NCBI RefSeq assembly: GCF_003046625.1
Contig: NZ_QAAD01000003.1
Location: 1 to 64,000 of the forward strand
Length of the DNA: 64,000 nt
DNA from: Mangrovibacterium marinum
GTDB lineage: Bacteria; Bacteroidota; Bacteroidia; Bacteroidales; Prolixibacteraceae
Reading direction: 5' to 3'
Part shown: in pieces, positions 1 to 64,000 of the stretch
How positions within the stretch are numbered: position 1 is the first letter of the stretch
How the letters are laid out: each line of letters starts with the position of its first letter
Position numbers and translations under genes: made by a program
The notes under the pieces: model-generated
Seen by the model: the letters and a program-made list of their open reading frames with translations, nothing else
What the model was told of the DNA's origin: nothing
The model's database searches: none

Positions 1-53
1 TTGAACTCGGGAACAGCCTCGCAGGCCTGCTCCAGGTAGGACTTTCTGCTCAT
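1..53 (-). CDS. Start of an unidentified gene, cut by window edge
   Basis: An ATG at 53 on the minus strand opens a frame that runs to the window edge without a stop (17 codons, beginning MSRKSYLEQAC). It is preceded by an A+T-rich stretch, as is common for genes of this phylum. Too little is present to name a product. It reads away from the cassette at 343-1987. The call rests only on an open frame and a plausible start, so it is weak. Confidence 0.35.
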   Translation of the reverse strand, partial: MSRKSYLEQACEAVPEF

Positions 54-145
54 AATCAATTTGTTTAAAATTTAAAAGCACGAAAGTCGCAACATCCCGC
101 CAACTATTCCTATTTTTAGCTGAGCAATAAGCTCCCGCAAAGCGG

Positions 146-342
146 GTTTAGTTCAACAAGGTGTATAGCCAATAGGGCAATTAGTGATAAATTGAAAGTC
201 CTGTTCTTTGAGCAGGCAACGCCAAAACAAAGTTTTGACGTTTAACAAAAAAGAAAATTAAAAGTAAAAACGTTTGTTTTGGCTTAGTGGTAAACCGAAA
301 CTGAAGTGCTTCGAATCTGCCCTACTGTCCATACACAGAACG
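146..342 (+). repeat. attC-like long imperfect hairpin, split by the cassette at 343
   Basis: No gene is seen from 54 to 387. Nested inverted pairs are visible: GTGTAT (161-166) with ATACAC (331-336), TAGGGCA (173-179) with TGCCCTA (318-324), and GCCAAAACAAA (221-231) with TTTGTTTTGGC (273-283). The outer left arm GTTTAGTTCAA (146-156) finds its partner TTGAACTAAAC not here but at 1988-1998, on the far side of the two-gene segment. This is what an attC site looks like after a cassette has entered its GTT box: GTTCAAC at 151 fits the R'' consensus RYYYAAC. At about 200 bp it is longer than most attC sites. Confidence 0.6.
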
Positions 343-387
343 TTATGCCCAATTTGAAAAAGATGAAATAACCTAAAATATACCACT

Positions 388-1197
388 ATGAAAAAAACAA
401 TATTTTTATTACTAATCACACTCTTACTTGCTTCTTGTACAAAGAAAATAGATGGTACATCTGAAGAAGCTATGAAAGAATCAATTGAAAAAGTAAAATC
501 ATCTCTTGATGATAAAGACAAAAAAGAATTCGAAGAAGCATTACAAATAATAATGCTAAATGGAGTTGACTTTAGCAACTTACTGTCTGAAAATGGGGTT
601 AAAGAAACCGTTGGAGATATAAGAAATAAACTAAATGGAATGACAGCTTCGGATGTAATCAAGGAGGGAGAACGAATTAAAGTTGAAATTGAATTAAAAA
701 AGAAACAACAGGCAAAAGATGAAATTATAGAATTGTATGCAAAAAAAGAAAAAGCAGAACAAGCCAAACATGAACTTGATAAATTCAAAGTAAAACGTTC
801 TAGATTCTATAAAAGAAAACAAGGCACATATTTCATAACAGAAGAACCAATTATCGAACTTACTGTTTTTAACGGAACCGAACATGCTGTTTCAAGGGCA
901 TATTTCACGGGAATTCTTTCTAGTCCAAATCGTTCAGTTCCTTGGTTAAAGGATGATTTTAATTATCAAATTGCTGGAGGTTTAGAACCAGGAGAAGAAG
1001 TTACCTGGCGACTAGCACCAAATAGTTTTGGAGAATGGGGAACTGTTGATGCACCAAAGGATGCAATTTTAATTGTAGAAGTAAAAAAACTTGATGGTGC
1101 TGATGGCGAAACATTGTTTTCAGTTGATGATTTCGATGAATATGACAAAGACAGGTTAGAAGAATTATTAAAGGCATACCCAGAATTCAAAAAATAG
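388..1197 (+). CDS. Lipoprotein of unknown function (cassette gene 1)
   Basis: The product has 269 residues with a lipoprotein signal ending LLASC, so Cys17 would be lipidated and the protein held in an envelope membrane. After the signal come a charged segment, a Lys/Glu-rich helical stretch at about residues 85-125 that may form a coiled coil, and a C-terminal part (about 130-269) with alternating hydrophobic strands. The start of the mature protein (KIDGTSEEAMKESIEKVK) resembles small DUF6694-type lipoproteins; this is a memory-based resemblance. The next gene follows after 43 bases to its ATG, so the two are probably co-transcribed. The gene is A+T-rich compared with the chromosome at 2.3 kb onward, consistent with recent transfer. 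Confidence 0.8.
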   Translation: MKKTIFLLLITLLLASCTKKIDGTSEEAMKESIEKVKSSLDDKDKKEFEEALQIIMLNGVDFSNLLSENGVKETVGDIRNKLNGMTASDVIKEGERIKVEIELKKKQQAKDEIIELYAKKEKAEQAKHELDKFKVKRSRFYKRKQGTYFITEEPIIELTVFNGTEHAVSRAYFTGILSSPNRSVPWLKDDFNYQIAGGLEPGEEVTWRLAPNSFGEWGTVDAPKDAILIVEVKKLDGADGETLFSVDDFDEYDKDRLEELLKAYPEFKK

Positions 1198-1240
1198 ATT
1201 TGAACTAAAGAAATTGACAGTCATTTTTAAATTATTAAAT

Positions 1241-1921
1241 ATGTCAACACCTACAATTCCTGACTGGATAAGCGCGGCATCATCTTTTTTGAGTATTCCT
1301 ATTATTATTTGGGGGATAGTTAAAATATTTAAAAAGGATAAAAATCAAGAGAGAAAAATAAATTCACTAGAAAATCTGGCGATATCTCAAGATGAGATGA
1401 TAAAAAAAATGACAGAACAAATTAATGAACTGGCAAAACAAACATCTGAGTATCAATTCCAATCCGTATTAATGAAAGAGTCGAACAGTTTAATTAGTAA
1501 ACAAATCGAATTACAAAATGACATTTTCCTTCATAACAAAGGCATTGAAGAAAAGAAACTTGAAATTCAGGAAATTAAAAGACTTAGTGAAATTAAACCA
1601 CATTTTACAAATAATGGAGGTTCTGGTAGCTCATCAAACTTTTTAATTAATCTTAAAAATAAAGGATTTACAGCTAGAAATTTAAGACTAAATAAAATCC
1701 GTGGAGAATTTATAATCTTTGAAAAATTGAATCCAGAAGTAGAAATTGACAGTGGCAAGAATATTGAAATTAAAGCGAATATTACTCCGTCAGGCAGAAA
1801 CCAAGACAATGGAAATAGAGATTATGAAATTGAATTGCTATTTGAAGATATTGACGGGAATAAGTACAAACAAAAAATAGAAAATAGGAAAATTGGAAAT
1901 CCTGAATTGATTAAAGAATAA
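1241..1921 (+). CDS. Membrane-anchored coiled-coil protein of unknown function (cassette gene 2)
   Basis: I take the ATG at 1241; an in-frame TTG at 1214 would add nine residues. The 226-residue product has one N-terminal hydrophobic segment (about residues 9-26, rich in Ile and Trp), followed by a long charged stretch (about 30-120) with heptad-like hydrophobic spacing that suggests a coiled coil, then a C-terminal domain of probable beta strands. This layout suits a protein anchored in the inner membrane with a projecting domain. No catalytic motif is seen and I do not recognise the family. It is the second gene of the cassette, and the attC-like site begins only five bases after its stop codon. 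A+T content is high, as in gene 1. Confidence 0.75.
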   Translation: MSTPTIPDWISAASSFLSIPIIIWGIVKIFKKDKNQERKINSLENLAISQDEMIKKMTEQINELAKQTSEYQFQSVLMKESNSLISKQIELQNDIFLHNKGIEEKKLEIQEIKRLSEIKPHFTNNGGSGSSSNFLINLKNKGFTARNLRLNKIRGEFIIFEKLNPEVEIDSGKNIEIKANITPSGRNQDNGNRDYEIELLFEDIDGNKYKQKIENRKIGNPELIKE

Positions 1922-1925
1922 AAAC

Positions 1926-1998
1926 TGGGCATAACACTTAGCCTCTAATCAAGCGTTGCTTGCATACGCTTGGCATTGGAGGCTTTGTTGAACTAAAC
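1926..1998 (+). repeat. Cassette attC and the recombination junction
   Basis: TGGGCATAAC (1926-1935), a roughly 43-base imperfect hairpin (1941-1983) and GTTGAAC (1987-1993) lie in the order R''-stem-R' of an attC site. GTTGAAC fits GTTRRRY exactly. The last 11 bases TTGAACTAAAC match the complement of 146-156, the arm of the older site on the left. Confidence 0.65.
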
Positions 1999-2306
1999 AC
2001 TGCCCCTGGCTTAACCGACTGTTAATTAACTATTTTCGGATAGTGTTTTCAATCGGTTTTTTGTTTCCCTTTCGGAAGGCGTTTGGGGTGGTATTGTTGG
2101 CCTTTCAAGCCCGGTTTTGGCTGCAAAACCGACTATGCCGGCCAAATAGCTTCTGCTTTGACCCTGTTTTCGGCAGCAAGGGGCTTTTCCGGCAAGCGGG
2201 TTTGACAGCCGAACACAACTCCCCCCCCCAAAAAAAAACACCATACAAGCTCAGCTGCGCCGTAAAGCACGACGATAGAAGCCGCCTGCTATTGGCTCCG
2301 TCTCCC
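1999..2306. other. Intergenic stretch with a C9-A9 homopolymer tract
   Basis: No gene is supported here. Nine C followed by nine A occupy 2221-2238, just downstream of the stop codon of the DUF748 gene on the minus strand. Such tracts are prone to slippage, but this one lies in no promoter or reading frame that I can support. Confidence 0.6.
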
Positions 2307-4457
2307 CTACTTCAACGAAACCTCCACTTTAAACTCGGGTCGACGGATTTCGTCCGGTAGGTTTTCCAGATCGGCAACACCCACATAAATATTCCCGGCC
2401 GGGATTTGTTGCTCCGCAAAGTAGTCGCTAATCATCCGGTTGCGCTGTTGCAGCAGCTCTACAAACGCTTGGTTAAGCTGGTTGTCCGGAATATATTTAG
2501 AGCAAGCCACCTCCACATCCAGCGAATCGGCTGCGGGGAGTTTCGCATTCAGGAATTGTCTGAATTTGCTATCGTCGTCAGTCGGTAAATCCACCACATT
2601 TTGTTCAGCCATATAATTCGCCTTGGCCAGTTTCACCGCCAGTTTTTCTTTCTCGAGTTCTTCGTTGGTCCGCTGAATGAAAGTCACCAGCAAATCGGGC
2701 TTCTTCTGCATAATTTGAGCCAACGAGGCCAGCGTTTTCAACTGATCATTTTCGAGCGTATCCTGCAAATAGGCCAGGTTCAGGTACTCCATCTTCTCGG
2801 GGTCGGTACCCACCAGGCCGGCCATCGCTTTAAAGGGTGACAACGCTGCCTTGGACAACACATTCACAAAAGCGCCCCAGATTATTTTCCCGAGTTTGAA
2901 TTTCGGATCATCAGTCGATCCGCTCACCGGCATATTGATATCGATATTGTCCTTGGCATCCTTCATCACATAAAGCGCCAGCCGAACCGGCACCTTCACA
3001 TAAGGTTTATCGCCGGTTTTCTTTCCAAACTCCAACTCACCAACATGGATGTCGTTTTCATTTTGAAGCTTTCCGTTGGCCATTTTCACCCGGATGGCAT
3101 AGCTGAACCAGCCTTGGGTAAAAGGCGATGCAATGTTATATTCGGAATAAGGCGAGAAACTCACTAGGTCAACATTCTGCAACTTTCCATCCAGGTAAAA
3201 ATCGAAGGGATCCTGCATGTTCACCATTGTTTGGCCGGAAAAACGGCCCGACTTGTTAATTTTTGTGTTAAAGCTGATGGGCATGCGGGTTGAACTGTCC
3301 GACAAATTCTGCAATTCCACATTCAATTCCGTCAAGTCAATCGTACAGGTGCGGTTCAAGGTGTGGTCGGCAAAACGGAGCGATCCGCGGTTCACCTTCA
3401 GCGTGTCAACCCGGTAGCTCGTTGTTTGTTGGTCGCCCTTCTCCATGGTTAGCTGCACAAGCTGGGTCGTATCTTCGGCCAGCAAAGGCGCAAAAAACTG
3501 CTCTACATTGGTCTGTTCCTTTCCGCGCGTCACCGCCAATGCTGGTTGATCAATCTCTATCGACGAAAAATTGAAGGCGTAATTTTTCAGATCAAGCTCT
3601 TTGATCCGGCTCCGTATTTCGGGCACCGACAACAGTGTTTCGCCTTGCCCGTCAATCACCGAAGCATTGCTAAGTTTCCCCCAGCCGGTAATCTGCACAT
3701 TCATTAAATCCGCCAAACTTCCCGAGATGTGAATATCTGAAGTCAACAAACCACGAATCGAGCTGACATCAAAATAGTCCGTCAGGTAGTTGCTCACCGG
3801 CTTAATCTGCACATCGGTTGTACTTAGGTCAACCGTATAGCATTGCTTTTGCTGATCCACCAAGGCATTCACCTGCACTGTTCCCTGCTCTCCCAAATGA
3901 AAACCGGCGCCTACGGTCGACTGATGATTATCCCAGGCGATCAGCGGCAAACTAAAATCCAAATTGCTAACCGTAATTCGGTTTTCAACCGTCTGATCAT
4001 ACAAGCGTATTTTTCCGCCCGTCATTTTAAGATTATACAAACTAAAGCGAATCAATTGGTCACTTGTGTTTTCCGCTACTGCCAGGCTGTCGTCTTCCGG
4101 AATTAAGTCGCTGAAATTATATCCATCGGCGTATTGTTCAATGCTAAGCTGTGGCTCAACCAGGCTGATTTGCGAAAACGAATATTCGCGATGCAACAAC
4201 TTCCAGGGGCTGAAATCAACCGTCAACGATTGAAAAGCGATGAAACTGTCCACCTGATTTTTCTCGTACAGAACCACCCCTTCAGCTGAGACCGCCGCCT
4301 TCCAGTAATTGAAATGTAGTTCCTTAATCGCTAATTTACGGCCTGTTAACCCGGGGCTGTTCTTCACCAGGTAATTTTTCACCATCGACGATAAAAAGAA
4401 TAAAAGGGCTGCAACAATCAACAACAGTCCACCGGCTACGTAGTATCGTTTCTTCAT
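2307..4457 (-). CDS. AsmA-like DUF748 membrane protein
   Basis: This 716-residue protein begins with a single transmembrane helix (about residues 5-26) and continues as a large extracytoplasmic part. The opening of that part, where a residue run on LAIKELHFNYWKA leads into beta-rich repeats, and the overall build match the DUF748/AsmA-like family, whose members are thought to act in envelope or outer-membrane lipid homeostasis. The last 130 residues contain a helical segment of the kind seen at the DUF748 C-terminus (SKYIPDNQLNQAF and AGNIYVGVADLENLP). No catalytic residues are apparent. A TACTTTTG box at 4506-4513 on the minus strand lies about 50 bases upstream of the ATG. It stands alone; the divergent neighbour is the rRNA methyltransferase. 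Confidence 0.85.
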   Translation of the reverse strand: MKKRYYVAGGLLLIVAALLFFLSSMVKNYLVKNSPGLTGRKLAIKELHFNYWKAAVSAEGVVLYEKNQVDSFIAFQSLTVDFSPWKLLHREYSFSQISLVEPQLSIEQYADGYNFSDLIPEDDSLAVAENTSDQLIRFSLYNLKMTGGKIRLYDQTVENRITVSNLDFSLPLIAWDNHQSTVGAGFHLGEQGTVQVNALVDQQKQCYTVDLSTTDVQIKPVSNYLTDYFDVSSIRGLLTSDIHISGSLADLMNVQITGWGKLSNASVIDGQGETLLSVPEIRSRIKELDLKNYAFNFSSIEIDQPALAVTRGKEQTNVEQFFAPLLAEDTTQLVQLTMEKGDQQTTSYRVDTLKVNRGSLRFADHTLNRTCTIDLTELNVELQNLSDSSTRMPISFNTKINKSGRFSGQTMVNMQDPFDFYLDGKLQNVDLVSFSPYSEYNIASPFTQGWFSYAIRVKMANGKLQNENDIHVGELEFGKKTGDKPYVKVPVRLALYVMKDAKDNIDINMPVSGSTDDPKFKLGKIIWGAFVNVLSKAALSPFKAMAGLVGTDPEKMEYLNLAYLQDTLENDQLKTLASLAQIMQKKPDLLVTFIQRTNEELEKEKLAVKLAKANYMAEQNVVDLPTDDDSKFRQFLNAKLPAADSLDVEVACSKYIPDNQLNQAFVELLQQRNRMISDYFAEQQIPAGNIYVGVADLENLPDEIRRPEFKVEVSLK

Positions 4458-4505
4458 AAACTAAAAAGGCTTAACAATTTTATTTAGTGCAGATAAACAC
4501 AGTAG

Positions 4506-4513
4506 CAAAAGTA
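4506..4513 (-). promoter_or_regulatory. Probable Bacteroidota -7 box for the DUF748 gene
   Basis: On the minus strand this reads TACTTTTG, matching TAnnTTTG. No clear TTTG -33 box lies at the usual spacing, so the call is moderate. Confidence 0.4.
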
Positions 4514-4627
4514 ACCGGAGTAGAGCTAACTTCCCACTGCGAACAGAACAAATTTTCAACAACGAAGAACAGGCCATCGCTTTTGTGCATATTGTCGTTT
4601 TGAAGTTTCGGATTTCGCTGATTTAGC

Positions 4628-4635
4628 TATTTTTG
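4628..4635 (+). promoter_or_regulatory. Probable -7 box of the rRNA methyltransferase gene
   Basis: TATTTTTG fits TAnnTTTG, with a weak TTTC 18 bases upstream at 4606-4609. It overlaps the in-frame TTG at 4633, which therefore cannot be the translation start; the ATG at 4654 follows at a sensible leader distance. Confidence 0.5.
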
Positions 4636-4653
4636 CAAAAATTTTTTGAACAG

Positions 4654-6069
4654 ATGGGAAGAAGCAGAAAAAACAAACCTTTTTTTGAGCAGGTAGAAAT
4701 CACCGACATCGGTGCCGAAGGAAAAGCTATTGCACGAGTGAACGACGTTGTTGTGTTTACCACTCATGTTGTTCCGGGCGATATTGTGGACTTACAAGTG
4801 ACCAAAAAGCGCAAAAAGTATATGGAAGCGCGTGTTACGCAGATTCACCAAAAGTCGGAAGACCGCCAGGAAGCCTTCTGCGAACATTTCGGAACCTGCG
4901 GAGGCTGTAAGTGGCAGTTTCTCCCCTACGAAAAACAACTGTTTTACAAACAAAAACAAGTTGACGATCAACTTCGGCGACTCGGCAAAATTGAGCTTCC
5001 GGAAGTATCGCCAATCCTGGGATCGGCCGAAAACACCTTTTACCGCAATAAACTCGAGTTCAGCTTTTCGAACAAGCGTTGGCTGACCTTCGAGGAGATG
5101 GATGCCGAGCTTGCGCCCAAGCAAATGAATGCACTGGGTTTCCACATTCCGGGATTGTTCGACAAGATCATCAACATCGACAAGTGCTGGCTGCAACCCA
5201 ATCCATCGAACCAACTGCGTAACTTCACTCGCGAGTATGCCCTTGAAAACGATCTGAGCTTCTTCGATATTCGCCAACAGGAAGGATTTTTGCGCAATAT
5301 GATTGTGCGCACCTCATCGACCGGCGAAAACATGCTGATTGTTGCATTCTATCACGAAGATGTTGATGCCCGCACCGCTTTGCTCCAGGCCATCGCCGAT
5401 CAGTTTCCCGAGCTCAGCTCAATTATGTATGTAATTAACAGCAAGGCCAACGACACTATTGGCGACCAGGACATCATCGCCTTCAAAGGACCGGATCATA
5501 TTTTTGAAGAAATGGAAGGGCTGAAGTTTAAGATCGGCCCGAAGAGCTTCTACCAAACCAACTCGAAACAGGCCTACGAGCTGTATAAAGTTGCCCGCGA
5601 GTTTGCCGAGCTTACTGGCAACGAGGTGGTTTACGACCTGTACACCGGAACCGGCACCATTGCCAACTTTGTTGCTGCGAAGGCACAGAAAGTGGTTGGC
5701 GTAGAGTATGTTCCCGAAGCCATTGAAGATGCCAAGGTGAATTCAGCAATCAACAAAATAGAGAACACCCTGTTTTTTGCGGGCGATATGAAAGATGTGC
5801 TGAACGCCGATTTCATCCGCCAACACGGGAAACCCGACGTGATCATCACCGACCCGCCCCGTGCCGGGATGCACGAAGATGTGGTGAAAACCATCCTCGA
5901 TGCAGCGCCCCAGCGCGTTGTATATGTTAGCTGCAACCCGGCAACACAAGCCCGCGACCTAGCGCTGATGGACGAGCACTATCGGGTAAGTAAAATACAA
6001 CCGGTGGATATGTTCCCCCACACCCACCACGTTGAGAATGTTGTACAACTTATTCGAAAAAACAACTGA
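4654..6069 (+). CDS. rlmD: 23S rRNA (uracil-5-)-methyltransferase, RlmD/RumA type
   Basis: The protein (471 residues) methylates a uridine of 23S rRNA at C5, or possibly a tRNA uridine, with S-adenosylmethionine. An N-terminal TRAM RNA-binding domain covers about residues 10-65. A cysteine cluster CEHFGTCGGCKWQ follows at about 76-88 and would hold a [4Fe-4S] cluster with a later Cys (DKCW). The C-terminal methyltransferase domain shows the SAM-binding YDLYTGTGTIA, then DPPRAG and VSCNPAT with the catalytic Cys. The ATG at 4654 is chosen because the upstream TTG lies inside the promoter box. Length is usual for the family. Bacteroidota often use one such enzyme for more than one site, so the exact target is open. 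Confidence 0.93.
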   Translation: MGRSRKNKPFFEQVEITDIGAEGKAIARVNDVVVFTTHVVPGDIVDLQVTKKRKKYMEARVTQIHQKSEDRQEAFCEHFGTCGGCKWQFLPYEKQLFYKQKQVDDQLRRLGKIELPEVSPILGSAENTFYRNKLEFSFSNKRWLTFEEMDAELAPKQMNALGFHIPGLFDKIINIDKCWLQPNPSNQLRNFTREYALENDLSFFDIRQQEGFLRNMIVRTSSTGENMLIVAFYHEDVDARTALLQAIADQFPELSSIMYVINSKANDTIGDQDIIAFKGPDHIFEEMEGLKFKIGPKSFYQTNSKQAYELYKVAREFAELTGNEVVYDLYTGTGTIANFVAAKAQKVVGVEYVPEAIEDAKVNSAINKIENTLFFAGDMKDVLNADFIRQHGKPDVIITDPPRAGMHEDVVKTILDAAPQRVVYVSCNPATQARDLALMDEHYRVSKIQPVDMFPHTHHVENVVQLIRKNN

Positions 6070-6124
6070 ACCGTATAAATTTATCGATTGTTTGTTCCAT
6101 AAGTAAGGATTAATATTCAACATC

Positions 6125-6892
6125 ATGATCGCGATTATTTCACCGGCAAAATCACTGGACTTTGAAAGTCAACCGCCAACTCAAAAATACAGCCAACCGG
6201 CTTTTCTAAACGAAGCCGGCCGCATAAACCACCAGTTAAAACAGCTCACCGAGAAAGATCTGATTAAGCTGATGGGAATTTCGGCTAAGCTGGCCACACT
6301 GAACCTGGAGCGCAACCAAAGCTGGTCGCCGCCCTTTAGCCCCGAAAATGCCAAGCAGGCTATCTATGCCTTTAACGGCGATGTGTACGAAGGGATGCAG
6401 GCTGAAAATTTTAGCCCCGACCAAATTGATTTTGCCCAGGATCACCTCCGCATTTTATCCGGCTTATACGGCCTGCTCAACCCTCTGGACCTGATACAGC
6501 CCTACCGATTGGAAATGGGTTCCAAAATGGCCGTAGATGGCCAAAAAGACTTATACCAGTTTTGGAAACCAACACTTACCAACGAGTTAAACAAGCAGCT
6601 GGCGGCTGCCGGCGGGGTATTGATCAATCTGGCGTCGGCAGAATATTTCAAAGCCATCGATACTAAAAAACTAAAGGGCACTATCATCACCCCCGAATTT
6701 AAGGACAACAAAGAAGGGAAGTATAAAATTATTTCGTTTTATGCCAAAAAGGCCCGGGGGTTGATGTGTCGGTTTATAATTGAAAACAAGATCACCGAAC
6801 CCGAAAACCTGAAAGCTTTCGACCTGGGCGGTTATTATTTCAACAACGACTTGTCCAGTGGCAACAAATGGGTTTTCACCCGCGATTTGTAG
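6125..6892 (+). CDS. yaaA: YaaA family peroxide stress / DUF328 protein
   Basis: The product has 255 residues and begins MIAIISPAKSLDFE, the hallmark start of the YaaA (UPF0246/DUF328) family; E. coli YaaA is about the same length. In E. coli, YaaA limits free iron and so protects DNA and proteins during hydrogen peroxide stress. Conserved parts visible here include the YAFNGDVYEGM and LSGLYGLL segments and the late KKARG stretch that belongs to the DNA-binding cleft described for the family. The gene lies 55 bases downstream of rlmD in the same direction and may share its transcript. There is no signal peptide, so it is cytoplasmic. The role is taken from the family, the identity from sequence. 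Confidence 0.92.
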   Translation: MIAIISPAKSLDFESQPPTQKYSQPAFLNEAGRINHQLKQLTEKDLIKLMGISAKLATLNLERNQSWSPPFSPENAKQAIYAFNGDVYEGMQAENFSPDQIDFAQDHLRILSGLYGLLNPLDLIQPYRLEMGSKMAVDGQKDLYQFWKPTLTNELNKQLAAAGGVLINLASAEYFKAIDTKKLKGTIITPEFKDNKEGKYKIISFYAKKARGLMCRFIIENKITEPENLKAFDLGGYYFNNDLSSGNKWVFTRDL

Positions 6893-7214
6893 GGAAGCGG
6901 TTAATTAGTCATTGACAGTCAACCAATAGATCGTTAAATTATCAGATAGTTGTGATACCTTCGTTTTGCGTGTATTGGCAATACCACACAATAAAAAGAC
7001 ACAAAGCATTATCATACAAATAAATACAAACACCAGACGTACTATTCGAGAATATAGCCATTAAATAAATGGCTGTTAATGAAATTTTAGCCGGATTGAA
7101 ATTTCCCCCAATGACGACTTAATGACAACGGAATGACCATCAATGGGCTCGTGTTGCGAGAAACTTTTATCTTTGCGGGTTCAAACCTGAATTTCAGGAC
7201 TGACATTAATACAC
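6893..7214. other. Non-coding leader region upstream of folE
   Basis: I see no gene. The only recognisable signal is the TAnnTTTG box at 7168-7175; the rest is A+T-rich sequence without repeats or clear hairpins. Confidence 0.5.
7168..7175 (+). promoter_or_regulatory. Probable -7 box of folE
   Basis: TATCTTTG matches TAnnTTTG and is followed by GCGGG, 40 bases before the folE ATG. The -33 element is not clear. Confidence 0.45.
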
Positions 7215-7832
7215 ATGGAAGATTCATTTAACGGAGATTTGAGCGGCTATCAACGTATTGACCGCTTTGACGAAAAAACCACAGCCGAACTTGGCGAACA
7301 CTATTCCCGCATTCTGAAACTGGTGGGTGAAGATGTGAACCGCGAAGGGCTGCAAAAAACACCACTCCGCGTAGCCAAGGCTATGCAGTTTTTGCTGCAA
7401 GGCTACGATCAAAACCCCGAAGAGATGCTCCGGGGAGCGATGTTTCGCGAAGACTACAGCCAGATGGTTATTGTAAAAGACATCGAGATTTACTCGATGT
7501 GCGAGCACCACATGCTCCCCTTTATCGGCAAGGCTCATGTGGCTTACATCCCCGATGGCTACATTACCGGCCTCAGCAAAATTGCCCGCGTGGTGGATGC
7601 TTTTGCCCGCCGCCTGCAAGTGCAGGAACGCCTGACCAGCCAAATAAAAGACTGTATCCAGAAAACCCTGAACCCGCTTGGTGTGGCTGTCGTCATCGAA
7701 GCGCAACACCTGTGCATGCAAATGCGAGGGGTTCAGAAACAACATTCGGTGACAACAACCTCCGATTTTACCGGAGCCTTTGAACGCGTGGCCACCCGCG
7801 ATGAGTTCATCCGTTTGATTAGTTCGAAATAA
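7215..7832 (+). CDS. folE: GTP cyclohydrolase I
   Basis: FolE converts GTP to 7,8-dihydroneopterin triphosphate, the first step to folate and related pterins. The 205-residue protein has the zinc-site motif [10 protein letters not shown] with Cys96, His98 and His99, and the second Cys at 167 in QHLCMQMRG. The segment GKAHVAYIP followed by [15 protein letters not shown] is the usual active-site core with the catalytic region for GTP binding. Length agrees with bacterial FolE. The gene has its own TATCTTTG box upstream and ends at a strong hairpin terminator (7848-7880), so it seems to be transcribed alone. Cytoplasmic; homodecamer in known relatives. Confidence 0.97.
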
Positions 7833-7847
7833 ACCGACAGCATACAA

Positions 7848-7880
7848 TGCCGGAAAACACTAATTTCCGGCACTTTTTTC
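7848..7880 (+). terminator. Intrinsic terminator of folE
   Basis: TGCCGGAAA (7848-7856) pairs with TTTCCGGCA (7864-7872) over a 7-base loop and is followed by a T-rich tail. Confidence 0.85.
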
Positions 7881-7914
7881 TGAAAGGATCTTTTGTCCTA
7901 CCGGACGGGTTTTC

Positions 7915-8602
7915 ATTTTTCAGCAATGGCTTTAGCCATTATATACCGATTAGCTTCAAAAGTGTCGCATCCTATCACTTCGTTCCAATGCTCCTTTTTC
8001 AGTCTATCGGCATTATACTGTCCTATTTCAGCGCATAAATTAGCCTTCAAAACGGTATAATTTGGGTAGTACGCAAGGCAACACGAAGATTCTCCCGTCC
8101 CGTACGGGACGGAATTTCCACTGTCGTCGTTAAGCTACCCAAATGGCCTCCCTCCGGGATTGCAGCAAGCTTTTCGTTTGATTCCGGCCTCTTAAAAATA
8201 GGCCAACCGGTCCCCAAATCTTTCTTTTAGATCGAACGTTATTCTTATGCGTTGATGCATTCTTTGCAATCTATCAGCTACTTCGGGGTTCCCCCGCGCT
8301 TTGCGCAGAGAGGGGACAGAATTAAATTAATCCGCCAGGATTGGTTCAATTCAGGGGAGAGTTACTGCGAAATACTGGTCTATTCAGTGAAATCCAAGAA
8401 TGCCAGAACTCCACGCTGCTGGTTGTTCAATAGCCTCTGATGCTATCTGTTGGATGACAACCCGACAACCTGAGACAACCACGACAACGGGAACCCATGA
8501 CAACCACGACAACCCGACAACTTGAGACAACAGCATCGTTGAAAAAATCCCTGACCTTCCTCCCTGTTGGTGATTCCCCGGAATCATGTAGTTTTTATTC
8601 GC
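7915..8602 (+). repeat. Dispersed non-coding repeat, copy A
   Basis: This gene-free stretch shares ordered blocks with 17790-18262 (inverted) and 58665-59205: a GGCTTTAGCC/GGCTTAGCC block, ATTTGGGTAG ... CTACCCAAAT arms around an 18-bp palindrome, CCCTCCGGGATTG, CGTTTGATTCCGG, GGCCAACCGG, a run of GACAAC-containing units (8452-8531), and CCCTGTTGGTGATTCCC near the end. Copy A has extra sequence (about 8265-8450) between the GATCGAA block and the GACAAC run. Short open frames occur but differ between copies, so I read it as non-coding. Confidence 0.8.
8059..8144 (+). repeat. Palindromic core of repeat copy A
   Basis: AATTTGGGTAG (8059-8069) and CTACCCAAAT (8135-8144) are inverted. Between them CCGTCCCGTACGGGACGG (8095-8112) is a perfect 18-bp palindrome. 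Confidence 0.85.
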
Positions 8603-8945
8603 CGTCGATTCCGGCAACAAAATGCGCCGATGTACAGTTAACATTCCATCAACACAGGGAGCTTCGCATCGCCTCGGTAGCTTCCATACGCAATCAACTC
8701 AATATCAACACCTGGCTCCACATCTCGGCTCTTTCAGAAAGCGAAATGCCCCAATCGCGATCCGATTGTGCTGTCATCGCCTTCCATCTTGCATAAAAAA
8801 TCAACTTCATTTTTCTAAAGGCCGATTTTTATATTATTTTTAGCTCCAAATCCGGATCACACGGCGGATAGACTGACCCCGAAAATCATCTCCCTGCCCC
8901 AAATCCGGGAACCAATTCACAGTTAACGATTTTAAACTATCACCA

Positions 8946-9773
8946 ATGGATATGAAGAAGACAAACAAATTATTGGCTTTAGCACTTTTAGCGGGAATTT
9001 TAAGCCCCGCCTTGCAATCCTGCACGGGTAAGTCACCCAAAAAAGAAACAGCAGATGTTGCTGAAAATGTCATCGCGAAAGAAATCGAAGAATATACCTA
9101 TCCGCTTCCCTCTGCTTTCGAAGTGACCAACATGCTGAACTCCATCGAGGCAAGCTACATCATCGACATCTCGAACGATCCGACCAAGGCAGAAAGCTAT
9201 TTCGAAGAAAAAACAAGAGCGGTAAACCTGGGAATCTATACCGTTGACCTGGCTTATGCTACAACTTATAATCAAAAAGCAGAGATCCAGTCCTACTTTA
9301 CCGCTTGCGAGCGACTGATCAGAGACCTTGATTTTACCTCGGCTTTTGAAGAAAATCTGCCCGATCAGATTGAAGAAAACCTGGATAATAAAGATCAGCT
9401 GGTGGACATTGTAACCAATATGTTCCAAAATGCTTATTCGTACCTCAATAAGCAAGGGCGCACCGAGTTGTCGTACCTGGTGTTAACCGGTTCGGTGGTT
9501 GAAGGGCTGTACCTGACCACACACATCTCGGAAAATACCTTCCAGAATCCGGAAATCATCAAAGCTATTCTGTTCCAAAAAGATGCCATTGCCGAAATGG
9601 AAAAGATGATGGAACCTTACAAAGATTCGGCAACCGTAAAAGAAGCCTATGAGGCCATTAAGAGCATTAACGCCATTTACGCGTTGGAAGAAGGAACAAC
9701 TGCCATGAGCGAAACGCAGGTGAAGCAGTTGACCCAAACCGTAACCGACATCAGAGCGGCATACGTTCAGTAA
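8946..9773 (+). CDS. Conserved lipoprotein of unknown function, partner of the ABC protein
   Basis: The product has 275 residues; an ATG at 8952 giving MKKTNK is an equally good start. The signal ends LQSC, so a Cys near residue 24-26 would be lipidated. The mature part is almost wholly helical and acidic, without Cys or known catalytic motifs. It does not match a named family that I can recall with certainty. It lies 80 bases ahead of the large ABC gene in the same direction, with a weak hairpin between them (9795-9840), so read-through expression of both is likely. A function as an envelope partner of that transporter is inferred from position only. Confidence 0.8.
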   Translation: MDMKKTNKLLALALLAGILSPALQSCTGKSPKKETADVAENVIAKEIEEYTYPLPSAFEVTNMLNSIEASYIIDISNDPTKAESYFEEKTRAVNLGIYTVDLAYATTYNQKAEIQSYFTACERLIRDLDFTSAFEENLPDQIEENLDNKDQLVDIVTNMFQNAYSYLNKQGRTELSYLVLTGSVVEGLYLTTHISENTFQNPEIIKAILFQKDAIAEMEKMMEPYKDSATVKEAYEAIKSINAIYALEEGTTAMSETQVKQLTQTVTDIRAAYVQ

Positions 9774-9794
9774 TTAGTTCTCAGCAATAAACTG

Positions 9795-9840
9795 ATAGGG
9801 TTCTTGTATCCGCCAACGTCGGTTACAAAAACCCTATTTT
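9795..9840 (+). terminator. Hairpin between lipoprotein and ABC genes
   Basis: ATAGGGTT (9795-9802) pairs with AACCCTAT (9830-9837), with TGTA/TACA further inside, followed by TTTT. It may terminate or attenuate transcription before the ABC gene. Confidence 0.6.
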
Positions 9841-9853
9841 CATAACCTACCCC

Positions 9854-12800
9854 ATGCACGAAGGCATTATCGAAACCTTAGTCAAGCTGTTTGCCATTAT
9901 AACCAACTACGACAAACGGTTATCTTCGGAAAACATGAACCTGGTTGAATCGTACCTGAAAGAGAATTTCAACCGGGAATTGGTCGATAAATACCTGAAC
10001 ATGTACCAAAGCTTTGTCGGGTACTACCACATCAACCACCGGGAGTTCTTCTACACCGGCCAGGACATGGACAAGCGCTTTATTAACAAGAAGTACCTCA
10101 ACCAGATTTGCAGCGACATCGCCTACAACTACGATCTGAACATCCGCTTTCTGATTGTCACGCAACTGTTCAACTTCATCAATAAAACCACCGGGCTGAA
10201 TATTGATGATTTGAAGATGGTGCATGTGGTGGCCATGGGGCTTAACATTGATGCCAAAGAGTACAATCACTTTTACCGCTTCGCCCTGTATTCATTTCAG
10301 AAAGTGAAAGAAAAAAGCTGGCTCTTTGTGATTAACGGCGACGAAAAATACGCCGACGAAGAGATTAAGCATCTTTATCGGGAAAACCAGCAGGTAACCA
10401 TCGAATTTATTCGTATCCCGAGTATCAACACCCTGTTTTTCAAATACAGCGGCCCCCGAAACCTTTACCTGAACGGACACCGCCTCACCCAACAGCGCAT
10501 TTACATTTTCACCCCGGGCGGCGTGCTGAAAACATCGCGGATTATCCCGATTTATTACAGCAGTGTCATGTCGCGCTTTATCCAGGCCAAAGGCAAGCCG
10601 ATGATTGTGTTCAATGCCGAAAATATTGAATACCGCTTTAACCGCCGCGTGCTTGGCCTGCACGGCTTTAGCTTCCAGGAACGCTCGGGCGATCTGGTGG
10701 GCATTATCGGGGGAAGTGGTGTGGGCAAAACAACCCTGCTGAATGTTCTGAATGGCAAACTAAAACCCAGTGGCGGCAAAATTACCATCAACGGTTACAA
10801 CCTGCACGAACCCGCGAATGCCGACTATTTAAACGGTGTAATCGGCTACGTGCCGCAAGATGATCTGCTAATCGAAGAACTAACGGTGTATCAAAACCTT
10901 CGCTTCAATGCTCGTTTTTGTTTCAGCAATCTGGATGACGACAAGATCGACGACATCATTGAGCAAACCCTCACCGATTTTGATTTGGTGGAAGCCCGCG
11001 ACCTGGTTGTTGGCAACCCGCTGAAAAAAATCCTCAGCGGCGGACAGCGTAAACGCCTCAACATTGCCCTGGAACTAATGCGCGAACCCTCCATTTTGTT
11101 TGTCGACGAGCCCACCTCCGGCTTAAGTTCCGCGGACTCCGAGAAGGTCATGTACCTGCTGAAACGGCAATGCCTGAAAGGCAAGTTGGTGTTTGCCAAC
11201 ATTCACCAGCCATCGAGCGAAATTTACAAGCTTTTCGACCGCATCATCATCATGGATAAAGGTGGGCGGGTTGTATTTTTTGGCAACCCCATGGAGGCGA
11301 TCACCTACTTTAAAAATCAGGCCAACTATGTAAACCCCGATGAGAGCGAATGCATGAGCTGCGGTAATGTGAAAACCGAACAACCCCTGCAGATCATCGA
11401 GGCCCGGATGGTGGATCCCTTCGGCAAGAGCATCCGCCGCCGGAAAGTGTCGCCCGAGGAATGGTACCAGAACTACCGCGAGAAAGTGGAACCCCGGGTA
11501 GTCGACTTTATGCACTCCAACCCGGTAAAAAAAATTAAGTTCCCCGAAAACCTGTTTAAGACACCTCGTTGGGGACAACAGTTCAAGCTTTTCCTGCAAC
11601 GCGATTTTGAATCCAAACGATCCAATAAACAATACCTGGCCATAGCCTTGCTCGAAGCACCAATACTGGCACTCATTCTGGGCTATTTCACCAAATTTTT
11701 CTACCAGGGGAAATATATTTTTGCCGAAAACGACAACATCCCCGCCTACCTGTTTATGAGCGTAGTCGTTGCACTATTCATCGGCCTAAGCATCAGCGCC
11801 GAAGAGATATTTAAGGACCGAAAAATCCGAACACGCGAAGAGTTTCTGAACCTGAGCAAAGGAGCCTATTTTGTTTCAAAAATTACAATCCTTTTCATCA
11901 TTTCGGCCATTCAGGTGCTTTCGTTTGTTTTGATTGGAAACTACCTGCTCGAGATACACAGCTTAACCTTCGAGAACTGGGCAATCTTATTTACCACAGC
12001 CTGCTTTGCCAACTTACTGGGTCTGAACTTATCGGCCGGCCTCGACTCAGCGGTCGCCATCTATGTGATGATCCCGCTGCTGTTGGTACCGCAACTGTTG
12101 CTTAGTGGTGTCATCGTCGACTTCAACAAGATGCACAACTCAATTGCCAGCCACGACCACACCCCCATTATCGGCGACCTGATGGCCTCCCGTTGGTCGT
12201 ACGAAGCATTGTCGGTGAACCAATACACCAACAACTCGTACCGCAAGCTTTTATTCGATGAAGAGCTGGAGAAAAACCGATGGGGTTTCAACAGCTATTA
12301 TCTGGTGCCGGAGCTGAATAAACTCACACAGGCACACGAACGTTTGGTGCACAATAATGAGCCAGAGGAGGCCCAGCTAATTACCCCCTTGCTTTTGAAC
12401 TCGTTCGAAGATATTGCCCAAAACGGTGTTCCGGCGAACGACTCTGTTTTGGCGAATCTGCAGCGCCTAAGGGAAACGCAAAACGAGTCAATCGATTATC
12501 AGCTGCTCAAAAATTACCTGGCAACAGCCAAAAAGTCCTTTGAAGAATACTACCATCAAGCTAACGATCGCCTAAACACGAAATACAATGAACTGCTGGC
12601 CCGTTTTGATGGTGATGCGGCCAAACTTCAGGAATTTAAAAGCCAGTACACCAACAAGAAGATGGAGCTACTGGTGCGCGATAAATATTCGCCCAACAAG
12701 ATCTATATTTCCAATGACCATTATCACCAAGGCGACGAGCCCATTTACCGGATTCCGTTTGAAAGAAACGGCCGGGCTCATTTTTATGCCCCCTACAAGT

Positions 12801-13042
12801 TTATCGGTTCGCTAAAAATACCGACGGTACTATTCAATGTATTGTTTCTTTGGCTGCTCACCGCAATTCTGGCGATCTCGCTCTATTTTGATGTGTTGCG
12901 CAAAGTGATTAGCTATGTGAACCGCTGGAAGTTGACAAGACAGGCTCAATTACGCGACCGGATTTTCTATAATCCAATGGCCTTTATAAAACCGGAACAC
13001 AAGCGCAAACAAGTCAAAAAACCATCGGCTGGCAAATCGTAA
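9854..13042 (+). CDS. ABCG-like ABC protein: long N-terminal domain, ATPase and membrane domain
   Basis: This 1062-residue protein joins an ATPase and a permease in one chain. Residues 1 to about 140 form a helical acidic domain that resembles TerB-like modules. The ATPase domain has Walker A GGSGVGKTT (about 285-293), the signature LSGGQRKRLN (about 393), and Walker B ILFVDEPTSG (about 412) followed by an H-loop region IHQPSSE typical of ABCG/White transporters. A Cys pair (ECMSCGN) lies near 500. An ABC-2 type membrane domain follows (about 590-770), then a soluble helical insert and a last transmembrane helix near 995-1015. The substrate is unknown. The preceding lipoprotein may act with it. 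A long hairpin downstream separates it from the convergent dehydrogenase. Confidence 0.9.
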   Translation: MHEGIIETLVKLFAIITNYDKRLSSENMNLVESYLKENFNRELVDKYLNMYQSFVGYYHINHREFFYTGQDMDKRFINKKYLNQICSDIAYNYDLNIRFLIVTQLFNFINKTTGLNIDDLKMVHVVAMGLNIDAKEYNHFYRFALYSFQKVKEKSWLFVINGDEKYADEEIKHLYRENQQVTIEFIRIPSINTLFFKYSGPRNLYLNGHRLTQQRIYIFTPGGVLKTSRIIPIYYSSVMSRFIQAKGKPMIVFNAENIEYRFNRRVLGLHGFSFQERSGDLVGIIGGSGVGKTTLLNVLNGKLKPSGGKITINGYNLHEPANADYLNGVIGYVPQDDLLIEELTVYQNLRFNARFCFSNLDDDKIDDIIEQTLTDFDLVEARDLVVGNPLKKILSGGQRKRLNIALELMREPSILFVDEPTSGLSSADSEKVMYLLKRQCLKGKLVFANIHQPSSEIYKLFDRIIIMDKGGRVVFFGNPMEAITYFKNQANYVNPDESECMSCGNVKTEQPLQIIEARMVDPFGKSIRRRKVSPEEWYQNYREKVEPRVVDFMHSNPVKKIKFPENLFKTPRWGQQFKLFLQRDFESKRSNKQYLAIALLEAPILALILGYFTKFFYQGKYIFAENDNIPAYLFMSVVVALFIGLSISAEEIFKDRKIRTREEFLNLSKGAYFVSKITILFIISAIQVLSFVLIGNYLLEIHSLTFENWAILFTTACFANLLGLNLSAGLDSAVAIYVMIPLLLVPQLLLSGVIVDFNKMHNSIASHDHTPIIGDLMASRWSYEALSVNQYTNNSYRKLLFDEELEKNRWGFNSYYLVPELNKLTQAHERLVHNNEPEEAQLITPLLLNSFEDIAQNGVPANDSVLANLQRLRETQNESIDYQLLKNYLATAKKSFEEYYHQANDRLNTKYNELLARFDGDAAKLQEFKSQYTNKKMELLVRDKYSPNKIYISNDHYHQGDEPIYRIPFERNGRAHFYAPYKFIGSLKIPTVLFNVLFLWLLTAILAISLYFDVLRKVISYVNRWKLTRQAQLRDRIFYNPMAFIKPEHKRKQVKKPSAGKS

Positions 13043-13044
13043 AC

Positions 13045-13090
13045 GGTGCTCTGCCCGCTTACCTCCGGCTAAAGCAGCGGGCTGAGCACC
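13045..13090. terminator. Long hairpin between convergent genes
   Basis: A 14-base arm at 13045-13058 (GGTGCTCTGCCCGC) pairs with 13077-13090 with one mismatch over an 18-base loop. It lies between convergent genes and lacks a T-run, so it may block read-through from both sides or may be an intergenic repeat. Confidence 0.5.
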
Positions 13091-13224
13091 CGGCTTAGTC
13101 AGCCAATGGGTGCACACCCGACGGCTGTGAGCGCCATTCACGCACCGCCTTAGTCCATGGCGCCTACCAGCCTGTTCAACGCTGGCAAGCTGCTGAATAC
13201 GGTACTGAGGAGAGAATGATTTGA

Positions 13225-14649
13225 CTATTTCAAGCCGGAAGAATCGTAGGGTATAAGCCGCAATATTTTCCCGGGATTTTCAATGGCCACATACACATAA
13301 CCGTCGGGACTCATTTCAACATTGCGCACACGGCCAATCCCTTCCAATAACTTTTCGTGATGAATCACCTCATATCCATCCAGGACAAGCCGCTCGAGAT
13401 ATTGAAACCGCAGCGACCCGATCAAAATATTATTCTTCCAGTTCGGATAGCGGTTTCCTTTCACGAAGGTCATCCCGCAGGGCGCGATCGATGGCACCCA
13501 ATAGGTCAGTGGCTGCTCCATGCCTTCTTTCGCTGTCAGGTCGGTAAATTTTGTTCCATTATAGTTGATGCCATACGAAATAACCGGCCATCCATAGTTA
13601 AGCCCCGGACGAATCAGATTTAGCTCGTCGCCTCCCATCGGACCATGTTCGGATTCAAAAATCTCACCTGTTTCCGGATTCATACAGGTGCCCTGCGGGT
13701 TGCGGTGTCCATAAGAATAAATCGAGGCCATCGCTCCCGGCGTACCCACAAAAGGATTGTCGGCAGGAATAGAGCCGTCATCCTCAATCCGGTGTATTTT
13801 GCCGGCATGGTTCGATAAACTCTGCGGATTTTCATCGCGGTTTCCCCGGTCACCCACGCCAAAATAGAGATAGCCTTCGCGATCGAACTCCAGCTTGCAG
13901 CCCCAGTGATGTCCTTTGGCAGAAGATGGTGTTCCCTGAAAAATGATTTGCTGATCAACGAGTCGATTTCCATCCAGCCGGGCACGCATAATATTTGTGC
14001 ATCCCTGCCTCGGATCATCATCCGACAAAGCCGAATAGGCCAAATACAGCCATCCGTTGTTGACATAATCCGGGTGAAGTTCCAGATCCAGCAAGCCCCC
14101 CTGTCCTTTAGCCATGATCTCGGGAAGACCTGTAATCTTCTGTAATTCGCCACCGGTAAAGCGCAACAACTCCCCCGCCCGCTCGGAGATCAACAAATCG
14201 CCGCTGGGCAAAAACTCCAGCCCCCAGGGGACGTGCAGCCCGCTGACAACGGTATCGACCAAAAACGTTTGCTGTTCCGACTCAACCAAATCACCTTCGG
14301 AAAGGGCAGGCTTCAGCTTATCCGGATTTTCCGACACCCCGGCTTTCACATAAGCGGCCAAAGCTCGGATCTCGTCCTCCGAAAAAGTGACCCCGAAAGC
14401 GGGCATGCCCATTTCTTCGCGCCCCAACCGGATGCTCCGGACAACATTGTCGATGTCGTCGCCATACATCCAGTCTTTATGTTCAAATTTTTCGAGATTC
14501 GTGCCGTGACAGCCGGCGCAGTACTGTTGATAATTCTTTGCAGCTAAGGCCTGTTCCTGTGCGCTAATCTGTCCGTTTCCGCCCGTACAGGCAAACAAGA
14601 ACATCGTCGCCAACAGGATTCCCAAAAAGGAAAATCGTTTTTTCATCAT
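13225..14649 (-). CDS. PQQ-type sugar dehydrogenase with N-terminal cytochrome c domain, lipoprotein
   Basis: The 474-residue product has a lipoprotein signal ending LFAC (Cys21). A cytochrome c domain follows, with the haem motif CAGCH at 44-48 and a likely Met ligand in MGMPAFG near 85. From about 125 to the end it is a glucose/sorbosone dehydrogenase-like beta propeller of the aldose sugar dehydrogenase (YliI/Asd) group, with VPWGLEFLPSGDLL, RNPQG, ESEHGPMGGDELN and NYGWP. It would oxidise an aldose to a lactone outside the inner membrane and pass electrons to the fused haem. The lactonase gene lies 65 bases upstream in the same direction. PQQ use is inferred from the family; no PQQ biosynthesis genes are in the window. 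Confidence 0.87.
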   Translation of the reverse strand: MMKKRFSFLGILLATMFLFACTGGNGQISAQEQALAAKNYQQYCAGCHGTNLEKFEHKDWMYGDDIDNVVRSIRLGREEMGMPAFGVTFSEDEIRALAAYVKAGVSENPDKLKPALSEGDLVESEQQTFLVDTVVSGLHVPWGLEFLPSGDLLISERAGELLRFTGGELQKITGLPEIMAKGQGGLLDLELHPDYVNNGWLYLAYSALSDDDPRQGCTNIMRARLDGNRLVDQQIIFQGTPSSAKGHHWGCKLEFDREGYLYFGVGDRGNRDENPQSLSNHAGKIHRIEDDGSIPADNPFVGTPGAMASIYSYGHRNPQGTCMNPETGEIFESEHGPMGGDELNLIRPGLNYGWPVISYGINYNGTKFTDLTAKEGMEQPLTYWVPSIAPCGMTFVKGNRYPNWKNNILIGSLRFQYLERLVLDGYEVIHHEKLLEGIGRVRNVEMSPDGYVYVAIENPGKILRLIPYDSSGLK

Positions 14650-14653
14650 GCGA

Positions 14654-14671
14654 TAGGATTTTTAAATCCTA
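14654..14671 (-). promoter_or_regulatory. Palindrome just upstream of the dehydrogenase start
   Basis: TAGGATT and AATCCTA flank a four-base spacer, 5 to 22 bases before the start codon. It could be an operator or a leader hairpin that limits translation. There is no other evidence. Confidence 0.3.
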
Positions 14672-14714
14672 ACAAGCAATAGGCAAAAATGTTAGCCGAC
14701 GAACCTGTTCATTT

Positions 14715-15845
14715 CTACTGCTCCCGAAACTTCAGACAAACCGGACTCGGAATTTGGTAATTTTTTCCGGTGAAGGTCAACCGACCGCTTTGCTCATCGC
14801 GGGCAAATACGGCAATATTGTTACTGTACTGATTGGCGACCAGCACAAACTTTCCATCGGGCGACAACACAAAATTACGCGGCCAGTTTCCCTGCACCGG
14901 TTCATTTTGAATGATCGACAGAGATCCATCATCCGTGTTTCGCGCAAAAACGGAAAGCGTATTCTGCCCTCGGTTCGAACAGTAAACAAAGCGCTCGTCA
15001 CCACTCAGATGAATGTCGGCCCCGGCTTTGGTGCCTTCAAAATCAGCAGGCAAACTCGATACCGAGCTGACGAGTTCATAGCCTTCATCCCCCTTTTTCA
15101 GCACACTAACCGTCGATGCCATCTCATTCATAACATAGATGTACTGCATATCGCGGGTATAGGCAAAATGCCGCGGACCGGCACCCGGCTCCATCTGTAC
15201 GGAAGCCGGGGAGGCTGGAACGTAAGTCATGGAGTCCGGCAGGGAGCGGTAAAAAAACAATTTATCCAAACCCAAATCAGCAGTCATCAACAGCCTTCCA
15301 TCGGCCGAAAACTGCGATGAGTGGGCATGTGGCCCTTGTTGACGAATGGTATCGGGCCCTGAGCCTTCGTGCTGAATCAGTTGCGACATCTCCGCCAGAC
15401 TTCCGTCTCGATTCACCGAATAAATGCTGATGCTGCCGCTGGTATAGTTTGAAGCCACCAGCGTTGCTCCATCCGGCGAAAGGCAAACATGACAAGGATG
15501 ATTCCCCTGTGTTGCAAGCTGGTTTAACCGGCTAAGTGTTCCGTCCTTTTCAATTTTATAAGCCGTAACCGAACCGCTGTCCTGATTCTCGAAATTGTCC
15601 GTTTCTCCAACGGCATACAGTTTTTTCCGATCAGGCGAAAGGCAAATAAACGACGGATTTTCGCGATTCGATGTCACGCTTTGATAACGCAAATCACCGT
15701 TTTCCGGATCAAACGAATACGCATAGATCCCTTCACTATTTTCAACCGAATAGGTTCCCACGTAAAGCGTAAGCATCTTCTTCTCGGGTGTACACGCAAC
15801 AAACAAGATCAACAAAGCGCTGATCAACAGCGAATAGAATTTCAT
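14715..15845 (-). CDS. Lactonase, seven-bladed propeller (6-phosphogluconolactonase-like), lipoprotein
   Basis: The ATG at 15845 gives 376 residues with a proper lipoprotein signal (MKFYSLLIS ... LFVAC); the ATG at 15863 would add six residues before it. The mature protein has repeated LSPDG-type blades, for example ICLSPDRKKLYAVGE, CHVCLSPDG, PRHFAYTRDMQYIYVMNE and NFVLSPDGKFVLVANQ, which mark the lactonase family PF10282. Family members hydrolyse sugar lactones. Export and the downstream sugar dehydrogenase suggest that it opens the lactone which that enzyme forms, instead of acting in the pentose phosphate pathway. It is the first gene of a two-gene unit and is divergent from the SMP-30 gene. 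Substrate is unproven. Confidence 0.87.
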   Translation of the reverse strand: MKFYSLLISALLILFVACTPEKKMLTLYVGTYSVENSEGIYAYSFDPENGDLRYQSVTSNRENPSFICLSPDRKKLYAVGETDNFENQDSGSVTAYKIEKDGTLSRLNQLATQGNHPCHVCLSPDGATLVASNYTSGSISIYSVNRDGSLAEMSQLIQHEGSGPDTIRQQGPHAHSSQFSADGRLLMTADLGLDKLFFYRSLPDSMTYVPASPASVQMEPGAGPRHFAYTRDMQYIYVMNEMASTVSVLKKGDEGYELVSSVSSLPADFEGTKAGADIHLSGDERFVYCSNRGQNTLSVFARNTDDGSLSIIQNEPVQGNWPRNFVLSPDGKFVLVANQYSNNIAVFARDEQSGRLTFTGKNYQIPSPVCLKFREQ

Positions 15846-15978
15846 AAAAACAGATTTTAGCAACGATTAATTGGTATCCCGGAGCGATCGTGCGGGGCGA
15901 CTGTTGCCACACCCGAAGACCAATAGTTTACCAGACTTTTTGTAACTTGTTAAAATATAAACTTAAGCTGAAAGCCGT

Positions 15979-16812
15979 ATGAAAAAAACACTTTTTTTAC
16001 TTCTCATCCTTTCGTCGATGCTTTCGGTCGACGCCTGTTGCCAACATTTAGTAGAAATTTGGCGCACCGGCCCAGTTCTGAGCACGCCGGAATCGGTGCT
16101 TTACGATGCCACAAGCGGTAACATCTACGTTGCCAACATCAACGGAAATCCCACCGACAAAGACGGAAACGGATTTATTTCGCTCTTAAAGCCTGACGGA
16201 ACCATTGTCCAAAAACAATGGGTAACGGGTCTCAATGCCCCCAAGGGAATGGCTGTTTCGAACGGCAAACTCTATGTATCCGACATCGACCAGCTGATCG
16301 AGATTGAGATCAGCAAAGCCCAAATAATTGCGCGTTACCCCGCTCCGGGAGCCATCTTCCTGAACGATGTCGCAGCCAGTCAGGACGGAACGATCTTCGT
16401 TTCGGACAACCGCGCCGGGCGCATCCACCAATTAAAGAACGGTATGTTCTCGATTTGGCTGGAAGGCGATGATTTTATCCAAACCAATGGCTTGTTCATC
16501 GAAAACGGAATCCTGTATGCCGGTTCGGAGCAGCTGAAAGCCATTGACATTCAAACCAAAGCTGTTGAGATTATCCAAAACAACTGCCAGGGCATCGATG
16601 GCCTGGCTAAAGATGAACTCGGCAACTTTGTGTTCTCAAATTGGCCGGGGCGGATCTTTTATCTGCATAATGGCCAACAAACCAAACTGTGGGACTCCAC
16701 CGCCAATCAAATCAACACGGCCGATATTTGGTATGCCACAGCGTTGAAACTGCTGTTGGTGCCTACTTTCTTCGACAACCAACTTGTTGCTTATCAAATA
16801 AAACACGAATAA
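15979..16812 (+). CDS. Exported SMP-30/gluconolactonase-like protein
   Basis: The 277-residue product has an N-terminal signal (MKKTLFLLLILSSML), possibly a lipoprotein signal ending VDAC. The mature part repeats propeller blades such as PESVLYDATSGNIYVANING, PKGMAVSNGKLYVSDID, LNDVAASQDGTIFVSDN and IDGLAKDELGNFVFSNW, which match the SMP-30/gluconolactonase/LRE fold. Enzymes of this fold hydrolyse lactones with a bound divalent metal. It faces away from the lactonase-dehydrogenase pair across a 133-base gap and probably belongs to the same sugar-oxidation group. The CDGSH gene follows after 12 bases and may be co-transcribed. The enzymatic role is inferred from fold and place. Confidence 0.8.
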   Translation: MKKTLFLLLILSSMLSVDACCQHLVEIWRTGPVLSTPESVLYDATSGNIYVANINGNPTDKDGNGFISLLKPDGTIVQKQWVTGLNAPKGMAVSNGKLYVSDIDQLIEIEISKAQIIARYPAPGAIFLNDVAASQDGTIFVSDNRAGRIHQLKNGMFSIWLEGDDFIQTNGLFIENGILYAGSEQLKAIDIQTKAVEIIQNNCQGIDGLAKDELGNFVFSNWPGRIFYLHNGQQTKLWDSTANQINTADIWYATALKLLLVPTFFDNQLVAYQIKHE

Positions 16813-16824
16813 AACTAAACGAAA

Positions 16825-17061
16825 ATGAAAAAAGGAAAAATCGCTGAAAAAAGCCCGGTCATGCTCGAAATGGAACCAGGAACTTATTACTGGTGCAAAT
16901 GTGGATTAAGTGCCAACCAACCATTCTGTGACGGCTCGCACAAAGACACCGACTTTAGCCCGATGGAAGTGAAAATTGAAGAAAAGAAACAAGTCTGGTG
17001 GTGCCGGTGTAAGCAAACCGACAATCCACCATTTTGCGACGGATCGCACAAAAAACTGTAG
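16825..17061 (+). CDS. Tandem CDGSH iron-sulfur protein
   Basis: In 78 residues there are two copies of the motif C-X-C-X(8)-CDGSH: Cys24, Cys26, Cys35 and His39, then Cys60, Cys62, Cys71 and His75. Each motif would hold a [2Fe-2S] cluster with three Cys and one His ligand, as in MitoNEET-type proteins. Tandem-motif proteins of this size are known in bacteria and act in electron or cluster transfer; the precise role is unclear. There is no signal peptide, so it is cytoplasmic. The gene starts 12 bases after the SMP-30 gene and is followed by a perfect 15-bp terminator. Confidence 0.93.
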   Translation: MKKGKIAEKSPVMLEMEPGTYYWCKCGLSANQPFCDGSHKDTDFSPMEVKIEEKKQVWWCRCKQTDNPPFCDGSHKKL

Positions 17062-17066
17062 CTCTG

Positions 17067-17102
17067 GTGAAAATGGCGGTGGATTCTCACCGCCATTTTC
17101 AC
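17067..17102. terminator. Perfect hairpin terminator after the CDGSH gene
   Basis: The 15-base arm at 17067-17081 is perfectly complementary to 17088-17102 around a six-base loop. Confidence 0.85.
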
Positions 17103-17183
17103 ATTCTTTATAGTTCGCTCCGCATTTTTAAGACTCGCCTGCCACTATAATTTGTACCTTGCCGGCCAAGTTGAAAATCGCCC

Positions 17184-17762
17184 ATGAAAAAACTAAGTTT
17201 ACTTTTTGCCGCTATTTTTGTTGCAACCGCCAGCTTTGCGCAGACCGAAACCGAGACTTCAACATTTTACAGTGCCGAATTTAACTGGCACATCGACCTT
17301 CCTCCGGGCTTCGAACAAATTGAAGCTGCTGTTTGGGATCTGCAAAAGGGAGTACCCGACAGTCTGCTGACCGACAGCCTTGACCATGGCTACCCCAAAA
17401 CAATTCTGGCTTTCAAAAGCGCCGACTATAACTACTTTGAGTCGAACTGGCAACATTACGACAAATTGGAACGTGGAGATTATCAGGATCATTGCCAATC
17501 GGTGGCAAACCAGCTTTACCAAACCTTTGCCGATCAATTTCCGGAAGCGCAAATTGACACCGCCAGCAGTAACCAACTGGTCGGAACCCTCGATTTTGAA
17601 AAATTTGTTCTCAAAATGACCCTGCCAAACGGGGTTACGCTCAATTCGTATATGTATAGCCGTCTGTTTGGCGACAAAGAGTTCTCGGCCAATGTATTTT
17701 ATGTGAACAACGAACTGGGAACCATGCTGCTGCAATCGTGGTTGTATTCGCGTTTTGAATAG
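17184..17762 (+). CDS. Exported protein of unknown function
   Basis: The 192-residue product starts with a clear signal peptide (MKKLSLLFAAIFVATASFAQ) cleaved after Ala-Gln or nearby. The mature part reads FYSAEFNWHIDLPPGFEQIE and later contains beta strands typical of small periplasmic proteins (GTLDFEKFVLKMTLPNGV). There are no Cys residues, metal motifs or membrane spans. A TATAATTTG sequence at about 17146 is close to, but not exactly, the expected -7 box. The gene stands alone between a strong terminator and repeat copy B. I do not recognise the family. Confidence 0.8.
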   Translation: MKKLSLLFAAIFVATASFAQTETETSTFYSAEFNWHIDLPPGFEQIEAAVWDLQKGVPDSLLTDSLDHGYPKTILAFKSADYNYFESNWQHYDKLERGDYQDHCQSVANQLYQTFADQFPEAQIDTASSNQLVGTLDFEKFVLKMTLPNGVTLNSYMYSRLFGDKEFSANVFYVNNELGTMLLQSWLYSRFE

Positions 17763-17789
17763 CCTTCCGATCGATTCAACCGATCAAAA

Positions 17790-18262
17790 ATCTCATGGTT
17801 CCGGAGAATCTGCAAGAATCGTGAAAGTTGACGATTTTGAATATGCTGTTGTTCCGGTTGTCACAAGTTGTCGGGTTGTCTTGGTTTCCCGTTGTCGTTG
17901 TTGTCACAAGTTGTCGGGTTGTCGGCCTAAAACGCCATCAACAAGAAAGAAGGCGTTTCGATCAATGCCAAAACGTTGGAAACCGGTTGGCCTGGTTTTA
18001 TCAAGTGTTCACATTCGAAAATGCTATAAAGAAAAGAAACAGAGTGATGTTTCTTAAGAGACCGGAATCAAACGGAAAGCTTTCTGCAATCCCGGAGGGA
18101 TACAATTTGGGTAGCTTTGGCATTTCCGTGGGTAAAATTCCGTCCCGTACGGGACGGGAGAATCTTTATGTTGACACATGTGCTACCCAAATTCTACCGT
18201 CTTACAGGCTATCTTACCCACTGAAATAGAATCGGTATTGGATGGCTAAGCCATCGCTAAAA
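17790..18262 (-). repeat. Dispersed non-coding repeat, copy B (inverted)
   Basis: Read on the minus strand this copy has the same order of blocks as copy A: GGCTTAGCC block (about 18245), inverted arms GCTACCCAAATT (18182-18193) and AATTTGGGTAGC (18104-18115) around CCGTCCCGTACGGGACGG (18140-18157), CCCTCCGGGATTGCAG, CGTTTGATTCCGG, GGCCAACCGG, TTTTGGCATTGATCGAAACG, a GACAAC run (17848-17923), and a last block near 17790. It fills the space between two convergent genes. Confidence 0.85.
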
Positions 18263-18315
18263 ACACATTTTCAAGGCGAAAGAAATGCTCTGAAGCATCA
18301 TTAAAAGGACTAAAA

Positions 18316-18340
18316 AAAAGCTACCGGTGCGGTAGCTTTT
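18316..18340. terminator. Bidirectional hairpin terminator
   Basis: AAAAGCTACCG (18316-18326) and CGGTAGCTTTT (18330-18340) form a perfect stem with a three-base loop, with A/T runs on both sides. It ends the minus-strand gene at 18344 and would also stop transcription from the left. Confidence 0.9.
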
Positions 18341-18343
18341 CGT

Positions 18344-19156
18344 TTATTGTTTTTGAAGATTAATCACTTCTTTCTGGTCTCCGGAGGAAACTGATATTTT
18401 CAATTCCGTTCCGCTTTGCTGAGCGACGCCATTCCAAACGACACCATCGGGCTGCGTCCATGTAACCGAATAAATACCGGCGATATCCGAAGCTTTAATC
18501 TGAGCAATCTCTTGTAGCTTTTCATAACCTAATCCTTGTCCATTCAGGATGATGAGGCTTCCGACACCGCCTTCCCCGGTACGGTAATCAACCAAATATT
18601 TCTCATTGAAATAAATATTCGTGGGTTGATAAGCCGATGAACTTTCCGTTTTTTGAACCTCGGGTTTGGTTGGAGCCACCGCCACGACCGGCTTTTCAGT
18701 CGCTTGTGGTACTGGAGTGGCAGCCTGAGCAGCTACGGCAGCATAGGTATATTTCATTCGCGGCAGATGATCCAGATCTTTCAAGGCATCTTTAACCGCT
18801 TCAGCATACCCCTGGCGAAAATCTTTCGACATCCCGGTTCCCTCAACTGCCCAAACCTCACGATTCGTGCAGTCTTTAAACCGAAGCAATAGCTTATTGC
18901 GCAACAAGGAGTTCACCTTTTCAACCGAAACAATCAGCGCGTCGCAATAGTCGGCTGGACGCTCGGCCGTTTCGAACATACATTGAATGGACTTTTGCGC
19001 CAGCGACTGCTGAATTGCCGAGCTAACCCCATAAGGGTTAAGCCCCTTGCCGATGTCCGGTATTGTTGTTGGAATAATCACATATTTATACGTTTCCTGA
19101 GCCCACAGGCCCGTGGCCAGGGCCGCAAACACGACCATCAATAAAAATCGTTTCAT
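18344..19156 (-). CDS. Exported protein of unknown function
   Basis: The ATG at 19156 gives 270 residues; a GTG one codon earlier is also possible. A signal peptide (MKRFLLMVVFAALATGLWAQ) is followed by a domain in which YKYVIIPTTIPDIG leads on to a short alpha/beta fold, then a linker rich in Ala, Pro, Val and Thr (about 120-160), and a C-terminal domain (about 170-270) that mentions no known motif. The first domain resembles the conserved Bacteroidota proteins in which a small nucleotide-like fold examines envelope stress, but I cannot name it. The gene is single and ends at a strong terminator. Confidence 0.8.
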   Translation of the reverse strand: MKRFLLMVVFAALATGLWAQETYKYVIIPTTIPDIGKGLNPYGVSSAIQQSLAQKSIQCMFETAERPADYCDALIVSVEKVNSLLRNKLLLRFKDCTNREVWAVEGTGMSKDFRQGYAEAVKDALKDLDHLPRMKYTYAAVAAQAATPVPQATEKPVVAVAPTKPEVQKTESSSAYQPTNIYFNEKYLVDYRTGEGGVGSLIILNGQGLGYEKLQEIAQIKASDIAGIYSVTWTQPDGVVWNGVAQQSGTELKISVSSGDQKEVINLQKQ

Positions 19157-19597
19157 CACTTTTGGAGATTAATTATTTGTATTTTTCAAATTCAAACAGT
19201 ACTGTTAAGTCCGCTGGCTGCGAATTTTCATAGCCAGCACAAACTACTAATTTTGCCATTAAAACGAAAACATCGGGAACTTAAAACGATTCTTTTCTTT
19301 TATCCCATTGTTGCCGGTTTAATAGAAATCCCGACAGAAAGCATTCTGTGCTAATCCCGCATGATGCCCAAACAATTCGTGGATGGTTGCCGTATTCGCA
19401 ATTATAAGAATTAGGTATTTGTTGCGAATTGCACTATTTTTCATGAGAAGTAAGAAACAAACGAATTTGAACAATTGGTCAACCTAAACAGTGCCCAACT
19501 TGTTAAACAAACACAACAAGCTGATTTCCGCAGAGAAGCCAGTTCTATAAAAAACCAAAGTCGCAACAATCTTATTAAGTTCGTTACAATAGCTGCT
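19157..19597. other. Divergent intergenic region upstream of hemH
   Basis: About 440 bases without a supported gene, holding the starts of transcription for the minus-strand gene and hemH. No box with standard spacing is clear; a frame in phase with hemH begins at 19475 but has no start that looks better than the ATG at 19598. Confidence 0.5.
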
Positions 19598-20695
19598 ATG
19601 AAAAAAACAGGAGTATTAGTTGTTAACCTGGGAACGCCCAATAGCTTCAACAAAAAAGATGTCGCTGTTTACCTGCGTGAATTTCTAATGGATGGCCGTG
19701 TGATCGACATTGCCCATTGGAAACGCTGGATGCTCGTCAATTTAATTATCGTTCCTTTTCGGGCACCTAAAGTTGCCCGGGAATACCAAAAGCTATGGCT
19801 AAAGGAAGGCTCACCCCTAATGGTTTACGGGAGGCAGCTGGTTGATAAGCTCAACGGCAAATTCGACGATTCAGTTGTGGTTGAGCTGGCTATGCGTTAC
19901 CAGAATCCCTCAATTCAATCAGGCCTCGAAAAATTACGCCAGGCCAATGTTGAAGAGATCATTGTCTTCCCGCTATTTCCGCAATATGCCTCGGCAACAA
20001 CGGGGTCGGTCGCTGAAAAAGTCATGGAGCTGGTCTCCAAATGGAATGTCATTCCCACCATCAAAGTCATCACCAGTTATCACGACGACGACCAATACAT
20101 TGCCAATTTTGCCGATAAAATAAAAGCTGACATTCAAACTCACAAGCCGGAACACATTCTGTTCAGCTATCACGGCATACCCGAAAGACAGCTGGACAAT
20201 ATGAATGAAAACGGGCTGGAGCTTTGTTCGCGATGCCCGGCCAACAACTGCGATAAAGGCAACAAAAAGCGTTACTGTTATCGCGCGGCCTGTTTCGAAA
20301 CATCGCGCCTAATTGCTGAAAAGCTGCATCTGTCAGCGGACGGCTACACCACCTCGTTTCAGAGTCGACTGGGTAAAGACCCCTGGATTAAGCCATACAC
20401 CGATGCAACGGTGGAACAACTGGCTCAAAAGGGAACAAAAAACCTATTGGTCGTATCTCCTTCGTTTGTTGCCGACTGTTTGGAGACCACACTCGAAATC
20501 GGCGAGCAATACCGGGATCTTTTCCTCGAAAAAGGCGGACAACGCTTCAACTATACCGAAAGCCTGAATGCCGATGACCGCTGGGTGCAAACCATCTTTG
20601 ATCTGCTCAACCGCGAGATAAAAAAAAACAAGTTGCCACAAGCCGCTAAACCCGAGCGCAACATTACTGACTTAAGTGCCATAAACAGCAATTAA
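19598..20695 (+). CDS. hemH: Ferrochelatase with a cysteine cluster
   Basis: HemH inserts ferrous iron into protoporphyrin IX in the last step of haem b synthesis. The ATG at 19598 gives 365 residues beginning MKKTGVLVVNLGTPNS, the standard N-terminus; the upstream in-frame extension lacks family likeness. The SYHGIPERQ motif carries the catalytic His. Right after it comes an insertion with five cysteines (CSRCPANNCDKGNKKRYC and then AAC), in the place where a [2Fe-2S]-binding cysteine set has been reported in some bacterial ferrochelatases. The C-terminal PSFVADCLETTLE region is conserved. The gene ends at a hairpin terminator (20713-20755). Confidence 0.95.
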   Translation: MKKTGVLVVNLGTPNSFNKKDVAVYLREFLMDGRVIDIAHWKRWMLVNLIIVPFRAPKVAREYQKLWLKEGSPLMVYGRQLVDKLNGKFDDSVVVELAMRYQNPSIQSGLEKLRQANVEEIIVFPLFPQYASATTGSVAEKVMELVSKWNVIPTIKVITSYHDDDQYIANFADKIKADIQTHKPEHILFSYHGIPERQLDNMNENGLELCSRCPANNCDKGNKKRYCYRAACFETSRLIAEKLHLSADGYTTSFQSRLGKDPWIKPYTDATVEQLAQKGTKNLLVVSPSFVADCLETTLEIGEQYRDLFLEKGGQRFNYTESLNADDRWVQTIFDLLNREIKKNKLPQAAKPERNITDLSAINSN

Positions 20696-20712
20696 CAATA
20701 ATAATTAGCAAG

Positions 20713-20755
20713 AAAAAGGCAGCCTTACCCGAAATTGGGAAAGACTGCCTTTTTT
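20713..20755 (+). terminator. Intrinsic terminator of hemH
   Basis: AAAAAGGCAG (20713-20722) pairs with CTGCCTTTTT (20745-20754). Confidence 0.85.
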
Positions 20756-20810
20756 GCAATCCGGCGCTATAATCATGCGTATATTGTGTCTAGTTCCACC
20801 CAGTTTTAGC

Positions 20811-20818
20811 TATTTTTG
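20811..20818 (+). promoter_or_regulatory. Probable -7 box of the DUF1080 gene
   Basis: TATTTTTG fits TAnnTTTG and lies 26 bases before the ATG at 20844, which rules out the more upstream in-frame start at 20754. Confidence 0.5.
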
Positions 20819-20843
20819 TAGCCCGAACCCGAAAATATTCACC

Positions 20844-21509
20844 ATGTTAAGATACGCCTTCATTCCGGGCTTGATTATGCTATGCTTGGGAACACTGTCA
20901 GCACAAAAAAGCAAAGCTCTTTTTAACCAGGAAAATTTATCCGGATGGTATGCCTTTTCCAAAGAAGACGGAAAACTCGAACACGCGGAAGATCTGTTCC
21001 GGGTGTCGGACCAGATGATTCACCTTTACGGCCCTAAGGCAGGCTACCTGATGAGCCAAAAATCGTTTCGCGAATTTGTGCTGAAAGCTGAATTCCGCTG
21101 GAATACCGACACCACCTTCTCCCGCAAAAGCTCAAAGAAAAACAGTGGACTGATGTATCTGGTACCCAAATCGGCAAAAGACACCCTTTGGCCACAGGGC
21201 ATTCAATTTCAAATTAAAGAAGGAGCAACCGGCGATTTTATCCTCCTGCAGCATGTAACACTCGAACAAAACGGAACACGTAACCAACCCGGGCCAAGCG
21301 TAGTCGTTAAACGAACGGACGATGCTGAAAAAGAAGCCGGCCAATGGAACCAAATTGAAATCCGCGTTGAAAACGGCGAAATCAAACAATTGCTAAACGG
21401 CAAACTGGTGAATGAAGGACGCTATCCTTCCGTGACCAAAGGGCGAATCCTATTGCAATACGAAGGCTACCCAATTGACTTCCGGAATATCGAAATCCAA
21501 AAATTATAA
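20844..21509 (+). CDS. Exported DUF1080 (3-keto-disaccharide hydrolase-like) protein
   Basis: The ATG at 20844 gives 221 residues with a signal peptide (MLRYAFIPGLIMLCLGTLSAQ). The mature part opens FNQENLSGW and continues with FVLKAEFRWN, NSGLMYLVP and IQFQI, all of which mark the DUF1080 jelly-roll domain related to laminin G folds. Members of this large Bacteroidota family bind or cleave sugars in the envelope; some are 3-keto-glycoside hydrolases. The -7 box at 20811 supports this start. It is followed by rpiA after 23 bases, so the two may share a transcript, though their roles are not obviously linked. Substrate unknown. Confidence 0.87.
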   Translation: MLRYAFIPGLIMLCLGTLSAQKSKALFNQENLSGWYAFSKEDGKLEHAEDLFRVSDQMIHLYGPKAGYLMSQKSFREFVLKAEFRWNTDTTFSRKSSKKNSGLMYLVPKSAKDTLWPQGIQFQIKEGATGDFILLQHVTLEQNGTRNQPGPSVVVKRTDDAEKEAGQWNQIEIRVENGEIKQLLNGKLVNEGRYPSVTKGRILLQYEGYPIDFRNIEIQKL

Positions 21510-21532
21510 ATTCAGAAATAAGCTTAAGTAAA

Positions 21533-22198
21533 ATGAATCCAAAACAGCTGGTTGGCGAAAAAGCAACCGAGTACATCAAAGATGGAATGATCGTAGGACT
21601 GGGAACCGGATCGACAGCCGTCTATGCCATTCAAAAGATCGGACAACTGGTCAAAGATGGCCTGAAAATTCAAGCTGTCCCCACCTCGAAAGCCACCGAA
21701 CAGTTAGCCCGTGAGCTGAACATCCCTTTGCTCGATATCGATCAGGTTCGCTCCATCGACCTGGCTATTGACGGAGCCGATGAATTTGACCCTCAGAAAA
21801 ATTTAATTAAAGGTGGCGGCGGGGCTTTGCTGCGCGAAAAAATTGTAGCCTCAATCAGTAAAGAATTTATCTGCATTGCCGACCTGAGCAAAAGCTCCCC
21901 GGTGCTGGGCAGCTACCCCCTGCCTGTTGAAGTGACCCCCTTTGCCAGCGAACTGACCGCATACCTGCTCTCCAAGCTGGGATGCACTCCGGTGCTACGC
22001 ACGGTCAATGGAACCCCCTTCATCACCGACAATCAGAACTACATCATCGATTGTAAGTTCGAGAAAATTGAAGATCCTGCAACATTAACCATCAAACTCA
22101 ATCAGATTCCGGGAGTGGTTGAAAATGGCTTATTCGCCAATATGGCCACCCGGGTGATTTGTAACACCCCGGATGGTGAAATCCAAGTCATCGAATAA
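21533..22198 (+). CDS. rpiA: Ribose-5-phosphate isomerase A
   Basis: RpiA interconverts ribose 5-phosphate and ribulose 5-phosphate in the pentose phosphate pathway. The 221-residue length matches the E. coli enzyme (219). Conserved motifs are GLGTGSTA (about residues 23-30), the DGADEFDP catalytic loop and KGGGGALLREKIVA with the catalytic Lys/Glu region. No signal peptide, so cytoplasmic. It follows the DUF1080 gene closely and ends ahead of a strong hairpin (22297-22333). Confidence 0.96.
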   Translation: MNPKQLVGEKATEYIKDGMIVGLGTGSTAVYAIQKIGQLVKDGLKIQAVPTSKATEQLARELNIPLLDIDQVRSIDLAIDGADEFDPQKNLIKGGGGALLREKIVASISKEFICIADLSKSSPVLGSYPLPVEVTPFASELTAYLLSKLGCTPVLRTVNGTPFITDNQNYIIDCKFEKIEDPATLTIKLNQIPGVVENGLFANMATRVICNTPDGEIQVIE

Positions 22199-22296
22199 AG
22201 GCAAAAAGAAAGGCAAGGCAAAAGAACAAAAATCGTTCAACCAAGCGTTAACAATGCCTGACCATTCAGCCATTTTCGCATGAAACAGCTATAACG

Positions 22297-22333
22297 AAAA
22301 AAGGCAAGAGAACTCGTATTCTTTTGCCTTTTT
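22297..22333. terminator. Hairpin terminator between rpiA and galM
   Basis: AAAAAAGGCAA (22297-22307) pairs with TTGCCTTTTT (22324-22333). It can act for both convergent genes. Confidence 0.85.
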
Positions 22334-22349
22334 ACTTTCGTCTTTGGTC

Positions 22350-22391
22350 TTTTGACTTTTGACTTTTGACTTTTGACTTTATTCTTTTGAC
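22350..22391. repeat. Heptanucleotide tandem repeat TTTTGAC
   Basis: Four perfect tandem copies of TTTTGAC fill 22350-22377, and a fifth lies at 22385-22391. It sits between the terminator and the galM stop codon. Confidence 0.9.
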
Positions 22392-22424
22392 TTTATTTTT
22401 TTAACATTTGCCTTCTAGCTCATC

Positions 22425-23561
22425 TTATTTAGCCGAAAACTTGTAAATCGTTGTGGTGTGCAAGGTATCTCCCGGCATCAGGATTGTATTCGGGAAGTTC
22501 GGGTGATTAGGTGAATCCGGATAGTGTTGAGTTTCCAGACACAAACCCGTTCTGTGGTCAAATGTTTTACCATACTTCCCGGTTAACGAACCATCCTGAA
22601 AGTTACCCGAATAAAACTGAATAGCCGGCTCAGTGGTGAAAACCTCCATATAACGCCCCGACTCCGGCTCATAAAGGCTACCGGCCAAAGTCATCTCTCC
22701 GGCATTCTGATCCTTGTTCAGAATATAATTGTGATCGTAGCCCAAACCAAGTTTCATGGGTTCATAATCCGAATTGATCCGCTCGCCAATAACTGTCGGG
22801 CTGGTGAAATCCAAATCGGTGCCCTTAATCGAAGCGATCTCTCCTGTTGGAATCAACTCCTCGTCAATCACCGTTGTTGAGTCGGCATCCAGATACATGA
22901 CATGGCTCAAAATATCGCCGTTACCTTCCCCCTTCAGGTTAAAATACGCGTGGTTGGTCAGGTTGAACGGACAAGCTTTATCGGTTGTTGCTTCGTAATC
23001 GATTTTCAACTCGTTGTTGTCGGTTAAGGTGTAAGTTACACTCACCTGCTTATTCCCGGGGAAACCAAACTCGCCGTCAGGACTAGCAATGCTCATCACT
23101 ACGGCCTGTCCTTCGTCGGTCAGTTTTTCTTCGGCATCAAAAACACGATGTTTAAACCCGATCGGTCCATTGTGCAAACAGTTGCCATGATCGTTGGCCG
23201 GCAGCTGGTAAGTTGCTGTATCAATGGTGAATGTTGCGTTGCCAATCCGGTTGGCGTACGGCCCGATAATAGCACCGTATTCGTTATCTACATCCAGGTA
23301 TTCCTGAATCGATTTCCAGCCTAAATTAACATCTGCCAGATTTCCGTCGCGATCGGGTGCAAAAATTGAAACAATCTTACCGCCATAGTTGGTTATCGCG
23401 ACTTTCATGCCGTTGGTATTCTCCAAAATATACAAACCGGTTTGTTTACCGTCAACGGTCGTTTCAAAGTCAGCCTTGGTATAAGGCATGAGCTCTTTCT
23501 TTGCCGGCTGTTGACAGGATGCAAAAGCCAGCGCTAATACAAAGAGAGGAAGTCTTCTCAT
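22425..23561 (-). CDS. galM: Aldose 1-epimerase, lipoprotein
   Basis: The 378-residue protein interconverts alpha and beta anomers of aldoses such as galactose or glucose. A lipoprotein signal ends AFASC, so unlike E. coli GalM this enzyme is exported and anchored, a common arrangement in Bacteroidota. Conserved parts are the sugar-binding HNGPIGFKHRVF, the catalytic His in NLTNHAYFNLKGEG, DHNYIL, and the catalytic Glu in LCLETQHYPDSPN. Length is usual. The gene is monocistronic in view. Envelope placement fits it with the sugar-oxidising proteins at 13-17 kb, though they are not in one operon. Confidence 0.93.
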   Translation of the reverse strand: MRRLPLFVLALAFASCQQPAKKELMPYTKADFETTVDGKQTGLYILENTNGMKVAITNYGGKIVSIFAPDRDGNLADVNLGWKSIQEYLDVDNEYGAIIGPYANRIGNATFTIDTATYQLPANDHGNCLHNGPIGFKHRVFDAEEKLTDEGQAVVMSIASPDGEFGFPGNKQVSVTYTLTDNNELKIDYEATTDKACPFNLTNHAYFNLKGEGNGDILSHVMYLDADSTTVIDEELIPTGEIASIKGTDLDFTSPTVIGERINSDYEPMKLGLGYDHNYILNKDQNAGEMTLAGSLYEPESGRYMEVFTTEPAIQFYSGNFQDGSLTGKYGKTFDHRTGLCLETQHYPDSPNHPNFPNTILMPGDTLHTTTIYKFSAK

Positions 23562-23894
23562 AAGTGATGAATTAAGTTATTTCGTTTTATGTTGATTTTG
23601 TTCTTTGAAAAACAAAGGTGGAAAATACTTTTAAAATTGGCAACTGTTTAATATCCGAATCCGGATATTTTATCTTGTTTAAAAACATCAGGTAGAAATC
23701 GACCGGGACATGAACGGTGATGTTCAGTTCCTGCCCCAACAGCAAAGCAATGTCTTTCAATTCCCCGGGCCGATAAATCACCCCATTTTAACCGCTCGGC
23801 GTTTGTTAATAATGTTGAACGTCCACAAAATTTTCACGGATTACTGAACTCATTCTCCGCATTATCGTTTATAATTGCAGGTACATCGCAATTC
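23562..23894. other. Intergenic region between galM and the metal-efflux operon
   Basis: No gene is convincingly supported. A 64-codon minus-strand frame (23587-23781) has no recognisable features. A TATAATTG sequence near 23871, about 17 bases before the next gene's ATG, may be a weak -7 box for the efflux operon. Confidence 0.45.
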
Positions 23895-24287
23895 ATGGTT
23901 CGCAAAATCAGTCATATCACGATCATTTTTCTGTTGTTAATCCTAACAACGGGGATCACTGTATCCAAGCATTTTTGCGGAGAACAACTGGTTGATGTAG
24001 CTGTAATGACAGGCACAGCAGATGGTTGTGCAGCTGATGAGGGGGCCTGCGATGCCGACGGATGCTGCCACAACGAAAACCAGGTTTACCAGTTAGACGA
24101 AGATTACACGTCTCCATTGGTTCTGGATCATATTACGTTCTTCCCCATTGAATTGGCGACTTTTGCACTGGAATTGCTCCATGAAAGCCTGTTGGCAGAA
24201 GAAATTACAAAAATTGCTTACGCGGAATCTCCGCCGCCCAAGCTCGTGGGCGAGCGACTCTCCGACATACAGGTTTATCGTTTATGA
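23895..24287 (+). CDS. Small Cys/His-rich envelope protein (HYC_CC_PP type)
   Basis: The 130-residue product starts with a hydrophobic signal or anchor (about residues 7-25) followed by SKHFCGEQLVDVAV, and then the Cys-rich run CAADEGACDADGCC. The C-terminal region ends in a PPPK segment and a short tail. This pattern of a H-C pair, a CC pair and PP near the end is the HYC_CC_PP-type small protein that often sits ahead of CusA/CzcA genes in Bacteroidota. It probably binds a metal ion such as Cu or Zn in the periplasm, as an accessory to the pump. The pump gene follows after 126 bases. Confidence 0.85.
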   Translation: MVRKISHITIIFLLLILTTGITVSKHFCGEQLVDVAVMTGTADGCAADEGACDADGCCHNENQVYQLDEDYTSPLVLDHITFFPIELATFALELLHESLLAEEITKIAYAESPPPKLVGERLSDIQVYRL

Positions 24288-24413
24288 TTTTTTGAATCGT
24301 TCTGTTTTCAGAATCCTCTGATTACACGGACGTCCTATGCTTTTACGTAGCACTGGATCAATTGATTATTACCACTAATCAATCGACATTCAAAAATTAT
24401 AAATTCTAAAACC

Positions 24414-27400
24414 ATGCTCAACAGAATAATTCGTTTCTTTTTAGAAAACAAGCTGGTTACCTTTCTCATTCTGATTGTTTTGATCAGTTGGGGTGTTGTC
24501 AATTCACCGTTCGGGTGGAATACGGGAGTTTTGCCCTCCGACCCGGTTCCGGTGGATGCCATTCCCGACATTGGCGAGAACCAGCAAATTGTCTACACCG
24601 AGTGGCCGGGACGCAGTCCGCAGGACATTGAGGATCAGATTTCGTACCCGCTCACCACTTCACTTCTGGGAATCCCCGGCGTGAAAACCATCCGGAGCAA
24701 CTCCATCTTCGGCTTATCCAGCATCTACATCATTTTTGATGAAAATGTGGAATTTTACTGGAGCCGCACCCGGATACTCGAGAAACTAAACTCATTACCC
24801 GCCGGCACACTACCGGAGGACGTAAGCCCCTCGCTGGGGCCCGATGCAACTGCACTCGGCCAAATTTACTGGTACACACTCGAAGGGCGCGATAAGGAAG
24901 GCAAGCCGGCCGGCGGCTGGGATCCGCAGGAACTACGCTCCGTACAGGATTACTACGTACGCTACGGGCTGACTTCGGCCCCGGGAGTTGCCGAAGTGGC
25001 TTCCATCGGAGGGTTTGTGAAAGAATACCAGGTCGACATCGACCCGAATGCCATGAAAGCTGCCGGAGTCAATGTGATGCAAATTATGAATGCTGTAAAA
25101 AACAGCAACCTCGACATTGGTGCCCGTACGCTGGAATACAACCGGGCTGAATACCTGATTCGTGCGTTGGGCTACATTGAAACCATCCAGGATTTGGAGG
25201 AAAGCGTTGTGGCTGTAAACAACAATGTGCCGATCCGCATTAAAGATGTGGCCAAGGTGAATTTCGGTCCTGCCACCCGTCGCGGAGGGCTCGACAAAGG
25301 CGGGGCTGAAGCAGTGGGAGGTGTTGTAGTGGCGCGCTATGGAGCCAACCCGATGCAAACCATCGAAAACCTGAAAGCCAAAATTGCAGAGATTGCTCCC
25401 GGACTACCGTCCAAAACATTAGCCGACGGCACCGTTTCGAAAGTCACCATCGTACCATTTTACGATCGCACCGGCCTGATTAAGGAAACACTGGGAACTT
25501 TGGAAGAAGCGCTTTCGCTGGAAATCCTGATCAGCATCATCGTCGTCATTGTGCTGGTGTTGAATTTACGCGCTTCGTTCCTCATCTCCAGTTTGCTTCC
25601 CATTGGTGTATTGATGACCTTCATCTTCATGCGGCGCTTTGGCGTAGATGCCAACATTGTAGCCCTATCGGGTATTGCCATTGCCATTGGGGTGATGGTG
25701 GATGTCGGGGTCGTCTTCACCGAAAATATCATCCGGCACCTGGATATGCCCGACAACCTGGGAGCCAAAGGCAAAAAACTGCTGACCGTAATCTACGATG
25801 CAACCATTGAAGTGGCGGGAGCTGTAATCACAGCCCTGGCAACCACTGTCATTAGCTTCTTGCCGGTTTTTGCCATGGAAGCGGCCGAAGGGAAATTGTT
25901 CAAGCCATTGGCCTTCACTAAAACATTTGCCATGCTTTCGGCCTTGTTCATCGGATTGGTCTTCATTCCTGCTTTCGCCAATGTGGTTTTCTCCATCCGG
26001 TTCGATAAGCGTAAACTGAAGATTGTCTTCAACAGCATCCTGATTGGTGCCGGCATCGTGCTCCCCGTTCTATCGGGCAACTGGATTGCCCTGGCATTAA
26101 TTGCCATTGGCGTCAACAACCTGTTGGAATACCGTTGGCCGGAAAACCGCCGGCAATTCACCAATTCTATCAACGTGGGCATTACACTCACCGTTGTGGT
26201 ATTTTTCATGACCAAAGCCTGGATGCCCATGGGAGCCCAAAACTCCCTACTCGCCAACTTCCTGTTTGCCATTGCTGTTATCGGGGTGGTTTTGGGTTCA
26301 CTGATGACCATCGTCCATTTTTATGCATCCATTTTGAAATGGTGCCTGGCAAACAAATGGACTTTCCTGAGCATCCCCATTTTTGTCGTCATCCTGGGGA
26401 TTGTCATCTGGCAGGGATTCAACAAGACCTTTGGTTTCATGCCCGACTTGGTCAAAAACACGAAGACCTGGCAGGCTGCGAACGAGCGCTTCCCGGGAAT
26501 CGGAAAAGAGTTCATGCCAACGCTCGATGAAGGCTCGTTCCTTTTGATGCCAACAACGATGCCCCACTCCGGCATTCAGGAAAACCTGGATGTGATTGCC
26601 ATGCTGGATAAAAAAGTGAATGCCATTCCGGAAGTTGAAAATGTCGTCGGCAAATGGGGACGTGTAAATTCGGCACTGGATCCCGCGCCTGTTTCCATGT
26701 ACGAAAATATCATTAACTATAAACCGGAATACATCCTCAACGAAGACGGGCACCGCATGCGTTTTAAAGTGAATAAAGACAATGCATTTCTGTTGAAGGA
26801 CGGCTCCGTTTACAATCCGAAAAACGACGGATTCCGCCTGATTGATAAAGCCACGCTGGTTGAAGACAAAAACGGCGAGTACTTCCGCCAATGGCGCGAT
26901 AATATTCACTCGCCGGACGATATCTGGCAGGAGATCATCAAACAAGCCACCATTCCCGGACTGACATCTGCTCCGAAGTTACAGCCCATCCAAACACGTT
27001 TGGTGATGTTGCAAACCGGTATGCGCGCGCCAATGGGCATTAAAGTTTTCGGTCCCGATTTGGAGACCATTGAAAAAGTAGGTTACGAACTGGAGAATGA
27101 GCTGAAACAGGTTGATGGTGTGGAGCCAATGTCAGTTTTTGCCGACCGGGTTGTGGGCAAGCCCTATATTGAGCTGAAAATAAACCGGGAGGCGATTGCC
27201 CGCTATGGCTTAACCATTCAGGGGATGCAGTCGGTAATTGGAAGTGCTGTTGGCGGTATGCAAAATACAACCACCGTAGAGGGGCGCGAACGCTATCCCG
27301 TCAGGGTGCGCTATGCCCGCGAGTTTCGCGATAATCCGGATGATCTGAAGAAAGTCCTCATCCCCACCCCTGCCGGCGTTCAGGTTCCGCTGGGCGAGCT

Positions 27401-28271
27401 GGTCGACATTCAATATACCCGTGGACCGCAGATGATTAAAAGTGAAGATACCTTTCTGGTTGGCTATGTCATTTTCGACAAAAAACCAGGCTTTGCCGAA
27501 GTGGATGTGGTGGAAAACGCCCAGCAATATTTACAGGAAAAGATCGACAGCGGTGAGATCACCATCCCTTCCGGCGTAAAATATGTCTTCACCGGGAACT
27601 ATGAGAATCAGATCCGCGCCACCAAACGACTGCTGATTGTGGTACCAATTTCGCTGGTTGTGATCTTCCTAATCCTTTACTTCCAGTTTAAATCAGTCAC
27701 CATGTCGGCCATGACCTTCTCCGGAATACTGGTTGCCTTCTCCGGCGGCTTCCTCATGCTCTGGCTCTACGGGCAAGACTGGTTTATGAATTTCGATCTG
27801 GGAGGCATAAATATACGCGACATGTTCCAGATGGGAACCATTAACCTGAGCGTCGCCGTTTGGGTCGGTTTCATTGCGCTGTTTGGCGTCGCTACCGATG
27901 ATGGTGTGATTATGGGTACTTACCTGAAACAAGTGTTCGGACGGAACAAACCCGGAACAGTTGCCGAAATCCGCCAATCGGTTCTGGAGGCTGGCTCGCA
28001 ACGGGTACGCCCGGCCATGATGACAGCGGCAACCACTATCATTGCGTTGATTCCGGTACTCACCTCAACCGGTAAAGGTTCCGACATCATGGTTCCGATG
28101 GCCATTCCTTCTTTCGGTGGAATGATCATCCAGGTGATGACCATGTTCGTCGTTCCGGTGTTGTTTTGTATGTGGCAGGAACGAAAACTAAAAGCCTCCC
28201 CTAAGCCCTCCGACGGACGGGAATCCGGAGACGATTCATCCATCTCAAAAACAAAAGATCATGAAATCTAA
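24414..28271 (+). CDS. cusA: Heavy-metal efflux RND transporter, CusA/CzcA family
   Basis: This inner-membrane proton antiporter of 1285 residues would drive Cu(I)/Ag(I) or divalent ions out through an adaptor and an outer-membrane channel. It has the N-terminal helix, two large periplasmic loops and twelve transmembrane helices expected of HME-RND pumps. Visible motifs are DAIPDIGENQQIVYTEWPG, the TM4 segment AIAIGVMVDVGVVFTENI, GIGKEFMPTLDEGSF and late GVATDDGVIMGTY. It is longer than CusA of E. coli (1047) because of extra loops and a charged C-terminal tail. The channel gene overlaps its end by 11 bases. Cu/Ag specificity is likely from the HMA proteins next to it, but is inferred. Confidence 0.93.
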   Translation: MLNRIIRFFLENKLVTFLILIVLISWGVVNSPFGWNTGVLPSDPVPVDAIPDIGENQQIVYTEWPGRSPQDIEDQISYPLTTSLLGIPGVKTIRSNSIFGLSSIYIIFDENVEFYWSRTRILEKLNSLPAGTLPEDVSPSLGPDATALGQIYWYTLEGRDKEGKPAGGWDPQELRSVQDYYVRYGLTSAPGVAEVASIGGFVKEYQVDIDPNAMKAAGVNVMQIMNAVKNSNLDIGARTLEYNRAEYLIRALGYIETIQDLEESVVAVNNNVPIRIKDVAKVNFGPATRRGGLDKGGAEAVGGVVVARYGANPMQTIENLKAKIAEIAPGLPSKTLADGTVSKVTIVPFYDRTGLIKETLGTLEEALSLEILISIIVVIVLVLNLRASFLISSLLPIGVLMTFIFMRRFGVDANIVALSGIAIAIGVMVDVGVVFTENIIRHLDMPDNLGAKGKKLLTVIYDATIEVAGAVITALATTVISFLPVFAMEAAEGKLFKPLAFTKTFAMLSALFIGLVFIPAFANVVFSIRFDKRKLKIVFNSILIGAGIVLPVLSGNWIALALIAIGVNNLLEYRWPENRRQFTNSINVGITLTVVVFFMTKAWMPMGAQNSLLANFLFAIAVIGVVLGSLMTIVHFYASILKWCLANKWTFLSIPIFVVILGIVIWQGFNKTFGFMPDLVKNTKTWQAANERFPGIGKEFMPTLDEGSFLLMPTTMPHSGIQENLDVIAMLDKKVNAIPEVENVVGKWGRVNSALDPAPVSMYENIINYKPEYILNEDGHRMRFKVNKDNAFLLKDGSVYNPKNDGFRLIDKATLVEDKNGEYFRQWRDNIHSPDDIWQEIIKQATIPGLTSAPKLQPIQTRLVMLQTGMRAPMGIKVFGPDLETIEKVGYELENELKQVDGVEPMSVFADRVVGKPYIELKINREAIARYGLTIQGMQSVIGSAVGGMQNTTTVEGRERYPVRVRYAREFRDNPDDLKKVLIPTPAGVQVPLGELVDIQYTRGPQMIKSEDTFLVGYVIFDKKPGFAEVDVVENAQQYLQEKIDSGEITIPSGVKYVFTGNYENQIRATKRLLIVVPISLVVIFLILYFQFKSVTMSAMTFSGILVAFSGGFLMLWLYGQDWFMNFDLGGINIRDMFQMGTINLSVAVWVGFIALFGVATDDGVIMGTYLKQVFGRNKPGTVAEIRQSVLEAGSQRVRPAMMTAATTIIALIPVLTSTGKGSDIMVPMAIPSFGGMIIQVMTMFVVPVLFCMWQERKLKASPKPSDGRESGDDSSISKTKDHEI

Positions 28272-29559
28272 TTGCCGCATCAATATAAAATCATTCAAAA
28301 GCATCGCCCTCATTAAGGGGATGGGGAGCATCCTGTTAAAAGGGATGCTATTGCTATTTGTCTCTTTTTCTCCGCTTCCGGCTTCCGCTCAGCATGATTT
28401 GGACAAATACATGCAGGTTGCGGCCGAGAACAATCCTGGGCTGAAAGCCTCATTCAACGAGTACATGGCGGCCCTGGAAACCGTGCCACAAGTTCGCAGT
28501 TTGCCCGATCCGCAGGTCATGTTTGGCTATTTCATCAACCCCGTGGAAACCAGAAACGGGCCAATGAACTTCAAAATTGCGGCTTCGCAAATGTTCCCCT
28601 GGTTTGGCACCCTGCGGGCCAAAGGCGATGTAGCAACAGAAGCAGCCAAAGCGAAATACGAGATGTTTTTGGAGTCGAAAGCCAAACTCTTTAACGAAGT
28701 TCGAAGCACTTATTTCAACCTGTATTTCACAAATGCGGCCATTGCCGTTACCACCGACAACCTCGAGCTATTATCGTCGTTGCAAAGGCTGGCGCTCATC
28801 AAGGTTGAAGCAGGGATGAGCTCTTTGGTTGACGAATACCGCATTGAAATGGAAATCGGTGATTTGGAGAACCAGCTGGCCTTGTTGCGCGATAAATTGC
28901 TCGCCCAACAAGTGATGTTCAACAAACTGCTGAATCGTGGCGGTCAAGAGCAGATTAGTCTTCCCGACACCCTTTGGGACGAAGGATTGCCCTACACCAA
29001 AGCAACTATCCGCGACAGTATTTTGACTCAAAACCACCAGTTGCTCAGCCTCGACATGCAGCAGGAAGCCCTTCAATATAAACAGGAAGCTGCCCGCAAA
29101 GAAGGAATGCCGAAAATTATGCTTGGTCTCGACTACACGATCATTGGCAAAGGTGCCAACAACATGTCGGGCAAAGATGCGCTGGTATTACCCCAGGTTG
29201 GTATCACCATTCCGCTTTACCGCAACAAATACCGATCGATGATCAACGAAGTGGTGTACCAGCAAACAGCGAAGGCAAACGAGAAGCTCAATAAATCAAA
29301 TGTTCTGGAAACGGTATTCGAAGGCGGCTGGAAAGATTTTCAGGATGCCGACCGACGGATCACGCTCAATCAGAATCAAGCCAAGCTGGCACGAATGTCC
29401 ATCGACTTACTGGAGACAGAGTACAGCAACTCGGGCAAGAACTTCGAAGAAATCCTCCGGATGGAGCGCAAACTGCTAATGTACCGACTGGAACTCGAGA
29501 AAGCCCGCTCCGACAAGCAGGCTGCGGTATCGTTCATCAATTATTTGATGGGCAAATAA
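28261..29559 (+). CDS. cusC: TolC-family outer-membrane channel of the efflux system
   Basis: The 432-residue protein forms the trimeric outer-membrane channel for the CusA pump. The ATG at 28261 overlaps the end of the pump gene; the ATG at 28321 gives a more typical signal peptide (MGSILLKGMLLLFVSFSPLPASAQ) and may be the real start. The mature part has two repeated helical hairpins with the OEP-family pattern, for example NPGLKASFNEYMAALE, SLPDPQVMFGYF and YNSGKN-like segments ahead of the last helix. Tight overlap shows translational coupling with cusA. Family membership is clear; substrate follows from the operon. Confidence 0.9.
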   Translation: MKSNCRINIKSFKSIALIKGMGSILLKGMLLLFVSFSPLPASAQHDLDKYMQVAAENNPGLKASFNEYMAALETVPQVRSLPDPQVMFGYFINPVETRNGPMNFKIAASQMFPWFGTLRAKGDVATEAAKAKYEMFLESKAKLFNEVRSTYFNLYFTNAAIAVTTDNLELLSSLQRLALIKVEAGMSSLVDEYRIEMEIGDLENQLALLRDKLLAQQVMFNKLLNRGGQEQISLPDTLWDEGLPYTKATIRDSILTQNHQLLSLDMQQEALQYKQEAARKEGMPKIMLGLDYTIIGKGANNMSGKDALVLPQVGITIPLYRNKYRSMINEVVYQQTAKANEKLNKSNVLETVFEGGWKDFQDADRRITLNQNQAKLARMSIDLLETEYSNSGKNFEEILRMERKLLMYRLELEKARSDKQAAVSFINYLMGK

Positions 29560-29565
29560 GGGAAG

Positions 29566-29589
29566 ATTAGAATCTTGAATATTAGAATC
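29566..29589. repeat. Short direct repeat ATTAGAATC
   Basis: ATTAGAATC occurs at 29566-29574 and 29581-29589, between the channel and adaptor genes. It may belong to the same class of degenerate short tandem repeats seen at 22350, 31187 and 34471. Confidence 0.4.
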
Positions 29590-29597
29590 GAAAGAAA

Positions 29598-31181
29598 ATG
29601 AAGAATCTCATTCAAAAAATAAAAGAAAACTACGGATTGGTGATCGTCGTTTTGACTGTGGGCTTGCTGCTGGGTTGGATCATTAGCCCTTCAGATAGTG
29701 CTCCGACGACAAGTGAAACAGCAGTTCACGAAGATCACGATCACGAAAGCGAAGCCGAAATCTGGACCTGCTCTATGCACCCGCAAATCCGAATGGATCA
29801 CGAAGGGAAATGCCCAATATGCTCCATGGATCTAATCCCGCTCAGTTCCATGCAGTCGGACGAGGAAACCGCGAATCCGAATGACATCGTGATGACCGAG
29901 TCGGCTGCGAAACTGGCAGCCATCCAAACCATGGCGGTAAGTAAAGGCGCTGCTGAAAAGCAAATCTACCTGCAGGGCAAAGTACAAGCCGACGAACGCA
30001 ATATTGCAGAAATGACCGCACGCTTTGGCGGACGGATTGAGAAGCTTTTTGTGAACTTTACCGGGCAGCAGGTTCGTAAGGGCGAAAAGCTGGCAACCAT
30101 CTATTCGCCGGAACTGGTCACTGCCCAACGGGAACTGCTGGAAGCTGTCAAAATGAAAGACTCTCGCCCATCGCTTTACCGCGCTTCCCGCGAAAAGCTG
30201 AAACTTTGGGATTTAACCGATGAGCAAATCTCGGCCATTGAAAACGGCGGTAAGCCACAAACGTACTTCGATATTCTTGCGACCATATCCGGCACCGTGA
30301 TGAACCGCAATATTGCCGTTGGCGACTATGTGAAAACCGGCCAGCAACTGTTTCAACTCATCAACCTCTCGCAGGTTTGGGTTTTGTTCGACGCTTACGA
30401 AAGCGATCTTCCCTGGCTGAAAGTTGGCGATCCGGTCAACTTCACCGTTCAGGCGCTGCCGGGCAAGGATTTCAAAGGCAAAATCAGCTACATCGATCCA
30501 TTTCTGAGTGGCACCAGCCGCGTTGCCAAAGTTCGTGTGGTTGTCAGCAACCCGCAACAAACGCTGAAACCGGAGATGTTTGTCAACGGCATCGCGGAAT
30601 CTGCGAAAGCCGAAAAAAGCAGCGAGCTGCTGATTCCCAAGTCGGCGGTGCTCTGGACCGGCAAACGATCGGTGGTCTACGTGAAAGTTCCGGACACCGA
30701 AAACCCAACCTTCAGCTTCCGCGAAATTGAACTGGGACCGGAAACCGGAAACTACTACGTGGTAGCCAGCGGACTGAACGAAGGCGAAGAAGTTGCCGTA
30801 AACGGCGTGTTCAAAATTGATGCGGCCGCACAGCTGCAAGGGCTGCCCAGCATGATGAATCAGCCACAGATCGAATCAGTGGCAAAAACTGATGGCTTCA
30901 CTCCAAGTGAAACCCACAACACCGAACATGCGATGTTCAGAGTTTCGGGCAACTGCGAGATGTGTAAAGACCGGATTGAAACCGCCGCCCAAAGTATTGA
31001 CGGCGTTCTTTCTGCCAAATGGGATGCTGACAAGCAAATGATGCACCTCAACTTCGACCCGAAAAAAACCTCGGATGAAGCCGTTCAAAAAGCGATTTCC
31101 GCCGTTGGACACGATACCGAGAAATACCAAGCCCCGGATTCGGTGTACAACGAATTGCCCGGATGCTGTTTGTATAGGTAA
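29598..31181 (+). CDS. cusB: CusB-type periplasmic adaptor with metal-binding and fused HMA domain
   Basis: The 527-residue adaptor bridges the pump and channel. An N-terminal membrane helix (about 12-28) precedes a His-rich linker and a heavy-metal-binding domain with WTCSMHPQIRMDHEGKCPIC (about 55-74) plus SMDLIPL. The membrane-fusion body, with barrel-sandwich and beta-barrel parts (RFGGRIEKLFVNFTG-like hairpin region, GTVMNRNIAVGDYV), spans about 110-400. The last 80 residues form a heavy-metal-associated domain with GNCEMC and a C-terminal CC pair. That domain is closely like the separate protein encoded next. Such a fusion suggests that the adaptor can receive Cu(I) directly. It lies in one direction with cusA and cusC. 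Confidence 0.93.
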   Translation: MKNLIQKIKENYGLVIVVLTVGLLLGWIISPSDSAPTTSETAVHEDHDHESEAEIWTCSMHPQIRMDHEGKCPICSMDLIPLSSMQSDEETANPNDIVMTESAAKLAAIQTMAVSKGAAEKQIYLQGKVQADERNIAEMTARFGGRIEKLFVNFTGQQVRKGEKLATIYSPELVTAQRELLEAVKMKDSRPSLYRASREKLKLWDLTDEQISAIENGGKPQTYFDILATISGTVMNRNIAVGDYVKTGQQLFQLINLSQVWVLFDAYESDLPWLKVGDPVNFTVQALPGKDFKGKISYIDPFLSGTSRVAKVRVVVSNPQQTLKPEMFVNGIAESAKAEKSSELLIPKSAVLWTGKRSVVYVKVPDTENPTFSFREIELGPETGNYYVVASGLNEGEEVAVNGVFKIDAAAQLQGLPSMMNQPQIESVAKTDGFTPSETHNTEHAMFRVSGNCEMCKDRIETAAQSIDGVLSAKWDADKQMMHLNFDPKKTSDEAVQKAISAVGHDTEKYQAPDSVYNELPGCCLYR

Positions 31182-31186
31182 AGTAA

Positions 31187-31221
31187 TATTGAGTATTGAG
31201 TAATAAGTATTGAGTATTCAA
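31187..31221. repeat. Heptanucleotide repeats after the adaptor gene
   Basis: Five consecutive heptads, three of them TATTGAG and two variants (TAATAAG, TATTCAA), begin five bases after the cusB stop codon. Confidence 0.85.
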
Positions 31222-31299
31222 ACACCCTTATGGACTTTTGAACATTGCACTCTGGTGCTCTAACACAACATATTTGTAAACCATTTAAAATTCAACAAG

Positions 31300-31653
31300 A
31301 TGAAAACAAAAGTATTAAGCTTAATTACGGTGTTCCTGCTGGGAACAGCAAGCGTTTTTGCAGCGAGCAAAACGGAAAAATTTAAAGTGTACGGAAACTG
31401 CGGCATGTGCGAACAAACAATTGAAAAAGCAGCCCTTTCGGTTGAAGATGTGAGCGCCGCCGATTGGAACAAGGAAACCAAACAAATGGAGGTGACTTTT
31501 GACGACTCGAAAACCGATGTGCACAAAGTTCATGCGGCCATTGCTAAAGCAGGTTATGATACCGACATGCACAAAGCCAGCGACGAAGCCTACAACAAAC
31601 TACACAGCTGTTGCCAATATGAACGGGCACCGGAAAAACCGGTGAAAGAATAA
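31300..31653 (+). CDS. Exported heavy-metal-associated (HMA) protein
   Basis: The 117-residue product has a signal peptide (MKTKVLSLITVFLLGTASVFAAS) and one HMA domain with GNCGMCEQTIEKAA, a C-X2-C pair that binds soft metal ions such as Cu(I). Its C-terminus has a CC pair in LHSCCQYER. Both features match the C-terminal domain of the adaptor CusB, so the two are paralogous modules, one free and one fused. The free protein probably carries copper in the periplasm to the adaptor. It closes the efflux unit and is followed by a strong terminator. Confidence 0.9.
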   Translation: MKTKVLSLITVFLLGTASVFAASKTEKFKVYGNCGMCEQTIEKAALSVEDVSAADWNKETKQMEVTFDDSKTDVHKVHAAIAKAGYDTDMHKASDEAYNKLHSCCQYERAPEKPVKE

Positions 31654-31676
31654 CAGCCCGTTGTCCATAACGAGCG

Positions 31677-31713
31677 ACACCCGGCACAGGATCGATCCTG
31701 TTTCCGGGTGTTT
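31677..31713 (+). terminator. Terminator of the metal-efflux unit
   Basis: ACACCCGG (31677-31684) pairs with CCGGGTGT (31704-31711); the loop holds the palindrome AGGATCGATCCT (31688-31699). A TTTCT tail follows. Confidence 0.8.
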
Positions 31714-31717
31714 CTAA

Positions 31718-31751
31718 TTTATACCGATCGCAACTTAAAAGTTTATCTTTG
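31718..31751 (+). promoter_or_regulatory. Probable promoter of the helicase gene
   Basis: TATCTTTG (31744-31751) matches TAnnTTTG, with TTTA at 31718-31721 as a weak -33 element 22 bases upstream. The gene's ATG follows at 31774. Confidence 0.5.
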
Positions 31752-31773
31752 CTAGTCCCAAAAAAAGTGAGCC

Positions 31774-34476
31774 ATGAATAACGCCGTATCCCGTATCCTA
31801 TTGAAACACGATGAACGCCTTGTCGCAACCCGCAGCCTGCCCGCCCGGCCGGCCGTTTTTGTTGAGCCGCCGGCAAAGCTGCACCCCGAACTGCAAAAAT
31901 GGATGCAACAACAGGGCTACAGCAAACTCTACTCGCACCAGGCCGAGATGTTCGAGAAAGCCTACGCCGGCAAAAGCGTGGTCATCACCACCGGCACAGC
32001 CAGCGGTAAATCGCTCTCGTTTTACCTGCCCGTGGTGCAGCGCATCCTGGAAAATCCCTCGCGGCGGGTGCTGTTCATCTACCCCACCAAGGCGCTCACA
32101 AAAGACCAGTTCCGGAATATCCGCGAGTTTGTGGCTTTCTTTGGCGAGAACCGCATTCAGGCGGGCATTTACGATGGCGACACTTCGCCCAACGAGCGCA
32201 GCCGCATCCGCGAACAGGCCAACATCATCCTGACCAATCCGGATATGCTGAATGCCAGCTTTCTGCCCAACCACAACAAATATGGTTTTCCGCACCTGTT
32301 TGCCAACCTCGACACCATTGTGATTGACGAGCTGCACGCTTATCGTGGCGCCTTTGGCTCGCACGTATCGAATGTGTTCCGCCGCCTGCTGCGCATTTGC
32401 GACTACCACGGCAACCGGCCCCGCTTTTTGTGCAGCTCGGCCACCATTGCCAACCCGCTGGAACTGGCTGAAAATATTTGCCACACGCCCTTCGATTTGG
32501 TTGAACGCGACGGTTCGCCGGCACCGGCCAAGCACATTCATTTCTTTCAACCCGAATATTTGGAAAAGGCGAAGCGCAAAAAAGCCGTCACCGAGGAGCT
32601 GCGCGGCATCCTTCCCGAACTGATTTTGTCGGGTGTGCGCTCGATCACCTTTTGCCAGTCGCGGCGCGAAACCGAGATTGTGACCAAGGAAACCCGCGAC
32701 GTGCTGGCCTCCGACCCCATGGAATACGGCATCGATATGTCGGACAAAATATCGGCCTATCGCGGTGGCTACTCGCCTGCCGAACGGGCCAAAATTGAAC
32801 AGGATTTGGTTGACGGCGCTTTGCTGGGCGTGGTCTCCACCAATGCGCTGGAACTGGGGATTGACATTGGCAGTTTGGACGCGGTTGTCATGGGCGGGTT
32901 TCCGGGAACACGCGCCAGCTTTTGGCAACAGCTGGGACGCGCCGGCCGAAACGGCTCGGAAGCGCATGCCATCGTCATGCTGAAGGAAAAGCCGCTGGAC
33001 CATTACGTCGGTAACCATCCCGACTGGCTGCTGAATACCGACTCGGAGAATGCCATCATCGACCGCGACAACCTCTACATTCAACTCTCACACATTCGGG
33101 CGGCATCGGCCGAACTACCTTTAACGATTGACGATATTGCCAGCTTCCCCGATTTGGGTGAAATTATTCCCCTGCTGCAAAAAGAGGGCGAGCTGGTGGA
33201 GCAAAACAACAGCTACCAGTGGAGCGGCGACCTATCGCCGGCGCACGAAATCAGCCTGCGCAACCTGACCGGCGACACCATTAAGGTGGTGGACACCGAA
33301 AAACACGAGACCATTACGGTGGTCGACCTCATTCAGGCGAAAAAGGAATTTTACCCCGGCGCCATTTACCTGCACGACAGCGTTCAGTACAAATCGCTTC
33401 AACTGGATTTGGAAAGCAAGACGGCTTTGGTGAAGGAAGTCAATTCGAACTATTACACCGAGCCGCACAAGCCCGGCAACATTGCCATTTTGATGGAGCA
33501 CGAAAATGCGAAGGAGCACCGCATCAACCGCTTTTTTGGCGATGTGCGCGTGTCGGTGAACGTGACCGGCTTCAAAATGGTAGAGTTCAGCACCCACCAA
33601 AACCTGGGCTACACCGAACTTTCGGAAATCCTGAAAACGCAGATGGAAACGGAAGCCTGCTGGATTGAAATCCCGGATATTGTGGTGCGCACCTTTGTCG
33701 CTACCGGGAAAGCCCCCGCTTTGGAGCCCAACACACCCGATGGCAAAATTCCGCGCTACGATTACAGCGAAGGACTGGTGCACTGCCTGAAAGCGGCTGC
33801 CTCGATGCTGGTGATGGCCACCGACAGCGACCTGGGCGGCGACATATTCTCCTTTGTGGATGTGGAGAGCAAGCGCACCAAATATGCCGTGGTTTTGTAC
33901 GACGGCTATCCCGGCGGGCTGGGCTTCTCGGAAAAAGTGTACGACTTTATCGGTCAAATCATCCAGAATGCGGGCACTTTGGTGAAGGAGTGCTCCTGCA
34001 AACGGGGCTGTCCGGTTTGTGTGGGCGATGCCCGCATTGACAAGAGTTTGATCCTTTGGGCGCTTCGGAATTTCTACAAAGAACTGCCCTCCCCGCTTTC
34101 GGGCGTCGTAGGCGAACAAGTCAATCGCCCCAAAGAATCGGCCCTGCCAAAATTGAAATGGAATGAAGTGAAAACAAACTGGGAAGAACTACTCCAGCGC
34201 TTTGAAAAGGAAGACCGCTTTGGCTCGAAGTTCCTGAAAGAAGTGCTTCGCGTGGAGCAAACCGCCGAACTGTTGGCGCTCTACCTTCCTTCGGGCATCC
34301 TCAAAATTGCCAACAACGACACCGTCATCAAAGGCCTGAAAGCCGAACTGGGGCATTTGCTGGAAACGCCCGAGGTTTTCACCCTTTCGCTCCGCGCCGG
34401 CGATGAAACCGACCATCGCAAAGAACTGAAGATTCGCCGGATGATGGGAGGCAAAGATGGAGAGGAGAAGACGTGA
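31774..34476 (+). CDS. DEAD/DEAH-box helicase with DUF1998 zinc domain, MrfA-like
   Basis: The 900-residue protein has two RecA-like helicase domains. Motif I is TGTASGKS (about 69-77), motif II is DELH in VIDELHAYRG (about 188), and motif VI is QLGRAGRNG. A C-terminal DUF1998 region follows (about 660-770) with the four-cysteine motif CSCKRGCPVC, a zinc or cluster site. This set matches MrfA/YprA, a 3' to 5' helicase that acts in repair of mitomycin-type DNA damage in Bacillus. Its final 100 residues are an added helical tail. The partner nuclease MrfB is not next to it here. Its end carries a heptad repeat in which the first unit provides the stop codon. Confidence 0.92.
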   Translation: MNNAVSRILLKHDERLVATRSLPARPAVFVEPPAKLHPELQKWMQQQGYSKLYSHQAEMFEKAYAGKSVVITTGTASGKSLSFYLPVVQRILENPSRRVLFIYPTKALTKDQFRNIREFVAFFGENRIQAGIYDGDTSPNERSRIREQANIILTNPDMLNASFLPNHNKYGFPHLFANLDTIVIDELHAYRGAFGSHVSNVFRRLLRICDYHGNRPRFLCSSATIANPLELAENICHTPFDLVERDGSPAPAKHIHFFQPEYLEKAKRKKAVTEELRGILPELILSGVRSITFCQSRRETEIVTKETRDVLASDPMEYGIDMSDKISAYRGGYSPAERAKIEQDLVDGALLGVVSTNALELGIDIGSLDAVVMGGFPGTRASFWQQLGRAGRNGSEAHAIVMLKEKPLDHYVGNHPDWLLNTDSENAIIDRDNLYIQLSHIRAASAELPLTIDDIASFPDLGEIIPLLQKEGELVEQNNSYQWSGDLSPAHEISLRNLTGDTIKVVDTEKHETITVVDLIQAKKEFYPGAIYLHDSVQYKSLQLDLESKTALVKEVNSNYYTEPHKPGNIAILMEHENAKEHRINRFFGDVRVSVNVTGFKMVEFSTHQNLGYTELSEILKTQMETEACWIEIPDIVVRTFVATGKAPALEPNTPDGKIPRYDYSEGLVHCLKAAASMLVMATDSDLGGDIFSFVDVESKRTKYAVVLYDGYPGGLGFSEKVYDFIGQIIQNAGTLVKECSCKRGCPVCVGDARIDKSLILWALRNFYKELPSPLSGVVGEQVNRPKESALPKLKWNEVKTNWEELLQRFEKEDRFGSKFLKEVLRVEQTAELLALYLPSGILKIANNDTVIKGLKAELGHLLETPEVFTLSLRAGDETDHRKELKIRRMMGGKDGEEKT

Positions 34477-34505
34477 GACGTGAGTAATGAGTAATGAGTC
34501 GTGAG
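34471..34505. repeat. Heptanucleotide repeats overlapping the helicase stop codon
   Basis: Five heptads of the form nnnTGAG lie head to tail: two of ACGTGAG, two of TAATGAG and one TCGTGAG. The gene's TGA lies within the first one. Confidence 0.85.
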
Positions 34506-34589
34506 AAAAGAAGCGAAGGCGGAATGAAGTGTCATCCTGCCCCGATTATTCGGGGTGTTTCAAGGTCTGCGCCGTTCTGATCATGAGAT

Positions 34590-34617
34590 CCTGGAATAAA
34601 CTCAGGATGACGAACGA
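34590..34617 (+). repeat. 28-bp repeat left of higBA
   Basis: The 28-base sequence beginning CCTGGAATAAACTCAGG and ending ATGACGAACGA is 23/28 identical to 35465-35492. Both contain a CCTG ... CAGG inverted pair. GTCATCCTG at about 34530 is inverted to its end, so this copy lies in a bigger palindrome. Confidence 0.75.
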
Positions 34618-34704
34618 ATTACATTGGATTAGCTCTCCTTTCTCTGGATTTTTCAAATCGAAACAAAACACTTACCTTTAACGTCAGTAATCTAAGTTGA
34701 CGAC

Positions 34705-34980
34705 ATGATTGTTTCGTTTGGCTCTAAGAATACCGAAAAGATTTGGCATGGCGATCGGGTTAAAAATATTCCGATTGAAATTCAACAAACCGGACGACGA
34801 AAAATGAGAATGATTAACAATTCACAGAACTGGTCTGATTTAAGAGTTCCGCCGTCAAATCGCCTTGAAAAATTACAAGGTTCTGAATTTCACAGCATCC
34901 GGATCAATGACCAATGGCGAATCGTATTTCGCTGGAAGGACAATAATGCACACGATGTTGAGATAATTGATTATCATTAA
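34705..34980 (+). CDS. higB: HigB-family toxin
   Basis: The 91-residue product reads IVSFGSKNTEKIWHGDRV near the start and ends IVFRWKDNNAHDVEIIDYH, the pattern of HigB/plasmid maintenance killer proteins with a RelE-like fold. Such toxins cut mRNA on the ribosome and slow growth. The toxin gene comes first and the antitoxin follows after 17 bases, which is the usual HigBA order and opposite to most other toxin-antitoxin pairs. A TTACCTTTA sequence at about 34672 may be its -7 box. The pair lies in an A+T-rich island between two helicase genes and between 28-bp repeats. Confidence 0.92.
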   Translation: MIVSFGSKNTEKIWHGDRVKNIPIEIQQTGRRKMRMINNSQNWSDLRVPPSNRLEKLQGSEFHSIRINDQWRIVFRWKDNNAHDVEIIDYH

Positions 34981-34997
34981 AGGTTGGAGGAAAAACG

Positions 34998-35300
34998 ATG
35001 GATAAGCTTGCAAATATTCACCCCGGAGAAATTTTATTGGAAGAATTTCTAAAACCACTTAAGATATCTGCATACAGATTATCAAAAGATACTGATATTC
35101 CACAAAATCGAATTTCTCAGATAATTAAAGGGAAAAGAAGAATTACTGCTGATACCGCTCTGAGATTGGCCTCCTACTTTGGAACCACTGCCAAATTTTG
35201 GCTTGGCTTACAAGATGACTACGATATTGAGGAAGAGCGAGAGAGTAAACAGGAACTACTGGTCAGAATAAAAAATAACGCAGCGCAACGAGTGGGATAA
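34998..35300 (+). CDS. higA: HigA-family antitoxin, XRE-type DNA-binding
   Basis: The 100-residue protein begins MDKLANIHPGEILLEEFL, the standard HigA start, with an XRE helix-turn-helix at about 22-60 (YRLSKDTDIPQNRISQIIKG) and the later conserved RLASYFGTTAKFWLGLQ. It neutralises HigB and represses the shared promoter in known cases. A good Shine-Dalgarno-like GGTTGGAGG lies 6-14 bases before its ATG, unusual in this window and consistent with strong antitoxin synthesis from the toxin transcript. No third gene follows. Confidence 0.93.
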   Translation: MDKLANIHPGEILLEEFLKPLKISAYRLSKDTDIPQNRISQIIKGKRRITADTALRLASYFGTTAKFWLGLQDDYDIEEERESKQELLVRIKNNAAQRVG

Positions 35301-35464
35301 ATAGTCCGGTGGGCAGGCCGTCAAATCGCCCGGTCGAGGGTTCGTTTTGACATCCTGAAGCATCGGGATTGCCTCATTTTCATCGATTGGCAAACGAGAG
35401 TCCCCTCCAGCTTTTGCTCGAATAATCTCTTTATCGCGGGAGCAGCAACTTACCGACCAAAGGC

Positions 35465-35492
35465 CCTGAAACAAGTTCAGGGTGACGAACGA
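35465..35492 (+). repeat. 28-bp repeat right of higBA
   Basis: Direct, imperfect copy of 34590-34617 (23/28 identical), just before the stop codon of the UvrD-like gene. The intervening 35301-35464 holds no gene that I can support. Confidence 0.75.
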
Positions 35493-35501
35493 GCAAGGCT
35501 C

Positions 35502-37772
35502 TTAGCTTTCCTTTTTCAGCAACGCTTTGGCAAAGGCTTTTGAGAAGGATTTTTCGCCAACCGAGTCGAAGCGGCAGAGGAGTTCTTTTTCATCGACGGC
35601 CACAATTTCACCCAAACCGTATTTCTTGTGACTCACCCGGCAACCAATCGGCCATTCGTCGGTAGCTTGTTCGGGTACTTCGGCCACAACTGCCGCAGCA
35701 GATTCGCGTCGATCCAGTAAGGCATCGGGAATGGCATTCAGGAAATACGAGGGTTTGGGCTCGGCATTGCGCAAAGTGGGCTGGGCGTGCCAGCCGATTT
35801 CCACCACATTTTTGCCACGGGTCATGGCCACAAACAGCAGGCGCTTTTCTTCTTTCACATTCAAACTGCCGTTGTTGTGTTGCGCCAGCGGAATGATGCC
35901 CGTATTGGCGCCGGCAATGTACACCCGGTCGAACTCCAGCCCCTTGGAAGCGTGGATGGTCAACAGATGAACGCCCTGCCCTTGTTCTTTTATCCGTTCG
36001 TTGATCTGGAAAGTACCCTCCAGCACCACCTGGTCCAGCGCCACCCGAAAAATGGAACTGCGGTCGCCCCAGCCTTTTTCGTTCATATACCGCTGTAGCT
36101 GAGCCCAGGCATCGGCGATGGATTCCAAATAGTCTGCATGATGAATTGAAGTCGGTTTCAGTACCGGGCGCAGGGCTAACAAGTCAAGCAATTCGTCAGC
36201 CGAAGCATCCGCTTTCCGCAGCAAGTCCGTTTCAAATCGTCCAAGTTGCCGGATGAGTTGCTGCAAGTGCGGACTTTGCTTTTTGCGTTGTTCCAGATAA
36301 GTTTCGCAAGCCTGCAAAACTGTTTCGCCCGGTGCGCGCTCGTGCAGTATTTGAATCAAAGTCCGGCTTTTGGTCAGCGCGCCAAAAGTGGCATCACAAA
36401 CCAGGGCCAGGCAGGCATCCAAATCGTTGGGGTTGGCGCACAACTTCAACACACGCAGAAAAAAGGCTTGCGCCGGGTTTTCGCGCAGCTCTTTGCGGGC
36501 CACCAACTGGAACGGAATTTCGGCCTGCGAGAACACCGTCTCCACCAACTTAATTTGCTGATGCTTCCGGAACAAAATCGCAACCGAATCGAGCGACTGA
36601 CCTTCTTTTTGCAGGCTCAGCATTTGTTCGCGCAGGTAATAAGCTTCCTGCTGGTCGTCGAAATGGCGGACCAACGCAATCGGCTTGCCACTTTGGCGGG
36701 TGGCCACCAGCGAGGCCTGCTGCTCGTTCAGCAAGTTTCCCGCTGCGGAAAGAATCGTCTCCGTACTGCGATAATTCTGCGGCAACTCCAGCCAATCGGC
36801 CTGCCATTCAGCTTGAATTTCCTGGAACAAACGTTCCTTGCTTCCCCGCCAACCGTAAATACTCTGGTTCTGGTCGCCCACCACAAACAGGCGGGTGTCG
36901 GTGCCGCGCAGGTGTTCAATCAGCTGCAACTGCTCCTCGCTGCAATCCTGAAACTCGTCCACAATAATCCACTTCGGAGACCTTGGAACTTCTTTTCCCA
37001 ACAGCCGATTGCAAAGCGTGATCAGGTCGTCAAAATCCAGGACATTGCTGCGGCGCTTTTCCGCTTCGGCCAGTTCCACCAGGCGAACAAAATCATCTTC
37101 CGACTTCATGTTCCCCATCAGCGTCTCGCCGTTGTGCCGGTAGTTGCGCCATCGCCGGGCCAGCTGATTCTGGTATTTAATGGTGAGGTTTTCCTGAGTA
37201 ACCAGGCGACCGAGAAAGTCCTGCTTTTCCTCCTCATCCATGATCAGAAAATCGGGTTTGAAGCCCAGTTCGCCCAACGATGGATGTTCGTTCAACAACT
37301 GCCGGGCAATGGCGTGGAAGGTTCCGAAGTAGCGCAATTGCTTGTTTCGGGCAGCATCCGGCTCGCCCAGAAAATTACCGATCCGCTCCTTGATTTCACG
37401 CGCGGCCTTATTAGTGAAGGTCAGCACCACCATTTGCTCAAACGGGATGTGCGCGACAAAATGCAAGTAGAAAATTTTGGCAATCAGCACCGTGGTTTTG
37501 CCGCTGCCCACCATGGCCGAAAGAATAGCCCGCTGTGCCGGGTGAAAAACCGCGTGCCGCTGGTGGCGGTTCAGGCGCTGAAAGGTGCGCCCCAGCTTTT
37601 CGTCAATCTGCCGGATGCGCTCAATTTCCCCTGCATAATCCGAAGTTGGCTGATTGATCTGCGGCGCAAACGAATGCATCAATGCCTGTCCTTCTGCTTC
37701 GAAGGCACTGGCCATCTGCTCGAAATCGTTTGATGAGCCCTTAATTCGCGAATGAAGTCGCTTATATCGCAT
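35502..37772 (-). CDS. UvrD/PcrA-like superfamily 1 DNA helicase
   Basis: The 756-residue protein has the SF1A motifs in order: GSGKTT in AMVGSGKTTVLIAK (about 85-95, with Ser replacing the more common Ala), LTFTNKAAREIKER, VDEFQDCS, VGDQNQSIYGWRG, LTIHASKGLEFDRVYI and LFVAMTRGK. An N-terminal helical extension of about 70 residues precedes the Q-motif. A Tudor-like C-terminal domain (IGCRVSHKKYGLGEIVAV) agrees with UvrD/PcrA relatives that bind RNA polymerase. It probably acts in repair or transcription-coupled processes. The SGNH hydrolase gene lies 14 bases upstream in the same direction. Confidence 0.93.
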   Translation of the reverse strand: MRYKRLHSRIKGSSNDFEQMASAFEAEGQALMHSFAPQINQPTSDYAGEIERIRQIDEKLGRTFQRLNRHQRHAVFHPAQRAILSAMVGSGKTTVLIAKIFYLHFVAHIPFEQMVVLTFTNKAAREIKERIGNFLGEPDAARNKQLRYFGTFHAIARQLLNEHPSLGELGFKPDFLIMDEEEKQDFLGRLVTQENLTIKYQNQLARRWRNYRHNGETLMGNMKSEDDFVRLVELAEAEKRRSNVLDFDDLITLCNRLLGKEVPRSPKWIIVDEFQDCSEEQLQLIEHLRGTDTRLFVVGDQNQSIYGWRGSKERLFQEIQAEWQADWLELPQNYRSTETILSAAGNLLNEQQASLVATRQSGKPIALVRHFDDQQEAYYLREQMLSLQKEGQSLDSVAILFRKHQQIKLVETVFSQAEIPFQLVARKELRENPAQAFFLRVLKLCANPNDLDACLALVCDATFGALTKSRTLIQILHERAPGETVLQACETYLEQRKKQSPHLQQLIRQLGRFETDLLRKADASADELLDLLALRPVLKPTSIHHADYLESIADAWAQLQRYMNEKGWGDRSSIFRVALDQVVLEGTFQINERIKEQGQGVHLLTIHASKGLEFDRVYIAGANTGIIPLAQHNNGSLNVKEEKRLLFVAMTRGKNVVEIGWHAQPTLRNAEPKPSYFLNAIPDALLDRRESAAAVVAEVPEQATDEWPIGCRVSHKKYGLGEIVAVDEKELLCRFDSVGEKSFSKAFAKALLKKES

Positions 37773-37786
37773 ATTATCCTAAGCTA

Positions 37787-38572
37787 TTATTGCTTGTACA
37801 CGTTCAAAAACTGCAGTCTCTCGCTCACCTGTTTGATCCACTCGCGAGCCATCAGTTCGTGCCCAAACACGGTCGGATGCACGCCATCCCAAATCCAATA
37901 ATCGATGGGAGCGCGCTGTTGTGCCTCGTCAAATACGCGGGGGTAGTCCACGAGCACCGCATCAAAATCAGCCGCGATACGCTTCACCACTTCGGCACGT
38001 TGCAAGGTGAGCGGATGCCACTGCTCGTAAAAATCCTTTCGCCAGCCCGAAGCGAAGAAAAACGGCAGTCCCAACACGATCAAAAGCTCAGGATTTTGTG
38101 CTCGGCATTGCGATAAAAGCGCGCGGTACGTTGCTTCAAAAGTCTCCAGATCGATTGCCGCCTCACTGCCTTCAACCAGCGCATTCACATCGTTAATGCC
38201 AACCAGCAGGCTCAGCACGTCGGGCTTCAGGTCGAGGGCATCGGCTTGCCAGCGGTTCGAAAGATCGGTCACCGTGTTGCCGCTAATACCACGATTAATA
38301 AACTGAAAACCGGCTTCCGGAAAATCGGCGCCAATACGGCTCGATACCGCAAAGCAATAACCATGGCCCAGAATGTGGTTGGGATCGTCGGTTCGTCCAC
38401 GGTTGCCATCCGTGATGGAATCGCCCTGGAACAGAAAAGTCAGGTTTTCACGCTCGGGTTTCTCCGGTTTTCGGCTTGAGTTGGCGCAGGCTGTGGCCAG
38501 TCCGGCAGTACCAACACCCGCTATCGTTGCCAGCTTTAAAAAATGTCGTCGGTTGGGCTTGAAGTTGTTCAT
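37787..38572 (-). CDS. Exported SGNH/GDSL-type esterase with Tat signal
   Basis: The ATG at 38572 gives 261 residues that start MNNFKPNRRHFLKLATIAG, a twin-arginine signal; TAC shortly after may be a lipidation Cys. An ATG at 38617 would place 15 extra residues ahead of the signal, which is unlikely. The SGNH blocks are all present: block I GDSITDGN with the catalytic Ser, block II GISGNTV, block III VGINDVN, and block V DGVHPTVFG with the catalytic Asp and His. Enzymes of this group remove acetyl or acyl groups from sugars or lipids outside the cytoplasm. The specific substrate is unknown. Confidence 0.9.
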   Translation of the reverse strand: MNNFKPNRRHFLKLATIAGVGTAGLATACANSSRKPEKPERENLTFLFQGDSITDGNRGRTDDPNHILGHGYCFAVSSRIGADFPEAGFQFINRGISGNTVTDLSNRWQADALDLKPDVLSLLVGINDVNALVEGSEAAIDLETFEATYRALLSQCRAQNPELLIVLGLPFFFASGWRKDFYEQWHPLTLQRAEVVKRIAADFDAVLVDYPRVFDEAQQRAPIDYWIWDGVHPTVFGHELMAREWIKQVSERLQFLNVYKQ

Positions 38573-38750
38573 TTTATTGTTGTTTTTAACCGCGAAGGAC
38601 ACGGAAGTTTTCGCCATAAGCGCAGAAAACGCCAGCCAGCAGGAATGTCATAACTGATATTCACTTCGCGGCCGTCGTTCGTTGGAAAAAGGAAAGCGAA
38701 AGGTAATAATAATTGAAGCGGGATCACAGCACATTGCAGCCCCTGTCAAC

Positions 38751-38786
38751 AACGAAGGGCGTCAAAATAAACTGAAGCCCTTCGTT
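38751..38786 (-). terminator. Hairpin terminator of serB
   Basis: AACGAAGGGC (38751-38760) is perfectly complementary to GCCCTTCGTT (38777-38786), 24 bases downstream of the serB stop. Confidence 0.7.
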
Positions 38787-38809
38787 CGATATCTATCGTT
38801 GTCCGATTG

Positions 38810-40042
38810 TTAGTCATTAATCTCGCGATCGCGGAAGCCAATCAGATAAAGAATGGCATCCAGGCCGATCTCGCTGATGGAGTTCTTAGCCGAGGCCTTC
38901 ACCTTGGGCTTGGCATGAAAAGCAATGCCCAAACCGGCCAGCTGAATCATGGGCAGATCATTCGATCCGTCGCCAACGGCAATCACCTGCTCCAGGTGCA
39001 AGTCTTCTTTAAACGCCAGCAGCTTCAACATCTCAGCTTTTTTGGCACCGTCGACAATTTCGCCAACATGGCGACCGGTAAGCTTGCCGTTTTCGACCTC
39101 CAGCTCGTTGGCAAAAACATAATCAACGCCCAACTTCGATTTCAGAAAGTTTCCGAAGTAGTTGAAACCACCGGAAAGAATGGCGGTTTTGTAGCCAAAT
39201 TTCTTCAGGGTGCGGAACAGGCGCTCGGCCCCTTCGGTTAGGGGAAGCTCTTCGGCGATTTGCTGCATCACCGATACATCCAACCCTTTGAGCAAGCTGA
39301 TGCGCTTTTTGAAACTTTCCTGAAAATCCAGCTCGCCGCGCATGGCTGCTTCGGTAATCGAGCTTACTTCGTCATAAACACCGGCTTTGCGGGCTAATTC
39401 GTCAATCACTTCAGCCTGAATGAGCGTTGAGTCCATATCGAAACAAACCAAACGGCGGTTGCGGCGATACATATTATCGACCTGAAAGGCAATGTCGACG
39501 CCTGTTTCTTTGCTAATCCCGATGAACTCACGTTTCAGGGCCTCTCCGTCTCTGGGCGTTCCCCGCACCGAAAATTCCACAACGCTCTTGGTCTTGCGGT
39601 CGCGATCGTTCAGCGGAATACGCCCCGACAAGCGCGAGATGATGTCAATATTCAATCCTTGTTCGGAAATCACCTTGGTCACCCGCGCCAGATGGCAGGC
39701 TTTTAGCTGACGGGCCAACAACGTAATGATAAAACGGTCTTTCCCCTGATGCGAGACCCACTCGTCGTAACGAGCTTCGGGAATTGGCGTAAACTTCACC
39801 CGCAAGCCCAGCTCGTGCGCCCGGAAAAGAACATCTTTCAGGATGGGTGCCGAGTCGGCCTTCTCCGAAATCTCGATCAAAATTCCCAGTCCCAGGTTTT
39901 CGTGAATAACCGCCTGGCCGATATCCAGGATAGCCACATCATATTCAGCTAAAATGGCGGTCAGCGATGCTGTTTGGCCCGGTTGATCGGGCCCTGAAAT
40001 ATTCAGTAATATAATTTCGCGTTCTTTTTTTGTCGTCTCCAT
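38810..40042 (-). CDS. serB: Phosphoserine phosphatase with N-terminal ACT domains
   Basis: SerB removes phosphate from phosphoserine in the last step of serine synthesis. The 410-residue protein has two ACT-like regulatory modules (about residues 10-80, beginning ILLNISGPDQPGQ, and 95-180, with FIITLLARQLKACHLARVT), which in relatives bind amino acids. The HAD phosphatase domain has motif I DMDST (about 205), motif II SGGF and motif IV VGDGSNDLPMIQLAGLGIAFHAKP. Length matches the long SerB type of actinobacteria and Bacteroidota, not the short E. coli type. It stands upstream of a terminator and downstream of the OsmC gene with 57 bases between. Confidence 0.95.
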   Translation of the reverse strand: METTKKEREIILLNISGPDQPGQTASLTAILAEYDVAILDIGQAVIHENLGLGILIEISEKADSAPILKDVLFRAHELGLRVKFTPIPEARYDEWVSHQGKDRFIITLLARQLKACHLARVTKVISEQGLNIDIISRLSGRIPLNDRDRKTKSVVEFSVRGTPRDGEALKREFIGISKETGVDIAFQVDNMYRRNRRLVCFDMDSTLIQAEVIDELARKAGVYDEVSSITEAAMRGELDFQESFKKRISLLKGLDVSVMQQIAEELPLTEGAERLFRTLKKFGYKTAILSGGFNYFGNFLKSKLGVDYVFANELEVENGKLTGRHVGEIVDGAKKAEMLKLLAFKEDLHLEQVIAVGDGSNDLPMIQLAGLGIAFHAKPKVKASAKNSISEIGLDAILYLIGFRDREIND

Positions 40043-40099
40043 AATTGCAGATCCCGCTATTGGCAGGCTTTTCTTAGTGGTTCAATAAATGTGGGCCGA

Positions 40100-40507
40100 T
40101 TACCAGTTAAACCGGATGGTTTGTTTCAATTCGGGGTGAAGGCTAAAAGGCACCGGGCTGATTCCGGCAACACTTTCAATTAATTGCTTTTCTTCCTCGG
40201 TGTACGCTTTATCCGCCGGGAAGAAAAAAGCCACAACCACCTCGGCAACCCGGCGCGGATCGGAGGCCATAATCTTGGTAATTTCCAAACGGGTACCCAC
40301 AATGTCGATCCCGTTGTCCATCGCCTTGATTCCCATAATGGTCATGATGCAATTACCCAGTGCTGTTGCCAGCAGGTCGGTTGGCGAAAAGGACTGGCCC
40401 TTTCCGCGATTGTCGCAGGGCGCATCGGTGATGATTTTAGCCCCCGATTGCAGATGAATGTTTTCCGTCCGCAAATCGCCCAAATATTTTGTTTCGATGG
40501 TAACCAT
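40100..40507 (-). CDS. OsmC/Ohr family protein
   Basis: The ATG at 40507 gives 135 residues starting MVTIETKYLGDLRTENIH; the ATG at 40540 would add 11 residues with no family likeness. Two conserved Cys residues are visible, one in DAPCDNRGKGQSFSPTDLLA and one in ALGNCIMTIMG, which are the peroxide-reacting pair of OsmC-like proteins. Such proteins reduce organic hydroperoxides; the group with this exact layout is the YhfA/OsmC-like type whose role is less sure. Cytoplasmic. It may be co-transcribed with serB, 57 bases away. Confidence 0.9.
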   Translation of the reverse strand: MVTIETKYLGDLRTENIHLQSGAKIITDAPCDNRGKGQSFSPTDLLATALGNCIMTIMGIKAMDNGIDIVGTRLEITKIMASDPRRVAEVVVAFFFPADKAYTEEEKQLIESVAGISPVPFSLHPELKQTIRFNW

Positions 40508-40662
40508 AAATAGTCCGTTTTTAACGACCCGAAAATACAAAAAAATCGAACGTTCAGCAGATTAAGTTGCCCCGAAACCGACAAAAGCCATCGGGTTTAA
40601 TAGCAGTCACGCCTTGATGAGCGAAAATTCTGCTATATTCGTTTTTCCCGAAACATGACTTC

Positions 40663-41988
40663 ATGAAAATAAAGCTGCTCTTCCTTCTTCTGCTCATTAG
40701 CGGAACGGCAATGGCGCAAAAGGCCGACAAAGCAACAATCGTTAAACAAGGATGGAACTTTGGCGCCTTGCCGGCCATCACCTTCGACTCGGACCTGGGA
40801 TTTCAGTACGGCGGGCTGGTCAACCTTTACCAATACGGCGACGGAAGCCGTTATCCGGAGTACGATCATTCGTTGTATCTCGAAGTTTCGCGCTTCACCA
40901 AAGGAAGTGCAATTTACCAGTTTCAATACGACTCGGATCGCTTGCTGCGGGGCATACAGACCATTGCCGACCTGAGCTATCTGACCGATCAGGCGTATCA
41001 TTTTTATGGTTTTAACGGTTACGATGCTGTTTATCTGGAAGATTGGACCGACGACGATCAGGCGGATTACAAAACGCGACTATTCTACAACTACGACCGG
41101 AAGTTGTTTCGCTTGAAGCTCGATTTTCAGGGCCCTTTAGCCGGCACAAACTGGAAATGGGAAGCCGGCATCAACCTACAGCGTTTTACGGTGGGCAAGG
41201 TGAACATCGACAAGCTGAATAAAGGTGAAAAGGAAGCCGACAAACTTCCGGATGTTGAAGGGCTGTACCAGCGGTACTGCAACTGGGGACTTATCGGCCC
41301 CCGGGAAGCCGATGGCGGGACAATCCCGGCTTTGCGCGGCGGCCTGATTTACGACAGCCGCAACTTCCGCGCTAATCCGGAAAGCGGAATCTGGTCGGAA
41401 GCGGTGCTGGAATATGTGCCGAAGATCCTGGGATCGGAAGACCATTTCACCCGCATGGGACTGACGCACCGGCAGTATTTCCGGTTAATTCCCCGCCGCC
41501 TGGTTTTGGCGTACCGCCTCAGCTACGAAGCCACACTTTCGGGCCATCTTCCGTTCTACTACCTCACCAAACGGGTTGTTGACGGGGCTAAAGGAAACAG
41601 CATGGAAGGTTTGGGGGGAGCCCGCACAATGCGTGGCATTTTGCGCAACCGCGTGATTGGCGACGATGTAGCTTTCGCGAATTTTGAGCTGCGCAGCCGC
41701 ATCCACAACTTTCAATATAAAAACAATAACTTTTTTGTGGGCTTGAATGGCTTTGTGGATACCGGCAAGGTGACCGGCAAACGCGCCCTCAACTTCTACC
41801 CGAGTTTTGCAGCCATCGACACCAAAAATTACCTGGACTACGGCGCCGAAAGCTGGCACACCAGCTATGGGCTGGGCCTGAAAGCCGGGATGAACGAGAA
41901 CTTCATCGTATCGTGCGACTACGGCCGTACAACCGACAAGCGCGATGGCGATGCCGGCCTGTATATCAAGTTGAATTACCTGTTTTAA
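40663..41988 (+). CDS. BamA/TamA-family outer-membrane barrel protein
   Basis: The 441-residue product has a signal peptide (MKIKLLFLLLLISGTAMAQ) and then amphipathic beta strands throughout, ending in a short hydrophobic-aromatic strand (YIKLNYLF) that is the outer-membrane sorting signal. The glycine-rich stretch MEGLGGARTMRGILRNRVIGDD resembles the VRGF/Y-type L6 loop of the Omp85 family, and the protein lacks POTRA domains. It would be a small barrel-only Omp85 member, probably for lipid or protein handling at the outer membrane. TATATTCG at 40634-40641 may be its -7 box. Substrate unknown. Confidence 0.83.
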   Translation: MKIKLLFLLLLISGTAMAQKADKATIVKQGWNFGALPAITFDSDLGFQYGGLVNLYQYGDGSRYPEYDHSLYLEVSRFTKGSAIYQFQYDSDRLLRGIQTIADLSYLTDQAYHFYGFNGYDAVYLEDWTDDDQADYKTRLFYNYDRKLFRLKLDFQGPLAGTNWKWEAGINLQRFTVGKVNIDKLNKGEKEADKLPDVEGLYQRYCNWGLIGPREADGGTIPALRGGLIYDSRNFRANPESGIWSEAVLEYVPKILGSEDHFTRMGLTHRQYFRLIPRRLVLAYRLSYEATLSGHLPFYYLTKRVVDGAKGNSMEGLGGARTMRGILRNRVIGDDVAFANFELRSRIHNFQYKNNNFFVGLNGFVDTGKVTGKRALNFYPSFAAIDTKNYLDYGAESWHTSYGLGLKAGMNENFIVSCDYGRTTDKRDGDAGLYIKLNYLF

Positions 41989-42042
41989 GCGCCGTTCCCG
42001 ACCTATTCGAACGAGCCATTCTGTGACAAAACCCACGCCGGC

Positions 42043-42324
42043 TTAGTAGGCATCTTCAATTTTGTGTTTCTGAATCAGCTTATCCATTTTGTTGATGAGC
42101 TTTTCGAACTTCTTTTGGTAGTTGATGCTACCGGCAGCTTTGTGCTGGTAGTATTTCTCGAGCTCGCTGTACCAGTTATCCTTCAGAAATCGCAACACAT
42201 TTTCATCCTCACAATAATTCTCGCCCACCAGAATTTTCAGGATTTGTCGTTTCTCCATTTCCTGCTCTTCTTTAATAATCTCCAGCGTTTCCAGCTCTTC
42301 GGGTGTTAATTTTACTTTTGCCAT
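42043..42324 (-). CDS. Small helical protein of unknown function
   Basis: The 93-residue product is strongly charged and helical (MAKVKLTPEELETLEIIKEE), with no signal, Cys cluster or membrane span. The central stretch ILVGENYCEDENVLRFLKDNWYSELEKYYQ could form a helical hairpin. It ends AGSINYQKKFEKLINKMDKLIQKHK. I do not recognise a family. The gene lies 42 bases downstream of the last mini-ORF of the tandem array and reads in the same direction as the DUF819 gene, so it may be at the end of that transcript. Confidence 0.7.
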   Translation of the reverse strand: MAKVKLTPEELETLEIIKEEQEMEKRQILKILVGENYCEDENVLRFLKDNWYSELEKYYQHKAAGSINYQKKFEKLINKMDKLIQKHKIEDAY

Positions 42325-42366
42325 AACATGCTACTTTTAAGTTTCGGAATATCAACAACACTATTT

Positions 42367-42681
42367 TTATCTACGGAGCTTGCCGATTTCGGGTTGTTGG
42401 TCCTCCTTAAAATTGCGCCGCCACCGAATCCGACACACCATCATTTAATAATGCGTTCCCCAACGGCTGGTGAGCCCTTCATCATTTAATAACGCGCTCA
42501 CCGACAACTGGTCGAGCTATCATTATTTAATAACGGCGTCCCCAACGGCCGGTGGAGCTATCATTATTTAATGACGGCGTCGCCAACGGCTGGGGAGCCC
42601 TTCATCATTTAATAACGCGTTCCCCAACGACCGGGGAGCCCTTCATTATTTAATAACGGCAACAATTTTTCGGGAGGCCAT
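42367..42681 (-). repeat. 41-bp tandem array encoding overlapping mini-ORFs
   Basis: On the plus strand units start at 42439, 42480, 42521, 42562, 42603 and 42644 with an exact 41-bp period. On the minus strand, five of the units are 13-codon frames with consensus MKGSPVVGERVIK and a stop (TGA or TAA) that overlaps the next ATG by one base (TGATG or TAATG). A shorter leading frame (ATG at 42681, MASRKIVAVIK) and a trailing 24-codon frame (ATG at 42441, stop ending 42367) join the chain. This lies 20 bases after the DUF819 stop codon. It is not a CRISPR array since there are no spacers. Whether the peptides are made is unknown. Confidence 0.8.
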
Positions 42682-42701
42682 TATTAAATGGCAACGGTGG
42701 T

Positions 42702-43967
42702 CTACATAAAAGCGTTCAGGAAATAAGCCAGTGTTACCCCCAGATAAGTTCCGAAGATGTAGCCCAGCGTACCAACAGCCAGGCCCGAGATCAGCACCTC
42801 TTTGTTTTTTAGTGCCGATACAACAACCGGCACAAAAGGAGGCGAAAACGATAAGGCCGAAATGGTAATGATGGTGGTATCCGTGTCAATTTTAAACAGC
42901 CACGACAAAAATACATGGATGAGCATGGTGCCAAACACGCCCAGTGCCACAAACAGAAACAAGTAGAAGAAGTCGATATTGAACAAGGCCGTCAGATCGG
43001 CCATGCTGGCGACGAGTAACGAGAAAATCAGAATCAGGTACATACCCAGCGAGAACGATTGTTTGAGCCGGTTAATGGCGGGCAACAAACTACCGGCAAC
43101 GCCCAGGGTGGTTATGCCCAGGATGACAGTAACCATTTGTGCCGACTTGGGCACAAGCAAGCTCAGGCCGCCGGCAAAGGCAAAAATGAGCAGCGACAAG
43201 CCGAACGACTTGGCCATTTCGAGGATACCGCTGCGGGTTAACATGCCCTCGAACTCCTCGTTGGCCGCCTGCACCGGCTCCAGATGTTCTTCGGTTAATG
43301 CCGACTGAAACGGGTGCATAAAGCGATTGAGCAAGGATTGTGCAACGGTCATGATCAGAACCAAAAAGAAAAATCCGGCCACAATTTCGTAGGTATTCAC
43401 CAGGATGAAGATGTTCGGATCGACCTCCAGGGCGGTTGCAATGGCCGCCAGGTTGGGTGTTCCACCGGTATAGATGCCCACGAGCATGCCGGCAATTTTC
43501 CAGGCCTCGGGGATCAGGTTTTTCAGGCTGAAAAAACCAATGACAATCACGATGGTGAGCGAAACAATGCCCAGTACCATCGAGATCATGGCTCGCCGGG
43601 CCAGTTTTAGCCAACGCTTTACATCGAGCGAAAATAACAGCAAAGGAATGGCCAGCGGAATGGTGATGGTCATCAGGATTTCCTGCAAGCGTGCAATCTG
43701 GTTGGGCACCAAGTCGGCAGCTGTCAGCCTCCCCTGTTGCAGGTATTCGGTCATTTGCGCATCGGGCAAGAAAGCTTGTCCACCGAGCAAACTGCGCATC
43801 TGCTCCGACATGGCCGGCAGCAAGCCCACATTGCCCACAACCACCCCAACGATATAGGCCAGCACCACCGCGCCGATCTTATTCAGCACCGTGGATTGAT
43901 GCGTGGCATAGACGATGGCCGCCGGAAAACACAAATAGAAAACAATTAACAGCAGTATCACACTCAT
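42702..43967 (-). CDS. DUF819-family membrane protein
   Basis: The 421-residue product has about twelve hydrophobic segments and almost no extended soluble part apart from a loop near 230-250. It begins MSVILLLIVFYLCFPAAIVY and contains GIYTGGTPNLAAIATALEVD, a segment conserved in the DUF819 (YjcL-like) family and resembling sodium-coupled transporters of the glutamate-symporter type. Neither substrate nor coupling ion is known. It lies 102 bases downstream of the NhaC antiporter gene in the same direction, so both may be co-expressed and concern ion homeostasis. Its 3' end is followed immediately by the mini-ORF array. Confidence 0.87.
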   Translation of the reverse strand: MSVILLLIVFYLCFPAAIVYATHQSTVLNKIGAVVLAYIVGVVVGNVGLLPAMSEQMRSLLGGQAFLPDAQMTEYLQQGRLTAADLVPNQIARLQEILMTITIPLAIPLLLFSLDVKRWLKLARRAMISMVLGIVSLTIVIVIGFFSLKNLIPEAWKIAGMLVGIYTGGTPNLAAIATALEVDPNIFILVNTYEIVAGFFFLVLIMTVAQSLLNRFMHPFQSALTEEHLEPVQAANEEFEGMLTRSGILEMAKSFGLSLLIFAFAGGLSLLVPKSAQMVTVILGITTLGVAGSLLPAINRLKQSFSLGMYLILIFSLLVASMADLTALFNIDFFYLFLFVALGVFGTMLIHVFLSWLFKIDTDTTIITISALSFSPPFVPVVVSALKNKEVLISGLAVGTLGYIFGTYLGVTLAYFLNAFM

Positions 43968-44069
43968 TACTTCAGTCCTTTGGGGCAGTATACCCGAAAT
44001 CGAAAAATTCAGCTTGCCAAAAATAGTTCAATTTTTCATGCAAAAAGGGGGCTTGTTCCCGGGTCGCCA

Positions 44070-45521
44070 CTACTCGTCTGCTACGGGCACCTCCTCCACT
44101 TTGTAGCGGCGGATTTTTAAATTCAGATAGGCAAACAAGATGGACATCAGCGGACTAATCAGGTTAAAAAACGCGTAGGGCAGATAGTCGAACGTTCCCA
44201 CCCCCAACACCCGCGACTGGGTTGCCCCGCAAGTATTCCAGGGAATCAGCACCGAGGTCATCGTCCCCGAATCTTCCAGCGTACGGCTCAGCACTTCGGG
44301 CTTTAAGCCTTTATCGCGAAATGTTTTGCGGTACATGCGCCCCGGCACCACAATCGAAATATACTGGTCGGAAGCCGTCGCGTTAAAAAAGATACAGGTG
44401 ACCACTGTTGAGGCCACCAGCGATCCGGTGGAGTTGGCCCAGCGAATAATCGGTCGGGTAATACTAGCCAGCAAGCCCCCCGACTCCATGATTCCGCCAA
44501 AGACCATGGCCGACAAAATCAACCATATTGTATCGAGCATTCCCCCCATTCCGGAGGTTTGCAGCAGTTCATTCACATCGGCATCGGGCGTTTGAATGGC
44601 AATATCGCCAAACATGGCCTGCATCCCGCTGATGTACGAAGCCTCGACATAACTGGAAACATTTCCCGCCAACTCCTGAATAATGTGGGGTTGAAAGATG
44701 ATTGCAAACAAAGCGCCCAGCAAGGTTCCGATCATCAGCGAGGGAACCGGCGGCACCTTCTTCACGATAATCACAAACAACACCACAGGCACCAAAAACA
44801 GCCACGGACTGGTATTAAAAGCCCCGTCAATGGCCGACTTCACATTGGCTACATCCACCACTGCACCACAAAAATCGTAGTTCAGGCCAATCATCAAAAA
44901 AATCAGCAGTGTCAGGATAAAACTCGGCGTGGTGGTATAAAACATGTAGCGGATATGCGTAAACAGGTCGGTTCCGGCCATGGCAGGCGCCAGATTGGTG
45001 GTATCGCTCAGCGGCGAAATCTTATCGCCAAAATACGCTCCCGAGATAATTGCTCCCGCCACAATGGCCTCGTTAATGCCAATGGCTTTCCCGATGCCGA
45101 TCAGCGCCACACCAATGGTTGCAATGGTCGACCACGAGCTGCCGGTAGCCACCGAGACAATGGCACTAACCACCACGGCTGTCACCAAAAACACCTGCGG
45201 ATTAATAATATCGAGCCCGTAATAGATGAGCGTAGGCACAATGCCGGAAAGCATCCAGGTGCCGGCCAGCGAACCAATCAACAACAAAATCAACATCGAT
45301 GGCATGGCCGATCCAATGGTTTTAACCACATTGTCCATGGTGTCGTCCCACTTTTGGCCATTACGTCGCACAATAATACCGCCAATCGTTGCGGCCAGCA
45401 ACAGCGCCACCTGATTGGCGCCGGCCAGTGTGTCATCGAAAAAGATAACGTTTAAGGTCAGTAAAACAATCAACAGCAGGATGGGCAACAGGGCCTCCAG
45501 AAATAAGGGTTCTCGTTTCAT
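44070..45521 (-). CDS. nhaC: Na+/H+ antiporter NhaC family
   Basis: The 483-residue protein has about eleven to twelve membrane segments. Conserved NhaC features are GSSWSTIATIGVALIGIG (about 130-147), GAIISGAYFGDKISPLSDTT (about 160-178) with the acidic residues of the ion path, and SGTMTSVLIPWNTCG near the end. It exchanges internal Na+ for external H+, or acts as malate/lactate-type exchange in some relatives, and so would help with salt and pH. It stands upstream of the DUF819 gene. The divergent gene is the TPR protein. Confidence 0.92.
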   Translation of the reverse strand: MKREPLFLEALLPILLLIVLLTLNVIFFDDTLAGANQVALLLAATIGGIIVRRNGQKWDDTMDNVVKTIGSAMPSMLILLLIGSLAGTWMLSGIVPTLIYYGLDIINPQVFLVTAVVVSAIVSVATGSSWSTIATIGVALIGIGKAIGINEAIVAGAIISGAYFGDKISPLSDTTNLAPAMAGTDLFTHIRYMFYTTTPSFILTLLIFLMIGLNYDFCGAVVDVANVKSAIDGAFNTSPWLFLVPVVLFVIIVKKVPPVPSLMIGTLLGALFAIIFQPHIIQELAGNVSSYVEASYISGMQAMFGDIAIQTPDADVNELLQTSGMGGMLDTIWLILSAMVFGGIMESGGLLASITRPIIRWANSTGSLVASTVVTCIFFNATASDQYISIVVPGRMYRKTFRDKGLKPEVLSRTLEDSGTMTSVLIPWNTCGATQSRVLGVGTFDYLPYAFFNLISPLMSILFAYLNLKIRRYKVEEVPVADE

Positions 45522-45788
45522 GCAATAAAAAAAAGATGGTCATTCAATACTTCTGCATACAGCAGCAAGGAGGAACGCATGCAATTCCCAAACAAACACC
45601 TCACGATTACCACTTCACCTACAGAAACAGCAAAGAACGCAATAATTAGCGAGTTGCGAAAAAGCAGAAAAATAAAAACTTGTTTTTGGGCTGAAAAAAT
45701 AATATCTATGCTTTATGAGTTATTATACTTGTGTATGGAGCACCATTGCTTGATGCGCAGTACTGATATTTCGCAAACAAAACCTGAT

Positions 45789-48700
45789 ATGTCCCTGAAA
45801 AAAGTCTTTTTAGCCATCCTGACCATTGTTGTGGTTTTCCTGCTTTTTGCCCAGCAGGACGAAGTCAAATTTATGGTCGAAGGCCGGGTAACGTCCGATG
45901 ACGGTAAAATTGAAGGAGCAACCATAACGCTCTTCAAAGACGAACATCAAGTGGAACAAACCAACCCGCCCCGCGGTGGTCGTTTCCAATACGAATTTGA
46001 ATACAACCACGAGTATCGGCTGGTCTTTAAACGGGAAGGATTTTTTCAGAAGATCATCATCATTTCAACTTACGTTCCCACGGAGGTTTTACAGCGTAAT
46101 AATAAATTTCCGCCCTACCCTTTCGAGCTGAACTTTTTTGAAGAAACCGACGCCATCGACCGCTCGTTTACCGTGAAACCGGTAGCTCGGGTCTTCTACA
46201 ATTCACAAATCGACAATTTTGATGCGGAGATTTACCTCTCCGATGCCATGCTGCGCGAACAAATTCAGGCTGCCGAGGCCGAGCGCGATGCTCTGGCCAG
46301 CGAGCGCCGCAGCATTGGCCGTGCCAGCGAACAGGAAATGGCGGCCCTTGAGCGGCAATACGACAAAGCCATTGCTGAAGCCGATGCCCTGTATCACAAA
46401 AAACAATATGAAGGAGCCATTGGCCGATTTCGCGATGCCCTGATGATTTTTAGCGACCGTGCCTATCCCAAGGATCGGATTGCTGAGATTCAGGATCTGC
46501 TGGCCGCCCTGCAAATGGCCGAAGAAACCGAACAAAACTACCTGGCAGCAATCCGTGCCGGCGACCAACAGTTCGAGGGCACCCAATACAACGAGGCCAT
46601 TGCCTCGTATCAAAAAGCACTGGAGTATAAAGCCAAGGATAAATATGCCACCAGCCGGATTGAAGAATCACGCAAATTACTGGCCGACAAGCTTCGGAAT
46701 ATGCAATACGACGAGCTTATTGCCCGCGCCGACCAGGCCTTTAACACGCAAGTCTATCTTCAGGCCAAAGGATTGTACCAGCAAGCTGTGGATATGCGGC
46801 CACGCGACTCCCAATACGCCCGCGATCAAATCAAGAAAATCGATCTGGAGCTGGCTCGGCTGGCCGAACAAAAAGCAATCGACGAGCAGTATGCTGCCGC
46901 CATGAGCCGGGGCGATCTTTCCTTTAATAAGGCAGCCTATCCGGACGCCCTCTCGGCCTTTAACGAGGCTTTAAGCTTAAAACCGGGCGACGAACCCGCC
47001 CAAGAACGCATCCGGGCTACCCAGGCCGCCATGCAACGCTTGGCCAACAATGCAAAATACGAGGAGCTGATTACACAGGCCGACGAGCAGTACAGCAAAG
47101 AGCTGCTGCCAACAGCACGAAGCAGCTACCAGCAGGCCTCAAACCTAAAGCCCGCCGAGCAATATCCGAAGGATCGGATTGCTGAGATCGACCGGCGCAT
47201 GCAGTTGAACCAACAGCTCGATCAACTACTGGCCGAGGCAAATGCCAGCTTCAACCAAAAGGAATATGTGAACGCCAAATCGAAATACCAACAGGTATTA
47301 TCGCTTCAGGCCGAGCATGAACTGTCGAAAAAAAGAATTGCCGAGATTGACCAGATCCTGGCCAACCAAGCGCTGGACGAGCAGTATGCCGCGGCTATCG
47401 CTTCGGCCGATGAGGCTTTTAATGCCCGGGAATATATTGCAGCAAAAGGCGACTACCAAAAGGCACTGGGCCTAAAGCCTGCCGAAAAATACCCGCAGGA
47501 TCAGATTGTCCGGATTGATGCAGCCCTGCAAAAGCTGGCCGATCAGGCTGCTGCCGAAGAACAATATCTGGCGTTTATGCAGCAAGGGAATGCCGCTTTC
47601 GACCTTCCGGATTACAACACGGCCATTAACGCATACCAGGGAGCCTTGAGCATTAAACCCAACGATCCGGAGGCGACCAACCGTTTGGCCGAAAGCCAAA
47701 AACGACTGGCGCAACAACAAACACGCAGTCAATACGATGCTTTGATTACCCAGGCCGACCAGGCTTTTAACGCCTCACAGCTGCCCCAGGCAAAAGGCCT
47801 GTACCAAAATGCGCTGCAGCTGTTGCCGGACGAAAGCTACCCCAAAGCGCAAATTCGTAAGATTGACGATCAGTTAGCACTGGAGGCGCAATTTGAAGAA
47901 CTGATGACGCGCGCCGATGCAGCCTTTGACCGCAAGCAATACACTTCCGCCAAACCGATCTATCAGCAAGCACTCGCCCTTGTGCCAACCAGCGAAAAGG
48001 CACAAAACCGAATCGCAGAGATTGACCGGATTCTGGCGCAACAAGATTTAGACAAACAATATGGCGACCTGATCGCCATGGCCGATCAAGCCTATTCGGC
48101 CCAACAACTGGAGCCTGCGCGCAACAACTATGTGCAAGCGCTAAATCTGAAGCCGGACGAAGCGTATCCAAAAGAGCAAATTCAAAAAATTGATGCCGAG
48201 CTGGCCCGCCTGGCGCAACTGGACGCCGATTACCAGCAAGCCATTCAGCAGGGCGACCAATTGGTAGCAAGTCGGGAATACGACGGTGCCATCGACCAGT
48301 ACGAACAGGCATTAAAACTGAAACCGCAAGAGAAATACCCGGCCGACCAAATTGAAAAAGTCAAACAACTGCAGGCCGACCTGCTGCGGGCAGAACAACT
48401 GGAGCGCTCGTACAGGGCCTACATCGCCAAAGGCGATTCGTTATTTGCCATGGAAAGCTATCTGCCTTCGCGCGACAGTTACACGGATGCCAGCCGTTTG
48501 AAACCGGAACAGGTCTATCCGAAGGAAAAGATTGCCGAAATTGATGTCATACTGGCGGAACAGAAACATCAGCAAGAAGTACTGGCGGAAGTCAACCGCG
48601 CCTATCAGGCGGCGATAACCCGCGGCGATGCGGCCTTCAAAATTCGTGACTATAACGAGGCTACCGATGCCTACAACGAGGCCCATCTTTTAAAAACGGA

Positions 48701-50651
48701 GGAAGAATACCCGGTCAATCAGTTGTCCGAAATTAAGCGATTACAGGCCGCCGCCATCGAACAGGCCTACCAAAAAGCCATTACCACAGCAGACGGCCTT
48801 TTCAACCAAACGGAATATGCCTTGGCTAAACCGGAATACCAAAATGCCTTGTCCATAAAGGCGAACGACGAATACGCAACCAGCCAGATCGCCATCATTG
48901 ATCAAAAGCTGCAGGAAGCTGCACTGGCCGAAGCAGAGCGCCAAAAGCTGGAGGCTGCTTATGCGGCCAAGATCGCCGCTGCTGATCAGGCTTTCAGCGT
49001 GGAAAACTATACCGGCGCCAAACCGCTTTATCAGGATGCCCTGGCCTTAAAAGCCAATGAGGCTTATCCGGCTAGTCAGATCGAAAAAATTGACCGCATC
49101 CTGGCCGACCTTGCCCGACAAGCCGAACTGGACGCGCAATACACCAGCGCCATGGCATCGGCTAAATCAGCCTTTGACCAGGACCTACTGGATGAAGCCC
49201 TCAATTTGTACCAACAGGCCGCCACGCTGAAACCCGGCGAGCCCGAGCCCCCCCAGCGCATGGCCGAAATCAGGCAAATCATGGCGCAACGGGCCGAAGA
49301 AGCACGTTTGGCCGCCGAAGCGGAGGCACAACGTTTGGCTGCCGAAAAAGCCGCTCGTGCACAATATGAGGCGGCCATCAAGCTGGGCGACACAGCGATG
49401 GCCCAACAAGCTTATGAAGCGGCAAGCGAAGCCTACAACAAAGCCCTTCTTATTCTTCCTAACGAGCAATATCCGAAAGATCAGCTCGCCGAAATTGACC
49501 GCCTTTTGCAACAACTGGCCCAGGCTGAAGCCGAACGCCGGCAAAAAGCCCGGGAAGATTCCATTGCGGGGGCAAAGCTGATGGCCTTCAATGCAAAAAT
49601 TAAAGAAGCTGAAGCCTATATCGATGCGCAAGAATTAGAAAATGCCGTAAGCAGCTACCAGGATGCGATTGTCATTCTTCCGGAAAAAACAGCCTTCGTT
49701 CAACCCAAAATTGACGAACTAAACGCCTTAATTGCAAGGTTGGCGAAAATTGAAGCCGATTATCAGGCGGCGATCCGCGAAGCAGACCAATTGTTCGGCG
49801 ATGAAGCCTGGAGCGATGCCAAAATCAGTTATCAGAAGGCTTTAACACTGAAGCCGGATGAATCGTACCCCAAACAACAAATTGAAATTATCGATCTGAA
49901 GATCAAAGAAGCGGAACTGTTGGCCGAGCAAGCAAGAGCTGCCGAAAAAGCCAACGAAGCCTATAATGAAGCAATTAAAATTGCGGACGAGAATTTCGAC
50001 AAACAAGATTATCCGGTAGCACGCTTCTACTACCAGAAAGCCTTGGGACTGCAACCGCAAAACCCGTATCCGCAGCAGCGGCTGAGCGAGATCAGCCGGC
50101 TTATTGATCAGTCGCTCACCGCCGAGCAACTCAAGGCCTACAACGATGCGATTGCCAAAGCCGACCTGGAATTTAACCGAAAAGGATACACACTGGCGCG
50201 CTTCCATTACAACAAAGCGCTGGAAATAAAGTCGTGGGAACAATATCCCAAAGATCAGATCAAAGAGATTGGAAAATTAACCAATTCACTGCTGTCGCAG
50301 CGCGAAGAACAGGACTACCTGAATTGGATTAATACCGCCGACGAGGCCTTTGTGAATAAAGACTTTGCGATTGCCCGCTCGTTCTACCAACGAGCACAGG
50401 CCCTGAAGAAAGATGAGCCTTACCCGGGTATTAAGCTCCAGGAGATTCGGGAAGAAATGCAGAAAATTCAGGCTGCCGAGACCGAAAGCGAATATCAAAA
50501 AGCAATCAGCGAAGCCGACAAAGCCTTTGAAAATAAGAACTACAGCGTTGCCCGATTTTACTATAACCAGGCTGTAAATTTACGTCCGGGCGAACAATAT
50601 CCGAAAAATCAGTTGGAACGCATCAAAGAGATCGTTTCGGAAACGGAATAG
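45789..50651 (+). CDS. Giant protein with about 24 TPR-like repeats
   Basis: I take the ATG at 45789, giving 1620 residues and a membrane anchor (SLKKVFLAILTIVVVFLLFA); an in-frame ATG at 45579 would place 70 odd residues ahead of it. After the anchor a carboxypeptidase-regulatory-like beta domain (about 28-110, VEGRVTSDDGKIEGATITLF) follows. From about 189 to 1610 about 24 repeats of some 60-65 residues follow, each like YxxAIxxADxAFxxxxYxxAKxxYQxALxLKPxExYPKxQI. These are helix-turn-helix units of the TPR type joined by a third helix. The protein would form a long superhelical rod, probably projecting into the periplasm for protein binding. Ala, Gln and Lys dominate. Confidence 0.85.
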   Translation: MSLKKVFLAILTIVVVFLLFAQQDEVKFMVEGRVTSDDGKIEGATITLFKDEHQVEQTNPPRGGRFQYEFEYNHEYRLVFKREGFFQKIIIISTYVPTEVLQRNNKFPPYPFELNFFEETDAIDRSFTVKPVARVFYNSQIDNFDAEIYLSDAMLREQIQAAEAERDALASERRSIGRASEQEMAALERQYDKAIAEADALYHKKQYEGAIGRFRDALMIFSDRAYPKDRIAEIQDLLAALQMAEETEQNYLAAIRAGDQQFEGTQYNEAIASYQKALEYKAKDKYATSRIEESRKLLADKLRNMQYDELIARADQAFNTQVYLQAKGLYQQAVDMRPRDSQYARDQIKKIDLELARLAEQKAIDEQYAAAMSRGDLSFNKAAYPDALSAFNEALSLKPGDEPAQERIRATQAAMQRLANNAKYEELITQADEQYSKELLPTARSSYQQASNLKPAEQYPKDRIAEIDRRMQLNQQLDQLLAEANASFNQKEYVNAKSKYQQVLSLQAEHELSKKRIAEIDQILANQALDEQYAAAIASADEAFNAREYIAAKGDYQKALGLKPAEKYPQDQIVRIDAALQKLADQAAAEEQYLAFMQQGNAAFDLPDYNTAINAYQGALSIKPNDPEATNRLAESQKRLAQQQTRSQYDALITQADQAFNASQLPQAKGLYQNALQLLPDESYPKAQIRKIDDQLALEAQFEELMTRADAAFDRKQYTSAKPIYQQALALVPTSEKAQNRIAEIDRILAQQDLDKQYGDLIAMADQAYSAQQLEPARNNYVQALNLKPDEAYPKEQIQKIDAELARLAQLDADYQQAIQQGDQLVASREYDGAIDQYEQALKLKPQEKYPADQIEKVKQLQADLLRAEQLERSYRAYIAKGDSLFAMESYLPSRDSYTDASRLKPEQVYPKEKIAEIDVILAEQKHQQEVLAEVNRAYQAAITRGDAAFKIRDYNEATDAYNEAHLLKTEEEYPVNQLSEIKRLQAAAIEQAYQKAITTADGLFNQTEYALAKPEYQNALSIKANDEYATSQIAIIDQKLQEAALAEAERQKLEAAYAAKIAAADQAFSVENYTGAKPLYQDALALKANEAYPASQIEKIDRILADLARQAELDAQYTSAMASAKSAFDQDLLDEALNLYQQAATLKPGEPEPPQRMAEIRQIMAQRAEEARLAAEAEAQRLAAEKAARAQYEAAIKLGDTAMAQQAYEAASEAYNKALLILPNEQYPKDQLAEIDRLLQQLAQAEAERRQKAREDSIAGAKLMAFNAKIKEAEAYIDAQELENAVSSYQDAIVILPEKTAFVQPKIDELNALIARLAKIEADYQAAIREADQLFGDEAWSDAKISYQKALTLKPDESYPKQQIEIIDLKIKEAELLAEQARAAEKANEAYNEAIKIADENFDKQDYPVARFYYQKALGLQPQNPYPQQRLSEISRLIDQSLTAEQLKAYNDAIAKADLEFNRKGYTLARFHYNKALEIKSWEQYPKDQIKEIGKLTNSLLSQREEQDYLNWINTADEAFVNKDFAIARSFYQRAQALKKDEPYPGIKLQEIREEMQKIQAAETESEYQKAISEADKAFENKNYSVARFYYNQAVNLRPGEQYPKNQLERIKEIVSETE

Positions 50652-50653
50652 AA

Positions 50654-51757
50654 TTAAACCAGCGAAGGCGGAATTTGAATATAGAATGTCGTTCCGTTTT
50701 CGCTGGATGTTTCAAAATCAACCTGTCCTTTTAAATAACGCTCGCCCAGCATTTTCATGCTGTAAGTGCCCAAGCCCCGATTGGCTCCCTTGGTTGAAAA
50801 AGATCGTTGGAACAACTGGGCCTGCACGTCGGGATGAATGTAGCTGTCGTTGTGCACGTCAATGCGAATAAGCTCGCCGGCCTTTCGAGCTGTTATTTTC
50901 ACATGCTCGCCCCGGTTAACGGCCTCCAGCGCATTTTTTACCATGTTGAACACAACCCGGGTCAGCAAGGTTCTGTCGGTTGAGAACTGCTGATTTCCGG
51001 ACAAATCCTGCACCTCAATCGTCCGGTCAAAGGCGGCATCGCTAAATTGAACTTTGTGTTTGAGCTCCTCCAGAAAATCGCCCATGGCAATCGGTTCAAT
51101 CTGTAAATTGAGCTCTCCCTTTTCCGCTTTAATCAACTGCTGTTGTGCTTTAATTTCTTCCAGAATCTGTGTTCCCAAAGAAGAACCAATGCTCAGCATC
51201 TCCGGATCAACCTCCTGCGGGTTTAAGCTTATCAAATCAAAAACCCCTTTAAGACTGCCGGCAATATTAATGATATCGTGAAAAAAGATCCGCTCCAGAA
51301 TTTCGCGCCGTTTTTTGTCCGTGACATCCACCAGCGAAACCAGCATGAAAGGTTCCCCGCAATTGAAGGGGCTGGCGGTAATCTCCAGATCCAACTGTTC
51401 GGTCAGCCCGTTATTGTTTCGCACCAGCCGACATTCGTTAATCACGGTTTTGCTGCTTTTCCAAAAATCCTGAAAGGCATAATTAGCCCCGCAGTACTGG
51501 CAACGCTCGCCACCTCCGCAGGTGTTGTTATGAACCGTAACATTTACACATCCGGCAACCTCGCCGAAACGCAGGCTTGCAAGATCCTGATCGAGCTCAA
51601 TGCCAAAGCGTTCCATCAAGCTCGAGTTGGCCAAGACCAGCTCATTGTTTTGATTTAAAATACAGACGATAGATGAAGTTGCCGACAAGAGCTCTTTAAC
51701 AAACAGAAGACTGTCTTCAGGCAGCTTATCGCCTAAAGGATTCGCACGTTTTTCCAT
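50654..51757 (-). CDS. PAS-domain sensor histidine kinase with a four-cysteine motif
   Basis: The ATG at 51757 gives 367 residues; a TTG at 51766 would add three. The N-terminal PAS-like domain (about 15-125) contains C-X9-C-X5-C-X2-C (Cys70, 80, 86, 89; NTCGGGERCQYCGANYAF), a known feature of some sensor kinases, likely binding a metal or cluster. The dimerisation part carries FFHDIINIAGSLKG with the probable phosphorylated His. The ATPase domain shows VKNALEAV (N-box), IDVHNDSYIHP and GLGTYSMKMLGERY (G-box). No membrane span, so a cytoplasmic sensor. No response regulator is adjacent. The thioredoxin gene lies 58 bases upstream in the same direction. Confidence 0.9.
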   Translation of the reverse strand: MEKRANPLGDKLPEDSLLFVKELLSATSSIVCILNQNNELVLANSSLMERFGIELDQDLASLRFGEVAGCVNVTVHNNTCGGGERCQYCGANYAFQDFWKSSKTVINECRLVRNNNGLTEQLDLEITASPFNCGEPFMLVSLVDVTDKKRREILERIFFHDIINIAGSLKGVFDLISLNPQEVDPEMLSIGSSLGTQILEEIKAQQQLIKAEKGELNLQIEPIAMGDFLEELKHKVQFSDAAFDRTIEVQDLSGNQQFSTDRTLLTRVVFNMVKNALEAVNRGEHVKITARKAGELIRIDVHNDSYIHPDVQAQLFQRSFSTKGANRGLGTYSMKMLGERYLKGQVDFETSSENGTTFYIQIPPSLV

Positions 51758-51815
51758 TCCACACAAAAGCTTAGTTCAATTCAAGCAGCTGCAAGATAAA
51801 AAGAAAAGTGAATAT

Positions 51816-52133
51816 TCAGACTTCATCAACTAAATACTGGCTGAGCACACCGCTCAACTCGGGAAGTAAAACCAGGCCCTCCTTGCTCCACTGCAGGTCG
51901 CCTGACTTGAAAACCATCACCGTCGGGATCGATTTAACCCGATACAGGTTGGCAATATTCGGGTTATAATCGACATTAACCTTTAAAACCCGAATACGCT
52001 GTTTGAAATTACTTTTCAGCTCGCTTAATACGGGCTGTATTTCTTTGCAGGGTTGACACCAATCGGCATAAAAATCAACCACAACGGGTTTCTCTGATTT
52101 AATGATATTTTTAAAACGGTTTGTTGCTCTCAT
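51816..52133 (-). CDS. Thioredoxin
   Basis: The 105-residue product has the thioredoxin fold with active site WCQPC in FYADWCQPCKEIQPVL (about 30) and the cis-Pro segment SIPTVMVFKSG. There is no signal peptide, so it reduces disulfides in the cytoplasm. The active site is CQPC, not CGPC, which usually raises redox potential somewhat or changes partner choice. It precedes the Cys-rich PAS histidine kinase by 58 bases and both are read in one direction; a shared transcript and a thiol-related signal are likely but inferred. Confidence 0.93.
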   Translation of the reverse strand: MRATNRFKNIIKSEKPVVVDFYADWCQPCKEIQPVLSELKSNFKQRIRVLKVNVDYNPNIANLYRVKSIPTVMVFKSGDLQWSKEGLVLLPELSGVLSQYLVDEV

Positions 52134-52442
52134 TCTCCATTTTTGTTTTTCAAGGCGTGTTTAGTCCCGCACCGGCGTGCTGCCTGGCTCGAAGAAAGCT
52201 CGACACATAAAGGAAAAACATTGCGATTAAAAGATAGTTCTATCCTATTTAATCAATAATCCCGATATCCGATCGATTAAATCAAATGAAGAAATGAACG
52301 ACAACAAGAAAACAGGTGAAACTACAGCCCCAAAGCGTCGGGACATTTTTCGGAATGGCCATACTGCAGTAACGAGTTTAACAGAAGCCTGAGCTGCGAA
52401 CAAAAGCACTTGGGATGGCATAATTGCTGATTATTTTATACG
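52134..52442. other. Intergenic stretch, no gene seen
   Basis: About 310 bases between the thioredoxin start and the terminator of the tRNA operon. I see only short A+T-rich and C-rich segments and no clear box at the expected place for the thioredoxin promoter. Confidence 0.5.
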
Positions 52443-52466
52443 AAAAAAGGCCACCAATTGGCGACC
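52443..52466 (-). terminator. Terminator of the SRP-tRNA transcription unit
   Basis: Read on the minus strand, GGTCGCC and GGTGGCC-type arms flank AATT and are followed by TTTTTT. It lies just downstream of the last tRNA-Gly. Confidence 0.7.
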
Positions 52467-52475
52467 TCTTTATTG

Positions 52476-52548
52476 AGCGGGAGACGGGGATCAAACCCGC
52501 GACCCTTAGCTTGGAAGGCTAATGCTCTATCAGCTGAGCTACTCCCGC
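52476..52548 (-). tRNA. tRNA-Gly(TCC), copy 1 (last in transcript)
   Basis: Minus-strand GCGGGAG acceptor pairs with CTCCCGC; anticodon TCC is in the loop of TAGCCTTCCAAGCTA. D- and T-arms are intact. The 73-base gene has no encoded CCA. Identical to the copies at 53048 and 53623. Confidence 0.95.
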
Positions 52549-52626
52549 TAATCAGTCGAAAATCCAAAGAACAAAGTCCGGAAACCAGATTTGGAATTTC
52601 AGCCTTGAAAGTTGGAATTTCAACAA

Positions 52627-52712
52627 TGGTGGGGAGAGCAGGATTCGAACCTACGAAGACGAAAGTCAGCGGAGTTACAGTCCGCCCCAGTTGGCCACTT
52701 TGGTATCTCCCC
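52627..52712 (-). tRNA. tRNA-Tyr(GTA), copy 1, with encoded CCA
   Basis: Acceptor GGGGAGA pairs with TCTCCCC; anticodon GTA in ACTGTAACT; long variable arm. The discriminator A is followed by an encoded CCA (52627-52629 on the minus strand). Confidence 0.95.
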
Positions 52713-52866
52713 AAATAGAATGTCAGAAGAGCAGAATTTCAGAAGATCAGGAGATCTTCAAAACCCGGCTTCGTTATTCTTCACTATTTTTTATGAACTT
52801 CGTCGGACACCTTCCGGATAAACATTCAAATTGTCTACCCTTTCAATATTCCAACCTTCTTTTTTG

Positions 52867-52940
52867 AGCCGGATCACAGATTCGAACTGTGGACCCCGAG
52901 ATTACAAATCACGTGCTCTGGCCAACTGAGCTAATCCGGC
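52867..52940 (-). tRNA. tRNA-Thr(TGT), copy 1, GC variant in acceptor
   Basis: Acceptor GCCGGAT pairs with ATCCGGC; anticodon TGT in the loop TTTGTAA. The anticodon stem CGTGA/TCTCG contains one T-T mismatch. No encoded CCA. Differs from the other two copies by a compensated base pair in the acceptor. Confidence 0.95.
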
Positions 52941-53047
52941 TTTACCAAATCGATTGCTTAAATTAAGCACCGCTGTTCTTGCAGTTTCTTTAGAACGAAG
53001 CCCCCCGGTAAATGAAGGAACATCAAAAATAGATCGCTCTTTTAGTG

Positions 53048-53120
53048 AGCGGGAGACGGGGATCAAACCCGCGACCCTTAGCTTGGAAGGCTAATGCTCT
53101 ATCAGCTGAGCTACTCCCGC
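53048..53120 (-). tRNA. tRNA-Gly(TCC), copy 2
   Basis: Same sequence as copy 1, 572 bases further along. No encoded CCA. Confidence 0.95.
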
Positions 53121-53198
53121 TAATCAGTCAAAAATCCGGGAAACAAAGTTCAAAAGCCAGATTTGGAATTTGAGCCTTGAGATTTGGAATTTCAACAG

Positions 53199-53284
53199 TG
53201 GTGGGGAGAGCAGGATTCGAACCTACGAAGACGAAAGTCAGCGGAGTTACAGTCCGCCCCAGTTGGCCACTTTGGTATCTCCCC
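53199..53284 (-). tRNA. tRNA-Tyr(GTA), copy 2, with encoded CCA
   Basis: Same sequence as copy 1 including the encoded CCA (53199-53201). Confidence 0.95.
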
Positions 53285-53438
53285 AAATAGAATGTCAGAA
53301 GAGTAGAATTTTAGACGATCAAAATATCTTCAAAAACTCCGCTTCTTTATTCTTCAATATTTCTCAGAACTTTGGTTGAAACCGTCCGGGTAAACATTTA
53401 ATTTCTTTACCCTTCAAATATTTCAACTTTCATTTTTG

Positions 53439-53512
53439 AGCCGAATCACAGATTCGAACTGTGGACCCCGAGATTACAAATCACGTGCTCTGGCCAACTG
53501 AGCTAATTCGGC
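53439..53512 (-). tRNA. tRNA-Thr(TGT), copy 2
   Basis: Acceptor GCCGAAT pairs with ATTCGGC, an A-T pair where copy 1 has G-C. The same T-T mismatch is in the anticodon stem. Confidence 0.95.
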
Positions 53513-53586
53513 ATCGCGAAACAGGCCGCCCAACGTAAACACAGCAATACTTGCTGTTCTTCAAGAACGAATGGCCCTCCATAAAT

Positions 53587-53617
53587 AAGGGGCTGTCAAA
53601 AAAAATGACAACCCCTT
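53587..53617 (-). other. Hairpin in tRNA spacer
   Basis: AAGGGGCTGTCA (53587-53598) and TGACAACCCCTT (53606-53617) pair across a seven-A loop, with one mismatch, between tRNA-Gly copy 3 and tRNA-Thr copy 2. It may be a processing or pausing site. Confidence 0.6.
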
Positions 53618-53622
53618 TATTG

Positions 53623-53695
53623 AGCGGGAGACGGGGATCAAACCCGCGACCCTTAGCTTGGAAGGCTAATGCTCTATCAGCTGAGCTACTCCCGC
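53623..53695 (-). tRNA. tRNA-Gly(TCC), copy 3
   Basis: Same sequence as copies 1 and 2; 575 bases beyond copy 2. Confidence 0.95.
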
Positions 53696-53773
53696 TAATC
53701 AGTTAAAAATCCAGAGAACAAGATTCAAAAGCCAAATTTGGAATTTGAGCCGTGAGATTTGGAATTTCAACAG

Positions 53774-53859
53774 TGGTGGGGAGAGCAGGATTCGAACCTA
53801 CGAAGACGAAAGTCAGCGGAGTTACAGTCCGCCCCAGTTGGCCACTTTGGTATCTCCCC
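53774..53859 (-). tRNA. tRNA-Tyr(GTA), copy 3, with encoded CCA
   Basis: Same sequence as the other two tRNA-Tyr genes, including the encoded CCA (53774-53776). Confidence 0.95.
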
Positions 53860-54010
53860 AAATAGAATGTCAGAAGATTAGAATTTCCGAAGATCAGAAG
53901 ATCTTCAAAAAACCGGCTTCTTTATTCTTCAATATTTTCAGAACTCTGGTTGAAACCGTCCGGATAAACATTCAATTTTTCACCCTTCTCATATTTCAAC
54001 TTTCATTTTG

Positions 54011-54084
54011 AGCCGAATCACAGATTCGAACTGTGGACCCCGAGATTACAAATCACGTGCTCTGGCCAACTGAGCTAATTCGGC
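54011..54084 (-). tRNA. tRNA-Thr(TGT), copy 3 (first in transcript)
   Basis: Acceptor GCCGAAT/ATTCGGC as in copy 2. It lies eight bases downstream of the SRP RNA. Confidence 0.95.
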
Positions 54085-54092
54085 AAAAAAGT

Positions 54093-54188
54093 GGGTAAGC
54101 TACCTGTATCGCACCGCTCAACCTCCTACCCTTGCTGCCTTCCGACCCTGGGGGGATTCAGAGGGAGCTGGTCGTACAGGACTTACCC
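54093..54188 (-). ncRNA. ffs: Signal recognition particle RNA (4.5S type)
   Basis: Read on the minus strand the ends GGGTAAG and CTTACCC pair, and the apical loop has the conserved GGTCGGAAGGCAGCAAGGG of the SRP domain IV where Ffh binds. About 96 bases, the short bacterial type. A consensus promoter lies directly upstream and tRNA-Thr directly downstream. Confidence 0.93.
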
Positions 54189-54193
54189 GGCGA

Positions 54194-54224
54194 CAAAAGT
54201 AGAAATTTTATCATTCACTGCAAA
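54194..54224 (-). promoter_or_regulatory. Consensus Bacteroidota promoter of the SRP RNA-tRNA unit
   Basis: On the minus strand TTTG (54224-54221) is followed after 19 bases by TACTTTTG (54201-54194), which matches TTTG-N19-TAnnTTTG. The SRP RNA begins about six bases downstream, at the expected start point. Confidence 0.85.
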
Positions 54225-54515
54225 CGAAATCTCAAATTGACGCTGGCTTTTTTGCGCCGATTTCGACTAAACAATTAGTCCTCAAAGCAATATTTCGGCG
54301 ATATTTTTTTCATTTTTTTTCGTGAATGTCGGCAGCTGCACTGAAATTGTTCCCCTACTGCTACGGGCTCTGCCGGGCGAGCTTTTAGTGAAAACATCAG
54401 GCGTTTTCAAAAAACAACGTCCCCCGACCGAAATCCGGCGCATAAGGGCTCAAAAAACAAACTGCCCCCATAGCGACCACAACATGAAATACCGGTTTTA
54501 CCTGCTATTATTTAA
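54225..54515. other. Divergent intergenic stretch
   Basis: No gene is supported; a 76-codon plus-strand frame (54322-54552) runs through the promoter of the next gene and has no family likeness. Confidence 0.5.
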
Positions 54516-54547
54516 TTTCAGTACATTTAAAAAATCGAATATCTTTG
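54516..54547 (+). promoter_or_regulatory. Probable promoter of the DUF4199 gene
   Basis: TATCTTTG (54540-54547) with TTTC at 54516-54519, a 20-base spacing. The ATG follows at 54571. Confidence 0.6.
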
Positions 54548-54570
54548 TGTGAAACATTAATTCAACTCAA

Positions 54571-55161
54571 ATGCAGACGGAAAATTCGCCTTTAAAACTC
54601 GCCTTAACCAACGGGATCTACTACGCTCTGATTGTGATTTCAGTGCAACTGATAATTTGGGCTACAGCCATTATTGAAAAGACCGGTTTGTTCAGCTCTT
54701 TTTTCATCATGTTTTTCAACCTCGGGATCTTAATCTTCTTCCTGCTGTTCTGCACTAAAAAATACCGCGACAACCTGCTAAACGGAACAATTACCTTTGG
54801 GCAGGCCTTTATTTACGGACTAATGATTGTTGTCTTCAGCAGTATCATTACCGGTTTGTTTCAATATATTTTAAACCGCTACATCGACCCCGACTATGCC
54901 CAACGCATGATCAACGCCATTCAGGAAAAAACCTACCAGTTCATGCTAAACAACGGCGTCCCGGAAGACCAGATCGACCAAGCGATGGTCAAATTTGATA
55001 CCCAGACGGTTCAAACGCCGCTGCAAGCGCTGACCGATTCATTGAAAAGCGGAGTACTGTTAGGCTCGATCATTTCGTTAATCACCTCGCTGATTGTTAA
55101 GAAAAATACGTCGGACAGCGGTTACGAGAAAGCAATGTCGGAGCTGGATTCCCAAGAATAA
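54571..55161 (+). CDS. DUF4199-family membrane protein
   Basis: The 196-residue product has four hydrophobic segments: about 12-34, 41-62, 75-97 and 155-172. The motif FGQAFIYGLMIVVFSSIITGLFQYI and the short soluble loop with ALTDSLKSGVLLGSII are typical for the DUF4199 family, found next to dolichol-phosphate-mannose-type glycosyltransferases in Bacteroidota, exactly as here. Function is unknown; it may help place or feed the glycosyltransferase in the membrane. The glycosyltransferase gene begins 43 bases after its stop if the GTG start is right. Confidence 0.92.
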   Translation: MQTENSPLKLALTNGIYYALIVISVQLIIWATAIIEKTGLFSSFFIMFFNLGILIFFLLFCTKKYRDNLLNGTITFGQAFIYGLMIVVFSSIITGLFQYILNRYIDPDYAQRMINAIQEKTYQFMLNNGVPEDQIDQAMVKFDTQTVQTPLQALTDSLKSGVLLGSIISLITSLIVKKNTSDSGYEKAMSELDSQE

Positions 55162-55204
55162 TTCGTTTCTTTATAGCATAAATTACGCAACTAATTCAAA
55201 ACAG

Positions 55205-56158
55205 GTGGATATTTCTGTAGTTATTCCATTATTAAACGAGGAAGAATCGTTACCCGAACTGACCGCATGGATTAAGCGGGTGATGGACTCGCATAATTTT
55301 TCGTACGAGATTATATTGATTGATGATGGTAGCAGCGATAAGTCGTGGCAAGTTATTGAAAAGCTTCATCAGAAAAACACAGCTATAAAAGGCATTAAGT
55401 TTCAACGAAACTACGGCAAATCTGCGGCCTTGCACGTTGGTTTTGGCGAAGTACAGGGTGACGTTGTCATTACGATGGATGCCGATTTACAGGACAGCCC
55501 CGAGGAAATACCCGACTTGTATCGCATGATTACCGACCAGCAATACGATTTGGTTTCGGGCTGGAAGAAAAAACGATACGACCCCGTATTGTCGAAAAAC
55601 ATTCCCAGTAAATTCTATAACTGGATTGCACGCCGTAGTTCGGGCATCAAAATTCACGACTTTAACTGCGGGCTTAAAGCTTACCGCAAACAGGTGGTTA
55701 AAAGTATTGAAGTGTATGGCGAAATGCACCGTTACATCCCCATTATCGCCAAATGGGCAGGCTTTAAAAAAATCGGGGAAAAAGTTGTTCAGCACCAGGA
55801 ACGCAAATACGGTGAAACTAAATTCGGTTTCGAACGCTTTATTCGCGGGCCACTGGATTTGCTGTCGGTTAATTTTATTGCCAAATTCAGCAAGCGCCCC
55901 ATGCACTTTTTCGGCGTCCTGGGCACTTTAATGTTTCTTATTGGCTTGCTGGCATCGGCCTATCTGGGCGTCAGAAAACTGGTTGCCGTTGCGCACAACA
56001 TTCAGGCTCCCAAGGTGGTCGAAAGCCCCTATTTCTTTCTGTCGCTGGCGGCCATGATTATCGGAACCCAATTATTTTTGGCCGGCTTTTTAGCCGAATT
56101 GTTCTCACGAAATTCCACCGACCGAAATAAATACTTGATTGACGAAACCCTCAAGTAA
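55205..56158 (+). CDS. Family 2 glycosyltransferase, polyprenyl-phosphate sugar synthase type
   Basis: I choose the GTG at 55205, giving 317 residues that begin VDISVVIPLLNEEESLPEL, the standard start of this family; an ATG at 55094 would lie 68 bases inside the DUF4199 gene and add 37 unrelated residues. The GT-A domain has ILIDDGSSDKSW and the metal motif MDADLQDSPEEIP. Two C-terminal membrane helices (about 225-250 and 275-300) follow. Such enzymes move a sugar from a nucleotide to a polyprenyl phosphate carrier, as in DPM1, ArnC or GtrB. The exact sugar is unknown. A terminator hairpin follows at 56211. Confidence 0.92.
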   Translation: MDISVVIPLLNEEESLPELTAWIKRVMDSHNFSYEIILIDDGSSDKSWQVIEKLHQKNTAIKGIKFQRNYGKSAALHVGFGEVQGDVVITMDADLQDSPEEIPDLYRMITDQQYDLVSGWKKKRYDPVLSKNIPSKFYNWIARRSSGIKIHDFNCGLKAYRKQVVKSIEVYGEMHRYIPIIAKWAGFKKIGEKVVQHQERKYGETKFGFERFIRGPLDLLSVNFIAKFSKRPMHFFGVLGTLMFLIGLLASAYLGVRKLVAVAHNIQAPKVVESPYFFLSLAAMIIGTQLFLAGFLAELFSRNSTDRNKYLIDETLK

Positions 56159-56210
56159 GTAGCGATAATACAACGGCATGAGGGGCCCAAATTCTGAATA
56201 CTAAAATGTA

Positions 56211-56241
56211 AATCGCCTTCCCGAAAATCAGGAAGGCGATT
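56211..56241. terminator. Bidirectional hairpin terminator
   Basis: AATCGCCTTCC (56211-56221) pairs with GGAAGGCGATT (56231-56241). It lies between convergent genes. Confidence 0.85.
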
Positions 56242-56278
56242 TGTTTATTCATAGAAATCCACAACAAAATTTACACAC

Positions 56279-57001
56279 TTAAAAATAAGGAACATTCTTC
56301 TTCATTCGATCCGGAATGCCGCGCAACTCAAAAGCTGCCATAATAAGTTTAATCACCTGATCGGTATCGAAACGCGAAACATCAATCGTGACATCAAACT
56401 GCTCTTCCTCGTTTTTGTTTTTCCGGAAATAATCGCGAAACACAATCCGTTCCTTTTCAATATCCTGAATATATTTCAGCGCACCCGACTTATTCATCTG
56501 TTTACGGGCAGCAATAGAATCGACCCGCCAGCGGGTGGGAGCCGTCAGCCGCACGTGCAGTGCATTGTCAATATCGTCAGCAATTAAATGACCGGCCCGC
56601 CCAACAATGATGCAACAACCATCCGAAGCAAAACTGTAAATCACCTCGCGCACCGTCTTCATAATCACCCGGTTACTCTTGTAATATTTCTCGGAAAAAG
56701 CAGAAAGAATTTCGTCGAAGGTAAATTTCTCGGAACTCGAAAGCAGACGATCGACCTTTTCCTGTTTCACCTTTAACTCTTTGGCACTTTGGCTCAACAC
56801 TTCTTTACTAATTACCTGCCATTGTTTGCAAAATACACTCTTATTCAATTCCTCCGCGAGTTGTTTCGCAACTAAAATGCCGCCACAGCCCACCTCGCGG
56901 GAAATGGTGATCACCGGTCCGGCAGTTTTAAATCGAGGGCCTGATTTTTGGGCATCTTCCCCCAGCCGTTTATTCATGTAGCTTAGCAAGGTATTGTGCA
57001 T
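56279..57001 (-). CDS. Cytidylate kinase-like family protein
   Basis: The 240-residue product has the nucleotide-kinase start VITISREVGCGGILVAKQLAEEL (about 29-50), in which GCGG takes the place of the usual GSGK P-loop, and later IVGRAGHLIADDI and HVRLTAPTRWRVDSI. These mark the cytidylate-kinase-like family PF13189, distinct from the housekeeping Cmk. Members are thought to phosphorylate nucleotides, but their real substrates are not settled. It is cytoplasmic and appears to be a single gene. Confidence 0.88.
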   Translation of the reverse strand: MHNTLLSYMNKRLGEDAQKSGPRFKTAGPVITISREVGCGGILVAKQLAEELNKSVFCKQWQVISKEVLSQSAKELKVKQEKVDRLLSSSEKFTFDEILSAFSEKYYKSNRVIMKTVREVIYSFASDGCCIIVGRAGHLIADDIDNALHVRLTAPTRWRVDSIAARKQMNKSGALKYIQDIEKERIVFRDYFRKNKNEEEQFDVTIDVSRFDTDQVIKLIMAAFELRGIPDRMKKNVPYF

Positions 57002-57180
57002 GATTTACATTATTTAGTTTCTCCTCTAAAAGATACGCCTTTTCCTTGAAACCTGTTATATGTTTGATCGCATATTAATGGGCGCCCGCAAGCAAAATTA
57101 TCCCGATGTTTTGTGAAAAGTCATAAAATGACAGCCCAACAATGCCTATCTTCAGCCCCTTTAACTTTAATTACAAAGTC

Positions 57181-58572
57181 ATGTTTAAACCAGAAATATA
57201 CAGCGCAAGACGGCAAAAACTGAAAGAACTGCTGTCGGACGGACTGGTTCTGCTATTGGGAAACACTGATGTCCCGATGAACTATGCCGACAATACCTAT
57301 CATTTCAGACAAGACAGTAACTTCTTGTATTATTTCGGCCTCGATTTCCAGGGCTTGGCCGGCCTTATCGACATTAATCGGGGAAACGATATGCTGTTCG
57401 GAGACGATGTCGATATTGAGGATATTATCTGGATGGGGCCACAAGTTAGCCTGAAAGAAAATGCCGCTAAAGTTGGCTGTACCCAAACGGCTCCCTTCAA
57501 GGAGCTGTTCAACGAAATCACCAAGGCAATTAACGCCGGGCGAAAAATCCACTTTCTGCCTCCATACCGGGCTGAAAATAAACTTCTGCTACACGAATTA
57601 CTGGGGATTCATCCGGCAAAACTAAACGAATACCGTTCTCTCGATTTAGTGAAAGCAGTCATCGCACAACGCGAAGTAAAAGAAGCCGGCGAAATTGAAG
57701 AAATAAAAAAAGCCTGTGCTACCGGCTACAATATGCACCTTGCAGCCATGAAAATGGCACATCCCGGCTGCTGGGAACAAACCATTGCCGGAACCATGGA
57801 AGGAATAGCCAAAGCGCAGGGGGCATCGGCATCCTTCCCCATTATCCTCAGCCAACACGGCGAAACATTGCACAACCACAGCCATAGCGGCTATTTGGAA
57901 GAAGGCCGCTTAATGCTTGTTGACGCCGGAGCGGAAAGCCTGTCGCACTATGCTTCCGACTTCACCCGCACCACACCTGTTGGCGGAAAGTTTACCCAAC
58001 AACAACGCGAGATTTATGAAATCGTGTTGGCCGCCAATAATTACACTACAGCTCACGTGAAAGCCGGAATCACCTACCAATCGGCACACCTGAAAGCTGC
58101 CGAAGTGATCGCCGGCGGGTTGAAACAACTGGGTCTGATGAAAGGCGACGTTCAGGAGGCTGTGAAAGCCGGAGCCCATGCGCTGTTTTTCCCCCATGGA
58201 CTGGGACACATGATGGGGCTGGATGTACACGATATGGAAGACCTGGGGCAAATTCACGTTGGTTACGACGAAGAAATTCGTCCGATCGACCAATTTGGAA
58301 CGGCCTATCTGCGTTTAGGAAAACGACTGAAACCGGGCTTTGTGATCACCAACGAACCGGGAATCTACTTCATCCCGGCCTTGATCGACAAATGGAAAGC
58401 CGAAAAGATCAATACCGATTTTATCGACTTCGGGAAACTAGAGGCCTACCGCAACTTCGGGGGCATCCGGCTTGAAGACGACTTGCTGGTGACCGAAAGC
58501 GGCTGCGAGCTGCTGGGCGAACGCATCCCCATCACACCAGAGGAAATTGACACCTCGGTTAATAAAAAATAA
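57181..58572 (+). CDS. pepP: Xaa-Pro aminopeptidase (aminopeptidase P family)
   Basis: The ATG at 57181 gives 463 residues; an ATG at 57142 would add 13. An N-terminal AMP_N domain (about 5-140) is followed by the pita-bread metallopeptidase domain. The metal ligands of M24B enzymes are visible: Asp in MLVDAGAES, Asp in YASDFTRTTPVGG, His in FPHGLGHMMGLDVHD, Glu in ITNEPGIY and Glu in GIRLEDDLLVT. It removes N-terminal residues linked to proline, with two Mn or similar ions. No signal, so cytoplasmic. A TATGTTTG sequence at 57059-57066 could be its -7 box. Confidence 0.93.
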   Translation: MFKPEIYSARRQKLKELLSDGLVLLLGNTDVPMNYADNTYHFRQDSNFLYYFGLDFQGLAGLIDINRGNDMLFGDDVDIEDIIWMGPQVSLKENAAKVGCTQTAPFKELFNEITKAINAGRKIHFLPPYRAENKLLLHELLGIHPAKLNEYRSLDLVKAVIAQREVKEAGEIEEIKKACATGYNMHLAAMKMAHPGCWEQTIAGTMEGIAKAQGASASFPIILSQHGETLHNHSHSGYLEEGRLMLVDAGAESLSHYASDFTRTTPVGGKFTQQQREIYEIVLAANNYTTAHVKAGITYQSAHLKAAEVIAGGLKQLGLMKGDVQEAVKAGAHALFFPHGLGHMMGLDVHDMEDLGQIHVGYDEEIRPIDQFGTAYLRLGKRLKPGFVITNEPGIYFIPALIDKWKAEKINTDFIDFGKLEAYRNFGGIRLEDDLLVTESGCELLGERIPITPEEIDTSVNKK

Positions 58573-58577
58573 GCAAC

Positions 58578-58606
58578 AAAAAAGACGGCACTTGCCGTCT
58601 TTTTTA
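58578..58606 (+). terminator. Intrinsic terminator of pepP
   Basis: GACGGC (58584-58589) pairs with GCCGTC (58594-58599) with flanking A and T runs. Confidence 0.9.
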
Positions 58607-58664
58607 TAATAGTCCTATCGGGTGATCTCCAGTCCGGCAGCTGCCGGAGCGGAGCTTCCCGGGT

Positions 58665-59205
58665 TCACTATGCTTTTCGTTTGATTTCGGCCTAGATAAA
58701 AATAGGCCAACTAACTCCCGACTTTTTGGCATTGATCGAACCTATTTTTGCTCGTTGATGCTGTATTGGATGATAACCCAACAACTTCTGACAACAAAGA
58801 CAACAGGATATCAATAACACGTATGTCCACACAGCAAATTCTCCCGTCCCGTACGGGACGGAATTTCTCCCTTGTCGTCGTTATGCTACCCAAATTGCAT
58901 CCCTCCGGGATTGCGCTGAACCTTTGGATCGCCTGTCACGCTTGAGAAATAGGTCAACCGCCTCCCAACTTTTTGGCATTGATCAGAAGACCCTCTTGCT
59001 CGTTGATGCTGTATTGGATGACAACCACGACAACCACGACAACCCGACAACTTGAGACAACAAAGAGAACGGGACCCCATGACACCCCGACAACTTGTGA
59101 CAACCACGACAACGTGACCCGATGACAGCCCGACAACCAAAAATCCCTAAACTTTCATCCCTGTTGGTGATTGCCCTGAATCATGTACGTTTTTTGTCTT
59201 TCATC
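58665..59205 (+). repeat. Dispersed non-coding repeat, copy C (rearranged, one and a half units)
   Basis: A partial unit (58665-58805: CGTTTGATTTCGG, AATAGGCCAAC, TTTTTGGCATTGATCGAA, a short GACAAC run) is followed by a unit with the 18-bp palindrome (58844-58861), its right arm GCTACCCAAATT (58885-58896), CCCTCCGGGATTG, TTTTTGGCATTGATC, a long GACAAC run (about 59019-59130) and CCCTGTTGGTGATT. The left arm of the palindromic core is missing. It fills the gap between pepP and the convergent dehydrogenase gene. Confidence 0.85.
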
Positions 59206-59208
59206 TTC

Positions 59209-60501
59209 TTACAAGGGGCGTTCCTGCGCTTTGCGCGAGGGGCGTAATATCAAGCGCAACGACTGGTCGAAGGTGAAGTATTTCCACAACCAGTTGATGA
59301 AAATCAACAGTCGGTTTTTCACGCCAACAATCGACATCAGGTGGATAAACATCCAAACCAGCCAGGCGAACGGACCGGAGAACTTCCAGAAGGGCAAATC
59401 CACAACAGCCCTGTTGCGCCCCACGGTCGCCATGGATCCTTTATTTTTGTATTCAAATTCTGTCCGGTTTTTCCCTTGGGCCACACGAATAAAGTTATTG
59501 GCCAAATTATCAGCCTGCTGCAAGGCAACCTGCGCAACCTGCGGATGGCCGGAGGCATACCTTGGCGTTTCCATATAAGCAATATCGCCAATTGCAAAAA
59601 CACCGTCCATACCTTCTACTTCGTTGTAGCAGTTCACCTTCACCCGGTTTCCGCGCGCCATAAATTTCGGATCGACCCCCTCGGGGATCTGGCCGCGAAC
59701 ACCTGCTGCCCACACCAATGTTTCGGACTGCAATTCTTCACCTGAGGCCAGGTTGATTGTTTTGCCATCGTAGGCTGTCACGCGCTTATCGAGTAGCACA
59801 TTTACGCCCATTTGTTTGAGGTAATCCAACGACTTTTGCGCAGCGCCCCCGCTCATGCCATGCAGCAAATGCGGATTGGCTTCAATCAGGGTAATCTGCA
59901 TTAAATCGAAGTTAATGTCGGGATAGTCCTTCGGGAGTATAAAGCGCTTCATCTCGGCCAAAGCACCACACACTTCCACCCCCGTGGGGCCTCCTCCAAC
60001 CACAACCACGTTCAGCAAACGTTCCAGCTCCTTCGGATCACTCTGGGTTACAGCCTTTTCAAAGTTCAGCAACAAGCTATTGCGCAAGTATACCGCCTCG
60101 GAAACCGATTTCATCGGAATACCGTACTTGGTTACCCCTTCCATACCGAAGTAGTTGGTTGTTGCACCAGTGGCAATCACCAAATAGTCGTACCAAACTT
60201 CCCCCATAGGGGTTTCAATCTGCTTTTTTGCCGGATTAATTCCGGTTACCTGGGTAATCCGAATCGACACATTCTTCTCCTTTTGGAAGACCTTCCGCAA
60301 AGGAAACGAAATGGCACTGGGCTCTAGTCCCGAAGTTGCCACCTGATAAAATAAGGGTTGAAATTGATGGTAATTATTTCGATCGATCAGAACAATCTGA
60401 TAATCTTTATTTTTCAACTTTCGTGCAAGCTTTAAGCCTGCAAAACCAGCTCCTACTATCACAATTCGCTTCTTGCCGGTTTCCGGAATATTTACTGCCA
60501 T
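59209..60501 (-). CDS. ndh: Type II NADH:quinone oxidoreductase
   Basis: The ATG at 60501 gives 430 residues; an ATG at 60558 adds 19 that match nothing. NDH-2 passes electrons from NADH to quinone without pumping protons. The FAD-binding dinucleotide motif is IVIVGAGFAGLKLA (about 12-25), the NAD-binding one VVVVGGGPTGVEVCGALAEM (about 170), and the FAD-contacting FAIGDIAYME near 300. PLFYQVATSGLEPS is the conserved quinone-region loop. A hydrophobic C-terminal segment (about 360-400) fits membrane association. The last residues, rich in Arg and Pro, are encoded by sequence that looks like the neighbouring repeat, so the true tail may be unusual. Confidence 0.94.
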   Translation of the reverse strand: MAVNIPETGKKRIVIVGAGFAGLKLARKLKNKDYQIVLIDRNNYHQFQPLFYQVATSGLEPSAISFPLRKVFQKEKNVSIRITQVTGINPAKKQIETPMGEVWYDYLVIATGATTNYFGMEGVTKYGIPMKSVSEAVYLRNSLLLNFEKAVTQSDPKELERLLNVVVVGGGPTGVEVCGALAEMKRFILPKDYPDINFDLMQITLIEANPHLLHGMSGGAAQKSLDYLKQMGVNVLLDKRVTAYDGKTINLASGEELQSETLVWAAGVRGQIPEGVDPKFMARGNRVKVNCYNEVEGMDGVFAIGDIAYMETPRYASGHPQVAQVALQQADNLANNFIRVAQGKNRTEFEYKNKGSMATVGRNRAVVDLPFWKFSGPFAWLVWMFIHLMSIVGVKNRLLIFINWLWKYFTFDQSLRLILRPSRKAQERPL

Positions 60502-60726
60502 TAAAATTTTTTTCTTTGTGAAACAACTGTCCTCAAAAAATGTTGCACAACACATCACGATAAAATCACCCGTTTAGCCTCGTTAACAAACCGAGCGCGG
60601 GCCAGCCGAAACTAATCACCTGACTCGTTGTTTTTTAATCCTGATTCGTTCCGAATGATTCATTTTTTATAAATTCCGACCACCAAATAAAAACCATGAT
60701 TGAGGCCATCTAAAATAATCTGACCA

Positions 60727-61740
60727 ATGAGCGATTTTAACCGGATAGACAGCGAATCTGAAGTGCCCAAATATTTACAGGTCGAAGAAATGATCGTCAC
60801 CGACATTGAATCAGGCATTTTCAAACAAGGGCAGCGAATCCCTTCGATTAATGAAACCAGCGAAGATCTTCTGCTCTCGCGCGACACGGTTGAGAAGGCC
60901 TATGCGAACCTCCGCAAAAAAGGGGTGTTGGTTTCGGTAAAAGGCAAAGGCTACTACGTCAATCAGATAACGCACAGCAAACGGCTGAAAATAGCACTAA
61001 TCATCAACAAACTAAGCAACTATAAACGAAGCCTTTACAACTCGTTTGTACAAACTACGGGCAACAAAGCCAGCGTCGACGTATTTATATACCATTACGA
61101 CATCGATGAATTTGAAACCATCATCAACGAAAATCAGAAACATTACGACTACTTTGTCATCCTGCCCCACTTCCGCAACGACTCGGCGGCTGTAGTGCCT
61201 GTCATCCGGAAAATACCCAAGGAGAAAGTATTAATCGTTGACCGGTATTGGCACGAACTGCACGACTACCCGGTGGTCTATCAGGAATACGATAAAGATA
61301 TCCAAACGGCACTGGGCGAAGCCATTGAACTGCTGCGAAAATACCAAAAACTAAATCTGGTTTTTCCGCAAAACGAATACTATTCCACCAATATAAAAAA
61401 GGGATTCACCGCCTTTTGCCAACATCACCGGTTCGACTATGCAATTATCGACAAGCTGACGAAGGAGAACATCCGGGAAGACCAGGTTTACATCCTGATC
61501 TCCGACAACGACCTTTACATGTTTATCAAGTTTATGAAAGGCCGTGGCTGGAAGGCAGGCCGCGAAATCGGACTCATCTCGTATAACGAAAACCCGTTCA
61601 AGGAGCTTCTGTGCGATGGCATTTCCACCATCTCCACAAACCATGATGAAATTGGAAAACAAGCGGCCGAAATGATTTTATCCCGCAATTTCAGGCAGAT
61701 CAAAAGCCCCTTCGAATTTATTAAACGCAACTCGCTGTAA
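60727..61740 (+). CDS. GntR-family transcription regulator with LacI-like effector domain
   Basis: The 337-residue protein has an N-terminal winged helix of the GntR type (about 13-80: VPKYLQVEEMIVTDIESGIF, LPSINE-like RIPSINETSEDLLLSRDTVEKAY, GYYV) and then a periplasmic-binding-like domain (about 85-330) that starts LKIALIINKLSNYKRSLYN. This join is common in Bacteroidota regulators of carbohydrate genes, where the second domain binds a sugar or derivative. The target is unknown. It is divergent from ndh with 225 bases between and lies 330 bases ahead of the exported redox operon; either could be under its control. Confidence 0.9.
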   Translation: MSDFNRIDSESEVPKYLQVEEMIVTDIESGIFKQGQRIPSINETSEDLLLSRDTVEKAYANLRKKGVLVSVKGKGYYVNQITHSKRLKIALIINKLSNYKRSLYNSFVQTTGNKASVDVFIYHYDIDEFETIINENQKHYDYFVILPHFRNDSAAVVPVIRKIPKEKVLIVDRYWHELHDYPVVYQEYDKDIQTALGEAIELLRKYQKLNLVFPQNEYYSTNIKKGFTAFCQHHRFDYAIIDKLTKENIREDQVYILISDNDLYMFIKFMKGRGWKAGREIGLISYNENPFKELLCDGISTISTNHDEIGKQAAEMILSRNFRQIKSPFEFIKRNSL

Positions 61741-62069
61741 AAGCCGGCGACGGATCCATGCAGCTCGTTCTCCGGGTTAGCTCGCGGGCACCTATTCAAT
61801 TTGCATAAAATAAAAGCCCATCGGCGGCTTGTGGCAACCGGCAACGGCCTATTTCCCTATTAGCAGTGCCCCTACCGTCAAAATGAAAGATTTTATAATA
61901 TACTGTTAGTCTTGTCGTTACAATCAAACAAACCACTATACAGAACTGCCACCACGTCTGAAAATGTATCGTGTAGTGCTGTTAAAAATATTTAAACATC
62001 AAGATCTTTAAATATTATTCTAAACTATCTTTCCGTTGTCTTGTTGAATGATTCCATAAAAATGAATGT
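61741..62069. other. Leader region of the thioredoxin-ApbE operon
   Basis: About 330 bases without a gene. TATCTTTC (62026-62033) is a near match to TAnnTTTG and may be the -7 box; no -33 box has the right spacing. Confidence 0.45.
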
Positions 62070-62504
62070 ATGAAAAAACTATTTTCTTCAATGCTACTTC
62101 TGTTGGCGGTAGCATCAAGCCTTTCAGCTCAAAACTGGCTGACCAGTTTCGACGAAGCCAAAGCCACGGCCCGACAAGAGAACAAAAAGCTAATCATGGT
62201 CTTTCAAGGGTCCGACTGGTGTGCTCCGTGCATGAAACTGGAACGTAAAATCTGGAATTCGGACCGTTTTAAAGCCTATGCCAAACAGCACTTTGTGATG
62301 CTCAAGCTTGATTTTCCCCGAAAAAAAGCCAACGCCTTGCCCGAAGCACAACAACAACAGAACGAACAACTGGCCGAAGAATATAACAAACACGGCTTTT
62401 TCCCGCTGGTGGTCGTGCTTGACTCCGAAGGCCAATTACTTGGAGAAACAGGCTATAAACAGGTCAGTCCGGATGAATACATCGAAATTATAAACAGCTT
62501 ATAG
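62070..62504 (+). CDS. Exported thioredoxin-like protein
   Basis: The 144-residue product has a signal peptide (MKKLFSSMLLLLAVASSLSAQ) and a thioredoxin-like domain with active site WCAPC in FQGSDWCAPCMKLERKIW. The later FFPLVVVLDSEGQLLG carries the usual cis-Pro place. It belongs to the thioredoxin_7/DUF255-like exported group. It would reduce or isomerise thiols in the periplasm. It starts an operon with ApbE (10 bases between), DUF4266 and DUF3570 genes; this set recurs in Bacteroidota and other phyla, so a joint role is likely. The reason for a thiol protein may be the Cys-rich tail of the DUF4266 lipoprotein. Confidence 0.92.
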   Translation: MKKLFSSMLLLLAVASSLSAQNWLTSFDEAKATARQENKKLIMVFQGSDWCAPCMKLERKIWNSDRFKAYAKQHFVMLKLDFPRKKANALPEAQQQQNEQLAEEYNKHGFFPLVVVLDSEGQLLGETGYKQVSPDEYIEIINSL

Positions 62505-62514
62505 TCCATTAATT

Positions 62515-63498
62515 ATGCGGCTACTAACCCTACTATTGCTTGTCATGACCGGAAGCCTTCACGCTTTTTCGGCTGAAACGTACACCCGCAGCTTAAAACT
62601 GATGGGAAGTCGTTTCGACATTACCGTCGTTGCCGAAAATGAGCCTGAAGGCAACAAATTTATCGATCTGGCCGTGGCTGAAATCAGGCGTATCGAAAAG
62701 TTGATTTCCTCCTGGGATGAGCATTCTCAAACAGCCGAAATCAACCGCAAGGCCGGCATACAGCCCGTGGTGGTTGCGCCGGAGCTGTTTCAGCTGATTG
62801 AGCGCGCCATGGCCATCTCCCGACTTACCGACGGCGCCTTCGACATTAGCTATGCCTCGATGGATAAAATCTGGAAGTTCGACGGGACAATGACGGAAAT
62901 GCCTTCGCCCGAAGCCATTGAAGCCTCGGTGGCCAAAGTTGGATTTGAGCATATCATTTTAAACCCGGAAAGTCACAGCATCTATCTTGACCGACGCGGC
63001 ATGAAAATCGGCTTTGGCGCCATTGGCAAAGGTTATGCTGCCGACCGCGCAAAAACATTGCTGATGGGCCAGGGAGTGCCGGCTGGCATCATCAACGCCT
63101 CGGGCGACATGAACACCTGGGGAGTGCAGCCATCGGGCGAAGAGTGGAAAGTTGGCATTGTCAACCCCTTCAACAAGACCAAGGTGTTTGCCGTACTTCC
63201 CCTGCAACGTGGGGCTGTTGTAACGTCGGGCGATTACGAAAAATATGTGCGCTTCAACGGCGTGCGCTATACACATATTATAAACCCCCAAACAGGATAT
63301 CCCGCCACAGGCATTATCAGTGCCACCGTATTTGCGCCCAAAGCCGAACTGGCCGATGCGCTGGCCACTTCCATTTTTGTAATGGGCATTGATGTTGGCC
63401 TGAACCGCATTAACCAACTCCCTCAGGTCGAATGCATCCTGATTGACGAAACGGGGAAAATTTACAGCTCTGATCATCTAAAAATTGAAAAAGAATGA
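62515..63498 (+). CDS. apbE: FAD:protein FMN transferase ApbE
   Basis: ApbE attaches FMN from FAD to a Thr or Ser of exported proteins. The 327-residue protein has a signal peptide (MRLLTLLLLVMTGSLHAFSA) and typical motifs: LMGSRFDITV, WDEHSQTAEINR, DGAFDISYA, IGFGAIGKGYAADRAK, GIINASGDMNTWG and THIINPQTGYPA with a later ADALATSIFVMG for Mg/FAD binding. It acts outside the inner membrane. The stop overlaps the start of the DUF4266 gene (ATGA), showing translational coupling. The visible neighbours show no clear D-G-x-S/T-G-A-T flavinylation site, so its target is either the unseen rest of DUF3570 or lies elsewhere. Confidence 0.95.
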   Translation: MRLLTLLLLVMTGSLHAFSAETYTRSLKLMGSRFDITVVAENEPEGNKFIDLAVAEIRRIEKLISSWDEHSQTAEINRKAGIQPVVVAPELFQLIERAMAISRLTDGAFDISYASMDKIWKFDGTMTEMPSPEAIEASVAKVGFEHIILNPESHSIYLDRRGMKIGFGAIGKGYAADRAKTLLMGQGVPAGIINASGDMNTWGVQPSGEEWKVGIVNPFNKTKVFAVLPLQRGAVVTSGDYEKYVRFNGVRYTHIINPQTGYPATGIISATVFAPKAELADALATSIFVMGIDVGLNRINQLPQVECILIDETGKIYSSDHLKIEKE

Positions 63499-63707
63499 AA
63501 AGAAAAATTCTGTTACTGGCACTTGCAGCCCTCGCGCTGGGCTCGTGCACCGTGGTTAAAGAGTATGAAAAAATCAACCTGAATGATCCGGACATGGAGC
63601 TGGGAGCAAAAAAAATAGACCTGTTCGAGAACAACTTTCAAGCCTACCGCGAAGCTGCTTCGGGTGCCAACGGAGGAAAAACAGGTGGTGGATGTGGATG
63701 TAATTAA
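63495..63707 (+). CDS. DUF4266 lipoprotein with Cys-rich tail
   Basis: The 70-residue product has a lipoprotein signal ending ALGSC (Cys18). The mature part reads TVVKEYEKINLNDPDMELG, the conserved DUF4266 core, and ends in a glycine-rich tail GGKTGGGCGCN with two Cys residues. It overlaps apbE by four bases and precedes the DUF3570 gene by six, so all are translated together. The function is unknown. The tail may bind a metal or form disulfides with the operon's thioredoxin; this is inference from the Cys pair and place. Confidence 0.92.
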   Translation: MKRKILLLALAALALGSCTVVKEYEKINLNDPDMELGAKKIDLFENNFQAYREAASGANGGKTGGGCGCN

Positions 63708-63713
63708 GAGATT

Positions 63714-64000
63714 ATGAAAGAAAAACTATTCAGCATACTAATCGTGGTGCTTGCAGCCGGATCGCTGCACGCACAGGAAACAACCGCTACGACCGGCAAT
63801 TACAAAAAACGGGTTCTGGAAACCAGCGAAGTCGATTTTCTGATGAGTTATTACTCCCAGGATGGCGACAACGCTGCTGTTACCGGCGGCAAAGGAACCG
63901 AAGATCTTCAGGATATCGCCCCCACCTTTATCGTGTCGGTTCCGCTAAACGACGATGATGTGTTAACTGTTGAAGCCGGCATTTCGGCTTACACCTCTGC
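63714..64000 (+). CDS. DUF3570 exported protein, cut by window edge
   Basis: An ATG at 63714, six bases after the DUF4266 stop, opens a frame that runs to the window edge (95 complete codons). It begins MKEKLFSILIVVLAAGSLHAQ, a signal peptide, then reads KKRVLETSEVDFLMSYYSQDGDNAAVTGGKGTEDL and IAPTFIVSVPLNDDDVLTVEAGISAYTSA, which match the start of DUF3570, a large predicted outer-membrane barrel. The rest lies outside. With thioredoxin, ApbE and DUF4266 it forms a conserved four-gene set. Confidence 0.85.
   Translation, partial: MKEKLFSILIVVLAAGSLHAQETTATTGNYKKRVLETSEVDFLMSYYSQDGDNAAVTGGKGTEDLQDIAPTFIVSVPLNDDDVLTVEAGISAYTS

Follow-up and report, generated by a model that had tools for sequence, protein, structure and literature searches.

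Close to the left end of the DNA analysed here lies a gene cassette (343-1935) that belongs, with a probability that we put at about 0.8, to a chromosomal integron, for which a tyrosine recombinase encoded on contig C31 would be the most likely agent and in which the attC site of the cassette seems to have been entered by an IS91-type element, here termed E. This DNA, referred to as the window, is the opening 64 kb of contig C3 of the 4.6-Mb genome of Mangrovibacterium marinum (61 contigs), which an SRP RNA of the Bacteroidales type assigns to the Bacteroidota, and since its position 1 is also the first base of the contig, DNA further to the left is not assembled. The integron as a whole would be present in the assembly in pieces, i.e. 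on contigs C3, C31, C39, C42 and C46. The features of the region are as follows.

1-156, minus strand: read as one end of E, with the first codons of a tyrosine recombinase (start codon at 51; the gene continues beyond the contig edge) and the DNA upstream of it; ends in GTTTAGTTCAA
155-344, plus strand: attC site (AAC at 155-157, L'' at 161-177, loop, L' at 320-336, GTT at 342-344)
343-1935, plus strand: gene cassette, from the TT of G|TT to the R'' box (mirrored ends, attC site at its start, low GC)
388-1197, plus strand: gene for a lipoprotein of 269 aa, with DUF6694 on its N-terminal side (Pfam, E 8e-14; lipoprotein signal)
1241-1921 from ATG (1214-1921 from TTG), plus strand: second cassette gene, 226 aa (open reading frame)
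1926-1935, plus strand: R'' box of the cassette, TGGGCATAAC, the reverse complement of 342-351
1936-2215, minus strand: read as the truncated other end of E, with its terminal hairpin at 1941-1983 (repeat copies; strand deduced from the end at 1-156)
2307-4457, minus strand: chromosomal neighbour gene, DUF748 (Pfam, E 3.7e-104)

Much of what the first-pass annotation had seen in this segment holds: the segment ends mirror each other exactly over ten bases (GTTATGCCCA at 342-351 is the reverse complement of TGGGCATAAC), a hairpin is present at 1941-1983, the open reading frames 388-1197 and 1241-1921 (or 1214-1921) are both directed towards it, and A+T-richness is reflected in a GC content of 30.1% for 343-1935 as against 47.8% for the window. 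That such a mirror is not expected by chance was too strong a statement, as a mirror over 10 nt is found 300-3000 bases downstream of 8 of the 1011 GTT starts in the whole window, and the mirror taken alone is weak evidence. It rises above chance because the attC site at 155-344 ends at its GTT and because mirroring recurs across loci. The proposal of an integron-type cassette thus stands as regards mirrored ends, the attC site at the start and a position at the edge of an array, and is not supported as regards the hairpin at 1941-1983 being the cassette's own attC: the start mirrors the R'' end over 10 nt, and the R'' box is then followed by the end of E. Counting the hairpin of E as its attC core would extend the cassette to 343-1987. 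Between an orphan cassette and an array edge, which had been left as alternatives, the latter is favoured, with attC 155-344 adjacent and an array and candidate integrase elsewhere in the genome, on C31.

The distribution of the genes points in the same direction. Vertical synteny in close relatives, which had been named as an argument against a cassette, is not found in the genomes searched: the DUF6694 gene at 388-1197 occurs in 1 of 120 family genomes, namely the source genome itself, and is missing from the 119 others, three congeners included. The DUF748 neighbour gene is found in all four genomes of the genus; a gene confined to its own genome beside one shared across the genus fits capture. 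A relative with an empty site and a clean G|TT junction was sought in G003 and G001 and not found, because the gene beyond DUF748 differs in both. Function searches with the cassette proteins gave nothing beyond DUF6694, and family searches with the 226-aa product returned no family over any cut-off.

An important question is what the attC sites of this genome have in common. Mirrored cassettes were detected on C31, C42, C46 and C39, one of them, on C31, being as large as 11.4 kb with ends mirroring by 9 nt and carrying genes that, as read from the open reading frames, look like metal efflux genes. A common fold was derived from six sites found by mirroring alone: AAC, three bases, six paired positions, an A, four paired positions, a second A, at least five paired positions, a loop, and a return arm with a C facing each A, followed by 5-6 bases and GTT. 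Five of the six obey this fold fully, and the sixth (C31_18717) deviates from the A.C rule at the second position; extrahelical bases are absent from five of the six, with one site showing a 1x2 mismatch, whereby the scan itself admits arms of equal length only. When the fold was scripted as a strict and a non-strict pattern, attC 155-344 was the sole strict match in the window; it ends exactly where the cassette starts, has A.C at both marker positions, is also supported by folding and takes its R'' from the end of E. In 20 shuffled windows, there were no strict matches and one non-strict match. The loci of the genome together hold eight strict sites (window 1, C46 2, C42 1, C31 4), a count that is partly circular because sites of the same genome served to design the pattern, and 563 kb of shuffled own-locus sequence (first-order Markov shuffles, three per own locus) gave none. 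Rfam has no attC-like family among its matches here; at a relaxed threshold, two weak matches to microRNA models appeared.

With the non-strict scan, A.C was found at both places in 8/8 own sites, 48/51 family sites and 15/23 others. Two A.C mismatches in the stem become G.T pairs on the bottom strand, and for the stem alone the bottom strand is the more stable one in all 82 strict sites, a result largely built in because the strict pattern demands A.C at both places. When whole sites are folded, the bottom strand is more stable in 72/82 and the top strand in 9; the A.C/G.T asymmetry would make the bottom strand the better hairpin. As to extrahelical bases, an excerpt of PMC2727003 reports that deletion of all three reduced bottom-strand recombination 6.2-fold and increased top-strand recombination. 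In the Bacteroidota sites, the two A.C mismatches may have taken the place of such bases in marking the strand to recombine.

The first-pass annotation had suggested looking for an IntI-type tyrosine recombinase, and what the genome offers is a candidate that is not IntI. Matches to PF00589 (recombinase family) lie at six places, the one on C21 being XerD, and a canonical IntI, searched for with the integron integrase model, was not found above the cut-off anywhere in the genome. The candidate on C31, a tyrosine recombinase of 393 aa, is encoded on the array strand ~8.5 kb ahead of the first attC site recognised. It scores 186.4 bits on TIGR02249, i.e. below the IntI cut-off of 265, and 191.7 bits on NF040815 (cut-off 220). 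In the region of the IntI-specific insertion, it has 24 residues as against 66 in IntI4; the insertion is also absent in 20 aligned relatives, and in the measured loci of L088-L167, all but nine, the motifs on either side are spaced 56-59 residues apart. At its N-terminus, there is an additional stretch of ~100 residues, for which Pfam gives no match and which may resemble the HARP domain. For the relative L154, a structure was predicted with a mean pLDDT of 83.0 and a pTM of 0.59; in a search with this model, the 50 matches listed are all recombinases, with XerA and IntI4 as the best structural matches among them. A quick tree of 55 rows, which settles neither the deep order nor whether the rows without the IntI insertion form a single clade, places the four IntI sequences in one clade (SH-aLRT 100) with no insertion-less row inside. 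The C31-type integrase is outside the IntI clade.

Such integrases are also found in other genomes. At E<=1e-70, C31 integrase homologues are present in 44 of 100 family genomes, that of M. marinum included, and a profile search across the phylum gave matches in 86/296 at E<=1e-85, many of them without the N-terminal stretch, both limits having been chosen by the analyst. Forty family integrase stretches (470 kb) contain 54 strict sites in 22 loci, with none in one shuffle per locus, and the 18/40 loci without a strict site are in many cases on short contigs. The 41 named loci L128-L168 add 20 strict sites in eight Bacteroidota loci, including those of Algoriphagus ornithinivorans, Winogradskyella ursingii, Seonamhaeicola aphaedonensis and Alkalitalea saponilacus; many of the 33/41 without one are again on short contigs. 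Of the 74 sites in family and named loci, 73 lie downstream of the integrase on the same strand, the exception, on the opposite strand, being a site in L093. A set of 39 loci of other recombinases (L169-L207, 684 kb), mostly Xer by search position and including IntI in L170 and L173 and the insertion-less L171, yielded no site even in the non-strict scan. As a side observation, L151, L153, L161, L162, L164 and L167 are insertion-less recombinases in records labelled archaea, Firmicutes, Spirochaetia and Magasanikbacteria, and no A.C-type site was found beside these six.

The array logic recurs as well. Among the 82 sites, neighbouring pairs mirror over 9-10 nt in 21/48 cases, compared with 0.78% of 6460 cross-locus pairs; the 27/48 neighbours without a mirror are perhaps due to missed sites between them. 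Directly behind the integrase gene, within 160 nt of its stop codon, a GTT start mirrored over 9 nt or more was found in 37/62 loci, a few of which (L120, L126, L161) look like chance, whereas a control stretch inside the integrase gene had a mirrored GTT start in 8/62. These attI-like starts correspond to the attI site beside the integrase of canonical integrons. Cassettes would be taken up at the attI-like site that follows the integrase gene and would move via folded attC sites, with G|TT as the point of cutting and joining and the C31 recombinase as the most likely enzyme acting on these sites; an integrase without the insertion and sites without clear bulges would match each other.

That the array is real and the agent a different one, i.e. 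a canonical IntI located elsewhere or lost, or the recombinase of E, is a rather unlikely alternative. The role of the C31 recombinase is read from sequence, E does encode a tyrosine recombinase of its own, and we know of no cassette recombination demonstrated for integrases other than IntI. Against this alternative, the integron integrase model finds nothing above its cut-off in this genome, and across the Bacteroidota arrays and attI-like starts track the C31-type integrase, on its strand.

The second component of the region is E. In our reading, 1-156 and 1936-2215 are opposite ends of a single element that interrupts the assembly. C46 and C39 carry copies of positions 1-158 at their ends, and a second inverted pair, GTTTAGTTCAACAA (146-159) and TTGTTGAACTAAAC (1985-1998), absent from the first-pass annotation, belongs to the ends of E. 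The hairpin and its downstream flank occur at 11 places in the genome at E below 1e-17, the window included; the others are on C39 (three), C31, C42, C44 and C46 and at C3:193.9-197.3 kb (three), and weaker copies are found on C24 (two) and C10 (one). In the relative G019, the left-hand tyrosine recombinase gene of E is complete (L049:38-922), in G029 and G001 an IS91-type transposase comes after such a recombinase, and the E relatives in L065, L066 and L090 have Y2_Tnp and Zn_Tnp_IS91 domains. In M. marinum itself, the transposase of E is identified by inference, because only a 44-aa tail is assembled, with a weak match (E 0.069).

The complete genome G029 shows how E-type elements are placed. 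They are found there at four places in two arrays, with three tandem units of 2509 bases lying in one attC (L090:8210-15737). The left flank ends in AAC at 4/4 places and mirrors the start of the preceding cassette over 9-10 nt at 3/4 (one read from the flanks), and the loose scan calls the right flank an attC core at 3/4, two of which have A.C at both places. Outside G029, the scan called an attC core behind the end of E at 5/11 copies (window, C46, C39 and two in G019); at the other 6/11 (two in G104, and G018, G102, G142 and G030) it called none, although the flanks in G142 and G030 are attC-like by eye. Often, but not always, E thus appears to be located between R'' and L'' of an attC. In the window, the R'' of the cassette is directly followed by a truncated E and no attC core of its own is left to the cassette, the displacement of that core being deduced from the other copies of E. 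The sequence of events that we propose is that an IS91-type element with its own tyrosine recombinase entered the attC of the cassette between R'' and L'' and that its truncated end with the terminal hairpin would now lie behind the cassette. In L097, L099, L112 and L089, the DNA behind the attI-like site opens with GTTGAACTAAAC, like the end of E; a tyrosine recombinase oriented in line with the array comes next in L097 and L099.

An ordinary cassette at 343-1987, with the hairpin at 1941-1983 as its own attC and closing at G1987|TT1988, is the reading of the first-pass annotation and, in our view, an unlikely one. In its favour, the stem of the hairpin is paired and flanked at its base by AAC and GTT, and a following cassette could begin with TTGAACTAAAC. 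The hairpin does not follow the A.C rule, however, and its top strand is more stable than its bottom strand (-13.5 vs -12.3), opposite to most sites. Moreover, it is constant behind differing R'' boxes, with the constant part of the repeat beginning after the variable ...AAC and running, by alignment, ~230 bases past G|TT at 1987, so that the repeat has no edge at the 1987 cut; in G029, too, the ends of E-type elements lie directly behind R''. The hairpin is thus probably not the attC of the cassette, and is better seen as the end of an IS91-type element. That there is no integron at all, the genes being cargo brought in between IS91-type ends by one-ended transposition and the mirror a matter of chance, is very improbable and largely refuted by the mirrored pairs and attI-like starts across loci: genes are flanked by ends of E on several contigs, and 10-nt mirrors do arise at the frequency given above, but mirrored attC sites lie near the integrase in other species without any E called there, and attC 155-344 terminates exactly at the cassette start.

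With the integron as the preferred reading, its resemblance to the sedentary IntI integrons of the Vibrio type is considerable, i.e. a tyrosine recombinase beside an attachment site, a one-way cassette array, mirrored R' and R'' boxes (GTT, AAC), a folded attC, and defence and toxin-antitoxin-like genes. In contrast to IntI integrons, the Bacteroidota integrase is outside the IntI clade, lacks the IntI insertion and has an N-terminal addition, the attC stems carry A.C mismatches, and the integrase gene points the same way as the cassettes and has the attI-like site after its stop codon. XerA-type recombinases (NF040815, PDB 5hxy) are the closest solved structure by sequence and fold among the matches listed, but the Bacteroidota integrases differ from XerA in being associated with cassette arrays and in the extra N-terminal stretch. 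Spirochaete reverse-oriented integrons keep the IntI domain. As described in parts of PMC9668308, they have the integrase in line with the array, as here, and are counted as IntI, unlike the Bacteroidota arrays. Relatives of E have the Y2_Tnp and Zn_Tnp_IS91 domains of the IS91 family, and insertion behind AAC is a further common feature; E differs from this family by a second gene, for a tyrosine recombinase, and by its position between R'' and L''. IS1111-attC elements and group IIC-attC introns are also mobile elements that target attC, as E would do, yet their enzymes and their position in attC differ from those of E.

We lean, if only slightly, towards a wider view in which the Bacteroidota have a phylum-wide integron class of their own, with Xer-like integrases carrying an N-terminal addition, strand choice by A.C/G.T and their own IS91-type attC parasite. 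This class would have remained uncounted because surveys require the IntI domain. In the portions available, PMC2426708 selects intI by the additional domain, PMC9668308 treats this domain as the defining character, and both cite the discovery paper, the title of which calls it necessary for activity; the IntegronFinder 2.0 paper names, in the part available, one complete integron in Bacteroidetes proper (PMC9024848). Excerpts of PMC8618304, PMC7923331 and PMC8352920 contain nothing bearing against insertion-less Bacteroidota integrons. Searches of open-licence PMC full text returned no report of Bacteroidota integrons without the IntI domain, of which an earlier description may exist elsewhere, and none of an IS91-type insertion behind the R'' of attC. 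If the system is active, the IntI domain would be dispensable for cassette capture, Bacteroidota integrons would far outnumber those reported so far, and a large stock of cassettes not yet read, some of them with defence genes, would be open to searches. The A.C/G.T positions would also offer a direct test of how a recombinase picks one strand of a hairpin.

Several genes in and around these regions may be recorded in their own right. In or near arrays, L034:14936-17539 and L015:8224-9303 (both minus strand) match the defence models PDC-S06 and SoFic, and in the C39 array two open reading frames (L015:11747-12985 and 13617-14873, plus strand) read like putative group II intron reverse transcriptases. 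Further along the window, at 52475-54084 on the minus strand, the tRNA set Gly(tcc)-Tyr(gta)-Thr(tgt) is repeated three times in tandem and adjoins a small SRP RNA of the Bacteroidales type.
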